A stretch of DNA of 64,000 nt from Astropecten irregularis (Eukaryota > Echinodermata > Asteroidea > Paxillosida > Astropectinidae), in contig OZ020248.1 in the NCBI GenBank assembly GCA_963971285.1, positions 6,634,001 through 6,698,000 of the forward strand, read 5' to 3'. Of the stretch, positions 1 to 64,000 are shown piece after piece. Made by a program: the position numbers and the translations under genes. The notes under the pieces were generated by a model. The model worked only from the letters and a program-made list of their open reading frames with translations, did not search any database and was not told the origin of the DNA. Position 1 is the stretch's first letter; each line of letters opens with the position of its first letter.

Positions 1-283
1 TTTATCCTTTATGCATTGTTTTCGATTCCGTGGTTCTGATTTTGAGGCTTACAACCTTTCATTTGAGTCTAAAAACCGACAAAAAGCAAATCCAAATGTT
101 TCGATTTTTTTTTCTTTCGATTTTTTCCTGATAAAATGGTCCGGATTTTTATGTGAATCTGCATCTGCCCATTTGTGTATTGAGTTCTGAATATCAGCAA
201 AGCAAGCAAAGACTGTCCATCAACCCAGTGGCAAGGATATATGTACATTGCTGCGCATTATGCGAGTATAGCCGTGAACTTAC

Positions 284-3200
284 CTCGGTTGTTTCTGGGG
301 CAGGACTTGACGCCGCTTGCCACACATCAGAATATAGTACTACAACAAGATTCAGAAATATTAAATGTTAGTGCAAAGACAAACCCGAAGATGTTTCAGT
401 GAGGTTTCAGTGAGGTTTCAGTGAGGCTTCTGTGAGGTTTCTGTGAGGTTTCTGTGAGGTTTCTGTGAGGTTTCAGTGAGGTTTCAGTGAGGTTTCAGTG
501 AGGTTTCAGTGAGGTTTCAGTGAGGTTTCAGTGAGGTTTCAGTGAGGTTTCAGTGAGGTTTCAGTGAGGTTTCAGTGAGGTTTCAGTGAGGTTTCAGTGA
601 GGTTTCAGTGGGGTTTCAGTGAGGTTTCAGTGGGGTTTCAGTGAGGTTTCATTGAGGTTTCAGTGAGGTTTCGGTGAGGTTTCAATGAGGTTTCAGTGAG
701 GTTTCAGCGAGGTTTCAGTGAGGTTTCAGCGAGGTTTCAGTGAGGTTTCAGTGAGGTTTCGGTGAGGTTTCAATGAGGTTTCAGTGGGGTTTCAGTGAGG
801 TTTCAGTGGGGTTTCATTGAGGTTTCAGTGGGGTTTCAATGAGGTTTCAGTGAGGTTTCAGTGGGGTTTCAGTGGGGTTTCATTGAGGTTTCAGTGAGGT
901 TTCGGTGAGGTTTCAATGAGGTTTCAGCGAGGTTTCAGTGAGGTTTCGGTGAGGTTTCAATGAGGTTTCATTGAGGTTTCAGTGAGATTTCGGTGAGGTT
1001 TCAATGAGGTTTCATTGAGGTTTCAGTGAGGTTTCGGTGAGGTTTCAATGAGGTTTCAGTGAGGTTTCAGTGGGGTTTCAGTGGGGTTTCAGTGAGGTTT
1101 CAGTGGGGTTTCAGTGAGGTTTCATTGAGGTTTCAGTGAGGTTTCGGTGAGGTTTCAATGAGGATTCAGTGAGATTTTGGTGATGTTTTAGAGGGGTTTT
1201 GAATGAGGTATTTGTGGGGCATCACTTGAATAAAATGAAAGCTTCTCTACCATGGTAAACTATTACTCACCTCGTCGCTATGGTGAAAGAGTGGACAGAA
1301 CACATTCTCCATCAACTTGTAAGCATGCTCATAAGCTCTGTTCACATATAAGACAAATAAAAAACAAACTCTGTCAAAATCCGTTGTTTTGGTTACGCCC
1401 TGGCCACCTCCGCAAGAGGCATTGTCTTCACATGACAAAAAGGAAATCTGATTTTACCTGAATAATGTTGACGAGGTTCGAAGTCTCGTCACTCCTCTGT
1501 ATGGCCCGTTTACAACTGCAACACAAGATGACAAAATAATAGACTTAAAAAGTGCTTATAAAAAAAGTAATATTGGAAGGGGTAATGCATACATGTACAA
1601 TCATATGTGTACAGTATGATAGTCATTCAAAAGTATTTAAAGAGGTTTGTTATTAATTTTTAAAATGTTCCTCATTTTGATAGATTCACAGAATGTGAAT
1701 CTGCAACACTGGTATTAAACAGTGATATTTCGACACTGATATAAACTGTAAAATGCAAACAGACCGATACTAAATTAATCGCCTTATATTTCCGAGTTGA
1801 CAAGAACTAATTCTATATAATCAACAAATAACCACAAAGGAAACTGACTGAATTTGTAAGTCATTGAAAAGTGAAAAAAAAAAATTGCCTGGAGTGGAAT
1901 TCAAAGCAACAACCCCTGGAATACCATACCGGTATTCTTACCAACTGAGCTATCCTGATCTCCCTCCAAGTAAGGTTGAGGGATATTGTTAACCTTAGCA
2001 CAGGGAACCAAACAGGATTTTACAAAAATTGATATCATTTCAAGAAATCATTCCCTTACTCTCTTCCATTTCATCTTCGATGTCCTTGTCAAACTTGATT
2101 TTGTCCACAGCGCCAGGCGCGAAGTACAAGTAGTATAGGTCCTGCGCTTCCCTATGCAGGGACTTCTTCTGTTCGTCCGTCATATCAGGCACCAGACTGC
2201 GACGGTTGAAGTCCTCTGTCATGTGAATTGGACAAGTTGGAATGTTTGGCCATGGTTAATATACTTAATCCTAATTATTAATCCTATTAGGATTAAGAGA
2301 TGACAGACAGACAAACAGAGAAAACTGGACAAAGGCACTGCGCCCCTGAGGAGTACTGCTAAAATACAAATCTGGTCTAACACTGACAGTTACTGACCTT
2401 GACCTTCCTGAAAAACCAAATAATATTTAGCAATACCAACCAAGGTGGCCAATGTAGCTGACTGCAAAATCATCTTACCGTTGTTTGTGATATTAGGTAA
2501 AACAGGATTTACATAATCACTTCGGGAAGATCCCCAAAGTTGAGAGCAATGCTTACGCAAGCAGACTCAAGTCTGCGTTTGCAGAAAACACCAACTTCTT
2601 TCAAATAAACTCAAAAGTGTACTCTTTCGCAGCCATTACAGCACATGATCAAACAGGACGTATTTTGTGGGCCTTTTCCAAACCCCGGCTCCAGCTCCGG
2701 CTCCATTTCGTGAATCCATTCTAAAATAATGTGTATTACAATAGAGGCTTTTGGCTGCGGTTCGAAAGGATATTATCTGGTTTGAAAAGGAAAACAGAGC
2801 TTCAGCTTCAATGAAAACCCCACCTATATTTCAAGCATATGGATGACAGAGACGAAGCCGGAGCCGGAGCTGAGGTTTGGAAAAGACTTCTGGGGACGTT
2901 TTCACGAAGCCCTGCGATTGATCGTAACTCTAGTTAAGAAGGATAACCCATCATAGAGAGCCTATACTACGTAGGACTGCATTGCATCATAAGTGCTACG
3001 ATTGATATTATAAAGTTACAATGAGTTTGGTGAAACCGACTCCCTGGTCGTGTAAAAACAAACTCTCTAATGATGCCCCGAAGCAATGACCTACCGACAG
3101 TCAGGCAGAATTGCAAGATGTTGAGGGCACCGTCACGTTTCATGTACTGGAGGAACGGGAAGAGGATGGAATGATTGCTGAGAATCTCTGACATCTCGTA

Positions 3201-6200
3201 CTGAAGTGCCTGGACAAAAAGAAAACAACAACTTCAAAATTAACTGAAGCAGGAATAACACTGACTGATAGGACACAAATGCACAGGAATCAGATAAAAA
3301 TTACTTAAAATTTAAAGGTGACAGAGCACAAATGTCCAGTTTTTCACTTCATGATTGCAACCAACATGATTAAATCATACTTGGGTAGTTAACCAAAACA
3401 GAGATCTTCACAGATGTAGCTATAACTTACAGTGTATAAAGATGGTCATGGTAGAAACATACTGTTGAATTTTTTTCTACATGTACCTGAAATGCTGTAT
3501 TTATCCAGAAAATAGTAACACCAAAGACAAAAAAACAAGTTTTGATCCCGGGTGAGATCAAAACTCCTATATTTCTCCTCAGGGAGTTGAGATAGTATCA
3601 GGAATGCAATTGAGGCCAGATGACCAGGGATAACAATAGTAAGTGCTTTGAGTAGTTTGTAACTAGATATAGCGCTATACAAATACATGTATTTACTTAT
3701 TAGCATTATAATTATTACAAAATACTGATTGCAGAGAGATTCTCTTTTTGTTTTTTGCCAAATTGAGAGGACAGTCAGACTCACGGTGGACTTGGCGATG
3801 GGATGAATGTTGCTGAAAGACTCTAGGAGGACCACCTTCTCCGATGGAGGATCTATGGCTGGTGGAAACTGAAATAAAATTCAAATCAACTTTTTAAGTA
3901 AAAAACATCTTGATCTTAATATCACAGTTTTTTTATTTTGCTGTCTGATTTCATTTGAATTTTGAAGATTTATAGCTGCAATGTGCATTCAGTAGTCAAA
4001 GGATAATGCCCATTAATGGGTGTGCAAGTGTGTAGATTTAACATCTGACACCGCCACAAATTATACCCCGACTCGCTGCGCAGAAAAAACACCATTTTAG
4101 TAGGATTTTTGGTATTTTGACCCGATAATGCAAAAACTTACCGGCTCTTCATCAAAGAATATTTCCAGGAGCTTGTTGACAATATCCTGAATAAACACAG
4201 AAAGAGAGCGAGAAAGAAACAGTGATATTGGGTTCATGGCGGATTCTTGTTGAAATGGGTTTCATACATCAGTTCTCAAAGAGCATGAACGTGCCATGCA
4301 ATTCTTGAAGTCCGTGGGTTTGAATCCTGCTCCAGTCAATTTTCTTTGTTAACCTTTTCAATGACCAACTTTTATCTTTCTTCATTTTTCAAAGATTTAG
4401 AGATTCATGTCAACTACGAAGGATATTTGTTTCCTGCCTTTGCAATTCTAGTAATGAACGATCTTTAATAAGAATGTTTCAAACTGCTTACCGGATCAGC
4501 GATCACGTCCATCGCCAGTAAAAATACCGAGCCCGAGGCAACCTCACGGACAAAAGTCTCTGTGTTCCTGAAAAGAAGCAAAACCAGAAACCAATTGCGT
4601 CACTTGTGTAGAATGGCTGAGTTTAGGCAGGACCCTGTGGCAAGAAGGCAGAGGCTATACACTGAATGAGTGGCCCAATCTTAGGGAAAAGAGCCCCCTG
4701 TAGTTGGAGCTTGCTGTTACATCTATCTGGGGTGTGTTATGGTAGCCCCAACCTTGAACATGTTTCTGCATAGGTTATTGGTTCGGCATGTTTACGACTT
4801 CATTTCTGCTTCAATGGTGTCATTGCTTCAACCGAACAAGAACAGAGGGAAGTGATTGGTTTACGGTTTGCTGAATATGGTAACAGTAGCCAATTTCACG
4901 AAACACTAAGATTAATCTTAACTTTGAGATGTCATGATTACTATAATTATTTATATTGTGATGTCACACTTTGCTTAGCAATTAAAATAGATTCATGATT
5001 TAAGATCAATAGTGCTTTGTGAAATCTGCCCCAGATTCCATGAATTTGGGGCCATGTCTGTTCTCCTATGTCTGTATCTTCGTCTGTTTGATTGATTCTT
5101 TTTTTGCTTCCACTTACTTGTTATTGTGTGAGTTGGATGGAGTCAGTAGTGGGAATAAGAGCTCGCATAGATGTCTGAGGTATTCTAGTTCAGTCTTCCT
5201 GTTCCTGGCTGCACAGTGTAAGTGACTGCCGTACGTCTTGATAGCAACCTCTTGGAAGTCCTCACCCCATTTGGCTTGAGATGAATGTAAAAAAAAATAA
5301 AAAAATTGAGGTCTACTTTAAGGAATCTAGGTGATCATAGTCTTGAAATTGTGTCTGAGTCTCGTACAGTCTTTTCTGGGATAAGTATAGAGACTGTAAA
5401 GATCTCGTCTCAATCTAAAGAATGCAAGCTGGACACCGAAGTTGGACTCAAGATGAGTTTGACTTGGAACTGAGCTGGACTTATTATAACTTGAGTTGAA
5501 CTCAGGTTGAGTTCCACTTAGACACAAGATTGTCTGAAATTAGAATTCCAGTTGGACATTAAGGTTGAACTCGAAGTTGATTCGGCATATGCTCGCTCAA
5601 ATCAAGTTTTAACTTGAAATTGAGCTGGAATTATGACTTGAAGTTGTTCCCGGGTCAAATTTCACTTGGACTAAAGTTCGTCTTAAGTTAAATTTCAAGT
5701 TGAGCAAAAGTTGCACTCAAACTGGACACTGGACAATTGGAATCGTGTCGCATCCAATTCAAGAGGTTGAACTTAAGATGGTCTCAAGGTAAAGTCATAC
5801 TAAGCAAGCTTGTACCTGTCCGTTTGGCCCTCAGTAAAACATCCAGATGACACAGAGCGGCAGGGACGAGTTTGTCCACAATAAATGTCGGCAGGTCAAC
5901 TTCTCGGACACGGCGGAGCACCACGGCGGTGATGTGACGAAGCGACACTCTGAGCTCATTGACAAACTCCTCATCTTTGCTGATGAGAGGGCTAACAGGG
6001 AAAGGGAGATGGGATAGATGGGTAAGGTGTGGATGATCAAAGTAGAACAGTGAGCTAATCTAATGGATTATTTCTCCACGTACTGCTCCTTTTTGAAACT
6101 CCCTCCCTGGTTCATGCTTTCCTTCAATCTACAATCTTGGCCCAATTTCATGGAATCTGTTACCGTTAGCAAAAATTCTTTGCTTACGGTAGCAGATTCT

Positions 6201-9200
6201 TTTTGCTTACGGCTAGCATATTTCACGGGAGAGTTTCCTTGTTTGGTAACAGTAAGCAAGGGATTTCTGCAGAATGCATATCAGCGCGTTGACAGAAAAC
6301 AATCATGGTTAGCTTTGAAATTCTTCGCTAACTGAAGGTCTTGCTTCCGGATTCCATGAAATAGACTTCATGCGTGGCAGTGCCTGTAAGCACAAAAATA
6401 GGCCGTAACGGAATCCATGAAATTGGGCCCAGATATAGTTCTGCAAGCAATTTGAAATCAGGCTTACGTGTACCAGCTGTAGACATAATCTTTCAGAATC
6501 AGCTCAAACAACTGTAAAGAAACAGAGAAGAAAATAAAGGAGATCAAAAAATGGAAATAGTTTGTGAAATCGGTGAGGTGCAATTGCAAAAATATTTTAA
6601 GTGTGATGAGCGATATTAAACCTCACCAGAAGAGCCCGGCTAGTAAGTGGTAAAATGCCTGCACCACAAAGCAAGGCATCACAGGTTGGCACTCGGGCCA
6701 CATATAGACTTTTTTTAAAAGCATTTGAAGAGTGCTTCAGGAAACTTGAGGAAAGGGTAAAATTATAGCTACATGTACTGATGCGGGGGTCAGTTTCACC
6801 AAACTCATTGTAACTTACTATGAATCGTAGGACTTATGACACATTGAAGCCCTACGTAGGATACGATAGGTTATCCCTTGTATTTTGAGTTACGATCGAT
6901 CGTAGGGCTTCGAGAAATCAACCAGTCACAAAATTTAGGTGAATCTGCAATCGAGTTGCTCATTGAGAACAAGAGAAGCACAGGGATAGACCAATCCATT
7001 AAGCGCCTCCCCATTTGTTTGGAATTGTTTCTGACTAATCACAGCCGTGGCTTAAGTCCAACACGTGTTCATTAAAGTCTGACAAGTTGTACATTCACGT
7101 ATGGAGCACATGACTGGAACAAGCAGTATGACATTGGAGAGGAACATGAAGAAGGCGTGATCATTGCCCCTATGTGCAGTGGGAGGGGCTTAGTGGATCG
7201 GTCTATTGAAATGAAAGACAGCACCTCATGTGTGTACGTTAAGGAGAGGATTGTAGACCTACCTCAGACAGAGCGATATCAACCCGCTGGGGTATCAGGA
7301 CATCATTCCAAGGCTGGACTTTGTTCAAGGTCAGATCCGGCCTAAAATATTGGAATTTATAGATAAAACAGAAATATGAAAAAGATGAAATCAATGATCT
7401 TCTGTTAACCTTGTAGACAACTTGGATAGTTGTATTGTAATTGTGAACCAGCTGCACAATTTGCACAAAATAGGTAGAAATTTGAGTATAAATAAACAAA
7501 TTAGCAAATTTGCGAAAGATTAAGCTCTGAAGCATAATATAGGTTATTCATTGCCTGTCAAGCTTATGCACGTTTCTACGTTCCTCCATGGTTACGCATA
7601 CGACACCAGCACTGACCGTACTGACTACACTGTTGTTATAATTAGTTTGATCAATGATCACTGCACATTGAGTGTGCACAGAGGCATATTGTTTACCAGA
7701 TACACGTGTGAACATCGTGTGTAATCGATATGCTTGACGTCTAATCCAAGCTGATGACGTCACATGAATAACCTCTATAGGCCTTCTTGACTCTGACCAA
7801 TGTACATGTACACCTGTATTACAGGTCACTGTTTCAGTTGACAAGTAGGCCCACTGGTAGTCTACAAGTACTGGTACTCGTCTTGAAAATTACCCCATTG
7901 AAGAAAAGAACAAAGACAAATTTACTGGAGTGGGATTCGAACCGGTACGGTATTCTGGAGATCGCTGGTTCGAATCCCGCTCCAGTAAATTTTTCTTTGT
8001 TCACTTCAATCACTTGTCAATTCTGACTTAAAATTCAGTCCGTTCCCCTTGTGGTTATTTGGTGAAAAATTACCACAGATGTGAGTCTGCTATTGGAAAC
8101 TATTACCCAAACATGGAACAAGACATCATACCTATGCCTGTTGCAGTTAGCATCGCCGCATACCGAGCAGACGGCGGGTGATGCTTCCCTGAGCCTGTCC
8201 TGTGGCTTGGCTCTCTCGTACATTATCAGGAGGTTTGGGAGGACCGAGACGTGACTGAAGAGGATGTAGAAGGAAGCCATTCCACCAAGGAAGAACCATG
8301 GTATGGCCAGGATGGCAACATGGCTGCAAATCAAAGGGATGATGGCAGTCGAAGGCAGTTAGATTTATTGCTATTTGAGGAAACTATTCTGATGAAAGAG
8401 TTCCACTGACAGCCTTCTTTCTTTATGTTATTTTACCGTAGGTACGTTCCTGCCGGCATGGCAGAATGCAAATTGGTCAATCGGAGTAAGGATAGTAATC
8501 AGAGCAAAATAGTATTTGTAGGAAGAATGCCGGTGCCAGCAAAATATACCCTACATTGATTTTAAGAAAAACATTGAACTTTGAAGGTAGGAAACAAACA
8601 AACAAAATGAAAATGTTTTTATTAATTTTAGACTTGGACCTAGGCCTATAAATTATCTATGCATGGGGTGAACACATGGTACTTTAAACGGGGATTGTAG
8701 CTTTACGGGTCCTAAAACTATAAAGGAAAGGAAACTTCTTTTTGAAAAGTAACTTACCTACATATACTTTGTTGGTCTTCTCCTCTATATTACCAAGGTT
8801 AATTTTTTGGAAAGAGGGCAGGGCTTTGATTTTTGAGGGAAATTATGGGGTAAAAACGGTAACCAAGATTGTAACATTTCACCGCTGCACGGACGGCCGC
8901 ACACGAGAATAGTCTGGTTTCCACTCTGACATTTTGAGGACTCTTGATATGTTGGGTCTGGGCACTTGACTAACCAGACCAGACAAAATGGCCTCACGCG
9001 ATCAGACGGCCTGTTTTAAAGTTTACAAGAAGCGCGTAAGAAAATTGAATTTTAACCCTGAAATGTTTAACAAATTTCTTCAATCTAGGCTTTTAAGGAC
9101 CCAGGAACATTTGCTGGAAGTCAAAAGTATCATTTTTGAGGAGTAGAAGTTAGTTCAGAGCCAAAAAAATCAATGTGTTTTGGGATCCCGTCAACCCACA

Positions 9201-9560
9201 ATCGCCCTTTAAACTTAGGGAATTACAAGAAACAATATCTGGACGTAAACATCTTTACCAAGATAACCTGATAACCGCCCCTGTTCTGTGTGGCTAGTGT
9301 GCTCCGCCCCTTTTTCTGTCCACTGGCACTGCAGTTCTCTGAGTTCAACAACCATATCGATTGAAGCCAAGCATTCGACATACAAAATGAATAATTCCCC
9401 CAAACTGACAGCCCCGGTGCCCAAGCCGACAGGTCACTTACTTGTAGAAGACAACGGTCAGCAATATCAAGCAACCAACTGCCGCTGAAAAGTGTCGGTT
9501 TGCGGCCATTTGGTCGCGCAAACGACCGACCTCTTCACTGATCACCTGCAAGGCGGCCAT
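284..9560 (-). CDS. SNX14: Sorting nexin 14, N-terminal half (14 exons, continues past base 1)
   Basis: SNX14 is an ER/endosome-associated protein with an N-terminal membrane anchor followed by PXA, RGS-like, PX and nexin-C domains, linked in animals to lipid handling at organelle contacts. Exons in transcript order: 9560-9442, 8323-8132, 7341-7263, 6511-6468, 5979-5816, 5274-5118, 4567-4492, 4186-4142, 3868-3785, 3209-3095, 2215-2060, 1515-1458, 1337-1271, 339-284. All introns are GT-AG and all phases agree, giving 470 codons plus 2 nt. Two hydrophobic segments lie at about residues 25-39 and 42-63, then VLPNLL and a Cys-rich CSVCGDANCNRHR, which matches the family signature. PXA follows (RRVREVDLPTFIVDKL, ASGSVFLLAMDVIADP), then the RGS-like part (DGALNILQFCLTVEDFN, ENVFCPLFHHSDE). 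The start at 9560 gives an N-terminus of family-like length; Met18 is an alternative. The last exon (339-284) is short and its family match is weaker. PX and nexin-C are outside the window. Confidence 0.93.
391..1160. repeat. 11-bp minisatellite inside a SNX14 intron
   Basis: About 70 tandem copies of an 11-bp unit, GTGAGGTTTCA on the plus strand, fill most of the intron between SNX14 exons 1337-1271 and 339-284. The left part is nearly uniform, apart from a short run of GTGAGGTTTCT. The right part mixes variants (CGGTGAGG, CAATGAGG, CATTGAGG, CAGTGGGG) in a recurring order of about four units, which suggests a higher-order repeat. The array decays into degenerate copies up to about 1,215. 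Confidence 0.95.
1826..1975 (-). mobile_element. tRNA-like SINE copy (SNX14 intron)
   Basis: Read on the minus strand, this has the tRNA-like head (box A-like CTCAGTTGGTAAGAAT, then a degenerate box B) followed by the family tail TCACTTTTCAATGACTTACA and an AACTGA-rich stretch. The same tail recurs at least ten times in the window. It is diverged. Confidence 0.7.
2668..2894. mobile_element. Inverted-repeat element, CCTTTTCCAAACC family
   Basis: The ends are inverted: GGGCCTTTTCCAAACCCCGG at the left and GAGGTTTGGAAAAGACTTCTGG at the right. The interior carries GGCTCCGGCTCCATTTCG-type sequence facing its reverse complement. Other copies lie at 16,207-16,401, 32,098-32,325 and 34,130-34,365. 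There are no coding signs, so this is a non-autonomous (MITE-like) family. It abuts the next element directly. Confidence 0.75.
2893..3047. mobile_element. Inverted-repeat element, CCTACGATCGATCGTAACT family
   Basis: The left end reads TTTCACGAAGCCCTGCGATTG and the right end GTTACAATGAGTTTGGTGAAA, with sub-terminal complementarity. Other copies lie at 6,786-6,922, 31,118-31,243, 31,268-31,425, 36,243-36,387 and 47,099-47,250, in both orientations. It is a short non-coding element. Confidence 0.75.
3303..3720. mobile_element. Decayed TTAA-family element plus a LINE/SINE-like 3' tail
   Basis: From 3,303 the sequence follows the window-wide family marked by CTTCACAGAT, ATAACTTACAG, GGTAGAAACATAC and TTTATCCAGAAA, and includes the GATCAAAACTC hairpin half. 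From about 3,577 to 3,700 it changes to a second repeat (AGGGAGTTGAGAT...GCGCTATACAAATAC) that also occurs at 46,580-46,800. The GCGCTATACAAATAC end resembles the 3' tails of CR1/L2-type retroelements. Confidence 0.55.
4893..5032. mobile_element. Inverted-repeat element, TTTCACGAAACACTAAGATT family
   Basis: The left end CAATTTCACGAAACACTAAG faces the right end GTGCTTTGTGAAATCTGCCC. The interior contains TGTGATGTCACACTTTGCTT. A second, rearranged copy lies at about 17,400-17,575 in a HELQ intron. This copy is in the SNX14 intron between the exons ending at 5118 and starting at 4567. Confidence 0.6.
5400..5790. repeat. Degenerate AAGTTGAACTTGAGTTG-type repeat tract
   Basis: This SNX14 intron stretch is dominated by loosely repeated motifs such as GAACTCAGGTTGAG, AAGTTGATTC, GAGCTGGA and TTGACTTGGAACTGAGC with no fixed period. 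It looks like an old, decayed tandem array. Confidence 0.45.
6139..6430. mobile_element. Inverted-repeat element, GCCCAATTTCATGGAATC family
   Basis: The left end GGCCCAATTTCATGGAATCT is complementary to the right end GGAATCCATGAAATTGGGCC. Inside, CCGTTAGCAAAAATTCTTTGC and the later AATTCTTCGCTAAC form sub-terminal inverted repeats. A full copy lies at 56,520-56,825, with fragments at 40,725-40,818 and about 22,440-22,605. Confidence 0.8.
6786..6922. mobile_element. Inverted-repeat element, CCTACGATCGATCGTAACT family (reverse copy)
   Basis: The left end CAGTTTCACCAAACTCATTG matches the right end of the 2,893-3,047 copy in reverse. The right end carries GTTACGATCGATCGTAGGGC. It lies in the SNX14 intron between exons 7341-7263 and 6511-6468. 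Confidence 0.75.
7905..8065. mobile_element. Head-to-head tRNA-like SINE remnants (SNX14 intron 2)
   Basis: Two box-B-like halves face each other: TTTACTGGAGTGGGATTCGA at about 7,920 and its near reverse complement TCGAATCCCGCTCCAGTAAA at about 7,970. They form a hairpin of roughly 70 nt. The SINE tail TTTTTCTTTGTTCACTT and the CTTAAAATTCAGTC block follow. Confidence 0.7.
8324..9441. other. SNX14 intron 1, nothing else recognised
   Basis: Between the first and second SNX14 exons I see no coding exon, no RNA gene and no member of the repeated families. It is bounded by a GTAAGT donor and a TTTGCAG acceptor on the minus strand. Confidence 0.6.
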
Positions 9561-9584
9561 CGTATTGGCGATTGTGTTGTTTTC

Positions 9585-10021
9585 GGTAGCATATGTTGGT
9601 GCAACGCTGGGCCGAGTATTGAATACGCATCACGTACTACGTCCGTATCCGTATCCGGATCCGACCCCAAATCCGCACCACTGATATTGCGCGCCGGCGC
9701 CTCTCTATACATTACTGTATGTACAATCGCCTGTATACTGTTTGTACAATGTACATGTACTGTACATGTACTGTTCACAGTGTATTCTGTGCCGCACATG
9801 CACCCGAGTTATTCTCGGCTGCATGTGCGGCACAGAATACACCGTGAACAGTGCATGTACAGTACATGTACATTGTACATACAGTATACAGGCGATTGTA
9901 CATACAGTAATGCGCCCAATATCAGTGGTGCGGATTCGGGGTCGGATCCGGATACGGATACGGACGTAGTACATGATGCGTATTCAGTACTCGGCCCAGC
10001 GTTGCACCAACATATGCTACC
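9585..10021. mobile_element. Giant foldback transposon with 9-bp target duplication (Mutator-like)
   Basis: The element begins GGTAGCATATGTTGGTGCAA and ends with the exact complement, TTGCACCAACATATGCTACC. The left arm (9,585-9,808) and right arm (9,814-10,021) are almost perfectly complementary around a 5-nt loop, TTATT. The left arm carries about 16 extra bases (GCGCGCCGGCGCC region). Both flanks carry GTTGTTTTC (9,576-9,584 and 10,022-10,030), a 9-bp target duplication. Very long inverted repeats with a 9-bp duplication fit non-autonomous Mutator-like or Foldback elements; this class call is inference. It contains no gene. It lies 24 bp upstream of the SNX14 start codon, between SNX14 and HELQ, so it may sit in the SNX14 leader or promoter. 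Confidence 0.93.
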
Positions 10022-11203
10022 GTTGTTTTCGTGAGAAGAAATCGTCGGGTACCCACTCGACAGCAACGTTACATAACTACACGAAAGAAGAAGGGAACCG
10101 TGCGGAACCGAAGTAAAATCAGGCGCCAGTCTAATTCGATATTATAAGTAGCAGGAAACTGTTGTCTGGTACCAGCATCATTATTTTGTATACATGCTTG
10201 TGCGCCAATCTTTGAAAGATTTGTAATTCACTAATTTGAGGAACACTAAAAAAATTTATTTGTAAATTGTACTGTAGGCCAACAGATCGATATTTATATC
10301 TCGCGTACATCTACCAGAAATGCAGAACTTTATTGCTGTTCTCACGAGTTGTCAATCAGGCATCTCTGCAGGCGCAGGCTAATCTACAGTCAGTAGGGGC
10401 CTAACGTTAATTTAGTTACTGACTAATCAGTCTAATGAGGCTTGTAAACATGATTTGTTGTGTTGTGTGGATTTCTTCCTCCGTGGTATTTGCAGCGAGT
10501 CCCAGTCTGACGATGGTGAGATTGTTTCCTCATTATTGATGGAGGAAGGGAGGATTACATGTACTGATGCATGCAACACATTACACGGTAGGCGTCGCAC
10601 ACAAGTTGTCCTGTTTGTGAATTAGGCCTATTCTATTTATTATTCAAATGTGAACAAAGAAAACTCGAATGGAGCGGGATTCGAAGCAGCGACCTCTGGA
10701 ATACCGTACCGCACGAAAAGTGAACAAAAGTGCTGTTCATGCGGCCACATGACCAGCACTTTTGTTCACTTTTCAATGACTTTAAAATTCAGTCAGTTTC
10801 CAATTGTGGTTATTTGATGATTATATCCTCTTTGAGTGATCCCCCATGTACTGTTCCCAGGTTGCAGCATTGCTGCGACTGCAAGTATCAATGGAATGAT
10901 CCTTGGAATATAGCTGTATGTGCGTGGTTTCACTGCTTCTGAATGCCAAACGAACAACTTTGACACCACCAATACATGTATTAGGCTGGGGTAGCTTAGT
11001 TGTCATGTTGTTATTGCAGTTATTAGTGCACCGACACAGTATTCCGGAGGTCACTGGTTCGAACCCAGTCAATTTTTATTTGTTCACTTTTCAGTGTCTT
11101 AAAATTCAGTCAGTTTCCTAAATGGTTATGTAATGGATCACTTATGTCTCATGTTTATTTGTATATTGCTTGTTTCTTTAGCCTTTTCAGGATATCATTT
11201 GAC
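10022..11203. promoter_or_regulatory. Shared upstream region of SNX14 and HELQ
   Basis: The two genes diverge from here, so this stretch plus the foldback element should hold both promoters. I see no convincing TATA box. HELQ needs a 5' non-coding exon: a good acceptor (CTTTAGCCTTTTCAG, ending at 11,190) lies just before its ATG. Its donor partner was not identified; CAGTCTGACGATGGTGAGAT near 10,505-10,525 is one weak candidate. SINE copies occupy about 10,645-11,135, leaving about 600 bp of unique sequence next to the foldback element. Confidence 0.5.
10645..11135 (+). mobile_element. Two tRNA-like SINE copies upstream of HELQ
   Basis: The first part (10,645-10,820) is a rearranged copy in which a reverse head meets a forward tail, giving an inverted pair around AGTGCTGTTCATGCGGCC. 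The second (10,826-11,135) is the most complete copy in the window. It runs from the leading block CCCAGGTTGCAGCATTGCTG through the tRNA-like head (GGTAGCTTAGTTG, GGTTCGAACCC) to the tail TTTGTTCACTTTTCAGTG and TTAAAATTCAGTCAG. Confidence 0.75.
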
Positions 11204-14200
11204 ATGGAAGAAGTTCGAGGTTCAACATCTGGACCTCAGCGACGGGTAGCAAGAAGGAAAAGAAGTCTCACAAACCAAACAACAATTGCATCAGTTGCAG
11301 CCAAGAAACCGAAGGAAGAAAACACCCAGCTCTGTAATGGAACGGTCCGCAATCCCAGTCCAGCAGGCAGTGTGAATTTGGCTGGGTCTCATCCATTACA
11401 CATCCAAGGGGTGTTTGCATCTGATGAATCGGATGGACACCAAAAAGACGGCCATTCAAATAGGCAAGATGTGAAGACTTGCAGGACCTCTGCAAAATCG
11501 TGCAGCCAGTCCGGAATTGGAGAAATACAGCACAAGAAGCCTCTGTTTCAGAAGAAGTCTTCCTCGCAGAGTACAGGCTGCAGGAGTGGTATCATACTCT
11601 TGTCAAAGTCACAAGGTGATGGGTGCAAGGGAAGCCGAGGCAGGACCAGGGGTGCCCTCTTGGAGCCAGCCAGTCCAGTAATCTGGCCGGTAGAAGACAA
11701 CGATGATGAGTACTGGATGTTAGGGGCCGAAGTCGACTCACAGAAAACCAGTTCATGTTCAAGTCCACTAGGCCATCAGGCAAGTATGACGGCTAGCATT
11801 GCCCACGATCTTGTTGAAGTGTGAAGTCGTGGAAGTGTGTTGTCCATATTATGGGAAAATTTCCTTGGATGGATGACTTTGATACATAAGTTCTCTTTTT
11901 TTCACCCAACCATTCCAATTCCATCCCGCCCAAAAAGTACGCTAACAAGATTCTACTGGTTTTAGCCAGGATTTAAGGATCCTACATGTATTTGTCCAAT
12001 GTTGGCTTATAAAACGGGAAACAAAATGCCTTGAGGTATACGTTTGGGCAATTCCAGCATAACGGACATGACACTAAGTGGCATTTGGTGTCATGTCCGT
12101 TACGGTCACAAGAAGTGCATTTTCTCTACAACTGTTCAATAAAATTACATAAAATTTACTACATATGTCACTGATAGTTAAATGTGTCTGATAAGCCTAA
12201 TTAAAATTGTTTGCAAACTGCCAATCCTACTTTATGATCCTCTGAATAAGGCAAAAACTGTATAATTGTCATGTCCGTTACGCTGGAATTGCCCATTTAC
12301 TTAAATGTACCCTTTTTTTAATAACTGAAATAAGTGATAATGCACTGATTTCATTGATTTAGTTTTAAATTTCAAAAGTTTAGGATATGAAACAACCTGT
12401 CGTGGACCTATTTTGATGTCGCTCTCTCTCTGTTAATTCTCTAAAGTGTCTGTTATGATGTCATTGTACGTTTACAGCAGAAGGCTGAGTGTGAGACATC
12501 ACCAAGCTGCAGTCCACTTCCTCCTACCCCGCAAGGGCCAAGGCTCAAGAACACAAAGCTCTTGGCATCGGCCAGACTGCATGAGCCACCGTGCACCACC
12601 TCGGAAACATCGCCAGCTCAGAACAGCTCATTCAGTGAGTGGGACAAAGAGGACTCCTTCTACAGCAGACTGGACATCGAGAAGCTCATAGCAGATTCTG
12701 AGCATGTTAAGGATGTCGACACTGGTGCCGTTGTCTTGTCTGGTGGCAGAAGTGTCGCAGATGGATCCCTTGAAGAAGCCTCAAGAGAGGAAAATGTGAA
12801 ATGCAGTGTAACGAGGAATCCGGTTCTAACAAGCAGTGTCATGCGTGCACCAGAGCCACTGCCAGGAGACTTTCTGAAACAACCGGTGCAATCACAACAT
12901 TGCAATACTACTTCTGACACTCCTAATCCTGAAAAGTGGTTCAGCTACATCGAAAACCTAAAAGGAAGCATTCCAAAGAAAAATCCGGCTTCCTTGTTAG
13001 AGCCTAGAGCTGATTCCAATCTGAAGAAGTCCAGAGGAAGGTCTCCCAATAACGATGTGTCTTCCACCTGCTCGAACACGGAGGCACCTCCCTGCCAAAT
13101 CGACAGTTTATTTCTTGAAAAATCAACACATCCATTGATGTCGACCCCTAAGGTCACCTCGGCTGGTAGTAGACTGCGGCAGAGGTTGCTTGGCAATGCC
13201 CGAGTGAAGACGACCCCTCAGCAGTCACGGCTGTCCGAGCTACGACAGGCCAAAGTCCAGGAGGCCGCGACCGAACTGTTGCAAGAAACAAGCGCCGTCC
13301 CAGATAATGACATTGGTCCATTTTACGGCCTGCCAAGCCGAGTGGCCGGACTGTTGAAGTCCAACAGAGGAATAGATAAACTGTACGGTAAGATAATCGG
13401 CAACATCTCATACCTATTTTCACTGTGACTGTATTAAAATTCTCGTGGTCATTGGCAGCGTTTTAGCTAAGATTTGAAAAGTGGTACTAGTACAAAATGT
13501 GCGCAGTGCAAAGTCCCTTACGGTGGGGGTCCCATAAAGCGGGCCCTGGAAGCTTTGGCAATTTTAGACACCCTCTGGTGGTCTCTGGTGCATTTCTGAT
13601 ACCTGTTTTTCCAGGAGTGAGTTATTTGAATGGTGACTCATCAGTGATTGATTATCATAGGAAAAGTCACATTTAATACTGATTTATTAAGTGACTTTTA
13701 AAGAATATTCCCTTCTGTACGTGTAAGCCAAATAGATTCAATCTGATCATTTGGCTCTCTTCTGGGAGTGTTGTCCAATCTCTCTCTGTTTGGTACCAGT
13801 CAGAGGCCAGAAACCATAAAACTGATATTAAAATTGGCAGGGTGTCTCTTTACAGTTTTGCCAAATTTGAGATGATTTGATTTTTTTTTTTTCCTTCTCC
13901 CATACAGACTGGCAGCATGCTTGCCTGACCCTTCCTGCTATCCGAGAAGGCCGCAATCTCATCTATTCACTGCCAACCAGCGGAGGCAAGACCCTGGTTG
14001 CCGAGATCCTCATCATGAGGCAGTTGCTATGCAACAGGAAAGATGCCTTGCTCATCCTGCCTTTCGTCTCCATTGTTCAGGAGAAGGTATACACTGAATT
14101 TCTCCTGAATACGGCCGGTGCATATTGGCCGAAACGTCAAGTTAACCGGCTCATTTCAGAGCCAACCCAAAATCACAAAAGAGACAAATATATATGTCAC

Positions 14201-17200
14201 ATAGTGTAACCGCAAAACCCATTACTGTATTTCCGCCATGCATAGCCTTAAATCTCAGTTACACTGAAATTGTTCTCAATATTCAGCTGAATCAGCTCAT
14301 TTGGGGTTTTGGGTTTTGCCGTATTTTAAGACAAAAAATAGATTTGAAGAAATGATATTTGCTTCTTTCTGAACCAGGTGGCATCGCTGTCCACATTTGC
14401 TGTGGAGTTGGGCTTCCTCGTGGAAGAGTACGCCGGAAGCAGAGGCGCCATCCCACCCCGCAAGCGTCGCAAAAAGAAAACCCTTTACATCGCAACGATA
14501 GAGAGGGCTCACAGTCTGGTCAACAGCCTGATACTGGAGGGGCGGATTGAGAGTCTGGGGCTAGTCGTGGTGGACGAGGCAAGTAGTCTTAAAATCCGGG
14601 TTAATTACCTCATTCCTGATGAATCATTGTCCTGATCATATGTTGGGTATTGCGGAAAGCTTGTTGGTTAAAACCCAACTTGATTTGTGAATTTTGTAGG
14701 TGGTTTGAGAGCCTTGTACTGGAAGGAGGGTTTTAGAGTCCAGTGCTAGTTTATACATTGATGACTTGGGCATCTAAAACTGAATTGGACACTGTCGCTA
14801 TCATCACTATTACCTCCTTTATCACCACCGTTACCTCTTAGAGAGCTTTGTTTCTGAAAAAGGAAAACGAACACAAATCTTTTCTCCTCGCCCAAAAGCA
14901 GATTTTGAGAGATCTCTCAATCTTCCTTTTTCCTCTCAGCTTCACATGCTGGGCGATGGAGGCCGGCGTGGGGCCAGTCTGGAGGCTTGCATCACTAAAC
15001 TCCTCCACTTGAACTCTGCCCACATCATCGGCATGAGCGCCACCCTGAGCAACATCCAGGACCTTTGCTTTTTCATGAGAGCCGAGGTCTACTGCAGTGA
15101 CTTCAGACCGGTATGAACAAGATACAGAAGGGGCTTGAGATATATCCGACCCTTGAGTATAAATTTGGAGCACATGGAAATAGTGAAAGTAAACAAGTAA
15201 GGGCTTTGTTTTTCCATTCTGCGCAGGTTGAGTTAAAAGAATACATCAAGATAGAGGACAACGTCTTTGAAATCAACCAGGCCGCGTTGTGTCCGGACGA
15301 CCGGTTCACTCACTCCAGGACACTCACCTTCCCTGTGAGTAGAATCGAAAAACATCATCATCCTCAATCAGCATGAATATTAAAAGACTGCATCAAATAT
15401 TTAGCATGTTTAGCTTTGAATAATTCATACAGTATCATGGACTATTACTGTAGAAGGCATTTTGAAGGGCGCGTACAATGTTGGTAAATGTAAAGGCTCA
15501 TTATTTGATTTGTTTCAGCTCATGTCATTATTGGAAACAGTAGAAAACAACTAAAAACCATTGCAATTGTTACGCCAAATTCTGTCTTTCAATAGAGATC
15601 ATTCCATGTCACCACAGAGGGCAGTAGTCCACCTCGACAGAATGTTGCTCCACCTCATTCTACGGGTCATTTCAGATCGATCTAGAGATCAACTCATTTT
15701 GAAAATGTCAACCACCTGAAAAAGGTCATCTCATTCCAAAGATCAGTTCACCTCAGTCTCAATGTCAGTTTTGTCTTGCCGTTCCAGTACACTCGGTCCA
15801 TGCGACAGAACGACCCTGATCACCTGGTGGGCCTTGCACTGGAGGTCATTCCGGATAACTCCTGCCTCGTCTTCTGCGCCACCAAGAGGAGCTGTCAGAA
15901 TGTGGCCGAGTTCATCTGCAAGCACATGCCAAAGTAAAAACAAATTCTGCTCGTGGTTTTACAATATGAAGTCTCTGCCATCAAATTAATTGTGCCTGAA
16001 ATGTTGCACTTTACGGCCGTGTTTTGGGAGTTACTCTTAAACTTAGATGAATTTATTGCCTGGTTACAAAAATCAAGAGTCTGTTGATACTTTTTGACTC
16101 AATATTTATGAATTTGTCAGCTCAAGACTTTGAGAAATCTTGATTAATGAGTTATACTCTGCCATTCAAATCTGTTTCCCACAAATATAGTGGGCAGACA
16201 TCATCAGACTGGCTTATTGGAACCCTTGGGCCTTTTCCAAATCTCCGGCTCCGGCGTAGGCTCCATTTCGTGAATCCATTCGAAAATAACGAGTATCAAA
16301 TTACAGCCTTTTGGCTGCAGTTCGGAAGTAGATTCTCCTATACTTTCAGCATATGGACAACAGAGACAAAGTCAAAGCCGAGGTTTGGAAAAGGCCCCTG
16401 GTGGACAGAGACTGATGTCTCTCCCAAACAATCCAGGGGTTAATTATGGAGACAGCGATAGGAATCGGGATGACAATGACACAGCCAGGCTTGCTGCTGA
16501 TTAGGGTATAGATGGAGACACATTGTGGTTGTCTGCCTTGCAGCCGATTGATGATGACTGATGATTGTGCCTTTTATTTCTCTCAACAGAAAGGAAGCCA
16601 GAAGCCTGATGCTTCACAAGCATCAAGATAAGCAGGTCCTCCTCTTGTCCCTGCGGAGGGAGTGTGATAACCACCTCTGCCCCACGTTGAAGCGCACCGT
16701 CCCTTACGGCCTTGCCTACCACCACAGCGGCCTGACCATGGATGAGCGCAAGCTGATTGAGGACGCTTACTCTGAGGGGACGCTGTGCCTCCTGACCTGC
16801 ACCTCCACGCTGGCTGCTGGAGTCAATCTTCCTGCCAAGAGGTATGACAGTTACCCAACATATTTTTAAAAGACATTTTCTCAGGTTGTAGCATTGCTAA
16901 TGCTACCTGTATCTTTTAAACGATCCTTGGGATATAGCGGTATGTGAGTGGTTTCATGGGTTTTGACTGCTACACAAACAAATATAATTGACTCATAGGA
17001 AAGTGAGCAAAAAACAAATTGACTGGAGCGGGATTCAAACCAGCGATCTCTGGAATACCGACTGAGTTATCCAGCCCTATGTTGGTGGTGTCCCTTGCAA
17101 CTAGGAATCATAAAACCAGACTATGGACAGCATATTTATCTCCATTCACGTTCAGTTTCTTGCCACATACCTACAGTATGACTTCTTTAATATATTCTGA

Positions 17201-20200
17201 TTATTTACATTTGTAGGGTGATCTTACGGAGTCCCTACATAGCTCAAGATCTCTTGACCAGCACTAGATACAAACAGATGGTGGGCCGGGCAGGCAGAGC
17301 CGGCATCGACTCATCAGGGGAGAGTATTCTCATCATCAAGCCCAGCCAACGCCGGGAGGTAAGAGGTCCTCAAACCCTCCCTGGCCTATCGTTCCGGCAG
17401 TCAATTTCACAAAGATTTACGATTCATCTTTGACATGAGTTGTTCCTGTTTCCTAGTAAACTAGTATTGTGACATCACACTTTGCTTAGCCCTGGGGTCT
17501 ATTTCACGAAACACTAAGATTAATCTTAAATGTGAATCAATCCTAGTGGCTAAGCAAAGATTGATGTCACAATACAAATCGCTATGGCAATATTGACAAG
17601 TTAAGTATATACTTCCTCCCCGTCTTACTCTGTCTTCAGATTGCTGAGTTGCTGAGTAGACCCATCGAGGCTTGCTACAGCAGCCTGACTCACGATGGAG
17701 GGAAAGGTCTTAGAAGCCTGATCCTGTCCCTGATAGCACTCAAGGTAACAAAACATACAGAGCTACCAAGATTTGTACTTAGTGTCCCCTTGTTACGTAG
17801 GTAGTTATACCAAATGGAATCCTTTATCATGAATCCAACATTTTCATTGTCCTGACTATCAAAGATTGGAAATGTGCACTGGTTATTTTTACAAATTGGG
17901 TCAGGCGCGGTTCTAGAGCCAAACATTTTTGGGGGGGATAGACGATCGAGCCATTATTTTTTGGGGGGCTAGATATAGAAGACCCAATATTTTGGGTTCT
18001 TCTAACACTCGCTTCTGCTATGTCTTATTAGGGGTCGAAAAACATGCACATTATAGGCCACACAACACGTTTTTTATGTTATTGGCGCTTAATAACTGAA
18101 AAAATCCAGTATTTTCAAGAATTTTTTTTTTTCACTTGCATTTTTTTTTTTAATAAGACAGAAATGTCATGCTTAGCAAATTTTTGTGCTAAGCAGGGCC
18201 ATGAAATTGGCCCCTGACTACCAAAGATTGAAAATGTGCACTGGTTATTTTTACAAATAGGGTATTAGGGAGACAGGAGTGTCTGAAAGTGAACATTTGG
18301 GAGACATCTGGAATTAGGGAGACATTTCGATGTCTCCTTGATGTATATATCAGCTACCTTTTTTTATTGTCCATATTTTAGTAGAAGACAGAGAATGCTC
18401 TCAATATGAACATATGTCAATTTCAAGTTCATTGGTTTGGAGGATGTTTAGAAATAGGTAAGTAAAGTTTTGTGCAGGACCCTATTCATCCTTTGTTATT
18501 ATTACATTATAAAATGATAAACTTTTTGTAAATCTAATTTTGCCATAGGGGACCACACATTACAAATATTAACTCATTCTGCTGAAAAGACCTAGGGAAA
18601 GTCAATTGAAACATTTGTGGTTGTGATTTGTGTCCATGAGCAAGATATTTTGCTTCATTTGTCTCTGCGCTGTGGGCAATGGTATAAAGCGATTTTCTGG
18701 GTTTTTTTATTTCTGCTCTGTTTGAACCAACAGCTCACCCCTCACCTTGATGCTGTGTTGGGCTTCATGAACCGCACACTGTTTGGTGTCCAGGCTCCAG
18801 GCCAGGGGAATGACGTCTACGCCCTGACACTAGAGGGCTTCCAACAGCTCCAGGAATTGGACCTAGTCAATGAGAGACGACAGCATCAATCCCAGAATGC
18901 ATCATCAGAGATGGAACTGATCGTGACCAAACTTGGCCAGGCTGCCTTCAAAGGTTGGTATTTGTATTAATTAAGTCATCTTTGAGTAGTCTTAAAGGTA
19001 CTATCATACTTTAAATTGGTAGCATACTGAAACAAAAATCTACCTATAACTTACAGGGTATAAAGATGGAGCTGGTAGAAACATGCTATTACACTTTTAA
19101 TGCCCTAATGCTGTATTTATCCAGAAATGAGTAAAAACCAATGACCAAAACAAGTTTCATCTTCGGAAGATCAAAAATAACTGTGAAAAGATTCAAAAAT
19201 ACCTTGGACATTTTTCACTGTTTCTCACAATTAAAGTGAGCACAGCATGGAACTTAAAATTTCACAGATGACTCTTAATGTATCTTTCTTGATAATTTTG
19301 CCCATGAATCTGTATTTCTTTGACAAAAACCAAAGTATGATACTACCTTTAAGTGGTTCCAAAACTGAATACAGGAATCTGTATTTCCCATAACTTTTGT
19401 AAATGTGAAGTAAACAAAGAAAGAGAGAGAAAAGGTCATAATCTTTGACCTCATTTGATCTCTTCCCAGGTTCCATTGATATTGACCTTTGTGCTTCAAT
19501 CTACGGTGATCTGAAGCAAGCCTGCGATGAGGGTCTAGTCCTGGCCAATTCACTACACCTATTATACCTGGTCACACCCTATGACCTGGTATCCAGTAGC
19601 AACCCAAACTGGGTCATCTATGACAGACTAGTAAGTAGTTGACACGACACAAACAACTTAAATACTACCCCTAACTTATAAAAGTTGATCCTGGTATTAA
19701 TAAACAAATGTTAAGCACTCAAAGGATTCCCATTAGCAAGCACAAGGGTTGCAGGTACTCCTCTGTTTTTAGATCTTTTTGTTTTAGCTTGAAAAACATT
19801 ATTTTGAATTAAATACTATTAAAGCAGCCCTAGTCATCGTGGTTGGCATATGGCATATCTGGGGGGGGGGGGGGGCACGTGCCCCAAGCGCCACTTTGTA
19901 GGGGGTGCGAAAAAGTAAAGAAAACAAAAGGAAGCTGTACTGTTGAAAATCTGTCATTGCCATCAGAAATTGGAATAAGTGGCGTAATTTTAGCACTTGC
20001 CCCCGGCCGGGTGCCATTTTCACTAGATACGCTTCTGATTACTATTTCTTACTCGTTATTCTTCTCTTGATTCTTCTTCTGATTGATCTTAGCATTCCAA
20101 GTTGAGCGAGGGTGATCTTCATGTGTCTGAGCTGATTGGAGTCACTGATAGGTATCTCCACTTCAAAGTTGCTGGACGTAAATTCAACAAAGTAAGTCCT

Positions 20201-22239
20201 AGAGTAATTTATCAGTATGAGGGTGTGTTATAAAACAACTCCCAATTGTACATATGTAAGTCAAAAAGACATTGATAGCATTATATTGCCCTCACGAAAA
20301 TCACAAGGCTTTCAAGTTAAGTGCCTAGGGTGCTTTTGAGGAATCCTTGGTGTCATTACCAGAAATAGATAATAATTGTTCCAAATTGCTAGTTATCTTT
20401 GATCATATTCTTCTCTGTTTTTCTAAGGTGGATGAAGCAGCTGATTTTAGAGTTCGTCGTTTCTACCTGACCCTCATGCTATGGAGCATCTTGAACCAGA
20501 CTGGAGTCTGGGACGTAGCCGCCAAGTTTGAAATTCCCAGGGGATTTGTCCAGAACCTCTTGACGTCGGCAGCGAGCTTCGGTTCCAGCGTGCAACGTTT
20601 CTGTGAGGCGAGTAGCATTAATAAAATCAAGACTCTAAGTATCTGAGAAAATCCCAAATGAGCATTCCTTATTTCTGTTTAATATGTCTTTTACTCAAAA
20701 ATTAAGTATCAAGTTAAAGATCATTTATTGGCACTCCGGAAGTTTTGTAATGGTACGTCTTCCTGCATTCTAGCCATAGGTATTCATGAAATCTCCTCCA
20801 TACTTGTTTATTCATTGGCATCATTGTTTAGCTATCAAAAAATGAACAACTGGTCTAGCTCATTAAACTTGTCGTGCTTGAGAGCACACACCCATCCAGT
20901 CTGCAGAATCATAGCCGTTGACTTTTGACAATGGCGGACTGATAGTGCTGAATGTAGAATAATGGAAAGTAGGACCCAGCTACTGGATCTCATACCCCCC
21001 AGGTCTGAGGACGTGTCTACGCTACTGGTATGAAGTTACCTTTAACTTGTTCAGATCATAGATGAGTTTTCCTCTGTCACTTTCTGTTTAGGATCTGCCT
21101 GAGTTCTGGGCCTACCAGCAACTACTGACCAAAGTGGTACACGATCTGACCTTCTGCTCAACGGCTGACCTGGTATCCCTGCTGGAAGTACCCGGGGTCA
21201 AACAGGTCAGTGACAAGATCAAGAGTTTTTTTTAAGAAACAGGAAATCTGTGAATTTGAACTCTGCATCCAGTAAATCACGGTATTAAAGCGGGAAGCCG
21301 AGAGAAACAAGACTGCGGTGGCTGCTTCGTTTTAGGTTTAAATTCTTGGTTTAACGTTCAAATTTGTTTTAATTTCCATTCAGGTTCCTCTCCTCTCTGT
21401 CTTCCTGAATTGTTTTATTCATACAAATGTTGAAAATTTAATGAACAAGAATTCTTACGATATTTCTTGTTTCATAACATCATACCTTTGTTTGCTTCAG
21501 GGAAGGGCTAAGCAACTTGTGCGAGCGGGCTACAAGACACTTCGTCATCTTGCCCATGCCGACCCCAGCCAACTGACCAAGGAGGTTGAGCACCTGCCCA
21601 AGAAAACTGCCCAGCAGATTGTGGCCGCTGCCAAGGTTTGTGAACCGGAAAAAAAAAAATACAAATGAACATATGTAATTGAGTATTAGGGACACCACCA
21701 ACGTAGGGCTGGATGGCTCAGTAGGTAGAGCGCCTGTACAGTATTCAGGAGGTCGCCAGTTCGAATCCCGCCCCAGTAAATTTTTCTTTGTTCACTTTTC
21801 AAAAATACACATCGATCAAATTAATATAGCGGTTACATGGCTTTGAATGAACAAAGACAATTGACAATTAGGAACACCACCAACATAGGGCTAGGTAGCT
21901 CAGCTGGTAAGAATGCCGGTACGGTATTCCGGAGGTCGCTGGTTCAAATTCCACTCCAGTCAATTTGTCTTTATTCAATTTTCAATGACTTAAAATTCAA
22001 TCAATTTCCTTTGTGGTTATTTGGTGATTTAATACAGTAATATCTTGACAATTTGTGGGATCTTCTCGTAGATGGAGCTTGCTGAGAGGGCAGAAGCATT
22101 GAGGGAAGAAGCCGAGGAACTGGTCACCAAACCCTCCACCGACCAAAATCCGATAATCACGACAGAAACTGGAAACAAGAATCCCTCGATAACGACCACC
22201 ACCACGGATATGGTGACCTCTACTGAGCAGCCAGGCTAG
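11204..22239 (+). CDS. HELQ: Helicase HELQ (POLQ-like DNA repair helicase), 17 exons
   Basis: HELQ is a nuclear superfamily 2, 3'-5' DNA helicase acting with RAD51 paralogs in crosslink and replication-fork repair. Exons: 11204-11779, 12481-13387, 13908-14086, 14378-14578, 14940-15110, 15227-15334, 15788-15933, 16590-16841, 17217-17358, 17640-17744, 18734-18953, 19470-19630, 20093-20191, 20428-20607, 21092-21205, 21501-21635, 22072-22239 (stop TAG). The joined frame is about 1,287 codons, longer than the human protein of about 1,100. Residues 1 to about 470 are Ser/Lys-rich, weakly conserved and probably disordered. Then come GPFYGLPS, the DWQHACL motif, Walker A PTSGGKT (about 517-523), DELH (620-623), SAT (654-656), [14 protein letters not shown] and [12 protein letters not shown] (about 867-878). 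The winged-helix/ratchet region and the C-terminal [14 protein letters not shown] helix-hairpin-helix follow. Donors after exons 4 and 14 are GC; the donor after exon 1 (GCAAGT at 11780) is the least certain junction. Exon 2 may start at 12478. Confidence 0.95.
11780..12480. other. HELQ intron 1 with an inverted-repeat element
   Basis: The intron begins with the proposed GC donor and ends TTTACAGCAG. At about 12,047-12,295 it holds an element whose ends are GGGCAATTCCAGCATAACGG and CCGTTACGCTGGAATTGCCC. The left half has an extra internal inverted pair (CGGACATGACAC facing GTGTCATGTCCG). I found no other copy of this element in the window. Confidence 0.7.
13388..13907. other. HELQ intron 2, nothing else recognised
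   Basis: This 520-bp intron runs from GTAAGATAAT to a long T-rich tract and CATACAG. I see no repeat family member or RNA gene in it. Confidence 0.6.
15335..15787. other. HELQ intron 6, nothing else recognised
   Basis: This 453-bp intron runs from GTGAGTAG to GCCGTTCCAG. I recognise no repeat family or RNA gene in it. Confidence 0.6.
16207..16401. mobile_element. Inverted-repeat element, CCTTTTCCAAACC family (HELQ intron 7)
   Basis: The left end GGGCCTTTTCCAAATCTCCG faces the right end GAGGTTTGGAAAAGGCCCC. The interior GGCTCCATTTCGTGAATCCA is shared with the 2,668 copy. It lies between exons 7 and 8. Confidence 0.75.
16880..17120. mobile_element. tRNA-like SINE remnants (HELQ intron 8)
   Basis: A forward leading block (CTCAGGTTGTAGCATTGCTA, TCCTTGGGATATAGCGGTAT) is followed by a reverse-oriented head (ATTGACTGGAGCGGGATTCA, GAGTTATCCAGCCCTA). 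Two partial copies are fused. Confidence 0.65.
17400..17575. mobile_element. TTTCACGAAACACTAAGATT-family copy (HELQ intron 9)
   Basis: It contains two facing versions of the TGTGACATCACACTTTGCTTAGC / TAAGCAAAGATTGATGTCACA motif, plus the terminal TTTCACGAAACACTAAGATT. It matches the element at 4,893-5,032 with an internal rearrangement. Confidence 0.55.
17745..18733. other. HELQ intron 10 with transposon fragments
   Basis: This 989-bp intron holds a GGGGGGATAG-rich segment at about 17,930-17,965. At about 18,170-18,222 it holds the end of a GGGCCAATTTCAT-family element (CTTAGCAAATTTTTGTGCTA ... GAAATTGGCCCC). At about 18,263-18,340 a short inverted stretch repeats AGGGAGACA / TGTCTCC. The rest is unassigned. 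Confidence 0.55.
18992..19352. mobile_element. TTAA-flanked inverted-repeat element (HELQ intron 11)
   Basis: It starts TTAAAGGTACTATCATACTT and ends AAGTATGATACTACCTTTAA. The terminal inverted repeats are about 20 bp and bounded by TTAA on both sides, as expected for TTAA-targeting (piggyBac-type) non-autonomous elements. The interior has the family landmarks ATAACTTACAGGGTATAAAG and GGTAGAAACAT. Many related copies follow downstream of HELQ. Confidence 0.8.
19631..20092. other. HELQ intron 12 with G-run
   Basis: The intron contains a run of about 15 G at 19,861-19,876, followed by GCACGTGCCCCAAGCGCC. This resembles the end sequence seen at 47,580-47,605 and may be a remnant of the same kind of element. 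Nothing else was recognised. Confidence 0.45.
20608..21091. other. HELQ intron 14 (GC donor), nothing else recognised
   Basis: The intron opens with GCGAGTAG after the codon for Glu and closes with TTCTGTTTAG. No GT donor near the exon end keeps the conserved FCE-DLPEFW reading frame. No repeat family member was recognised inside. Confidence 0.7.
21690..22035 (+). mobile_element. Two tandem tRNA-like SINE copies (HELQ intron 16)
   Basis: Copy one (about 21,690-21,805) has the best preserved tRNA-like head in the window: GGATGGCTCAGTAGGTAGAG, then GGTCGCCAGTTCGAATCCCG. Copy two (about 21,850-22,035) repeats the head (GGTAGCTCAGCTGGTAAGAA, GCTGGTTCAAATTCC) and carries the full tail (TTTATTCAATTTTCAATGAC, AATTTCCTTTGTGGTTATTT). 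The sequence folds partly like a tRNA but lacks a normal anticodon loop, so it is not a functional tRNA gene. Confidence 0.8.
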
Positions 22240-22780
22240 TAGGCTGATATAAGATGCTAACTCACACGGCTGGCTTCCAGGCTAGGCAGATTAGTACAGG
22301 CGACCTTTGACAATTTTATCTTATAAAAGACGGTCGTCCAGCTTGGTCAAAGTGAGTCCAAAGTCTTGCTTATATGTTCTATCGACTGTCCATTACAGCA
22401 TTTTGTTGTGCCTACGGGCACTGCTACGTGTGAAATCTATTAAATTTCATGGAATTCGTATTAGCAAGACTTTCGTTGCTTAATTGGTTAGCAAAGAATT
22501 TCTAGGCCAACCTTGTTTTTTTTATCCGCTTACGCGATGTCATGTGCATTCTGCAGAAAGTCCTTGCTAAGCGTAGCGAGAAAAAATGTGAAACAGTGAA
22601 ATTTAATTTATTTATGAATTGTATTATGCATGGTGTTCCTCTAATTAACTCATTTTGTCTGTGAGCTCCTGTCTTTTTCTTTTCCAGTTTTGTTCTCCCA
22701 CTGTTATGGATGTATTTGTCTTTTATTATATTTTATATTTTAAGGTTATATAATAGGAGAGCCACTTGACAGTGATTCTG
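22240..22780 (+). other. HELQ 3' untranslated region (probable)
   Basis: The sequence following the HELQ stop is unique for about 200 bp. ATTAAA at about 22,438-22,443 is a possible polyadenylation signal. AATAAA appears only at 23,258, beyond two transposons. A partial GCCCAATTTCATGGAATC-family fragment occupies about 22,440-22,605. The end of the transcript cannot be fixed from sequence alone. Confidence 0.4.
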
Positions 22781-22787
22781 TTCGCTT

Positions 22788-23163
22788 TGAAGGTTTAGTA
22801 CAGGATTGGCTACCTACATGTACCTAAACAGAAATTTTTCACAGATTTGCCTATAACTTCCAGGGTATGAGGATGGTGCTGGTTGAAACATACCGTCAAA
22901 ATACATGTATTTCCACTTGAAATGGGGGTATTTATCCAGAAATTAGTCAATTAAAGACTGAAAACAGTTTTGATTTCGGCGGGTAAAATCAAAACACCTG
23001 TGAATGGATTTAAAAATACAGTGAGCATTTTTCACTGTTTTCTACAGTTTCCGATGTATAAATTGAGCTAAAATTTCACCGGCTTTTACTCCATGACAAA
23101 TTGTATTATAAGCAGTTTGCAGCTGTTATGTCACCTTTACCAATCCTGTAATATGCCTTTAAG
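22788..23163. mobile_element. TTAA-family element, CAGGATTGGTAAC subtype
   Basis: The left end GTACAGGATTGGCTACCTAC and right end TACCAATCCTGTAATATGCC are inverted. The interior has CTATAACTTCCAGGGTATGA and TTTATCCAGAAATTAGTCAA. The left terminus has lost the perfect TTAAAGG form; the right ends CTTTAA. Confidence 0.7.
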
Positions 23164-23199
23164 CATGCAATCCTCAGGGGATGTTTGTTATCAGTCTGT

Positions 23200-23280
23200 T
23201 GTTCTTTATGTTTTAAATGTACCATGTTGTCTGTACTCTGTTATATACCTGCGATATAATAAATGAAATGAAATGAAATA
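23200..23280 (+). repeat. Retroelement-like 3' end with (ATGAA)n tail
   Basis: TTATATACCTGCGATATAAT is followed by AATAAATGAAATGAAATGAAATA. A polyadenylation-like AATAAA running into short ATGAA repeats is the usual look of a CR1/L2-type LINE 3' terminus. Only the tail is present. Confidence 0.45.
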
Positions 23281-23323
23281 TATCTATAAAGTGTATGTTG
23301 TCAATGATTAAGGTTTTCTTATA

Positions 23324-23691
23324 TTAAAGGTACAGTACAGGATTGGTAACATACCCAAACAGAAATGTTCACAGATTTACGTATAACTGACTTTTAGGTT
23401 ATGAAGATGGTGCTGGTAGAAACATACCATTAAAATATATCCGCCTGAAATGGTGTATTTATCCAGAAATTAGTAAAACAACGACCGAAAACAGTTTTGA
23501 TCTCAGGGTAAGATCAAAACCCATCTCTATGTTTTATAAGAAAAATTGGGTCGGGTTTTTGCTTTTTTCTTGTGACTCAGATGTCCGATTGAGCTCAAAT
23601 TTTCACAGGTTTATTATTTCATGTGCATGTTGGATCAGATAAAGTATGAGTTTTGTCCTGTGACCTTTACCAATCATGTATAATCCTTTAA
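23324..23691. mobile_element. TTAA-flanked element, CAGGATTGGTAAC subtype
   Basis: It begins TTAAAGGTACAGTACAGGATTGG and ends ACCAATCATGTATAATCCTTTAA, with TTAA at both edges. The interior includes GGTTATGAAGATGGTGCTGG, ATCTCAGGGTAAGATCAAAA and a TGTGACTCAGATGTCCGATT segment shared with the copies at 47,395, 55,536 and 61,385. Confidence 0.8.
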
Positions 23692-24145
23692 AAGATACTG
23701 GTAGGAATAGGTAAGTCCTATGGTCCTACAGTATTATGGTATGTGGTCTATCCTTGTAGCTGTATGGTCTGTCTGACCCTTAGACAGACTTGCCAGTGCT
23801 ATCATTATTGAATGTTGGTATCAAGCACTCATCCTTACAAGCAAACAACCTATAATCCTTCCATGATAATCCTATTTACACTGGCACAATTTATGTGTCT
23901 CTAGTGGTGGTCTAAGGTGGAAGGAATCAGTTATAATATTCAGACAGACTCGGCCTCCATGTGTAACATTTGCTGTCAGAATGAAATAGGGTTTTTCGAT
24001 CTTGTTCGTGGTTTTTGTCGCTGTGGCAACCAACCATGGACTTAGCATCTCAAATAGTTTGTGTGTGTGTGTTTGTGCGTATTGAGACTCTTTGTATTAT
24101 GGTATTCACTGACTAAAGTGAGCTGGTTATTATTTTTTTTCAGCT
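23692..24145. other. No feature recognised
   Basis: This unique-looking, AT-rich stretch contains only a short TG-rich run near 24,060-24,080. I see no coding exon. Confidence 0.5.
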
Positions 24146-24345
24146 AAACGTAACTTCATACTTTGGTTTTTGCCGGAAGAAATTATAAGTTTCGTGGGCA
24201 CAGATATCAAGAAAGATACAGTAACAGTCATCTGTGAAATTTGCAGTCCCATACAGTGCCCACTTGTTTTTAGAAAACAGAGAAAACCGCTCACAGTATT
24301 TACAAATCTTGGAGTTTTGATCTCCCTGGAACATCCATTTCATCT
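24146..24345 (-). mobile_element. TTAA-family fragment (reverse)
   Basis: It starts with CTTCATACTTTGGTTTTTGCC, the reverse of the right end of the family, and includes AGTAACAGTCATCTGTGAAA and CAGTCCCATACAGTGCCCAC. The other half is missing. Confidence 0.6.
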
Positions 24346-24692
24346 ATTAATTATTTATTGTTTTAATTTCAAGAAATAAACATCTTGATCTATGGCCATT
24401 GGTGAATGGCCATTTTAATGAAATGGAAATAAGGGTTGGTATAATTATATAATAGGACAATTGGAGTGGATTCTGAGAAACTGGCCTTTACAAACTGTGA
24501 TTTTTGTTTGTTTTGTTAGTGGATAAGTCCAGTCAGAAAGCACTATTTTGCTAATCATTGGGTCGTTGATTTCAACCACAGCAAACAAAGAAGGGAACTG
24601 GTGATCGGGAGCATGATTAAGCACGAAGTCTAGATTATAATCTTGCAATTGCTGGAATCGGTAAAATTGGACATGTCATGTTCAAAGGTCAT

Positions 24693-24948
24693 GGGGCCAA
24701 TTTCATAGAGCTGTTTAAGCCACACAATTTTGCTTAAAAATGAAAAGTCTTCCTTGATCAGTCAAACATGGTTGGCAATCAAATGTTCATATCATGTTTT
24801 AATACTGCTTTTGACCGTGTGTATTCAGCCATTGTTTGCTGAGCATAACATTCACAAGGAGTTTGGGCTGGCATACTGATTTTATTTACCAAGGTTTTCA
24901 GTGCTGAAGCAAGTTTTGGTGCTTAAGCAGCTCTATGAAATTAGCCCC
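24693..24948. mobile_element. Inverted-repeat element, GGGCCAATTTCAT family, complete
   Basis: The left end GGGGCCAATTTCATAGAGCTG faces the right end CAGCTCTATGAAATTAGCCCC, with a sub-terminal CTTAAGCA repeat. The interior AAGTCTTCCTTGATCA and TGCTGAGCATAACATTCAC is shared with copies at 28,604-29,168 and 32,637-32,917. A related element lies at 40,404-40,645. It is non-coding and MITE-like. Confidence 0.8.
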
Positions 24949-25250
24949 AGTACTCAAAAGATAAGGCAGTCAAGAAGTTGATTATATGGCACCAGGATAT
25001 TCATATCAGTTGTTTGTATTTGTTTTATTTAGAAGAGGGGTATTAATTAATGATTAATCAGGATTATGGCTGAATTTTGTGTTTGTTCTCTCCTCCTTAT
25101 GTTTCTATCCTCTCCGTGCACATCCAGGCCCTCTGGTGCTAGAACCAATTGGAGTGCCTATTCAACTTGTGTAGGTTATCTTAAGTGGCTGAATTGTCAG
25201 TGACCCCAGACTTATAATGTAATGGAATATGCCTTCCATGTTTTATGATG

Positions 25251-25608
25251 TGAGTACTATCATACTTTGGTAAGAAACCAAAACAGAAATCTTCACATAT
25301 TTACCTATAACTTACTTGGTAGGCCCTCAGTATAAAGATGGTGATGGTACAATTGTTCTGCCTGAAATACGGTATTTATCCAGAAAAGAGTAAAACCAGT
25401 GACCGAAATAATGTTCTATCTTTTAAAGATCAAAAATAAAACACAAATGACTAAAGAAATACTGTGGCCGTTTTCACTGTTTTCTCAAAAAGTGGGCACC
25501 GTATGGGACTGAAATGTTCACAGATGACTGTGACTGTATCTGTCTTGATATTTTTGCCCATGAATCTGCCATTCTTTGAGAAAAACCAAAGCACGATATT
25601 ACCTTTAA
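25251..25608. mobile_element. TTAA-family element
   Basis: The left end is ACTATCATACTTTGGTAAGA and the right end AACCAAAGCACGATATTACC followed by TTTAA. It shows the family landmarks CTTCACATATTTACCTATAA, GGCACCGTATGGGACTGAAA and CTGTATCTGTCTTGATATTT. Confidence 0.75.
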
Positions 25609-25853
25609 ATGATAACCATCCACTCCACATGAAGTTTTTCTAGTTGTTTGGAGGGGTTTTGTAGCTGTTAGTTCTGTGTAGTCAGCCAGTATTCTCTGCA
25701 TTGGAGTCATGAGTGAATGTTGAATACCAAACATTCTCTCCCTTGCAGAAGTTCTTACTCGTAAATCTGCAAGCCTTCACGTCTCACGGGTATTAATTGA
25801 ACATTATAATTCACATGAATGTAACGGCAACTGTCACTCAGCCCTGACCTGGG

Positions 25854-26240
25854 GCCAATTTCATAAAGCTGCAGAAACACCAAAATTTGCTTAAAGGTAG
25901 TATCATACTTTGGTGAGAGACATAAATGTTCACAGATTTACATATAACTTTCAGGGTATGAAGATGGTGCTGGTAGAAACATACCGTTAAAATGGTTCTG
26001 TCTGAAATGTTGTTTATCCAGAAAAGAGTCAAACCAATGACTAAAAACAATTTTGATCTCAAGATCGAAAATAAAAGAGAAAAGACTTAAAAAATACCGT
26101 GGGCGTTTTTCACACTTTGCTCAAAAAGTGGGCACCGTATGGGACTGAAAAATTCCACAGATGAATGTGTCTGTCTTTATATTTTTGCCCATGGATCTGC
26201 ATTTCTTTGACAAAAACCAAAGTATGATATTACCTTTATA
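25854..26240. mobile_element. TTAA-family element inserted at a GGGCCAATTTCAT-family end
   Basis: From 25,854 to 25,894 the sequence is the left end of the GGGCCAATTTCAT family (GGGGCCAATTTCATAAAGCTG ... AAATTTGCTTAA). At that TTAA (25,891-25,894) a TTAA-family element begins (AGGTAGTATCATACTTTGGT). It ends near 26,240 with ACCAAAGTATGATATTACCTTTA. The rest of the host element is not seen on the far side. Confidence 0.75.
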
Positions 26241-28437
26241 ACTCCGATCATTAATGATTCCGAAACATGATTCACAACTTGTCTTGCACCGTGGTCCACA
26301 CAAAAAAACCCGTGTGTGGTTGTGTATATGCATTGCATATGGGAAGGAACTTCACCTGATGAGTGAGAAGGCATGTTTAAGATTAAGGTAAAAGAAATTC
26401 CTTCCTCCATGGTAAAAATAACCCGAATGGAGCTTGATACCGGGGTTGCTATTCAATGAATGTATATGTCAGATGAAATTGATGTGCAATATTTCAAGAA
26501 GAAAGACAGACAAAGAAAAACAACCTGATAAATTTTGAATTCTAGTATATAGAATCGGCTTCCAGAGACTATTTTGTGTTCTTACCATGTTCTTTTGTTA
26601 TGAGACATGCTCAAATGCACATAATTATTATGACAACAGATATTGGATAAAAATAAGGCGTCGTGACTCAAATCTTTGGCTACGGCCGCAAAATTACACA
26701 TGCATCTATGGCGACCACTAGCCAGTGACTGCAGCCGTTTCCATAGACTTGTATGTTATTTGCAGTTGCAGCCAGAGATTTGGGGACACGGCCCAACATT
26801 TTGAAATGTTGCATCAGTGTCACTCAACAAGAGGCAAATGTTATTAAGAATAAGTACGTTGCTCCCAGTTTCATACTTGACTGAAAAGCACTTAGTGTTT
26901 GTGTTTCTTGTTCAAAAAATGTGACAGCAACTGCTTCTTTTCAACCAAGAAGCCAAAATGGCTTTTGTTTTCTGGGAGGGAAGAGTTGGTCGATGCAAGA
27001 AAGTCTTGAGAGTTTTTCAGGAATATTGTTCAAAACATGGATATTGGAGACCGCTGAAAAGGCTATTTATTCTTACATATTACCTTTTCTGAAGACAGGC
27101 ATTCGTCCCTGCGAATATAGACCTTTATGGTGTCATCTTATGGCACCTTCGTCTAAGAAGATAGCTCATTGCCGACCCCTGAGAATAATGAGTACATACA
27201 TGTATAGCTACCTGTGCAGCTTTTGCATTGGTTTGTCTTCAACTTTATACAGAACTTTATACAGTGTACATAATATAAGTACATTGTACCTGTAAAATGG
27301 CAATTGGCAATGCATGGGGTCTTTTGTATGAATGGTGTTGCTCTCTGGCTTTTGTACTCGGTACTATTGCCATAATGACCATTATCACAAATCCTTTTGT
27401 CTTTATGTTATATATTGTCTGGAATGTTACTGTTTTAAAGGTGTTTTTTTAAGTCCACATCAATTAAAATAATTATTGTCAAAGAGAAAGGTAATTGGCC
27501 TTGAGAATGCCATTTAAATGCATTTGATTGAGACTATTGTCATAAAATGACCTGTTTTTATGAAAGATAACTTCATTAATGGAAGAGGAAGAAAATTTCA
27601 GCTTGAAAATAACTGTCTTGCTACTAATTCAAGAGCAGTATACATGAATTGTTTTCAGCATCAACAACAGTTTCAACCTGGCCTCATTTCCTTTTCTTTT
27701 AGCTTTTTGCTGCAGCACTACGTACACTATACACAACCTTTCATTAACCTACATATAAAGGTCTATATAGCAACAGAGTCACCTTGAATGAAAAATCAAT
27801 CAAGTCACAACTCAAGAACGAAAGGAAATTAGAGCATCATAAATAAATGACCTGAATGCCACTCTGTGACCAAGGCAGGTCAGGTAATATCACTCACAAA
27901 AGGCAATGGTGGAATTGTTTGCGAGCAACCTCCAGAAATAGGTTACATAAAGAATTTGTTCATCTCATTTGGGTTAATTGTTGCCCTACACCACTTTATC
28001 CTGGGAAACTAGCCATTATTTCATTATTCATGGCAATAGTATACCAAGGCAACAGAACAAAAAAAAAGGACGAAACACGAAAATGGGCCTGACGTTAATA
28101 TTGTTGTTTCCTCAGAAATTCTGAGAACTGAGTCAGAACCATGTTTTTAACAAAACAACCACATTTTTTCCCAGTTGCTCCTTCTGATATTCAACCAATT
28201 TCTCTTTGCCGCCCTTTTTTTTCTCTAGAACACAAAATTTAACCCCCGGATTATACGTGTGTTGATGAAAAGGAAGGAAATAGCATACCTTTTTAATAAA
28301 GAGAAGAATGACAGGGAAACTAAATGGAGATGCTTTTAGCGTAAGTTTGTCATTCCAGAAAAAATAACACATCTGACAATAGCCAAGGATTTTTCTATCG
28401 GGCCGCAAGATAGCTATCGCTGCCTGGCTTTACATTA
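26241..28437. other. 2.2 kb with no gene or recognised repeat
   Basis: Open frames here are short and lack splice context or family resemblance. The stretch is AT-rich and unique at this scale. It contains a short CCTTTATGGTGTCATCTTATGG segment and A-rich runs, but nothing I can name. Confidence 0.5.
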
Positions 28438-28607
28438 TTAAAGGTCGGTACAGGATTAATAACATACCCAAACAGAAATCTTCACAGATTTACGTATAAC
28501 TCACAGGGTATGAAGATGGTGCTGGTAGGATTGTCATGTTGGATTAGACAACTGAGTGTGAGTGCTATTCTATGACCTTTAATACCAATCATATATTATA
28601 CCTTTAA
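28438..28607. mobile_element. Short TTAA-flanked element, CAGGATTGGTAAC subtype
   Basis: It begins TTAAAGGTCGGTACAGGATT and ends CCAATCATATATTATACCTTTAA, with TTAA on each edge. Only about 170 bp, it is an internally deleted copy of the 23,324-23,691 type. Confidence 0.75.
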
Positions 28608-29168
28608 GCACCAAAATTTGCTCAAGCACCAAAACCTCGTTAAAAACATCAGCATGCCAGCCAAAACTTCTTGCGAATGTTATGCTCAACAAACAATAAC
28701 CGAATACAAGTCAAAAGCAGAAAACATCTCATGAAAATTTGGCCGTTGGTGATCCTGTTTGAATAAGACATTTCATGCTTAAGCAATCTTTTTGCTTAAA
28801 GGGATGGTACAGAATTGGTAAGACAAAATACACTTCAAGATCACAGATTCACATAAAACTTACACAGTATAATGGTGATGATAGGAGAAAACATTCCATG
28901 AAATGTTTTTGTATGAAATGCCATATTCGTTGAGAAATAAATGAACTTTTTCCGATTGGAATAAATCGCTTCGAAGCGTTTTATTCATTCGTTGAAATGT
29001 GTAAACTATTTTCTCGTGACCCAGATGACTGATTGACCTCAAACTTCTACAGGTTTGTCAGTTAAGGTATACGATGGATTACATAATGTGCTTTCACTGT
29101 CAGTAACGGTTTTGTCGCAATAACCAGTTCTGTACTATCCCTTTAAGCAGCTCTATGAAATTGGCACC
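28604..29168. mobile_element. GGGCCAATTTCAT-family copy split by a TTAA element
   Basis: The host family runs from about 28,604 (AGCACCAAAATTTGCTCAAG) to 29,168 (CAGCTCTATGAAATTGGCACC). At 28,796-29,146 a TTAA element is inserted (TTAAAGGGATGGTACAGAAT ... CTGTACTATCCCTTTAA). Removing it and one TTAA restores TTTTTGCTTAAGCAGCTCTA, closely matching the uninterrupted copy at 32,890-32,912. This is direct evidence for TTAA target duplication. Confidence 0.85.
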
Positions 29169-29549
29169 AGGGCATTTCTCCCGGGCGATCAATAATCATA
29201 TATACCACCAGCCGATCCTTAGCATTTTGTTTTCCTCCAAACACCCCGGGGTGCATAGCGAAATCTTTATCAATGCAATTCTTCTATCACAATTTAAACA
29301 CAATTGGACTATGTCAACTGCTACCGGCAAGCCGTAATAAAAGGTCAATAAATAGATAAGTATTGATGCAGTTGTAAAAACAGATTCATGTATACTTGTA
29401 AAAATCATCTGGACTGGGTTTATCTATTTCAAGGAATCCTTATCCAATCTTTACTTAGCCAAATCCCTGGTTGTCTCTGCACTGTTTTTAATGACCCACT
29501 GGGGATTTGTATACTCGATATGATTTTGCAAGGACCATTTCTGTTCAAG

Positions 29550-29875
29550 GTAATTTCATAAGGTCATACTTTGGTTTTTGCCAGAGAAACGCAGATTCAT
29601 TGCCAACAGTAACAGTCATCATTCTGTGAAATTTCCAGTCTCATACGGCGCTCACTTTTTGAGGAAACATGCAGTGAAAAACGCCCATGGTATTTTCACA
29701 TCTATTCACAGGAGTTTTGATCTCACCCCAAGATCAAACCTATTTTGGTCTTTGTTTGTTCTGGATAAATACAGCATTTCAGGCAGAGAAATTTTAACAG
29801 TATGTTTCTACCATCACCATCTTTATACCTTGTGAGTTGTAAGACAAGTTGTGAAGCTACCTTTAAAGCCTTCCG
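29550..29875 (-). mobile_element. TTAA-family element (reverse, diverged)
   Basis: It starts AAGGTCATACTTTGGTTTTTGCC and ends GTGAAGCTACCTTTAA. It contains the reversed family landmarks TTTCTACCATCACCATCTTTAT and GATAAATACAGCATTTCAGGC. Confidence 0.65.
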
Positions 29876-29972
29876 CGAATGTTACTTTCTTTGGGAACAA
29901 ATATACATTTGAAAGAATAAGTTGAACTAATAGAGAGCTCAAGCCATTTCCTCGTGTTTATTTGCTTCGATT

Positions 29973-30356
29973 TTAAAGGCATTGCATACGTTTGGTACTG
30001 AATGACTCTGAAAATTTATGGCAATAAAAACTTGGTGAGAAGTACAGCTGCTTTGGATAGTATAATGCATATTGAGAAACGTTCAATTCGAGGTACCGCG
30101 GTTATGGAAAAATATGTCACTTTTTATCTCCAAAAATTATGAATCTGAGAAGCGTTATGGCCGTAACGCTTCTCAGCTATTGACTAACTGTTCTCTGGCG
30201 TGAAATAACCGCTCTAGTTTGTCGCCAAAATCTCAAAAACGCTACCACCTTTTGAATTGAAACTTTCACAGGTTAGTTTTATGGTATATATATACAATTA
30301 TATTGGTTTGATACAAACAGTAGGCTCAAATTACCAAACGTATGCAATCCCTTTAA
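29973..30356. mobile_element. TTAA-flanked element, GCATACGTTTGGTA subtype, with internal hairpin
   Basis: It begins TTAAAGGCATTGCATACGTTTGG and ends CCAAACGTATGCAATCCCTTTAA: terminal inverted repeats of about 23 bp with TTAA on both edges. At 30,145-30,176 there is a hairpin with 13-bp perfect arms (CTGAGAAGCGTTA facing TAACGCTTCTCAG) around TGGCCG. It is the only copy of this subtype in the window. Confidence 0.85.
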
Positions 30357-31117
30357 AGTACAGTATTTCGGATATATCAATGACGAGAAAAATCATCACC
30401 AATGTTGAATTCTGATAAAATGAAGTTATTGAGCACAAGTAGGCCCTACAGGTCTGTTGCCCAGTAAACAACCCAAACAAAAGAAATAAAGAAACAAACA
30501 AACAAACAAAACAACAACAAAAAAAGTGGAAGCATATGAACAGAAATATTAATTTCAATATCAGAATTATTTATTGAAAACCGATCAGCAATGGGCCTAT
30601 ATGAGGCCACCATCAATTTATTACCAGAAAATAACAATATTTCAATTATTATTAACACTATTTACAATAAATAATATACCCAACTCAAAATAACAAAGAT
30701 AATTTCCTGTCAAAATGAAATCAAAATCAATAGATATTACAAGTGGAATCAAAATAAAGACAGAGTGAAATACACATGTAGTGCAAAAGTTGTACTTTTT
30801 TTTCTTCACACACATTCTTATTTAATTATTGTTTACTTATTTGTTTATTTATTTATTTGTTCTTAAAGTGGCACGATATCATTGAGAAGTTATGATTTTA
30901 AATCAATGCACACTAAAACCTGAAGAAGTAATAATTTTGTACAATCCTTTAATTCTTTGCCAGTCTCGAGGATGAGGTGAATTTCAAAGATGCTAATAAT
31001 GCTAATGAGATAAATTTGGAATTCCCTTTTGCTAAATTCTTCAAAACTTTGGTTTTTCATCTAAGGATAATTTATAGGCACACAGTATACCAATAGGTTA
31101 ATACATCAACGCAACCA
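30357..31117. other. No gene recognised; A-rich and T-rich runs
   Basis: It contains an AAACAAACAAACAAAACAACAAC run near 30,490-30,525 and a TTTATTTATTTATTTGTTC run near 30,840. No coding exon or named repeat is visible. Confidence 0.5.
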
Positions 31118-31425
31118 GAAGTAGAGTTCATGAAGACCTACGATCAAATTCGAGTTATAGGGGGAGTATGCTATGTATGCCTGCAATGCATCATAAGTCC
31201 TACGATAGATAGTAAGTTGTGATGAGTTTGGTGAAATCGAGCCCTGATCACAACCGGTACTTCACCAGGGGTCGATTTCATGAAGCCCTACGATCGATCG
31301 TAACTCGAGATACGAAGGATGACCCATCGTCTCCTTCGACTTCTATATGGGGCTGCAATGCATCATAAGTCCTACGTATACAATTATAAGTTACTGTACA
31401 ATGAGTTTGGTGAAATCAACCTCTG
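31118..31425. mobile_element. Two adjacent CCTACGATCGATCGTAACT-family copies
   Basis: Copy one (about 31,118-31,243) is diverged at its left end. Copy two (31,268-31,425) runs from GGGGTCGATTTCATGAAGCC to GTTTGGTGAAATCAACCTC. Both share CTGCAATGCATCATAAGTCC. Confidence 0.75.
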
Positions 31426-32097
31426 ATTTTATAAATATTTTCAGGGGGGTAGTTTTACAGTATATAAACGAATTTGAAAAGTACCCCGCATACAGACAGC
31501 TCTAATGCAATGAAACTTTAATAGTAAATTGCCAGGATCAATAAGTTTGAAATAGTACATTTCCATGAGTACAAAAAAGTTCTTGAGTATGAATACAAGT
31601 ATAGTATGACCTTCATGTGTCAACAATTGGAAAAATTTAAAAGGTGTTTTCACTCAATCATCGCATAATATGTATTTTAAGAGGCACATATAACAGTACA
31701 GTATATAGTATATTGTATAATAAAGTCATTAAAAGTGTTTGCTCAATATTCAATGGTGCATTGTACCACCATAGATTTCCTCTAGTTCTTGATATCAACT
31801 TTTTAAAAGACCATTTTTTGTCGAGCTGGCTATCAAGATGTACAATGTTGTGAATTCTCATCTGGATTATATTTTTTTCCATGGCAGTGAATGGCATAAT
31901 ACTCTACTTAATATACAACTGCATTGTAGTCATTGCTTGTTCGGATAGATACATTCTATACATGTAGGTGATTTTTTTTAAAGGTCGTTTTGAAAATTTG
32001 GCTACACCTGTACAGTCTACAGAGATGTGCCCACATATAACTCCACAATTCAACTCCCCTCCAGAACGTACAAAAAACTGTCTTGGTAAAAATACAA
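31426..32097. other. No feature recognised
   Basis: AT-rich sequence with ATATAGTATATTG-type low complexity. No exon-like frame with family resemblance and no repeated family member was recognised. Confidence 0.5.
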
Positions 32098-32325
32098 AGC
32101 CCCTTTTCAAACTTCGACTCCAGCTCAGGCTCCGGCTCTATTTCGTGTATCCATATTAAAACAACAGGTATCATAATAGAGGCTTTTGTCTGCGGTTCGG
32201 AAGTAGATTCTCTGGTTTTAAAAGGAAAAACAGAGTTTCAGCTTCAATAAAAAACCACAACCTATATTTTCAGCATATGGATGACAGAGCTGGAGCTGGA
32301 GCCAGAGCCGAGGTTTGGAAAAGTG
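32098..32325. mobile_element. Inverted-repeat element, CCTTTTCCAAACC family
   Basis: The left end is CCCCTTTTCAAACTTCGACTCC and the right end GCCGAGGTTTGGAAAAG. Interior GAGGCTTTTGTCTGCGGTTC and TCAGCATATGGATGACAGAG are shared with the 2,668 copy. Confidence 0.7.
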
Positions 32326-32636
32326 TTCAAGCCAATCTTTGGAACAGAAACTAGATGGCTTTAATTGGAAATAACACCTTTGTTTTTTTATGAATTATAA
32401 ATATTTGATATATACAGGTGTGTAAACATAGTCTTGTATCACAAATGAGAAGGAATTCAAAATACTGTAGTACCTAGGTGTACAGCTCACGAATGGTATA
32501 TTATGTTCAATAACCCTTTGATATGCACTCCATTATCTATAATTGTATGCTTCTTCCCAACTATTCTGCTAAGCTGGGATGGTTTAAGTCTAGTCGGGTA
32601 GCTATGGTCCTAGGATACCTTACACATTGAAAGTCT

Positions 32637-32917
32637 GGGCCAATTTCATCAAGCTGCTTAAGCACCAAAAACATGCTTAAGCACCAAAAACATGCTAAAG
32701 CACCAAAAACATGCTTAAGCACCAAAACCCTTGGAAAATAAAATCAGTATGCCAGCCAAAACTCCTTCTAAATGTTATGCTCAGCAAACAATGCCCGAAT
32801 ACAAGTCAAAAGCAGTAAACGCCACATGAACATTTGGTTGCCAATTTTGCTTGATCAAGGAAGACTTTTCATGCTTAAGCAAATTTTGTGCTTAAGCAGC
32901 TCTATGAAATTGGACCC
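32637..32917. mobile_element. Inverted-repeat element, GGGCCAATTTCAT family, complete
   Basis: It begins GGGCCAATTTCATCAAGCTGC and ends CAGCTCTATGAAATTGGACCC. Near the left end the unit AAGCACCAAAAACATGCTT is repeated three to four times in tandem, an expansion not seen in the other copies. Confidence 0.8.
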
Positions 32918-33506
32918 TGGGCTTGAGGTTTACTGAGGATAACAGAGGAATATCAACCCCCAAAACAAAATTCCCTTCCATTTTGGAATTACAAAGTCAA
33001 GTGTTGATAACAAATTCAACATTCTATTTCCAATCAACCCAAGCTTGAAGTACACCAGGATTACTTAAATCTTACAATGCTCAATAAATAATTACACTTT
33101 TATTTATATCATTCCTTTTCCAACACCGTGAAATAAAAAAAGACCAACCGAATACCAAATCCAAACAATATTATCATTATACAACAAACATAATAATTAT
33201 TTTTATACCAACTTAACAATGAAAACAAAACAAAAACAAAACAACTCTTAATTAGTGTCATAAAAATCCATACTTCAACAAAATTCATTTTTGAACAAAA
33301 GAAAATATATCTGTCATGGAAATCGGTACTTCTGAGAACTTTTTCATAGAAAAAAAGAAAAGAATTGGTACAAAAACCTAAACTTGCACTAGTCAATCAA
33401 GACTATCCGGCTCACTGTGAGTGGGAATATTAATGCATAGGTCAGTCAGGCCGGGTATAAAGATGAGCAAGGACTGAATCCCGTTTAAACAATTTTCTCA
33501 ATAGAA
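32918..33506. other. No feature recognised
   Basis: AT-rich sequence, with a long run of A and AAC on the plus strand at about 33,120-33,260. No coding exon is visible. Confidence 0.5.
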
Positions 33507-33640
33507 GTAATAAACTGTTGCAAACTGCTCATCAGCCAAATAAATGAACTGAAATTTATCAAATGCTTGGAGTTAGGAGGGCCCGACACATTTTGATCCT
33601 AGCAGAATCTTTATCGAAGTCGTCCGGCCCTCCTAAATCT
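33507..33640. mobile_element. Inverted-repeat element, GCTTGGAGTTAGGAGGGCC family
   Basis: AATGCTTGGAGTTAGGAGGGC faces CGGCCCTCCTAAATCTAAAC. Flanking GCAAACTGCTCATCAGCCAAA also belongs to the family. Other copies lie at 34,955-35,120, 62,440-62,585 and 63,848-63,967. Confidence 0.65.
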
Positions 33641-34129
33641 AAACAATTTACAGTGTACACAAAATGCAAAACAGATTTGTTCTGGCAATTGGTTCCATAA
33701 AACATAATAATGTCCAACCTTTCTGCCAATTTCGATTAAAAAAGACAATCAACTGCTAGGAAATAGAAAAAGAATAGTACTTTTATTATCATCATTTTGC
33801 TTGACGACACATACTTTTCATCCAAGGCTTTTACATAATTATTCACAGATAATTGTACTGATTGTATACTGAGTAATGAGAAGTGAGTTCGTCTTTCACA
33901 TTTCAAAGTTTCATAAAATAACAGAAAAAGAGATTTTACTTTCTTAGGGATTGATCCCAAGTATGGAGTCATTTTTTGTTTGTACTGAATCTGCCAAAAT
34001 GTAGCACTTTTGGAGGACAAAACACACAACCAGCATCATGAAACATCTCCAAACTGCAGCAACCATGAATCAAATCTGAATAGATTTTGAACACTAATAT
34101 GAAAAGCAGCTTTTAATAATAACTGTCAG

Positions 34130-34365
34130 GGGCCTTTCTCAAAGCTTGGCTCCTGCTCAGGCTCCGGCTTCATTTCGTGAATCAATTCAACAATAACAAT
34201 TATGAAAATTGAGACTTTTGGCTGAGGTTCTGAAGTAGATTCTCTGGTTTGAAAAAGGAAAACAGAGCATCACCTTCAGTGAAAAACCACAGCCTATATT
34301 TTCAGCATATGAACAGAGACGAAGCCGAAGCCTGAGTCAGAGCCGAGGTTCGGTAAAGGGCCCAT
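34130..34365. mobile_element. Inverted-repeat element, CCTTTTCCAAACC family
   Basis: The left end is GGGGCCTTTCTCAAAGCTTG and the right end GCCGAGGTTCGGTAAAGGGCCC. It shares the AACAGAGCATCACCTTCAGT-type interior with the other copies. Confidence 0.65.
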
Positions 34366-34437
34366 GTGCATTTGAAATCCTGCAGCAATGCATGTTTGTT
34401 TGTTTGTCAGTTTTTTTTTTAAACACCCAAAAACAAA

Positions 34438-34468
34438 ACCCCCACCCCCCCCCCCCCCCCCCCCCCCA
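34438..34468. repeat. Poly-C run
   Basis: An almost uninterrupted run of about 25 C. Homopolymers of this length are prone to length polymorphism and assembly error. Confidence 0.9.
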
Positions 34469-34954
34469 TCGCCAACCCCTCCCCAGGTGTGGAATAAGGC
34501 AAACAGATTTGGGAGCTCAAGGTCAATGAAAGTAATTTTGGTATAAAATGGTAACGTGGGATACAATCTTCTGCCATGATATGTAGCAGGAACCTCAACC
34601 ACGGAACAAAGTTTGCCATAATTTGCGGTCAATTTTTGGGCACCGACTAAAAAATCCATCACTCCAGCTGGGTACGGACAGCAACATTGTCACCACAGAT
34701 TCCAAGGTCTGAACATTCTACTGGCCGCACATACGGCCGGACCAGCTGACCACAATGAAGAATATTCACTCAATTTCATGTCCATTACATGCATAAATTT
34801 ATCCAACATTGTAGACAATTGCATTTATGATTTTGATGGATAGCATAAGATTAAATGGGTTATTTATTAATTCCTTTTGGTTGAAATTAAACAAATGCAT
34901 CTCATTTGAGAATGGACTTTCTCAAACTCTCTTCAGACTTACAGTAGTACCGGT

Positions 34955-35120
34955 AATAATCTGCTGCAAACTGCTCATAAGCCAAAATAATGACCTGAAA
35001 TTTATAAAATGCTTGGAGTTAAGAGGGCCTGACGTTTCAATTCTTTAGGCATGACATTTTGATCCTTCAATGAAAATCCTGCTAGGATCCAAACATCAGG
35101 CCCTCTTAACTCCAAGCATC
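34955..35120. mobile_element. Inverted-repeat element, GCTTGGAGTTAGGAGGGCC family
   Basis: AATGCTTGGAGTTAAGAGGGC faces GCCCTCTTAACTCCAAGCAT, giving perfect inverted ends of about 20 bp around a GATCCT...AGGATC core. Confidence 0.75.
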
Positions 35121-36116
35121 TCTGAAGTCTTGTACATGACACATCAATGTCAATGCAAGCACTTATTGTAACCCGACTACTGGTAAATTTGACAGATCAA
35201 AGATCAACTGCCTCAGAGCAAACAGCTTTTTTAATATAAAAAAAACCCTACAACCTTTTACAGGAGTCATTACTGAATTCTAATAACGTGGACCGTTCAA
35301 TCATTCGGCGAGCAGCAAGAATGAGATTTATACTATCTTCCTGCAGTGGGTATATCCTAGCAACGCCGCGAAGACGGTAGTGTTCAGCACTCAGTCCAAA
35401 AGTGAATGTTTCTCTCCAGTGGGAGTTCATGTATGAAGCCATTAAACACTAGAATTTAATATTACTGTGCAACAGAGATAATGTTTAATGTCTGACAGAT
35501 TCAACAACAGTGAAAAGTCAGAATATTTTGTCATTTTTGTGTTAACCCACAAAGCAATGCGGTTTGCAGTACTGAATTTATTATGTTGTAACAAATGCTC
35601 TACAGGACAGTCCATTATAAAGTGAATGTCTGCTACTTGATCCTGAAAGATGACAATAAAACATTCACATTGACCATTTCTCTGTTTTGGAAACATGTAT
35701 CAAACCCTCCTAATATCAGGAGAAAACACTTATAGTATTAAATAGTGAGCTTCATAGAATGCAGAAATCTTTCCGCACGCTGCTAAGACTGTCTTGATGT
35801 GGGTTTTGTTTCTCCCAAGATATTTACGAAATATTCAATCCCTCTACTCTCTAAATCCCAGCTGTCATCAATTCCAGAGGCTGCCATAGACACCAGCCCC
35901 TTTCACTGATGCAAATATTCAATTCCTTCCTAAAGGACTCCAACAGCTTGGGTCTATTAGGAATGGTTAGGTGTGGGTTTTATTAGCATAAGTTCTTTGT
36001 ATGAGTCTGTCAGGATGTTTGCCTTTCGGTGACTAATTATGAAAGACGGATAATTAAGGGAAACTGACTGGAATAATTTTTAAGTTACTGAAAAATGGAC
36101 AAAGAAAAATTGACTC
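35121..36116. other. About 1 kb without a recognised gene
   Basis: Two short minus-strand open frames (about 35,248-35,442 and 35,442-35,696) have no recognisable family and no clear splice context. I see no repeats of the main families. Confidence 0.45.
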
Positions 36117-36387
36117 CAGGGGCCGATTTCACTACAAACGCTTTGCGATCATCGCTAAAGCACACATCCATTGCTAAACGGAAAATCAATTGCCGATTTG
36201 CGTAGCAATTTTCTGTTTAGCAATGGATTTGTGAAATCGGCTGCTGGGGTAAATTTCACCAAACTCATCGTAACTTGTTACCAATTGTAGGAGTTATGAT
36301 GCATTGCAGCCCTACGTAGAATACGATGGGCTATCCTTCGTAACCCGAATTATGATTGATATAGAGCTTCCTGAAATCGACCCCTGA
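36117..36387. mobile_element. Hairpin element (GCTTTGCGATCATCGCTAAAG) next to a CCTACGATCGATCG-family copy
   Basis: From 36,117 to 36,243, GGGGCCGATTTCACTACAAACG ... GCAATGGATTTGTGAAATCGGC folds on itself; it is related to the hairpin at 45,489-45,640. From 36,243 to 36,387 follows a reverse copy of the CCTACGATCGATCGTAACT family (AAATTTCACCAAACTCATCG ... GAAATCGACCCCTG). Confidence 0.7.
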
Positions 36388-36399
36388 AATTACCCAACA

Positions 36400-36590
36400 G
36401 TGCGCTACCAACTAAGATATCCAGCCCTATATTAGCAGTGTCTCAAATAGAATTTGGTAGGGCACTGGTACGGTTTTTCAAGGGTTGCAGGTTTGAGTCC
36501 CACTCTAGTCACCTTTCTCTTGTTTTACCTTTCAATGACTGCAAAATATTAATCCATTAAATCAGTCTCCCCTGTGTTTATTTGATAATC
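36400..36590. mobile_element. tRNA-like SINE remnants
   Basis: A reverse head (GCGCTACCAACTAAGATATC) is followed by a forward head end and tail (GGTTTGAGTCCCACTCTAGTC, then TTCAATGACTGCAAAATATT). Both are diverged. Confidence 0.6.
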
Positions 36591-37160
36591 ATAATGACTT
36601 TTGGTTTTTGATATTATACATATCCGAGACAACATCTTTAAAGTTTCCTGTAAGCTGATAGATTTGAGGTCCCGTCACGATCGGATACATGTGATTGAAT
36701 ACCCTCAAGGGTCTATTGCCCACAGCAATAGAAACATTATACCTAATAATCCCTTTAAACCCATCCATATCCAACTCCGCATTCATGAATAGACAAAATT
36801 AGAATTACAGATGTACATGAAAACAAGAAAAAAGAAAAAGGGGGAATGCGAATATTGCCCACTTGGCTATATTAAGTCCACCATTCAGGTGTGTATAGTA
36901 ACGAGCACATGTGGTACTTTAATTGGTTTTTACGGATTGAAACTCCGCTGACAGGATTATACTTAATTGAGAAGACACATCGGACGGAGTAAGGGCTTTT
37001 TCTTCATACAGGGGAACCAAGCATGCAGAAGGAATTAAATTGCTCCGCTTGCTTCCTTCCAATTAAAGATTTATTAACGAGTACGACCTAAAAAATAAGA
37101 TCCAATGTGTAAAGCAGCGTCTAGGGGATACAGTTGTCAGAATGCGAAGCCTTACTTTAC

Positions 37161-37276
37161 TTAGGGCCTGTTTGTTTATGACGAATCCTGCTGATCCGGA
37201 TCCCATTTTAGCGTACCCTGCATAGGAGGTGGATCCCAAAATTTGGGATCCGGTGCATTAAACAAACAGGCCCTTA
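37161..37276. mobile_element. PIF/Harbinger-like foldback element with TTA duplication
   Basis: The element 37,164-37,273 starts GGGCCTGTTTGTTTATGACG and ends TTAAACAAACAGGCCC. TTA lies immediately on both sides (37,161-37,163 and 37,274-37,276). The inner GATCCGGATCCCATTTTAGCG faces GGATCC...GGGATCCGG, so almost the whole 110 bp folds back. The GGGCCTGTTTG start and 3-bp TTA duplication fit PIF/Harbinger MITEs. Other copies lie at 39,013, 49,486, 62,149 and 63,289. Confidence 0.82.
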
Positions 37277-38845
37277 ATATTCATCCAACAAGATGGTGAA
37301 TTATTATTAAAGTATGATCATTTTTTAAACAGCAAATAAACCGCAAGGGAAACTGACTGAATTTTAAGTCATTGAAAAGTGAACAACGAAGAATTGACTG
37401 AAAATTGAAAATTTGTTCTTTTTCAAGTTTGACAGTTTGACAGTTTGACAGCGATGAACTTTTTGGCATTTATTTGCAGCTTATTAAAATTGGAAATGAT
37501 GATGTCTTTACCTGGATGCAGATAGGGATAATTAACTGATGACATATATGCTTAATGGAGCAGAAAGATGACAGTGAAGATGTATTATACAGTTTTATTT
37601 GTAACCACAGGTTTCCTTATTTTCATTTCATTTTTTGTTCTGACTGAAATGATCATCATTCTCCAGACAGCTATGATGACAGGAAAGCTGATGATGATGT
37701 CATAATCACACAGTCTGGCCGGCTGGTGTGTGGCTGACTGACCGTTATTGACCGGTCAATTTAATTTGCCAGACAGTCCATTTGTCTCTTCCCCCCTCAC
37801 ACTAAAATAATAGCAGACATCAAACAAGCAGTGTCTGTTAGGACACTTTACAAATGTCTGTCATTGTGACATGGGTTCCTAAGCTCTGCAAGGAACACGA
37901 TTAACATGCAGAACAAACACACCCAGACAACGACAAAAAAAAGAACAAGAAAATACGAACACCTGAACTAACTGTTTCTTTTGTTGTTCCTTGGCGTTAA
38001 TCCGGGTGAGATTAATGGATCAAAGTATGAGATGATCCAGTTTACTAAGGATTAACTGCAGCCAACTGCAAATACAACATGCTTTTTCTAACATAACAAA
38101 AAAAAACGCTGAGTCTGCGAGGGACTGCTCTATTTTTAAGATGAATTATTCCTCTCATGGTCACTGGTGGGTGGATTAATCATTCATTGATTAAAGACGT
38201 GCGTCCAATTTGCTGAGTTTTTCCGCGTCCTTGACATGATTTCCAATAAAAATGAAATTCATTCTGTGCAATTGCTATGAACATCTCCGCATCCCACACT
38301 TAACATGTATAAATGGGGAGCCATATTTTGGTTCACAACAACAAATTAAGGCAGTCGTCTTTGCGTTTTAAGTTAGAATTCAAAGAAGGAAAACCTAGAC
38401 TTGCCCCAAGCTGGAAAAAAAAAAGGCATTCTCATTAAAGTGCACACTTGACCCCTGTACATGCAGTTGCTATGGCGACCAAGGATACAGACTTCAAGCC
38501 ATATACTGTACTGTGCTTATGAAAACATGAGCGGGAAGATCTACATGACTAAAAGCTCTCTTAGAGCAGAAATCATTTTCGGAATTGAAATTTTTTGCGA
38601 AAGATGAGGAAGGAAAACATTGGAAAACTTTACTTTGTCAGGAAAGATAAAGAGGAAGGGGCGCAGTGGTAGAGGAAGGGTTCTCTGGATGTCAAGCTTG
38701 AAAATAAAAATGGCCGACAGGAGTTAGAACAAGGCATTACCAGCTGCGTCACAAATCTAATGCAGAAATGAGAATTTGCCATTTGCAAGTTAAATCTGAA
38801 TATTATCTGATACACAGGCTTCTTTCATTCATTGCATAACAACCC
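37277..38845. other. 1.6 kb of unique non-coding sequence, possible regulatory DNA
   Basis: Apart from a short SINE tail near 37,330-37,400, the stretch is free of the repeat families. Blocks such as GACCGTTATTGACCGGTCAA (about 37,740-37,760) and CATTCATTGATTAAAGACG look like unique regulatory sequence. No exon can be supported. Confidence 0.35.
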
Positions 38846-38996
38846 CAATAGCGCTGCGCACTTGCGCTAAAAATAGCACCGAACCTCAGACAAACATTGC
38901 AACGTGGCCATGCAAACGTGTGGTGAGTAGAAGCATGCGTGGAAGTATGTGTGCGCGTCGCGCGTGGTGTGACGTCATTAGTGCGGAACGCTATTG
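38846..38996 (+). mobile_element. CAATAGCG-ended inverted-repeat element, copy 1
   Basis: It starts CAATAGCGCTGCGCACTTGC and ends GCGGAACGCTATTG, with a TGTGACGTCATTAG near the right end. A second copy lies in the opposite orientation at 39,423-39,594. Confidence 0.75.
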
Positions 38997-39012
38997 AATT
39001 TCCTTAACTAAA

Positions 39013-39122
39013 GGGCCTGTTTGTTTAATGCACAGGATCCGATATTTTGGGACCCACCTCCTATGCAGGGTACGCTAAAATGGGATCCGGATCCGCAGGA
39101 TTCCTCATCAACAAACAGGCCC
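39013..39122. mobile_element. PIF/Harbinger-like foldback element
   Basis: It runs from GGGCCTGTTTGTTTAATGCA to CATCAACAAACAGGCCC, in the opposite orientation to the 37,164 copy internally. Flanks are AAA on both sides. It lies between the two inverted CAATAGCG elements. Confidence 0.8.
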
Positions 39123-39422
39123 AAAGACTGTTGCTATGTCACATGATTTGGGGTTCATAATGGATAAGAATGGCACAAAGGAACCAGTCCATTCCTGAGA
39201 TGGATATCACTATGCAAAAGCTTGCCCCGAATCACGTGCCAAAGCAACAATGTCTTTAGCCTGGATGGGAAGATCAAAATGATGTGTTTATATATGCATG
39301 CAATGCTACTATTGTATGACATGTTTGACTATGTCAAGAGATATAACACACAAAGAAAAAGACACCATTTAAGCCTTGAATTACTTTGCAATTTTGTATA
39401 GAAACTCAAATTTTGCATTTTT

Positions 39423-39594
39423 CAACAGCGTTCCGCAGTAATGACGTCACAAAATCCCCGGATGTCAGACAAACATTGTCTCACACATGTAGTGTACACC
39501 ATGCATGCACGCGCCCACGCACCACACATTTGCATGGTTGCAATGTTTGTCTGAGATCGGGTGCTATTTTTAGCGCAAGTGCAGAGCGCTATTG
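39423..39594 (-). mobile_element. CAATAGCG-ended inverted-repeat element, copy 2
   Basis: This is the reverse complement of the 38,846 family: CAACAGCGTTCCGCAGTAATGACGTCAC at the left and GCGCAAGTGCAGAGCGCTATTG at the right. It carries an internal direct repeat, AGACAAACATTGT. Confidence 0.75.
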
Positions 39595-40403
39595 ACTTTA
39601 AGATGGAAACCAGACACAATCAAGGTACAAGGACTTTTTCCCAATAGCTTTTAATGAGCTCCAGTCCAATATCCCATCACAAGAATAACCATGACAACGT
39701 AGCTGCATAATTATTTTCTCTGCTCTGTTCTATGTGATAAGTCATTAAAAGCTCCTAGCTTCAACCTCATACTTGGCCAAAAACAAATTGTAGAAGCACG
39801 GAGAACAAGCTTTTTGAAACTTAATCCACCTGGTAATTTCAACCAGGATATTTTCTGACTCTGCCTAAAATCCAAAACTGTGCAAACTGGACTTTGGCCA
39901 ACCATTACTTTATCTTGTGATCAGCACAAGAACTTGCAGTTCAACAACAATATCATGCTCAAAGAGCTCTTGTCAAATTCGTTCAATCTGCGGCACTCTT
40001 TATAACTAGACTACTTTATAACTAGACTAATCAGTCCCCTGAGCAGAGACTAAGTCCAGGGGGGTTGTCAGCCCAGTTGTATTACTTGTCTTGCATGGTT
40101 AACCTCATTACCAGCCTGTTCTCCATTCATGAAATAAGCCTGGCATAGTCTTATGCTAAAAATGCACGGCACAGATGTGGCTGGATTTTGTATCACAACA
40201 GTGTACGCATCTCGCATTCACTATTAACGCAAACAAACTCCTGCTGTGTGATGTCCTTGATGTCCCGTGAAAACAAAACCTGTATCGCCTGGATCGGATG
40301 GAGTTCTACGAAATGATACTGCCGTCATGTTTGGCAATGAGGCGGTCAATGTCCGAACTTCATAATTCCCCCCAAGTGTGAGCAGACATCAAACAGAAGG
40401 CCA
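39595..40403. other. No gene recognised
   Basis: Unique sequence. A short direct repeat, TAACTAGACTA, occurs twice near 40,002-40,030. No supported exon. Confidence 0.5.
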
Positions 40404-40818
40404 GGGGCCAATTTCATAAAACTGTTAAGCACAAAAATTTGCTATGCATGACATTTCTGTCTTGATAAAAACAGGGTTAACAACCAAATTTCCACGTGTT
40501 GTGTATCAATTGTGATTGTTCTTTGGCTGTTGTTCGCTGACCATGAATATCAAATGAAAATTTTCAATGGTGGTTTGTTTTATTGGGCAAGACATTTTTG
40601 TGCTTAGCAAATTCTTCTGCTTAACAGTTTTATGAAATTGGCCCCTGAAAGGTATCGAGCATTGGGTGATATAATGTGAAAAATAATCACGGTTATAGTC
40701 TAGAAATTCTTCTCTAACCGAATGTCTTGCTTACAGATTCCATGAAATAGATTTCACATGTAGCAGTGCCCGTAAGAACAAAAATAGGCCGTAACGGATT
40801 CCATGAACTTGGACCCAG
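40404..40818. mobile_element. GGGCCAATTTCAT-related element plus a GCCCAATTTCATGGAATC fragment
   Basis: The first element (40,404-40,645) starts GGGGCCAATTTCATAAAACTG and ends CAGTTTTATGAAATTGGCCCC: perfect inverted ends of about 20 bp. It is followed at about 40,705-40,818 by the right half of the 6,139-type element (AATTCTTCTCTAACCGAATG ... CGTAACGGATTCCATGAACT). Confidence 0.8.
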
Positions 40819-41389
40819 GTTGCCTGTATATGCAAACCCAGTCCTTGAATATCCAAAGCCAACATTGACCGATTTAAGCAAATTAATTTTTCATCCCGAC
40901 TATAATTATTTCCCATAGAAAGACTCAAAGAGAAAATGACAGAGACAGGCCAAATATGTAAATTTATGTGCATTTTAGTTCAAAAAAAGGTCAATTTAAA
41001 AACACAGCTGTCTGCATATTTAATACAGAAAAAACACATCTGTCTGTATCAATGAATGCTACATTGTATGTAACTTATGGTATTGCAGCAAAAAAAAAAA
41101 CCCTTTCATTTCCTTAGTTGCCAGATTTTAACCCAATTCTGTTCTAATTTGGTCTTGAATGTATAAATACTGGCACGTTTGGAACAGTCAGTTACTGTCA
41201 CAAATGATAGGACAGTTGCTCTGAATATCAGAGTACGTCTAGGGGGGCTTAATTTCACAAACGGGACAAAAAGTCGGACGACCAGACGAACTTGGCCCAA
41301 AACATTACATCGTAAGCTTGTGATTTATCACTTGCAGTTGCGGCGATCTATTTCTTTCTTGGATTTTAAGCAGATTAGTCTTTTTCTGC
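40819..41389. other. No gene recognised
   Basis: A poly-A run near 41,090 and otherwise unique AT-rich sequence. No supported exon. Confidence 0.5.
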
Positions 41390-41640
41390 CTGAAATGCTG
41401 TATTAATTTATCCAGAAAAGAGTAAAACCAATGACCAAAAACAATTTTGATCTTTTAAAATAAAAAATTAACAGTGAAAAGACTTAAGAAATGCTGTGGC
41501 TGTTTTTCACTGTTTTCTAAAAAAAAATGAGCATTATCACACTGGCATTTTCACAGATGACTGTACTGTATCTGTCTTGATATTTTTGCCCATATATCTG
41601 CATTTCTTTGACAAAGGAAAGTATGATAGTACCTTTATAA
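41390..41640. mobile_element. TTAA-family fragment
   Basis: It enters the family at CTGCCTGAAATGCTGTATTA and runs to the right end GGAAAGTATGATAGTACCTTTA. The left terminus is missing. Confidence 0.65.
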
Positions 41641-43050
41641 GTCGCACATCCCCAAAACGACCAAAATTAAAAACATTATCAAGACACACCATGTACTCAT
41701 GCAATTACAATGATTGAAATGCTGGATTAATACAACATGTTTCCATGGTGATGCCAGACTTGGCGCAAAGGAGAAGGAGAAAAAAATGGATCAAGCACGC
41801 TGCATTTTGCAGTAGTGTCTCTCATCACTAATGGAATAAAAGCACAGCCTGCAATGACTGGTGTAGTAAGTAATCCATCAGGGCATTTTAAAGGAACACA
41901 CACTCACTGTGGATCTTTATCATTAAAGGGGTTGAATCACAACCCTTGAAGCACGCCCTCTTGTGGTTTCCTGGTGTCCAGTGGCAGCAAAAAGTTCATA
42001 GTTCGCATAGGATTGTTCATGCAGTGTGCTTCGGGAAAGAAAGCATTCAATTCAATCGACTAGTTTTTGAAGTAGTGTACAAATTACGAAACTAACCTCA
42101 GAAAATCATGTGGTAAACATATGGTATCCTGAATACCACAATACACTGGCCACAGTGTGGTTTTCTGTGAATCTGTGGTAATGTGTGCTTTATGATCCAG
42201 CCCCCTAAAGACTATGGTTGTGTGTGGTACGCAGCTCTTTTCTTGTGTGATAAGTTTAGAGGGTTAGGTTTAAAATACTACCTTTAAAAAAAGTAACTAA
42301 TTTAGGATATTATTTAGAGGACAGTTACAGGATTTTTCGAGAGTTTTGCAAAGAACCACTCTGGAAAACAAACCCAGATTGTCTTGAAATTTCTCTCCAG
42401 TGTAAATTTAGACATTTAAGCAAGAGTGATTAGGGGGGGGGGAGACACCAGTCGGGAGGCCGACCTAGTTACCGAGGGTTTTGACTTGATTAAATGTCTG
42501 ACGCGCGAAGACATCGTCTCATGTGTTTGCAGTTTACTCCAACCATCTGATTGCCTTTTCTGGTTTTTTATCTTCTTTTTTTTATTTTTTTATTTTCACA
42601 GACCTCTTGCACTTATCCTTGAAGCTCAATTTGCTTTTAATTTCAGACACAAGATCTTCACAATGGCATAAATAGAACTTGGGTTTTTCCACTTTTCAGT
42701 ATAGGAATTGAAAAGGCCAGCCCGAGTGGTGCATTTAGCTAGGAGTTGGGAAATATTTAGAGTGTCTGCACCTGGGTTTCCAAATACATATAGACTTTTT
42801 AAGTCTGTGCAATACAAGGTGTCGAGAACTATTATATGAAAATTAAACTGTTTATCATTTCAAGATTCAGGTGATACAGCCATGTCTTGGCTATCACCGT
42901 TTTGGGGCACGCAATATAGGATACAAAAATGGTTGCAAAAAGACTTTGTGTTTTAAATTAAAACAGCAAATATAAATGCATCATTGTCTCTGCGCAGCGG
43001 AAACAGAGGAAGAGTGGTTACTTGCATAGAATTCAAAACATACAATGCTT
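41641..43050. other. 1.4 kb without a recognised gene
   Basis: AT-rich, with T-rich runs near 42,580. A GGGGGGGGGAGACACCAG patch lies near 42,433. I find no conserved protein or repeat family. Confidence 0.5.
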
Positions 43051-43170
43051 AGCTTCAGCATTCCAAAGGCTGTAGGTTCAGATCTCGCTTCAGTCAATTT
43101 TTCTTTGTTCACCTTTCAATGACTTAAAATTAATCTAGTCAGTTTCCCTTGTGGTTTATTTGATTTAAAA
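43051..43170 (+). mobile_element. tRNA-like SINE fragment
   Basis: The head end GTAGGTTCAGATCTCGCTTC is followed by the tail TTTTTCTTTGTTCACCTTTC and AATGACTTAAAATTAATCTAG. Confidence 0.65.
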
Positions 43171-45488
43171 AAAAAACTAAACAAAGATATGATTTGTGGA
43201 GTGTGACAAGAGTGACATAGTGTGACGTCACCACGTACTAACGTCAAAAAAGAACTGCATGTTACAATCATGAGTCACACCCACAGAGAGTAATTTACCA
43301 AGAATTACGACTATTACAATAACATTGCCTCTCACTTTCCGAATCATTACCTCCAGATGTGCCGACCGCCGACAAGCAAACAGCCGTACACGGATAAATC
43401 AGATTGATTTCAAAATGCACGGTACCACAAAAATTAATTGGCAATAACGATGTGCTAGAGTAAGCAGACATTATGGAAAAACATTATTGAATTTTTTTGC
43501 CCACACTGACGTCATCTGGTACAATTTATATCCGCCCCAACCTCAAACACACCCCTAACCAGAGAATTGAATTAAAAAGCAACCGGATAGACAACCCGGT
43601 AATTCAGTTTCGCTAACATGCCCGAGCGTGACTCGAACCCCGTACGACCTTTCCAAGTACCAACCGCCAGATTTCTAAAACCACAGCTCCCAAATAAAAG
43701 GTGCTAATGATATCGTTTTCATTTTTTTTCTTTGGGGAAAAAGGGGGAAGGGGGTTGCGGTTTGTTTACTGCTTGCAGTTTTTTTGTAAAATTATCTTCA
43801 TGTCGGCCTGAATGTCTTATTTTCTTTCATTTTTTCCCCAGGCTGATGAATGTGCTCTTGGAATGGCGGGTTCAATACATATTACGTTGCAGGATTTCTA
43901 GCCATAGAATTGTTTGCCATTCGTGGAAAAAAATTTACTTTTTATCTTCTTGGCTATCGAGGTCAAGCTTTGCCCAAGAGGACGAGAATAGAATGTTGAT
44001 CACACGAATAATGATGTTCATCACGCTTCTAACTTTGTTTCTCACTCCATTTCCACATTAATGCCCATTACTTATCAGCTGACAGATTCAACACATAACA
44101 CAGTCACTCGTTAATTCTATCTGACACCAGTGTTTATAAATCCGTGGTAACGTACTGTTATTATCATCGTGTCTTGTTATCTCGTCGTTGCCGCCAGCGT
44201 CCGGGGTTTTCCGCCACCCTGCACACCGTCACCCTGCATCAGTGTTCCCCTCAAAAGCCTGCTGGAAAAAGAATGTCCCTCTCCTCTCCTACCCCTGGCA
44301 ACCGAACAGCTCTTTCTGAGAAAGTGGGGGAAATAAGAAGGAAATTTGTTAACATCGTAATAAAAGTTGAATTCATAGGATCAATAAATGTGGGATACAT
44401 AAATTACATTCCCTTTCGTAGATGTAAGGAAAATTCAAGGATGCCCCAATGCAAATTCCAAAATTTACAAAAAAAAAATTCTTTTAAAATCATTAGTTCA
44501 TTACAAAAAAGGCCAACATTTACACCAGAGCAGAAACAAGATCAGTAAAAAAACACAGATCAAATTTTCAAAAGCCCAGAAAAAATGTTTTGAAAATAAA
44601 TTAATGATACCGATCAAAATTAAGGACTTGTCTGGTCTGACTTTCGATGATTAAGCCCTACATGACCCATTTACCGCGCCAAGAATCAAATAATGTCGCC
44701 GCCTTTACAGTATTGACTAGAATGTTTGAATAAATTACATTTAAACAGTACATTAGTGTGCATGATTACAACACAAAAGGGAATTGACATGCTGCTTAAA
44801 AAGAAGCATTGCTTGCCGTCTTACACCAACTTGCGGGCCTGACAAATAGCATTGACATAAACACGTACCGGCGTGAACTAATACACGAATGAAGAGTGGA
44901 GAACAGAAGGCAAAAGGACAGAGAAAGCCAAGGAAAAATAATCATTTAGTAGTTTCGAACAAATATGACGCGTGTAGGTCAAGGATTCGGTCAACAAAAG
45001 GAGACGTGATGCAGTTTTTTAAGGCCAGGCAATAATAGTTCTGCCTCAGCTTCAGTCACTACTGCCATTATTTTTCTCCTCCTCCTGCCAAAAAGCCCCA
45101 GCATCGCTACTTCGTCGGGGGAGATTGCAACCACTTGAGATGGAAACCACGCACAGATGCTAAAAGCTTTACACTTGGCGCTCCATTATGGTCAAAATCA
45201 GATTAAAACTCAGCCGCTTTGATGAGACTATCAAAAATGAATGAGCAAGTCACTATAATGTCTATTAAAACATACTATTTCAAAGGCGAAAAAAAAATAT
45301 TGCAAATCATAAAACAAAAATAGTAATTTTAGCTGCCATTTTGTTTCCAAAATAAGTCATCTCTGTGCATTGATGAAAAAACAAAACCCAAAACATTCCT
45401 AAACAAAGAAAACACAATGGAGAAACTAGTTTGTGTAAGAAATATTCACAAATGTAGTCAATATTTTTTCTTTTTTAACTGTAGATCA
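43171..45488. other. 2.3 kb without a recognised gene
   Basis: The longest open frame (about 44,144-44,548, plus strand) has a biased, Lys/Asn/Ile-rich C-terminal half and no recognisable domain or splice context. I do not call it a gene. The block at 44,640-45,200 is free of repeat families and could be conserved non-coding sequence. Confidence 0.45.
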
Positions 45489-45640
45489 GGGGCCGCTTTC
45501 ACTAACGCTTTGCGATCATCGCTAAAGCCCAAACCCATTGCTAAACGGAAAATCGATCGCTACTTTGCATAGCAATTTTTCCGTTTGCCAATGGATTTGG
45601 GCTTTAGCGATGATCGCAAAGCGTTAGTGTAATCGGCTCC
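45489..45640. mobile_element. Near-perfect hairpin element (GCTTTGCGATCATCGCTAAAGC)
   Basis: The left arm GGGGCCGCTTTCACTAACGC and CTTTGCGATCATCGCTAAAG faces CTTTAGCGATGATCGCAAAG and CGTTAGTGTAATCGGCTCC. Around 150 bp, almost the entire element folds back on itself. A diverged relative lies at 36,117-36,243. Confidence 0.8.
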
Positions 45641-47098
45641 AGAATCAGAAACCCAATGAAATTCTGCATCAATGTACTAAATGCTTGATTTGTAGGGTAT
45701 TTTTCTTTGAAATTGCACAACCTGGGATGTCCTGAGCAAAATGAACATTGGGAGTATTTTTCTTTCATCATCGTAATTGTCCCTGATTGCTTTTTTTTTC
45801 ACAAGAACAAACAGTTCATCGGGACATTTAATTAATAATACCAGACAGTACCAGTCTCAATTGTAAATTATAGATGGTTTCTATTACTCTACCATTCATA
45901 ACTTACACAGGCTTTAAAAGAAATGCAAACTCATTTCTGTTGGTTTTTGTTTCCCGAGAGAAATTTTACTTCCTCAAGTCCTCAACAAGTGAAAACTCCC
46001 TCAAAGTACCCCGCTGACATTAATACGTGTTCATTTTCCTAATTCTTGGCTCCAAGCCAAAAACTATATGACGCAACCTTCTCTGAAGCATCTCATGTTT
46101 ACATCACACATCTTCTTTCTTTTCCTTGCTTAGCAAACCATTTTTCTTTTCTTTTTCTCAACAGAACTCCTTTTATTTCTACTAAAAGCAGCCCACAAGG
46201 AATATTGACACAAGTTCTTTGCAGACCAAGCCAGAGGGGTGTTTTTTTCGTGGGGCTGTTTGCTCAGAGACACCCATGGCCTGGCAGGACTCTGCTGGCT
46301 GGCCCCGAGCACCCCTTCTTCAGAGGAAGGGGCACTTGGGCTGGGGATCGGGACCCCGCTTTCATCGGCCAAAAGCAAAGGGCCAAGAAGCTAGAGGTGA
46401 TCAATACATGTCACAGCACAATGTACCACAAGGTTGGCCTGAATTATTTGGCTGTTAGGACATTAAAACACTCACTGTTGTGAACAAGATGAATATCTGC
46501 TACATTGTACTTACACATTACATTACCAAATCCCTTTAGTATAAACAATGTAGGTTATTGGTTGAAAGTGATATCAGTATACTCCCTAGGGAGTTGAGAT
46601 TGTTTCAGGAGTGTAAATGTGGCCTGATGACCAGGGATAATAAATGACCTGTTTGTGTCACTGCGGATTTTGATCTTACAAATCAATGTCCCATGCAGAA
46701 TAATTATGCTAAAATGCCCAATAATATGCACATACATGTAGAGACATATCTCACATTGATTGTGATATGCGCTTTATATAAATTTGTAATGCGCAGTAGA
46801 GTATATTAACATACATGTACATGTAGTAGCTATGAAATATAAATGGCCTCTATCATTATTATCACTAACGCAGGGAACGAGGCAATAACACATGGATCAA
46901 TGTCAGGGCACGAAATATCCATTAGAATGAGGTCCGAGTCTAATGATTTCAGTGTCAGTCTAGTAAAGTGTGTCTAGTGATTTTGTTTTCCTTGCGCAAA
47001 TACATGTAAAATGGTTCCTAAATTGATGATTTTTGACCAAATGTTGCATGTCGGTTTTCCTATGTACATGAATGCCACAGGTCTAGTGAAAAAAGTTC
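45641..47098. other. 1.5 kb without a supported gene; one GC-rich patch
   Basis: From 46,225 to 46,405 the composition turns clearly GC-rich (CACCCATGGCCTGGCAGGAC, GCACCCCTTCTTCAGAGGAA). Open frames exist on both strands without any recognisable domain. At 46,580-46,800 the GAGTTGAGAT...GCGCTTTATATAAAT repeat tail of the 3,577 type occurs. Confidence 0.45.
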
Positions 47099-47250
47099 AG
47101 AGGTCGATTTCACGAAGCCCTACGATCGATCGTAACTCAAGTTACGAAGGATAACCCATCGTATCCCACGATGTCTACGTGGGGCTGCATTGCATCAAAA
47201 GTCTTACGATTGATAGTAAGTTACAGTGAGTTTGGTGAAATCAACCCCTG
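47099..47250. mobile_element. Inverted-repeat element, CCTACGATCGATCGTAACT family, well preserved
   Basis: It begins GGTCGATTTCACGAAGCCCT and ends GAGTTTGGTGAAATCAACCCC, with ACGATCGATCGTAACTCAAG near the left end and CTTACGATTGATAGTAAG near the right. Confidence 0.8.
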
Positions 47251-47394
47251 GTCTCGTAAAATGCTTCAGTTACATGTACTAGACCTGCTGTCCAGAACTT
47301 TTTTTTTCACGAATATTGGAGGCTTGAATGTACACCACGCCAGTCAAATTCCATTGACTATCTACAGAAATCTCTCTAAAAAAACGACAACCCT

Positions 47395-49060
47395 TTAAAG
47401 GTATAATCAGTGTACATCATTGGTAATGGTGACAGAGCAGCACTCAAAATTTGTGTGATCCATCATGTACACAATATAATAAACCTGTGAAATTTTGAGC
47501 TCAATCGGACATCTGGGCAATGAGGAAAAAGCATAAACCTGACTACATTTTTCTTATAACACGCGCGGATCCAGGGGTGGGCCGCGGGGGCACGTGCCCC
47601 CCGGTCAAATTTGACGAGGGAAAAAAATTGTGCCCCCGGTAAAATTTGACGAAATAAAAAATAAAAGGAGAAAGAAGGGAGAAGGAGCAGAAAATCATCA
47701 TTCTTCAGTTCATTCTGTCGGCCGCACAAAGAAAAACTGACAACAGGCAAATGTCTCGGCTCGCCTTTTTGCCAGTGCGCACGGTAACAAAAACTCCTTT
47801 TCACTGTACACAGACGTGGCCACGAAGCAGAGTACGTACGGATGGGCGGCACAGTCCGATCCTCCTTATCTTGTCAATCACTTTATAAGCAGTGATCCCA
47901 ACATTACTTGTATTTTCCTTCCTCTAGTCCGTGGTAACGCTACTCCACTAAATAAATGGACACTGTTCTTACTTTTGAAAGGAAGTCCGAGACTTCGTTC
48001 TGTCTGGATTTCATTTAGATTTTTATGGAAATTATGTTTATTGAAAAGCAATTCATTTGAATTATTAGAAATGAAACATTTTCAAAATTTCGACTACACA
48101 GCTTTGTACGGAAGCCCATTAGTGTCAGATTAATATATTTATTTGACATCGGGTGTGAATATAATAAAGTTTCGCGGTTGCGTAAAAACATTTCTTTTCC
48201 TGGGATGTAAATGATTTTTGAAGCGGCCACCAGATAACTGGTACAAAATATTTGGCCATGTTTCTTCAAAACGGGTGCAACTCATGGTTTAATAATATAT
48301 TTCATATTTCTTAATATTGTTCAAAGAAGTTTTATGGCTGAATTATTATTTCCTTTTGATCCTTCGTCAAACTGAAAACTGTATGAAAACAAATTTGCCA
48401 TCCCAAAATATAAAAATCCTTTGTCTCTAAAATCCTAATTTAAAAATGAAACGAAAAAATTCTATCCTATTTCCATGGCAAAAAGCCATCAAAAAGGGCC
48501 CGGAAATACTCTAGAATTCATCAGAGAACATCTAATATCCAAAAAAATTCCGGGGCCCTTAAGCGGGCCCCGCACCCCACGCCGTGGCTTCCCAAGGTTT
48601 TTTTTAAACACCCCCTTGGAAAAATCCTGCGTACGCCACTGCTCCCCAGTATGACACGCATAATAAATATTATGTCATGACATTTATAAATGCTTCAAAG
48701 GATATATCGTCAAACCTTGACCGATAAGATACCACTGCAATTTTGTGACAATACATTGGATCTTTCTATGTACCATGGAGGTATAGGAAAAATTGACATT
48801 CAGATGTTTCACTTTGAGTGTGCCCCCCGTCTTGAAAAATCCTGGATCCGCGCCTGTATAAGGAATACTTTCGATCTTACCCCGAGATCAAAACTGTTTT
48901 CAGTCTTTGTTTTACTAATTTCTGGATAAATACACCATTTCAGGCGGAAATGTTTTAACGGTTTGTTTCTACCAAGACCATCTTTATACCGTGAAAGTTA
49001 TACATAAATCTGTGAACATTTCTGTTTGGGTATGTTACAAATCCTGTGCTGTACCTTTAA
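47395..49060. mobile_element. TTAA element split by a 1.3-kb inverted-repeat transposon
   Basis: The host starts TTAAAGGTATAATCAGTGTA and ends ATCCTGTGCTGTACCTTTAA. At 47,560-48,856 another element interrupts it: its ends are CACGCGCGGATCCAGG and CCTGGATCCGCGCCTG. TATAA is duplicated on both sides (47,555-47,559 and 48,857-48,861). The uninterrupted sequence TTTTTCTTATAAAA can be read from the 23,324 copy in reverse. The inserted element has no clear transposase frame. Near 48,600-48,642 it includes AAAATCCTGCGTACGCCACTG, an end typical of another short transposon, so it may be nested again. Confidence 0.82.
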
Positions 49061-49485
49061 GAGAACATAAGCCCCTCATAATGTTTTCAAGGCACATCGA
49101 CCAATCCTCAGGGGACAAATAATGTTTGCAAAAAGAAGGGAGAAAAAAATGAAGTAAAGTACTAATTGGGACGCCGTGAGCCATTTCGGAGCATAAACTC
49201 CGACCTGACGCCATCACTAGGAGCAGTCTTCACATAATATCCATCTGTAATGGGCCGTGACCAGACGAGTATTCTTTCCGGATGTCCGGGACAAAACAAA
49301 AACAGAATTGAGATCGTCTGTGAAGTGTGTAACAATATCCTGTAGCATTGATGTGTACCATTCTGAATTACCGGTACTCTTCTGCAAACATGAACTCATG
49401 ACATACTTTTTTTCCGCTCATGAAACGGGGAATGTTTTTAATTTATGAGATTGATGTATTATTATAACTGATGTTTCACGCCTAT

Positions 49486-49606
49486 GGCCCTGTTTGTTTC
49501 AGGCAAGCCATCAGTGATCCTGCTGATCCAGATCCCATTTTAGTGTATCCAGCATGGGAAGTGGATCTGCAAGATCACTGATCTCATGCCTGAAACAAAC
49601 AGTCCC
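49486..49606. mobile_element. PIF/Harbinger-like foldback element
   Basis: It begins GGCCCTGTTTGTTTCAGGCA and ends GCCTGAAACAAACAGTCCC, with GATCCTGCTGATCCAGATCC inside. Confidence 0.78.
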
Positions 49607-52105
49607 GAAGGCTTGGAATGAAGGGTGTCAACGTTATCCAACCATCGTTGTTGTTTTCATAGTCATGTGAGACACGGCTAGGCCCGTTCACACACACTGA
49701 AAAGGCACGATAGCAATTTGAATCGCGATTATTTTCTGGCCACAAAAATAAATGTATTGAATTATAACAAAGGCGGAAAAGTCGCGACACAAACAGAACC
49801 AGTTCGATTTCTTAATCAAACTGCTCACTAATTCTCACTAAAACCCTCAAATCACGACCCAAATAATCGGGCCTACTGTCCCCCTCCTGACCCTTCAGGG
49901 CGACACATCCATCTTTTCTGAGCTGATACATGTAGGTCAGCTCCAATAATTAGCATAGAGCTAGGGACAAACCTGTCAACTCTTTGTCAGATTTTTAGTC
50001 TCCCTATTTACAACTTTCTTCAAAGTTCGATGGTACCCTAAAAAATTGTCTTTTCACAAAAATCCTGAATCAATAGCACAGATCTCATGAACCAAAAAGA
50101 TTTTTCTTTTTAATTTGTGATGGCAGTTTGTATCCCCACATTTCAAGGGTTTACAGGTTGTCTCCGGTGCTCTGATAATTTTTTGCGGAGCATGAAAACT
50201 CGCAGATGATTCGTTTCAATAAAACAGACTTTAAGGAGATTGAAGTAGTGCCCTTAAAGTGCCCTGCCCTTTTCACTCTCGTACAGGGAAGACTCTGTTG
50301 GGATGATGGTATCATAAATATCTTAACAGCAACAGAAAGACTTCTTAATTAAAGTAAACTTTCAAGGACAGCAATTAGGATCACAGTTAGAGAGAGAGAA
50401 CAAATTACGTATAATGTTCCAAACTGTACTTAAAAAATGCGCAGGTATACGCACATGTAAATTCATGTCTGAGAATAAAATAGAGTACGCACGCACGTAA
50501 TGAGTTTGTAATTAATGTCTAATTGCAGGGGCTGGGCTAATTATAAAACATTAGACTGGTCTTGTTTTGTTTTAATTACGGGCAATTAATGCCAACGTGT
50601 AATTTACATGTAAATGGCAGCATTACCTCCTAAAGGTTCAAACCGATGTAATTAAATTACTTGTATGCAACAGATTTACGTATTTTGAGATGTCGGGTGA
50701 AAGGGATTAACATTTAAATGTCACTGCAAAGACACCTGTTCCACACAACAGATGAGGAAGTTTGTTTATGAGTCAGGAATGTACACGTGTATGTATATTC
50801 TCATTACAATTTTGCAGATGAATTATAATCTATTCAATGTTTCTACCACACTCCGACAGAGCTGTCAGTTTCACAGAGTTGCAAAAAAAGTAAAAAACAA
50901 CAACAAAACAAAACAAGAGATACCAACCAAACAAAAGTAGAACAGAAAAAAACAAAAAAAAGCCAACCCCTCCCCCGAAAAGCCCAAACAAAAACAAAAT
51001 TAACCCCCACCCCCAAACAAAAACAACAAAGAATACAAAAAATCAGTAGACAATTTACCTCAAAACCCAACCCAAAAAGCAAAAAAAAAAAAAAAATCTA
51101 AACAAAAACAAAATTAGCCCCACCCCCAAAAAACAAATCCCAACAAACCTGGTACGTCATTAACAAGTTCCATTGATTTGTTCTGTTTTATGCCCAATAA
51201 TGAGATTTTTTTCGCATGACATGAACATGAAAATTGCCAACAATTTGGAGCAGGAGGCCCCCTAATCTTGGTTTTTCTTTAAGCAAGACATTTTTCAAAT
51301 GAGCAAATTTCTGTAATACGTGATTTGTGGCTGATCTAAATTCTGACACTTCACTTAGCAGCGCTTTGAAATCATGCCATGTGCTTTGCAACGTGCCCCA
51401 TGATTCCCACACATAAGTAGTCGCATTTGAGTTAAATTCTTTGCTTGTAGGGCGACCTATCTTATCACTGCTCCATTGTCTGTATAGTACATTAAATTTT
51501 ATTATACATGTACATGTACATGCTTCAGTGGTTTTAAGCTCTTTTCCATCAAAAACAACAGAATAAATTCATGGTATTTGGCAGTACATGCAGTGTGCCC
51601 TACCAGCAGAAATCTAGCTTTTGTGCCTCAATAATTTGTGTCGTTCCCTGTTACTTTGGCTGCTTGGTCACTTCTGCAGAGCTTGGAGGACATTCAATAA
51701 AAACATCTACCTTGACATTTTGTATAAATTATATGAATTTCCACACAATTACATTTCTTTGTCACTGCTCAATGGGTTCAGTATTTATTTCATTTCATTA
51801 GTAATTCATTACAGAAATAACTTGTCATAAATGTGATCAATTTAGGTTTGAAGTGAGCACAGATTAGTAGAGCAAGAAAACTGAAATTTCTGCCGCACCA
51901 GAAATTTTTGCCGATAAAAGTGAATGAAATTAGGCGGCATTAACTTTTTAGTTAACTTTGCTTTTATTGACAAGGAAAAAAGCATTTTATCCGAATGACT
52001 TTTCAACTTTTGATAGCAAGATCAATACGAGTATACATGAGCCAAAAGGCGTATCAGTATCATTGGAATTTCTGGGGGAATTACCTTTGTGTTTATTTCC
52101 CAGCG
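49607..52105. other. 2.5 kb without a gene; TAATTA-rich block and A/C-rich tract
   Basis: From 50,480 to 50,670 at least six homeodomain-type motifs occur (TAATTA, CAATTAA, TAATTATAA, TAATTAAATTA). From 50,880 to 51,130 the plus strand is almost free of G and T-poor, with duplicated AACAAAAACAAAATTA and CCCACCCCC units. No exon was supported. A short TACATGTACATGTACATG run lies at 51,505-51,522. Confidence 0.5.
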
Positions 52106-52444
52106 TTAAAGGTAATATCATACTTTAATAGCATACCAAAACAGAAATCTCACAGATTTTAACTTAAATGTAGGCCTGCATGGTATAAAAATGAAACATA
52201 ACACTAACTTTTGTTTGCCTGAAATTCTTTTTTTTTTCAGAAAAGAGTTCAAGCAAAGATCACAAACAGTTTTGATCGCAGGGTTAGAAATTTGAAAATA
52301 CCGTGGGAATTTTTCACTGTTTTCTTAAAAAGTGGGCACCGAATGAGACTGAAAATTTCACAGATGACTGTTAGTGTATCTGTCTTGATATTTGTGCCCA
52401 TGAATCTGCATTAAAAAAAAAACAAAGAATGAAGTTACCTTTAA
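52106..52444. mobile_element. TTAA-flanked element
   Basis: It begins TTAAAGGTAATATCATACTT and ends AAAGAATGAAGTTACCTTTAA, with TTAA at 52,106-52,109 and 52,441-52,444. The interior includes AATGAGACTGAAAATTTCAC and CTGTCTTGATATTTGTGCCC. Confidence 0.8.
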
Positions 52445-52659
52445 GACAACATTTATCTTATCATCATGAACTTTGGGACACGAAGCAATTTTCAAGTGGT
52501 CTTTTCTGATTCAACATTTTGAACTTTAGACGACGTTTGATCATGGTAATGACTATTAAGTGCCATGGGTTTTAAGGAGGATTGACTCCAATGAAAACAA
52601 AATCGTATCGCTCATGGACTACGTGATATCAGATATTTCTACAAAAGTCACAACTCCTT

Positions 52660-53085
52660 TTCGAGTGATCTCCCAAGTACTGATTCTCAGGTTGCAGCAT
52701 TGCTAATGCTGCACGTATCTTAAATGATCCTTGTGATATATCAGTATGTGCGTGGTTTCATGGCTTCTGACTGCAAAACGAACAAAGATACATGTAATTT
52801 ACTACTAGGGACACCGCCAACATAGGGCTAGGCAGCTCAGTTGTAGAGCACCACGCCGGTATGGTATTCTGAGGGTTGCTGGTTAAAATTAGGGCTGTCC
52901 ATTTACGAATAATTTAGTATTCGCAAATCGAGAAAAAAAATTGATCGAATATTCAAATATTCGATATATTCGAGACAGCCCTAGTTAAAATCCCGCTCCA
53001 GTCAATTTTCCTTTGTTACTTCTCAATGACTTAAAATCAATCCAGTCAGTTTCCATTGCGGTTACATATTTGATGATAAAACAAA
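52660..53085 (+). mobile_element. Full tRNA-like SINE interrupted by a 94-bp hAT-like element
   Basis: The SINE runs from CTCAGGTTGCAGCATTGCTA through the head (GCTAGGCAGCTCAGTTGTAG) to the tail. At 52,890-52,983 a 94-bp element lies inside its box-B region: the ends TAGGGCTGTC and GACAGCCCTA are exact inverted repeats. The flanks GTTAAAAT (52,882-52,889 and 52,984-52,991) are an exact 8-bp target duplication. The 8-bp duplication and AGGGCTGTC end fit hAT-type MITEs. Confidence 0.88.
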
Positions 53086-53489
53086 AGATTTGTCACTCCA
53101 TCTTCCACGTGCAAGACGCAAAAGAGAAATTTGGGCTTAGGTTCAAGAGTGTTATGGCCACTTTTGAAGGCTGAGAAAGCGGTAGGAATAAGAAGTAAAT
53201 CACACAAAGAAAAAGATGAATTTAACTACCGGTACATGTACCATGCAAGCACCTGAGAAACATACAGCTGTTCTTGTATGAATTCAATACTTTCCTTATT
53301 AATTTAAATAATTAATCAAACCTACAGAAAATACTTAAGTATGAATAAGTGTGACCATGAATTTGTATCCTTGCGGAAACATGCCTTTGAATGGGGAAAA
53401 AACTTTCACATTTTCTTCACTAATTAATTATTTCTCATCTTTCTAATTTTCATAAAGAAAACAACAACATTATTATTATTAAGTCTGAC

Positions 53490-53790
53490 ATTAAAAAGTG
53501 AACAAAGAAAAATTGACTGGAGCGAGATTCGAACCGGCGACCTCCTGAATACCGTACAGGCGCTCTACCAACTGAGCCATCCAGCTCTACATTGGTGGTG
53601 ACCCCAATAGTCAATTATCTTTGTTCGTTTGGCAGTCAGAAGCCATGAAACCACTCACACACCGCCATACACCAAGGATCGTTTCAATGATACACCTAGC
53701 AATGCTGCAACCTGGGAACGGTACATGGTGGATCACTCAAAGCGGATACGGCTTTTTAATTAATATAATCAGTTTCCCTTGTGGTTATTT
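53490..53790 (-). mobile_element. Full-length tRNA-like SINE (reverse), well preserved
   Basis: On the minus strand, the leading block (GAGTGATCCACCATGTACCG region) is followed by GGATGGCTCAGTTGGTAGAG, then GGTCGCCGGTTCGAATCTCG and the tail TTTTTCTTTGTTCACTTTTT. The head pairs into most of a cloverleaf. The anticodon-loop position 33 is C rather than T and the T-arm is weak, so it is a SINE head and not a tRNA gene. Confidence 0.8.
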
Positions 53791-55535
53791 GACGATTTTG
53801 TTATTATTAAGACAGACTTGATTAATTTGACATGAAATAGAGGTATGTCCCTGAGCCACGTCTAATATTAGATAAGAAACCTCCTCTCCACTTGGCAGAA
53901 AATTATTGATGTTGTTATCCTCCGGATAAGCCAACAACTTATAGTAGCAGGAAGCTGAGAATTGATTGCCAATAGTAGAAGGAGGAATTACGGCTACTCA
54001 AGAAGTGTCAAGGTGAAAACTGGGACCAAACCAAGCCTGCAAGACCAAACCATAACCGTGCCGTAACCATCCCTGTGGCATGCATGGCATATTCCCAGTC
54101 AAATGACAAATGTATCACCTCGGACAGATTCCATGATGACGCTTCCGTCTGAATGTCATTAATCAACTCCTTCCCTCCTCCCAACCCCAACTAGAAATAA
54201 AAATTCCCCCTGCCATGCTGGGATTGAAGGCCAGGCCGAGTCCAACAGAAGGAAATCATCTTGATCAAGCTTCAGACCCGTGGTCTTTGATGGTCACAAC
54301 CCCAATCTACCCGGTCGTTGACGTCACAGACGGTCATTCACAAATTACATCCATGCATTCTTGCGAAAGTTGATACAGTACAAAATGAGTACATGTATGA
54401 GCATCCACCGACAGACCGACAGACCGACCGTCCCCTGGTAACGCGGAACTGTCAGGGGCATCAACCGGATAAAGTTTATAAAATGACGGCATACCGTGAT
54501 ATCACGACTGTCTCCCCACACCTCCTCTCCACAAATGATGGACGAAGACAAAATATCATCCACAGTCGCCATTTTATCACTTCATGTTTCTTGCAATTTT
54601 TGGAGAAAAAAAATGAAATCCCATCAATATATTGAACCGAGGACATGGCATGACATTTTTTGCGCTGTATAGGAAAGATCAAAGGAATGATCTCGATGGC
54701 TACTGAGTGGGAGGGGAGAGGGGGAATCCCGACTTATCCCGTGTGCGTCAGGATTGACGTCCAAATATTGCAAGGATGAAATATAAACAAGGACAAATTA
54801 CTTTGGAAACGATTCCACATTGGCACAAATAATTGGACATCATACAATGTCAATGGTTGGAAACTCAGTGTCCAGAAAAAAACTGCCACACACTAAGCAA
54901 GCATGCAACTAATTGGATTATCTAACAAAAACAAACAAGGAAATTCCAATCTCTACATCACTCTACCATAGTGTACAGTGTTTTGTTTTCACTTTTCAAT
55001 AACATTTATAGAGTGAAGTGAAAAAAGCTGGTCAAGGGAAAGTTGCACGCCTGACAAACAGAATGCCAACATGATTTCCTTTGTGAGTTTGCTGTGTGAC
55101 AAGCAGCAACACATTTTTCATACAATCAATTAATGCACAGTACATGCACATATAAAAAAATCATTGAAAATGTGTGATAAACATATTAAACGCATAGTGT
55201 TTTTTTTCATGCATATACACCATTTACAGTACATATATACATTTACACCATAGAATCTTTTAATTAATACAATGAAATGTCATTGTGCCAATTTGATGCA
55301 GAAAATAAGGATTTGTTCTTTTGCCAGGCAGTTTTACGAGTAAACTTCCTTAAAGGAAACTATCGTAAAGTACCCCCGAACCCCGGTACATGTACATGTA
55401 TATTTATAGATAGCATGTAGTTTGTCTATACTGCATGTACAGTACACACATCATTTCAAGTTGGATATTTATCAAGCCATGTACACCTTGTCCAATCTTA
55501 ACAGTACAGTGGCCTAAAAGGACAGCACAACATTG
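53791..55535. other. 1.7 kb without a recognised gene
   Basis: A short CCGACAGA tandem run lies at about 54,407-54,430. Sequence around 54,230-54,400 is less AT-rich and unique and might be conserved non-coding DNA. No exon was supported. Confidence 0.5.
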
Positions 55536-55878
55536 GTAAAGGTGACAGAGCACCAGCACGCTGCTCATAATTCGATTTATCATGGAATACAAACAAGCCT
55601 GTGAAATTTACAGCTCAATTGATCATTGGAAACAGTAGCAAACAGCGAAAAACCGTTGCAATTGTTACGCCAAATTACAGTGTATGAGGGAATAGCTGTC
55701 TCATTTTTGATCTTTAGATGTTTTCGTGTTTGGTTTCACTCTTTTCTGGATAAATACAGCATTTCAGGCAGAAATATTTTTACAGTTTGTTTCTACCATA
55801 ACCATCTTTATACCCTGTAAGTTATATAAAATCTGTGAACATTTCTGTTTTGGTTTGTTACCAATATGCCCTTTTAAC
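55536..55878. mobile_element. TTAA-family element (diverged ends)
   Basis: From GGTAAAGGTGACAGAGCACC to GTTACCAATATGCCCTTTTAA. It contains the reversed landmarks CTGGATAAATACAGCATTTC and TTTCTACCATAACCATCTTT. Confidence 0.65.
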
Positions 55879-56518
55879 CCTCAGGCAATATACTAGATCA
55901 AAATACTTCTGAATGGGTTGTTGTGGGTTTCCCGATTGTTGACAAGTTCGTCCACTTTGTTGGCGCAAGCACTCAATAACAAATGCAGAGAGAAATTGAG
56001 CCAAATAGCAACAAGGAGAAACCTTGGCCGTACCTTGTTTGTAATTTGATGGTTCGGAAATCAAGTACCACTGAATAAAGTTTAACAATGCTGTGACCTT
56101 TCCTAAGTGCCAAAAATAGTATCACTGAAATGTTGTATGACATCTGCACACACAGTGCACTGTATCCTGGTATTTTCCTATCAAGTACATGTACATGAAG
56201 CCGTATAATTTAACAGTGACAATTATTTCTCAATAATGAGTCGGCATCTGTCTAACTTGCTTCTGGCAAAGCAATGCATCATGTCAAGATGGGGTCCTTA
56301 ACTTGCAATTTATCAACATCAAATGTTTTCCCTTTGCCATTTGAAAATGAGATACAATAATATAAAATGATAGGCAACATATTAATATAAAGCTATATTA
56401 CGAGGTCTGCCTTGCACATCTTTCCAATAGAAAAAAAAAAAAACAGAATAAAAATTATTCCCTTCAAACTTTATTTTCGTATTAGGCTGGTACGTGAATC
56501 ATAAACTGTACATGTACA
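55879..56518. other. No gene recognised
   Basis: AT-rich unique sequence. No named repeat or exon. Confidence 0.5.
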
Positions 56519-56519
56519 G

Positions 56520-56825
56520 TGCCCAATTTCATGGAATCTATTACCGTTTAATAGCAAAAATTCTTCGCTTATGGTAGCAGATTTTGTTTGCTTACGTACA
56601 TATTTCACAGGAGTGTTTTCTTTTTGGTAACGGTAAGCAAGAAATTTCTGCAGAATGCATATCACAGCACGTTAGCAGAAAATAACTAAGTAGTTACCCT
56701 AGAAATTCTTCGCTAACCGAAAGTCTTGCTTACGGATTCCATGAAATACACTGTTCATGTAGGTTTCATGCTTAGCAGTGCCTGTAAGCATAAAATAGGC
56801 CGTAACGGATTCAATGACATTGGGT
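56520..56825. mobile_element. Inverted-repeat element, GCCCAATTTCATGGAATC family
   Basis: The left end is TGCCCAATTTCATGGAATCT and the right end CGTAACGGATTCAATGACATTGGG. The interior matches the 6,139-6,430 copy (TTTGGTAACGGTAAGCAAGA, TGCAGAATGCATATCA). Confidence 0.78.
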
Positions 56826-57560
56826 GCAGAACATTATTTTATCTGAATTTTGGACAGAATTTCTTCTCTTTTTTTCAGAGATGTGAATGTTAAAACAAAT
56901 CTTATGAACGGTGTTGGCAGAAAAATGTGCTTATAGTATACTGTATAAACCTTTTACATATATAGGCTATATGTGAATATTAGCCTACATATCACTTCCA
57001 GCAATGAAACATGTACATGTGTACCATTAAGTGTGAAGCGTGACTAATATAAAGTAATGTAGGCCTGTCACTAATGCATGATGTGTGTGTGTGTTGGGGG
57101 GGGGGGGGAGGGAGGCTGAGTAAAAAACATCACAGCATTGACAGGAAATACAAAGGTTCTGAATTATATGGGTAATTCTAATGACAAATTGGATTTGAAG
57201 GCGCTGGTGTGCATCCATGGATGTAATGTCTTCACGTATAACCCACTGTTGAGCCATTTCGTATATTCTACGTTTTTGCATCTGATAAAAACAGGAAACA
57301 GTAGAGCTAGTGTACCAGTGATCAATTTGTAGTCATAGCAACAGAGAATCAGGATGAGACATATCATATATGGATGTTAAAGACTGGTCTTGATGGACAA
57401 ATTTGAATGCTACTGATTACCAGGGAACTTAACTACACGTACATTACTATATTGTAATCATCCCATTTCTTTTGTCTGCAATGATCCATATAATCATATT
57501 AACTTTGACCCATTTAGACATACATGATAGAGGAACGTTTTATACCGGTGTTTCACTATT

Positions 57561-58604
57561 TAGGTGTTCGGGTTCAAGCCGAACACCTATTGTTATTGTT
57601 CGATTTTTTTTTTTTCTTTTTATTTTTTTCTTTTATTTTTTTTCTGCCCAAACTTGTCTACAAGACTTCTACATGACAGTTACAAGATATTGACTTGAAA
57701 CTTGGTGGGAACTTCGGTCATGATGTCAAGTTGTATCTAGAACAATGACGTCATGATTACGTCATCGGGTATCAAATTACATACGTTTTTAGGAAAAACT
57801 TTGGTGCTCTATAACTCGAGAACCACATGACCTACGATATTGGTATTTACATATGTTACTCAACACGTGAATGTCAACAATTAATATATTCAGTGTTGTG
57901 TACAAATGACCTTCACTTCCGGTATTACCGGAAGTTGAAGTTTGACTCAAAATAACTCGAAAACGGAAGGATTTGGGCGCATAAAACCTCTCTGGGTAAA
58001 TGATAGAGTAGGTCTTAAGCTTTCAGAAAATATAAATGATGACGTCATACGGGCTGTATAGCGCCCTCTACGGCGGATTAAAGATATACAGTGATTACGT
58101 AATCCAAAAGTAAACAACGGATTTCCGCCAAATTTAGTCAGTATGAAGTACTAATGCACCTTGACATATGTGTGAAGTTTGAAATCTGTGACGTCATTCA
58201 ACCGGAAGTTATGCATTTTTAAAGGAACATGATGTTATTATTCAAATACTGTTTATTTGGTAATTACATGACGTAAATCAGTGCAAATTGCAAATTGTTT
58301 ACATCGTACGCATTCGATGATTTCTGCAAATTTTCAGTTGTTTGTGTTTGTGAACTAAACGGAAGTTATCGTCCGGGCAATTTTACATTATTTAAAGGTG
58401 ACACGATTTTCTATACGCTATCAGTCAGTGTACATGTACGAATACACTGCAATCAGCATGATCAGTATTTGCTCAGTCACACAGTTTAATGTGCATTTCA
58501 ATAATTATGCCATACATGCGTTCCATCAAACATTCTCATAACAGTTCCAGTACGAAATGAGACCCCGAACACCTAGTGGTTGTTCCCACAACCACAATGT
58601 CTAG
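57561..58604. mobile_element. 1-kb non-coding element with end hairpins and repeated TGACGTCA motifs
   Basis: The left end is a perfect hairpin, TAGGTGTTCGG facing CCGAACACCTA (57,561-57,589). CCGAACACCTA recurs at 58,565-58,575. It is followed by a second hairpin (GTGGTTGT TCCC ACAACCAC, 58,576-58,595) and CTAG five bases later. A T/C-rich tract follows the left hairpin (57,603-57,645). The interior holds three TGACGTCA (57,746, 58,040, 58,189), a TTACGTCA and several CGGAAG motifs. There is no coding frame. A 3' hairpin followed by CTAG resembles Helitron/Helentron termini, but the assignment is uncertain. Only one copy lies in the window. Confidence 0.55.
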
Positions 58605-58611
58605 TTTACCT

Positions 58612-59154
58612 TTTTTTTTTTAGGCTTTTAATGTAGTTTTCTCAAACATTACATTATTTCTGACAGAAATATTTCAGAGGGACAATGATTTTTAGTGAGG
58701 TTTTACATGTAGATAAATGTAATTTAAGCTTTTGGACCATAATTAAACAATGTTTTGTTTTCTTTAACATAACTTATCAGTCCTACAATGTACATGTACA
58801 TGTACTGCCTTCTATTTGTAATAATTTTCCATGTACACAGCACTTTCAGCACTTACTTACCACAGCTAGCCAATAAGCAAATACTGCTTTATCATTGGGT
58901 ACTTTTAGAAAAAACCTTTGATATTTGTGGAAACCTAGCCGTGTCTGTTTAATCTGCTGGCAATTTGTCGCATTACCAAACATTTCCCACAATCAAGCAG
59001 GCTTTGGGCAATTTAGGATGCACACATATGCAATGAATCCAAGTCCTTGGGCCAGACATTATTCAAATTTAATTAGCAAATGGTTCTAATTGACACCAAG
59101 CACGAACTGTACACTGAGCTTGTGTATAGTATACGGCGTGTTTTAATTAAGCGA
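58612..59154. other. Unique sequence, possible regulatory block
   Basis: About 58,940-59,110 is repeat-free and includes CAAATTTAATTAGCAAATGG and TTCTAATTGACACC, homeodomain-type sites. No exon was supported. Confidence 0.35.
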
Positions 59155-59583
59155 CGGTGGTAGACATCACACTTTGGCCTTGTTGATACGACAAGTCTTC
59201 ATTAGCTTATAACTGTACACCGACTTTCTTTACACATTGTAGGTATACTGGTGCCATGTAATAACAACATCGCTTGGTTTTTATTCGTCCTGACTGCCAC
59301 CTCTGCTTCATACCTCAGTCTTCATATTAAACTTCCTTTCCTATCATTCCTGATTAATTCTGCTTCTAATTCGGTGGTAGACATCACACTTTGGCCTTGT
59401 TGATACGACAAGTCTTCATTAGCTTATAACTGTACACCGACTTTCTTTACACATTGTAGGTATACTGGTGCCATGTAATAACAACATCGCTTGGTTTTTA
59501 TTCGTCCTGACTGCCACCTCTGCTTCATACCTCAGTCTTCATATTAAACTTCCTTTCCTATCATTCCTGATTAATTCTGCTTC
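59155..59583. repeat. Exact tandem duplication, 217-bp period
   Basis: The segment starting CGGTGGTAGACATCACACTT occurs at 59,155 and again at 59,372. I find the two copies identical over about 212 bp, up to CTGATTAATTCTGCTTC. There is no coding content. Identity implies a very recent event or an assembly artefact. Confidence 0.95.
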
Positions 59584-61384
59584 CGAGTAAATTGGCGTCT
59601 GGCGGATAACAAGTTTCCAAAATAAACTCATCAATCTCAACTTCAAGGGCTAATTTGTAATTTTGAGCTCCGCAAATTAAAGAAAAATCATTGCCGCTAT
59701 GCCAAGAAAAACGTTGCCTTGGCACCTGTTTTCGGTTTTATAACGAGCTCCAATGCAAGGACGTGTCAATGCGACTAATCAGCATTTAATCAGGATTACT
59801 TGTAGCTCATTCATTATCCAGTTGCTCGCCCCGAGGCGGTGTTCAAACTTGTCAAAAACAATGACAACTTCAAATACATGTTGATGAATTTAACATACAC
59901 CTTTGTCGCATTCCCCTGACTACTCTTGCCCACTTCTATCCTCCCTTTATGGTTTCCCTGCCTTATTGCATGTTTTCCCTGTTCCCCATTTTCCCGCATT
60001 TTGTAGTGATCCTGTCATCCATTTGTGTGTGTCTATACTTGCATACTCTTGTCCTCCAGTCTTTGAGAAAGATCTTGCTAGATCAAATGTTAGCACCAGC
60101 TTGGGAAGGCCTTAGCTTCTATAATGGTTGTGAAGTCCTGATGACAATGGTGTTATTACAGAATTTCCTAGAAAACTTAAGTTGTACGAAATTGATGGTT
60201 TTCAAATTGCTTCTTCTGCTCAGCATCCAGCAATCGACAAGAGCTCTTGATCTTTGAACGAGTGCCATCTCTATACCTCATGCTACACTTTGTTGCATAT
60301 TAAAAAAGAAATAACCCGTGGCAAATGGCTGCAAGTCCTGCTCTTACACCAGCTGTTGATAGTTTGGCAAAGTGATGAATCTTTTAACTAGCCCAGTGTG
60401 GCTCCTCCCTCCAGAGTAAACGACTAAATTTTATGGCTGCTCATTTTTTTTCCAAACAGTTCTGAGAAAAGTTGTCCTCCTCCAGACATGCATCCGAGCA
60501 GACTCACCGTCCATTGCTTTTCACTCTTGGCAATCTTTAAAATGTCAGAGGTTCTGAATTGTGTTGTTTTAATCGGTAATAAAAAGATTATGCCCACACT
60601 AAAACACTTTTTTCACATTTCAAACGAGACCGAGCACAATATGGCGATGTCCACTAGTAATCCAGTCATTTCTTAAGCTCTTGCCTTTACAGTGAATCAA
60701 CTTGTTCTTTTTTTTTCCATTCAGTGTTCACCGTTAGCTTTTAACATACAAATGTAAAAGTGTCATGCTCCATTTAAACATATTAACATGAGAATGGGTT
60801 ATGTACAGTACTCTGTATTAATGAGTTATGTGGGACGGTACATGTATAGTTACAAATAGACGTGCAAGCTTAAGAATGTTCGGCCATTCACTGGCGCAAT
60901 CCGATCTGCCTAATACGCGTAGGTTAACGTAGTTTATGAACCCCCGCCGAGGTGAGTTAGAGTGCAGAGACACAACGTCCAAGATCCTCGCTAAACCTGG
61001 ACATCCAGGGATGACTATTCCTAGAGAAAGGGGTAGTTGAAATGCTACACAAACAGGCGCTGCACAGTTGCTGGCAGTAGAGGAATTAAGCAATTTATTA
61101 GCATTTTTAACTCTAACTCTCTCTCTTCATGGGATGTCATCACTGCCAGAACTTTTTAGAGAGGGACTTGGAAATTTACCACATCGGCATAAAAGCTCTG
61201 AAACTGACCTTGCACTGCATATTGCGTACACCTTAGGCCCATGTCACATGAGGCAACTTTTACAGGCAACCAACTACACATCATGCAAGATGAAAACCTT
61301 GCTGGTACAAAAGTCATTTTTCTGGAAGTTTCTCACTATCTCCAAGAAAATGAAATTTGGAAGATGAATGTTATTTCTTCTTGG
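59584..61384. other. 1.8 kb without a supported gene
   Basis: Open frames around 59,900-60,260 (plus strand) and 60,818-61,093 (minus strand) are short, show no domain and have no splice context. No member of the repeat families was recognised. Confidence 0.5.
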
Positions 61385-61555
61385 AGATTGCCTGGAACGT
61401 TTTATAAGAATGATTGAGTCATTTTCTCCTGACTCAGATGTCCGACTGAGCTCAAATTTTTTACAGGATTATCATTTCATGTGCATGCTGGATCAGGGCA
61501 AAGTGTGAGTGCTGTTCTGTGACTGTTACAAATCATGTATTATACCTTTAACATA
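61385..61555. mobile_element. TTAA-family fragment (right half)
   Basis: It contains CTCCTGACTCAGATGTCCGA, TTCATGTGCATGCTGGATCA and the right end AATCATGTATTATACCTTTAA. Confidence 0.65.
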
Positions 61556-62054
61556 CTAGTCGCTAGCATTTTGAATACATGTACAACATTTCAATTACTC
61601 CCACGGTGAGTCCCACTGCAGTATTCAATGACAGTCACATCAGAAAGCACAGCAGGTGCATCTAATGACAGGGGATGCGCAGCCAAATGTCACAGAGCTC
61701 TAGGCGCACAGTCAGGAAGGCAATCCCAGGGTTCACAAGAGTAAAAGTAGAGAGTACCGAGTACCGGGCAGCAACATCATCAAACATGTGATTCACTGCG
61801 ACACAAGTGTCCGTCACCGACTGACGTAGGGCTCTTTTCGAGTGAAGACGGTAAAAACAACCGCAAGACAACAAAGATCAACAGTACCTCATCAGTGTGA
61901 CATTGCCTTCTCCTTTTTAACGACGCAAGATGGTGTTGGCTCAAAGCCCTGGCGACGATGTCAAACAGCCAAACAAATCAAGCCCAATTCCTTGTCTACA
62001 TGCAACTGTAGGCTTACAGCTTGCACCATGTCAATAACATTTTCTCAATCTTAT
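61556..62054. other. No gene recognised
   Basis: Unique, moderately GC-balanced sequence. No exon could be supported. Confidence 0.5.
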
Positions 62055-62370
62055 CTTAAAGAGCAAATTGGCTGGAACAGGATTCAAACTTGTGACACCG
62101 GAATACCACACTGGTGCTCTACCAACTGAGCTAGCCAGCCCTACATCTGGGGCCGGATTGTTTCAAGAATGCGATCAGTGATCCTGCTGATCGGGATCCC
62201 ATTTTTAGCGTATCCTGCATGGGACATGGATTTGCAAGATCACTGATTGCGTGCCTGAAACAAACAGGCCCGTATATATGTTGGCGGTGTCCCTAATAGT
62301 CAATTATCTTTGATCGAATGCCAGTCAGAAGCCATGAAGCCGCTCACATACCACTCTAGCAATAGATATG
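62055..62370 (-). mobile_element. tRNA-like SINE (reverse) split by a PIF/Harbinger-like element
   Basis: The reverse SINE head (ATTGGCTGGAACAGGATTCA ... CTACCAACTGAGCTAGCCAG) is interrupted at about 62,149-62,271 by the GGGCCTGTTTG family (GGATTGTTTCAAGAATGCGA ... GTGCCTGAAACAAACAGGCCC). It resumes at TATATGTTGGCGGTGTCCCT. The 53,490-53,790 copy shows the uninterrupted order. Confidence 0.8.
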
Positions 62371-62439
62371 CTTTCGTTTAGATTTAAGCCAACAGTACTC
62401 AATGCTGCACCTCTCAAAAAACCATACTACAGTATTGTA

Positions 62440-62585
62440 AAACTGTTTAGCCTTCGATAAAGATCCTGCAAGGATTGAAATGTGTCAGGCCCTCCTAACT
62501 CAAAGCATTTTATAAATTTCAGGTCATTATTTTGGCTGATGAGCAGTTTGTAGCAGTTTATTACTTTTTATTACAGTTTTTTTAA
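62440..62585 (-). mobile_element. GCTTGGAGTTAGGAGGGCC-family copy (reverse)
   Basis: CAGGCCCTCCTAACTCAAAGC is followed by ATTATTTTGGCTGATGAGCA, the reverse of the 33,507 copy. It also includes AAAGATCCTGCAAGGATTGA. Confidence 0.65.
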
Positions 62586-63288
62586 AACCATGCACCACCT
62601 CACCTGTTCACTGAACAACCAACATTTGTCTAAATTCTGAAACACAAAAGTGATAGATAGGCTCTCACAATTGCTTTAAATGTACCGCTAACTTGATAAC
62701 TTAGTCTATTCAGCCTCAACTCTTCCAAATCCTGCAAATCCTCTCCGAGGATTTTCAAGGATTCACGCCAGTTGGTGTTTTAAAAGGGTTGTTTTGTTTG
62801 ACGATTTGCCAATCTATAATTAGGAAGTAATACGATTCTCGCGTGCATTGGGTATGTTTGCACTGTTTGCAAAGGCTTTGTCGGCCAACCACTTACAACT
62901 ATTGCAGATGACATTGACTTCATTTCACCATGGCAACGCCCAACCATCGCAGTTGCATCGGAAACCCCCAGGGAGTTTTTGGCCCAAAAGCGCTCCAATC
63001 CCTGTTTTTTGAGATTTCGTCTTCTAATGACGTGCCATTCCCTGAAGGCCCGAACTTATTGCCTTGCCTCCCCAATGGAGATATCAGATTATGAAAGGTC
63101 CATGTCCTATTGACGCTTTCCTCAGAGCTGAACTGGGGCATCAGCAATCTTCTCCCGACTCAAATTGCAGGTAATCCTTGTTCAGAACTGTCTTCTAGCT
63201 CAGAGATCTTGCTCCCAATCTATTTTTTTAAAACATAATTGGATCAATTTCACCCCGGACGGATCGCTACTTTCCAAGTCACTTTATA
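62586..63288. other. No gene supported
   Basis: A minus-strand open frame of 75 codons ends near 62,920. It has no recognisable family and no flanking splice sites I would trust. Confidence 0.45.
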
Positions 63289-63406
63289 GGGCGTTTGTTT
63301 CTGCATGCGATCAGTGATCTTGCAGATCCATGTCCCATGCAGGATACGCTAAAATGGGATCCGGAGCAGCAGGATCACTGATCTTGTGCCTGAAACAAAC
63401 AAGCCC
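63289..63406. mobile_element. PIF/Harbinger-like foldback element
   Basis: It starts GGGCGTTTGTTTCTGCATGC and ends GCCTGAAACAAACAAGCCC, with CTAAAATGGGATCCGG inside. TTA follows at the right edge; the left flank is TATA. Confidence 0.75.
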
Positions 63407-63847
63407 TTAAGCTTCTTAACTCTCTTTACGTCATTTTCCTTGTTTTCCCATCAATTGGCATACAAAACAAATTACAATTTAAGAAACTGAACAATAAAAA
63501 AAAAGCGATTCTGGAGAATTATTGGAAGATGAACTGAGTTTCAATTTACATCTAAGTACTCGTTACAAGTGCTGTGTTCTTGTAATTGATCTCTGAATGA
63601 TCTCTGATACTATTCAGATGTCCATTTGATGCGAGGGGATAAAAAATACAATGTACTCCCCCCAGGAATTATTTACATTTACATGTTAATGTATTAAAAT
63701 AAATAGCCCTCATCTGCCATTATTCTTTCAAGATCCTTTTATGAAATGTTCACTAAGTGATAAGAGTGTCAATTGTTGTCTGATTGCTACAGTCAACTCA
63801 TGACGTAGTAAGCACTTAAAACAACTAGATAGGCCTACTAATTGATA

Positions 63848-63967
63848 CAAGTAATAATCTGCTGCATGCAAACTGCTCATCAGCCAAAATAATGACCTGT
63901 ACTATCACTACTATGCTATGATAAAGATCCTGCAAGGATCGAAATGCGTCAGGCCCTCCTCCAAGCA
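63848..63967. mobile_element. GCTTGGAGTTAGGAGGGCC-family copy (rearranged)
   Basis: Forward AATAATCTGCTGCATGCAAA and CTCATCAGCCAAAATAATGA are followed by reverse AAAGATCCTGCAAGGATCGA and CAGGCCCTCCTCCAAGC. The middle is deleted. Confidence 0.6.
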
Positions 63968-64000
63968 GACACTAATTGAGTTTGCTCTTCTGCAATCCTG

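Follow-up and report, generated by a model that had tools for sequence, protein, structure and literature searches.

The palindrome and its surroundings

The window, the whole stretch of 64,000 nucleotides that was analysed, contains at 9585-10021 a 437-bp near-perfect palindrome, the ends of which read GGTAGCATATG...CATATGCTACC. The element and the possible minus-strand exon adjacent to it comprise the following features, in window coordinates:

9441..9560, minus strand: candidate initial coding exon (40 codons, with a possible GT donor after it) in an inferred gene model
9576..9584, plus strand: left copy of the 9-bp target site duplication, GTTGTTTTC (sequence reading, window scan)
9585..9808, plus strand: left arm, 224 bp, starting GGTAGCATATGTTGGTGCAACGCTGGGCC (arm alignment)
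9809..9813, no strand: loop TTATT, matching bases 1-5 of array unit 1 (82 bp) in longer relatives
9814..9821, plus strand: putative deletion junction CTCGGCTG, where unit 1 of the left-side array meets the right arm, which reads CTCGGGTG in relatives, through an imperfect match of 8 bp
9814..10021, minus strand: right arm, 208 bp (arm alignment)
10022..10030, plus strand: right copy of the target site duplication, GTTGTTTTC (sequence reading, window scan)

Sequence and fold bear out the initial annotation, which described two long arms (224 and 208 bp) in almost perfect complementarity, separated by a 5-nt loop and flanked by an exact 9-bp duplication. As single-stranded DNA the element folds at -251.5 kcal/mol, compared with -64.9 (sd 4.0) for 100 shuffles (z -46.9), none of which folds as well. 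The outer 20 bp had been called exact complements; the complementarity is indeed exact, but extends to 34 bp. Aligned over 208 positions, the arms show 8 substitutions and one 16-nt gap between them, and a second alignment gives 4.3% divergence. The right arm is without approximately 16 nt that the left arm retains, and the stretch CTATACATTACTG, which adjoins this gap, is found in 33 of 55 other arms. The base after GTTGTTTTC is G on both sides, and the direct repeat can be read as 10 bp; the 9-bp reading is preferred because it alone leaves symmetrical ends. When the window was scanned for exact 9-bp flanks (containing at least three letters) with 60-4000 bp between them and 12-bp inverted ends (up to two mismatches), the palindrome was the sole element returned. 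No further copy of it is present in the window, where only matches of 13-21 bp occur, outside the element or in its own low-complexity part.

A start codon had also been placed beside the element. The minus strand does have an ATG (9560-9558) at a distance of 24 bp from the element, but the coding exon to which this codon would belong (9441..9560) is only plausible and has no Pfam match. Naming the gene as sorting-nexin-like was considered and rejected, a motif script having given it no support. A long hairpin at so short a distance from a start codon could influence such a gene through its structure or through double-stranded RNA. On the plus strand, four of the seven pieces scanned between 12.4 and 21.7 kb have matches over the cut-offs to DEAD, helicase C, POLQ helical and helix-hairpin-helix families, and resemble a presumed HELQ/POLQ-type helicase gene; the surroundings of the element thus look like those of an animal genome.

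Dispersed copies and their target site duplications

Searched against its own 475.7-Mb genome assembly, the element gives at least 106 matches (40 of 142 candidates scored), and 34 of the matched places were taken with their flanks for detailed comparison (the fetched loci). The family end is conserved (GGTAGCATATGTTGG...) and the arms measure about 220 bp. A terminal 29-bp pattern, allowing up to three mismatches, occurs at 93 termini genome-wide (44 forward, 49 reverse), while the reversed control yields none. These counts are lower bounds and divide into at least 83 termini of the main type, including the two of the window, and at least 10 of a sister type, all reading GGTAACATATGTTGGTGCGACGCTCGGCC. 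The main-type termini form 29 neighbouring inward-facing pairs and leave 25 unpaired ends. Twenty-five pairs span 255-2824 bp and four span 17.1-22.8 kb; one pair (contig C8) is an inner pairing, with an outer arm that yields an exact duplication, and three (two on C11, one on C28) enter as positions with unread sequence. The window copy, which had been called giant, is the third smallest of the 29 paired copies.

The sister repeat has ten identical termini, at C10:22731106 of the assembly (G000) and at nine other places. In the one sister copy that was read (L046), the terminal 58-60 bp match the family at 90%, after which the sequence diverges and the rest of the arm is unrelated.

The search for further copies with 9-bp duplications, which the initial annotation had proposed, is answered by these 83 or more termini and by the two-armed copies, of which 18 out of 23 (the window copy included) are flanked by an exact 9-bp duplication. 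Exchanging flanks between copies as a control gives one exact 9-bp match in 462, in keeping with L029 and L036 being segmental duplicates. The five inexact cases comprise L012 and L020 (8/9), L022 (7/9), L015 (5/9) and L036 (a 1-bp shift); the count excludes two pairings of 4/9, namely the inner one of L013 and that of L041, the ends of which do not coincide with the terminus. Five more copies add three exact duplications (in the 17.1-kb, 18.2-kb and 255-bp copies), one of 8/9 (22.8 kb) and one of 7/9 (19.4 kb). By eye, the 18 exact target sites share no sequence beyond some T-richness. The length of 9 bp lies within the 8-11-bp range of Mutator-like elements (MULEs).

The copies are thus dispersed and bear target site duplications, as expected of foldback elements, and the longer ones have long inverted repeats that include tandem units, which the window copy does not carry. 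We consider the feature to be a non-autonomous foldback (long inverted repeat) DNA transposon, with a probability of about 0.9.

Array anatomy, a probable internal deletion and movement

The longer relatives consist of an arm, an 82-bp tandem array, an inverted array and an arm, without a coding middle. The switch between the inverted arrays is visible in 25 of the 34 fetched copies, with 0-32 bp separating them; in the remaining nine, N runs or an insert interrupt the copy, the copy is truncated, or the array is gone. The initial annotation held that few such elements keep an almost loop-free palindrome, a view that these 25 copies call for revising. Additionally, L018, L020 and L041 hold 0.8-1.9 kb of other sequence, in which no transposase relics were recognised by eye in the ORF lists. 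The arm-array border, ...GCACCCGAG followed by TTATTCTCGGCTGAGACG, was recounted in 55 arms from 33 of the 34 fetched loci, being exact in 32, present in looser form in 41 and absent from 14.

Comparison of this border with the centre of the window copy explains the loop. The window centre reads ...GCACCCGAGTTATTCTCGGCTG and then continues with right-arm CATGTGCGGC, where the right arm of relatives reads CTCGGGTGCATGTGCGGC; the left arm runs on into 13 nt of array unit 1, and the right arm follows directly. The loop therefore corresponds to the array start, the arrays having been lost between CTCGGCTG and CTCGGGTG. This junction occurs in no other fetched locus than its own place (L001, L002). 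Judged from its sequence, the window copy looks like an internal deletion derivative joined at an imperfect 8-bp match, and the earlier description of it as intact does not hold. Two other array-free palindromes (347 and 255 bp) are each flanked by an exact duplication and differ from the window copy in their centres, that of the 347-bp copy lying near the self-complementary motif TGTACATGTAC; they look like the products of separate deletion events. The window copy would represent a clear case of a foldback shrinking to a bare hairpin, in which one deletion at a short imperfect match creates a loop-free palindrome, and the 347- and 255-bp palindromes show the same outcome with other centres.

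A hairpin could also arise as an assembly artefact, by the joining of reads across an inverted repeat. Palindromes are hard to assemble, as had been remarked initially, and in the 34 fetched loci seven of ten runs of 200 Ns, taken as assembly gaps although N can also stand for withheld sequence, fall within element spans (40.2 kb) as against three in 216.3 kb of flank, a count favoured by the drawing of gap-broken spans to include the gap. An assembly fold is nevertheless extremely improbable, given that 8 substitutions and a 16-nt gap separate the window arms, that the flanks carry an exact 9-bp duplication, and that the 347- and 255-bp palindromes have exact duplications of their own and different centres.

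The near-perfect symmetry would equally suit an inverted duplication made in place, in which hairpin or template-switch synthesis would have produced one arm from the other. In 13 elements (30 arms of 57 listed, chosen for near full length), however, mean arm divergence is 3.5% within elements and 3.5% between them, which indicates that the arms of one copy are not kept alike by mutual copying. Each window arm is nearer to an arm of L018 (1.4% and 2.9%) than to its partner (4.3%), and the central bases are array-unit sequence. Such an origin is accordingly highly improbable, and the non-autonomous foldback transposon remains the preferred reading.

The mobility claimed for the element applies to the family, but a recent move of the window copy, with arms about 4% apart, does not follow. 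Three pairs of fetched copies have common centres (L011/L012, 99.5% over 199 bp; L025/L029, 94% over 200 bp; L009/L019, 86% over 200 bp), L011 and L012 also having identical right arms. No similarity was found in the 1-kb flanks of these pairs, and their duplications also differ. Common centres in unrelated flanks with different duplications show, at the level of sequence comparison, that other transposase-less palindromic copies of the family moved as units, although the centres of L009 and L019, only 86% identical, count against this reading. Palindromes that bear arrays but no transposase thus still move. Since the centre of the window copy is common to no other fetched copy, movement of this palindrome as such is unsupported. 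Its recent insertion is likewise unsupported, because at about 4% divergence a 9-bp duplication should remain free of changes in more than half of cases, by our own arithmetic.

A transposase supplied in trans would recognise the ends, perhaps through the outer 58 bp, the stretch common to the sister repeat, and would cut with a 9-bp stagger before pasting the element. The internal deletion would have run from the first left array unit to the inner end of the right arm, at the imperfect 8-bp match, by interrupted gap repair or by replication slippage across the hairpin, and may have occurred during the move of the window copy or later in place.

Affiliation of the family and inserts in its arrays

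The window element and its family belong to a known kind of transposon. The systems compared here are taken as described in excerpts of the papers cited. Tm1, a Mutator/Foldback family of root-knot nematodes, resembles the present family in its composite inverted repeats, which contain tandem units, in duplications that are mostly of 9 bp, in MITE-like forms and in arms that average 93% identity within an element, whereas its units measure 13-15 bp, as against 82 bp here, and a putative transposase copy is known, none having been found here (PMC3169594). Muta1 of Aedes aegypti shares the 8-9-bp duplications, the subterminal tandem repeats and non-autonomous derivatives with truncated repeats, but is autonomous and active in a yeast assay, has 12-bp repeats, and most of its derivatives contain varied internal sequence (PMC5225508). 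Tetris of Drosophila virilis is a foldback with long tandem units (about 220 bp) inside the inverted repeats and 8-10-bp duplications, for which the excerpts report no autonomous copy; unlike the present family, in which the inverted arrays mostly abut, it has a middle domain between the inverted repeats (PMC4079207). Rehavkus, a group listed from arthropods and annelids, also has 9-bp duplications and a minisatellite near an end, but the minisatellite precedes the 3' repeat only and the transposase carries a PHD finger, whereas no coding copy was found here (PMC6446971). Among the papers listed on foldbacks of echinoderms and sea urchins and on foldbacks generally, none describes this family, judging by titles and opening lines of abstracts; of the papers listed for the letters of the terminal sequence, none concerns transposons by title.

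No copy with a transposase is obvious by eye among the ORFs of at least 130 aa in the 34 fetched loci, some of these ORFs having been scanned against Pfam. The MULE domain PF10551, the sole Pfam family searched genome-wide, occurs at 33 places (59 of 59 candidates scored), and the shortest distance between such a place and any of the 93 termini is 176 kb. A set of non-autonomous elements need not include a MULE transposase. The duplication length and the anatomy argue for a Mutator affiliation, and the transposase of the family is probably of Mutator type. The initial assignment to Mutator-like/Foldback elements stands for the foldback structure and the 9-bp duplications, while Mutator membership is only probable, no MULE domain found lying near a terminus. 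An unlikely but appreciable alternative is another superfamily, P/Galileo-like or undescribed, with 9-bp duplications and foldback arms as well: the distance of every PF10551 place from the termini would agree with it, and foldback-like arms are also present in Galileo, of the P superfamily, in the excerpt consulted (PMC3573991). Against it, 9-bp duplications fit the 8-11 bp given for MULEs (PMC6446971) and the Mutator/foldback families Tm1 (PMC3169594) and Muta1 (PMC5225508), in the excerpts of these sources.

The arrays of three of the 34 fetched copies (L017, L039 and L037), which are three of the four long ones, contain inserts of two kinds. Polinton/Maverick termini begin with AGT, and elements of this type encode a protein-primed type B DNA polymerase. 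All three inserts start with AGTAGTAT at an array junction, at three different positions of the 82-bp unit, one end of each being seen (borders: L017 up to 3535, L039 from 4809, L037 up to 2966), and they look like elements of the Polinton/Maverick type. L043 is listed alongside these three as holding a Polinton-like insert with a AGTAGTAT end inside a foldback array. The outer 9-bp duplications of the insert-bearing elements are exact in two cases and 7/9 in one. Over 3.9 kb, a length that takes in the array part, L017 and L039 are 97% alike, and their kind of insert encodes a protein with a weak TFIIB-type zinc-ribbon match, under the cut-off; the parts of these inserts that were examined contain no polymerase match. 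The L037 insert has a polymerase ORF (PF03175, E 0.017; PF02945, E 6e-4; both under the curated cut-off), and near-identical copies of it elsewhere (L044, L045) share their end point to within a base and have non-foldback flanks. The other scanned insert ORFs match no family of weight, three insert ORFs have no match of weight in PHROGs, and the 419-aa and polymerase ORFs have no meaningful match among solved structures (best E 0.44 and 0.26). Scans with the 419-aa, polymerase and 222-aa ORFs returned no relatives in viral contigs.

A reading of the virus-like genes of L017, L039 and L037 as cargo of an autonomous foldback was rejected, because the genes lie in elements that have ends of their own and sit at three array positions, and because L044 and L045 have neither array nor arm in the 2.6 kb examined. 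An insert of the same kind was also considered for the 22.8-kb pair (contig C19) and rejected, since the 600 bp read inside one end consist of array and inverted array, with no AGTAGTAT end. Five copies of the polymerase (C1:32275068, C1:35171134, C11:16188973, C9:28485720 and C12:19359912 of G000) are 99-100% identical over 728-742 residues of the 742-aa query, with long open frames, and the polymerase-bearing element family seems to have spread recently. It is possible, if rather doubtful, that the foldback arrays are landing sites for Polinton-like elements. By rough arithmetic of our own, about 50 copies with about 0.7 kb of array each make up 35 kb of the 475.7 Mb, so that as many as a thousand insertions placed at random should strike the arrays less than once. 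If the arrays are landing sites, palindromic DNA or its chromatin would attract the integrase.

The window contains several other repeats. The segment 8690-9206 (517 bp), 99.8% identical to part of L046 (contig C10), is a young repeat in a presumed intron beside the palindrome. A second inverted-repeat element, at about 12047-12297 and with ends GGGCAATTCCAGC...GCTGGAATTGCCC, lies upstream of or within the presumed helicase gene. An 11-bp unit, GTTTCAGTGAG, forms a 73-copy array at 393-1199, and a 217-bp unit is present as a two-copy tandem duplication with 100% matches at 59155-59583. Finally, tRNA-like (SINE-like) repeats are dispersed on both strands (7942-8006, 21707-21779, 53490-53586 and others), of which ARAGORN passes two as tRNA-Thr and Rfam three as tRNA, one of them at threshold.
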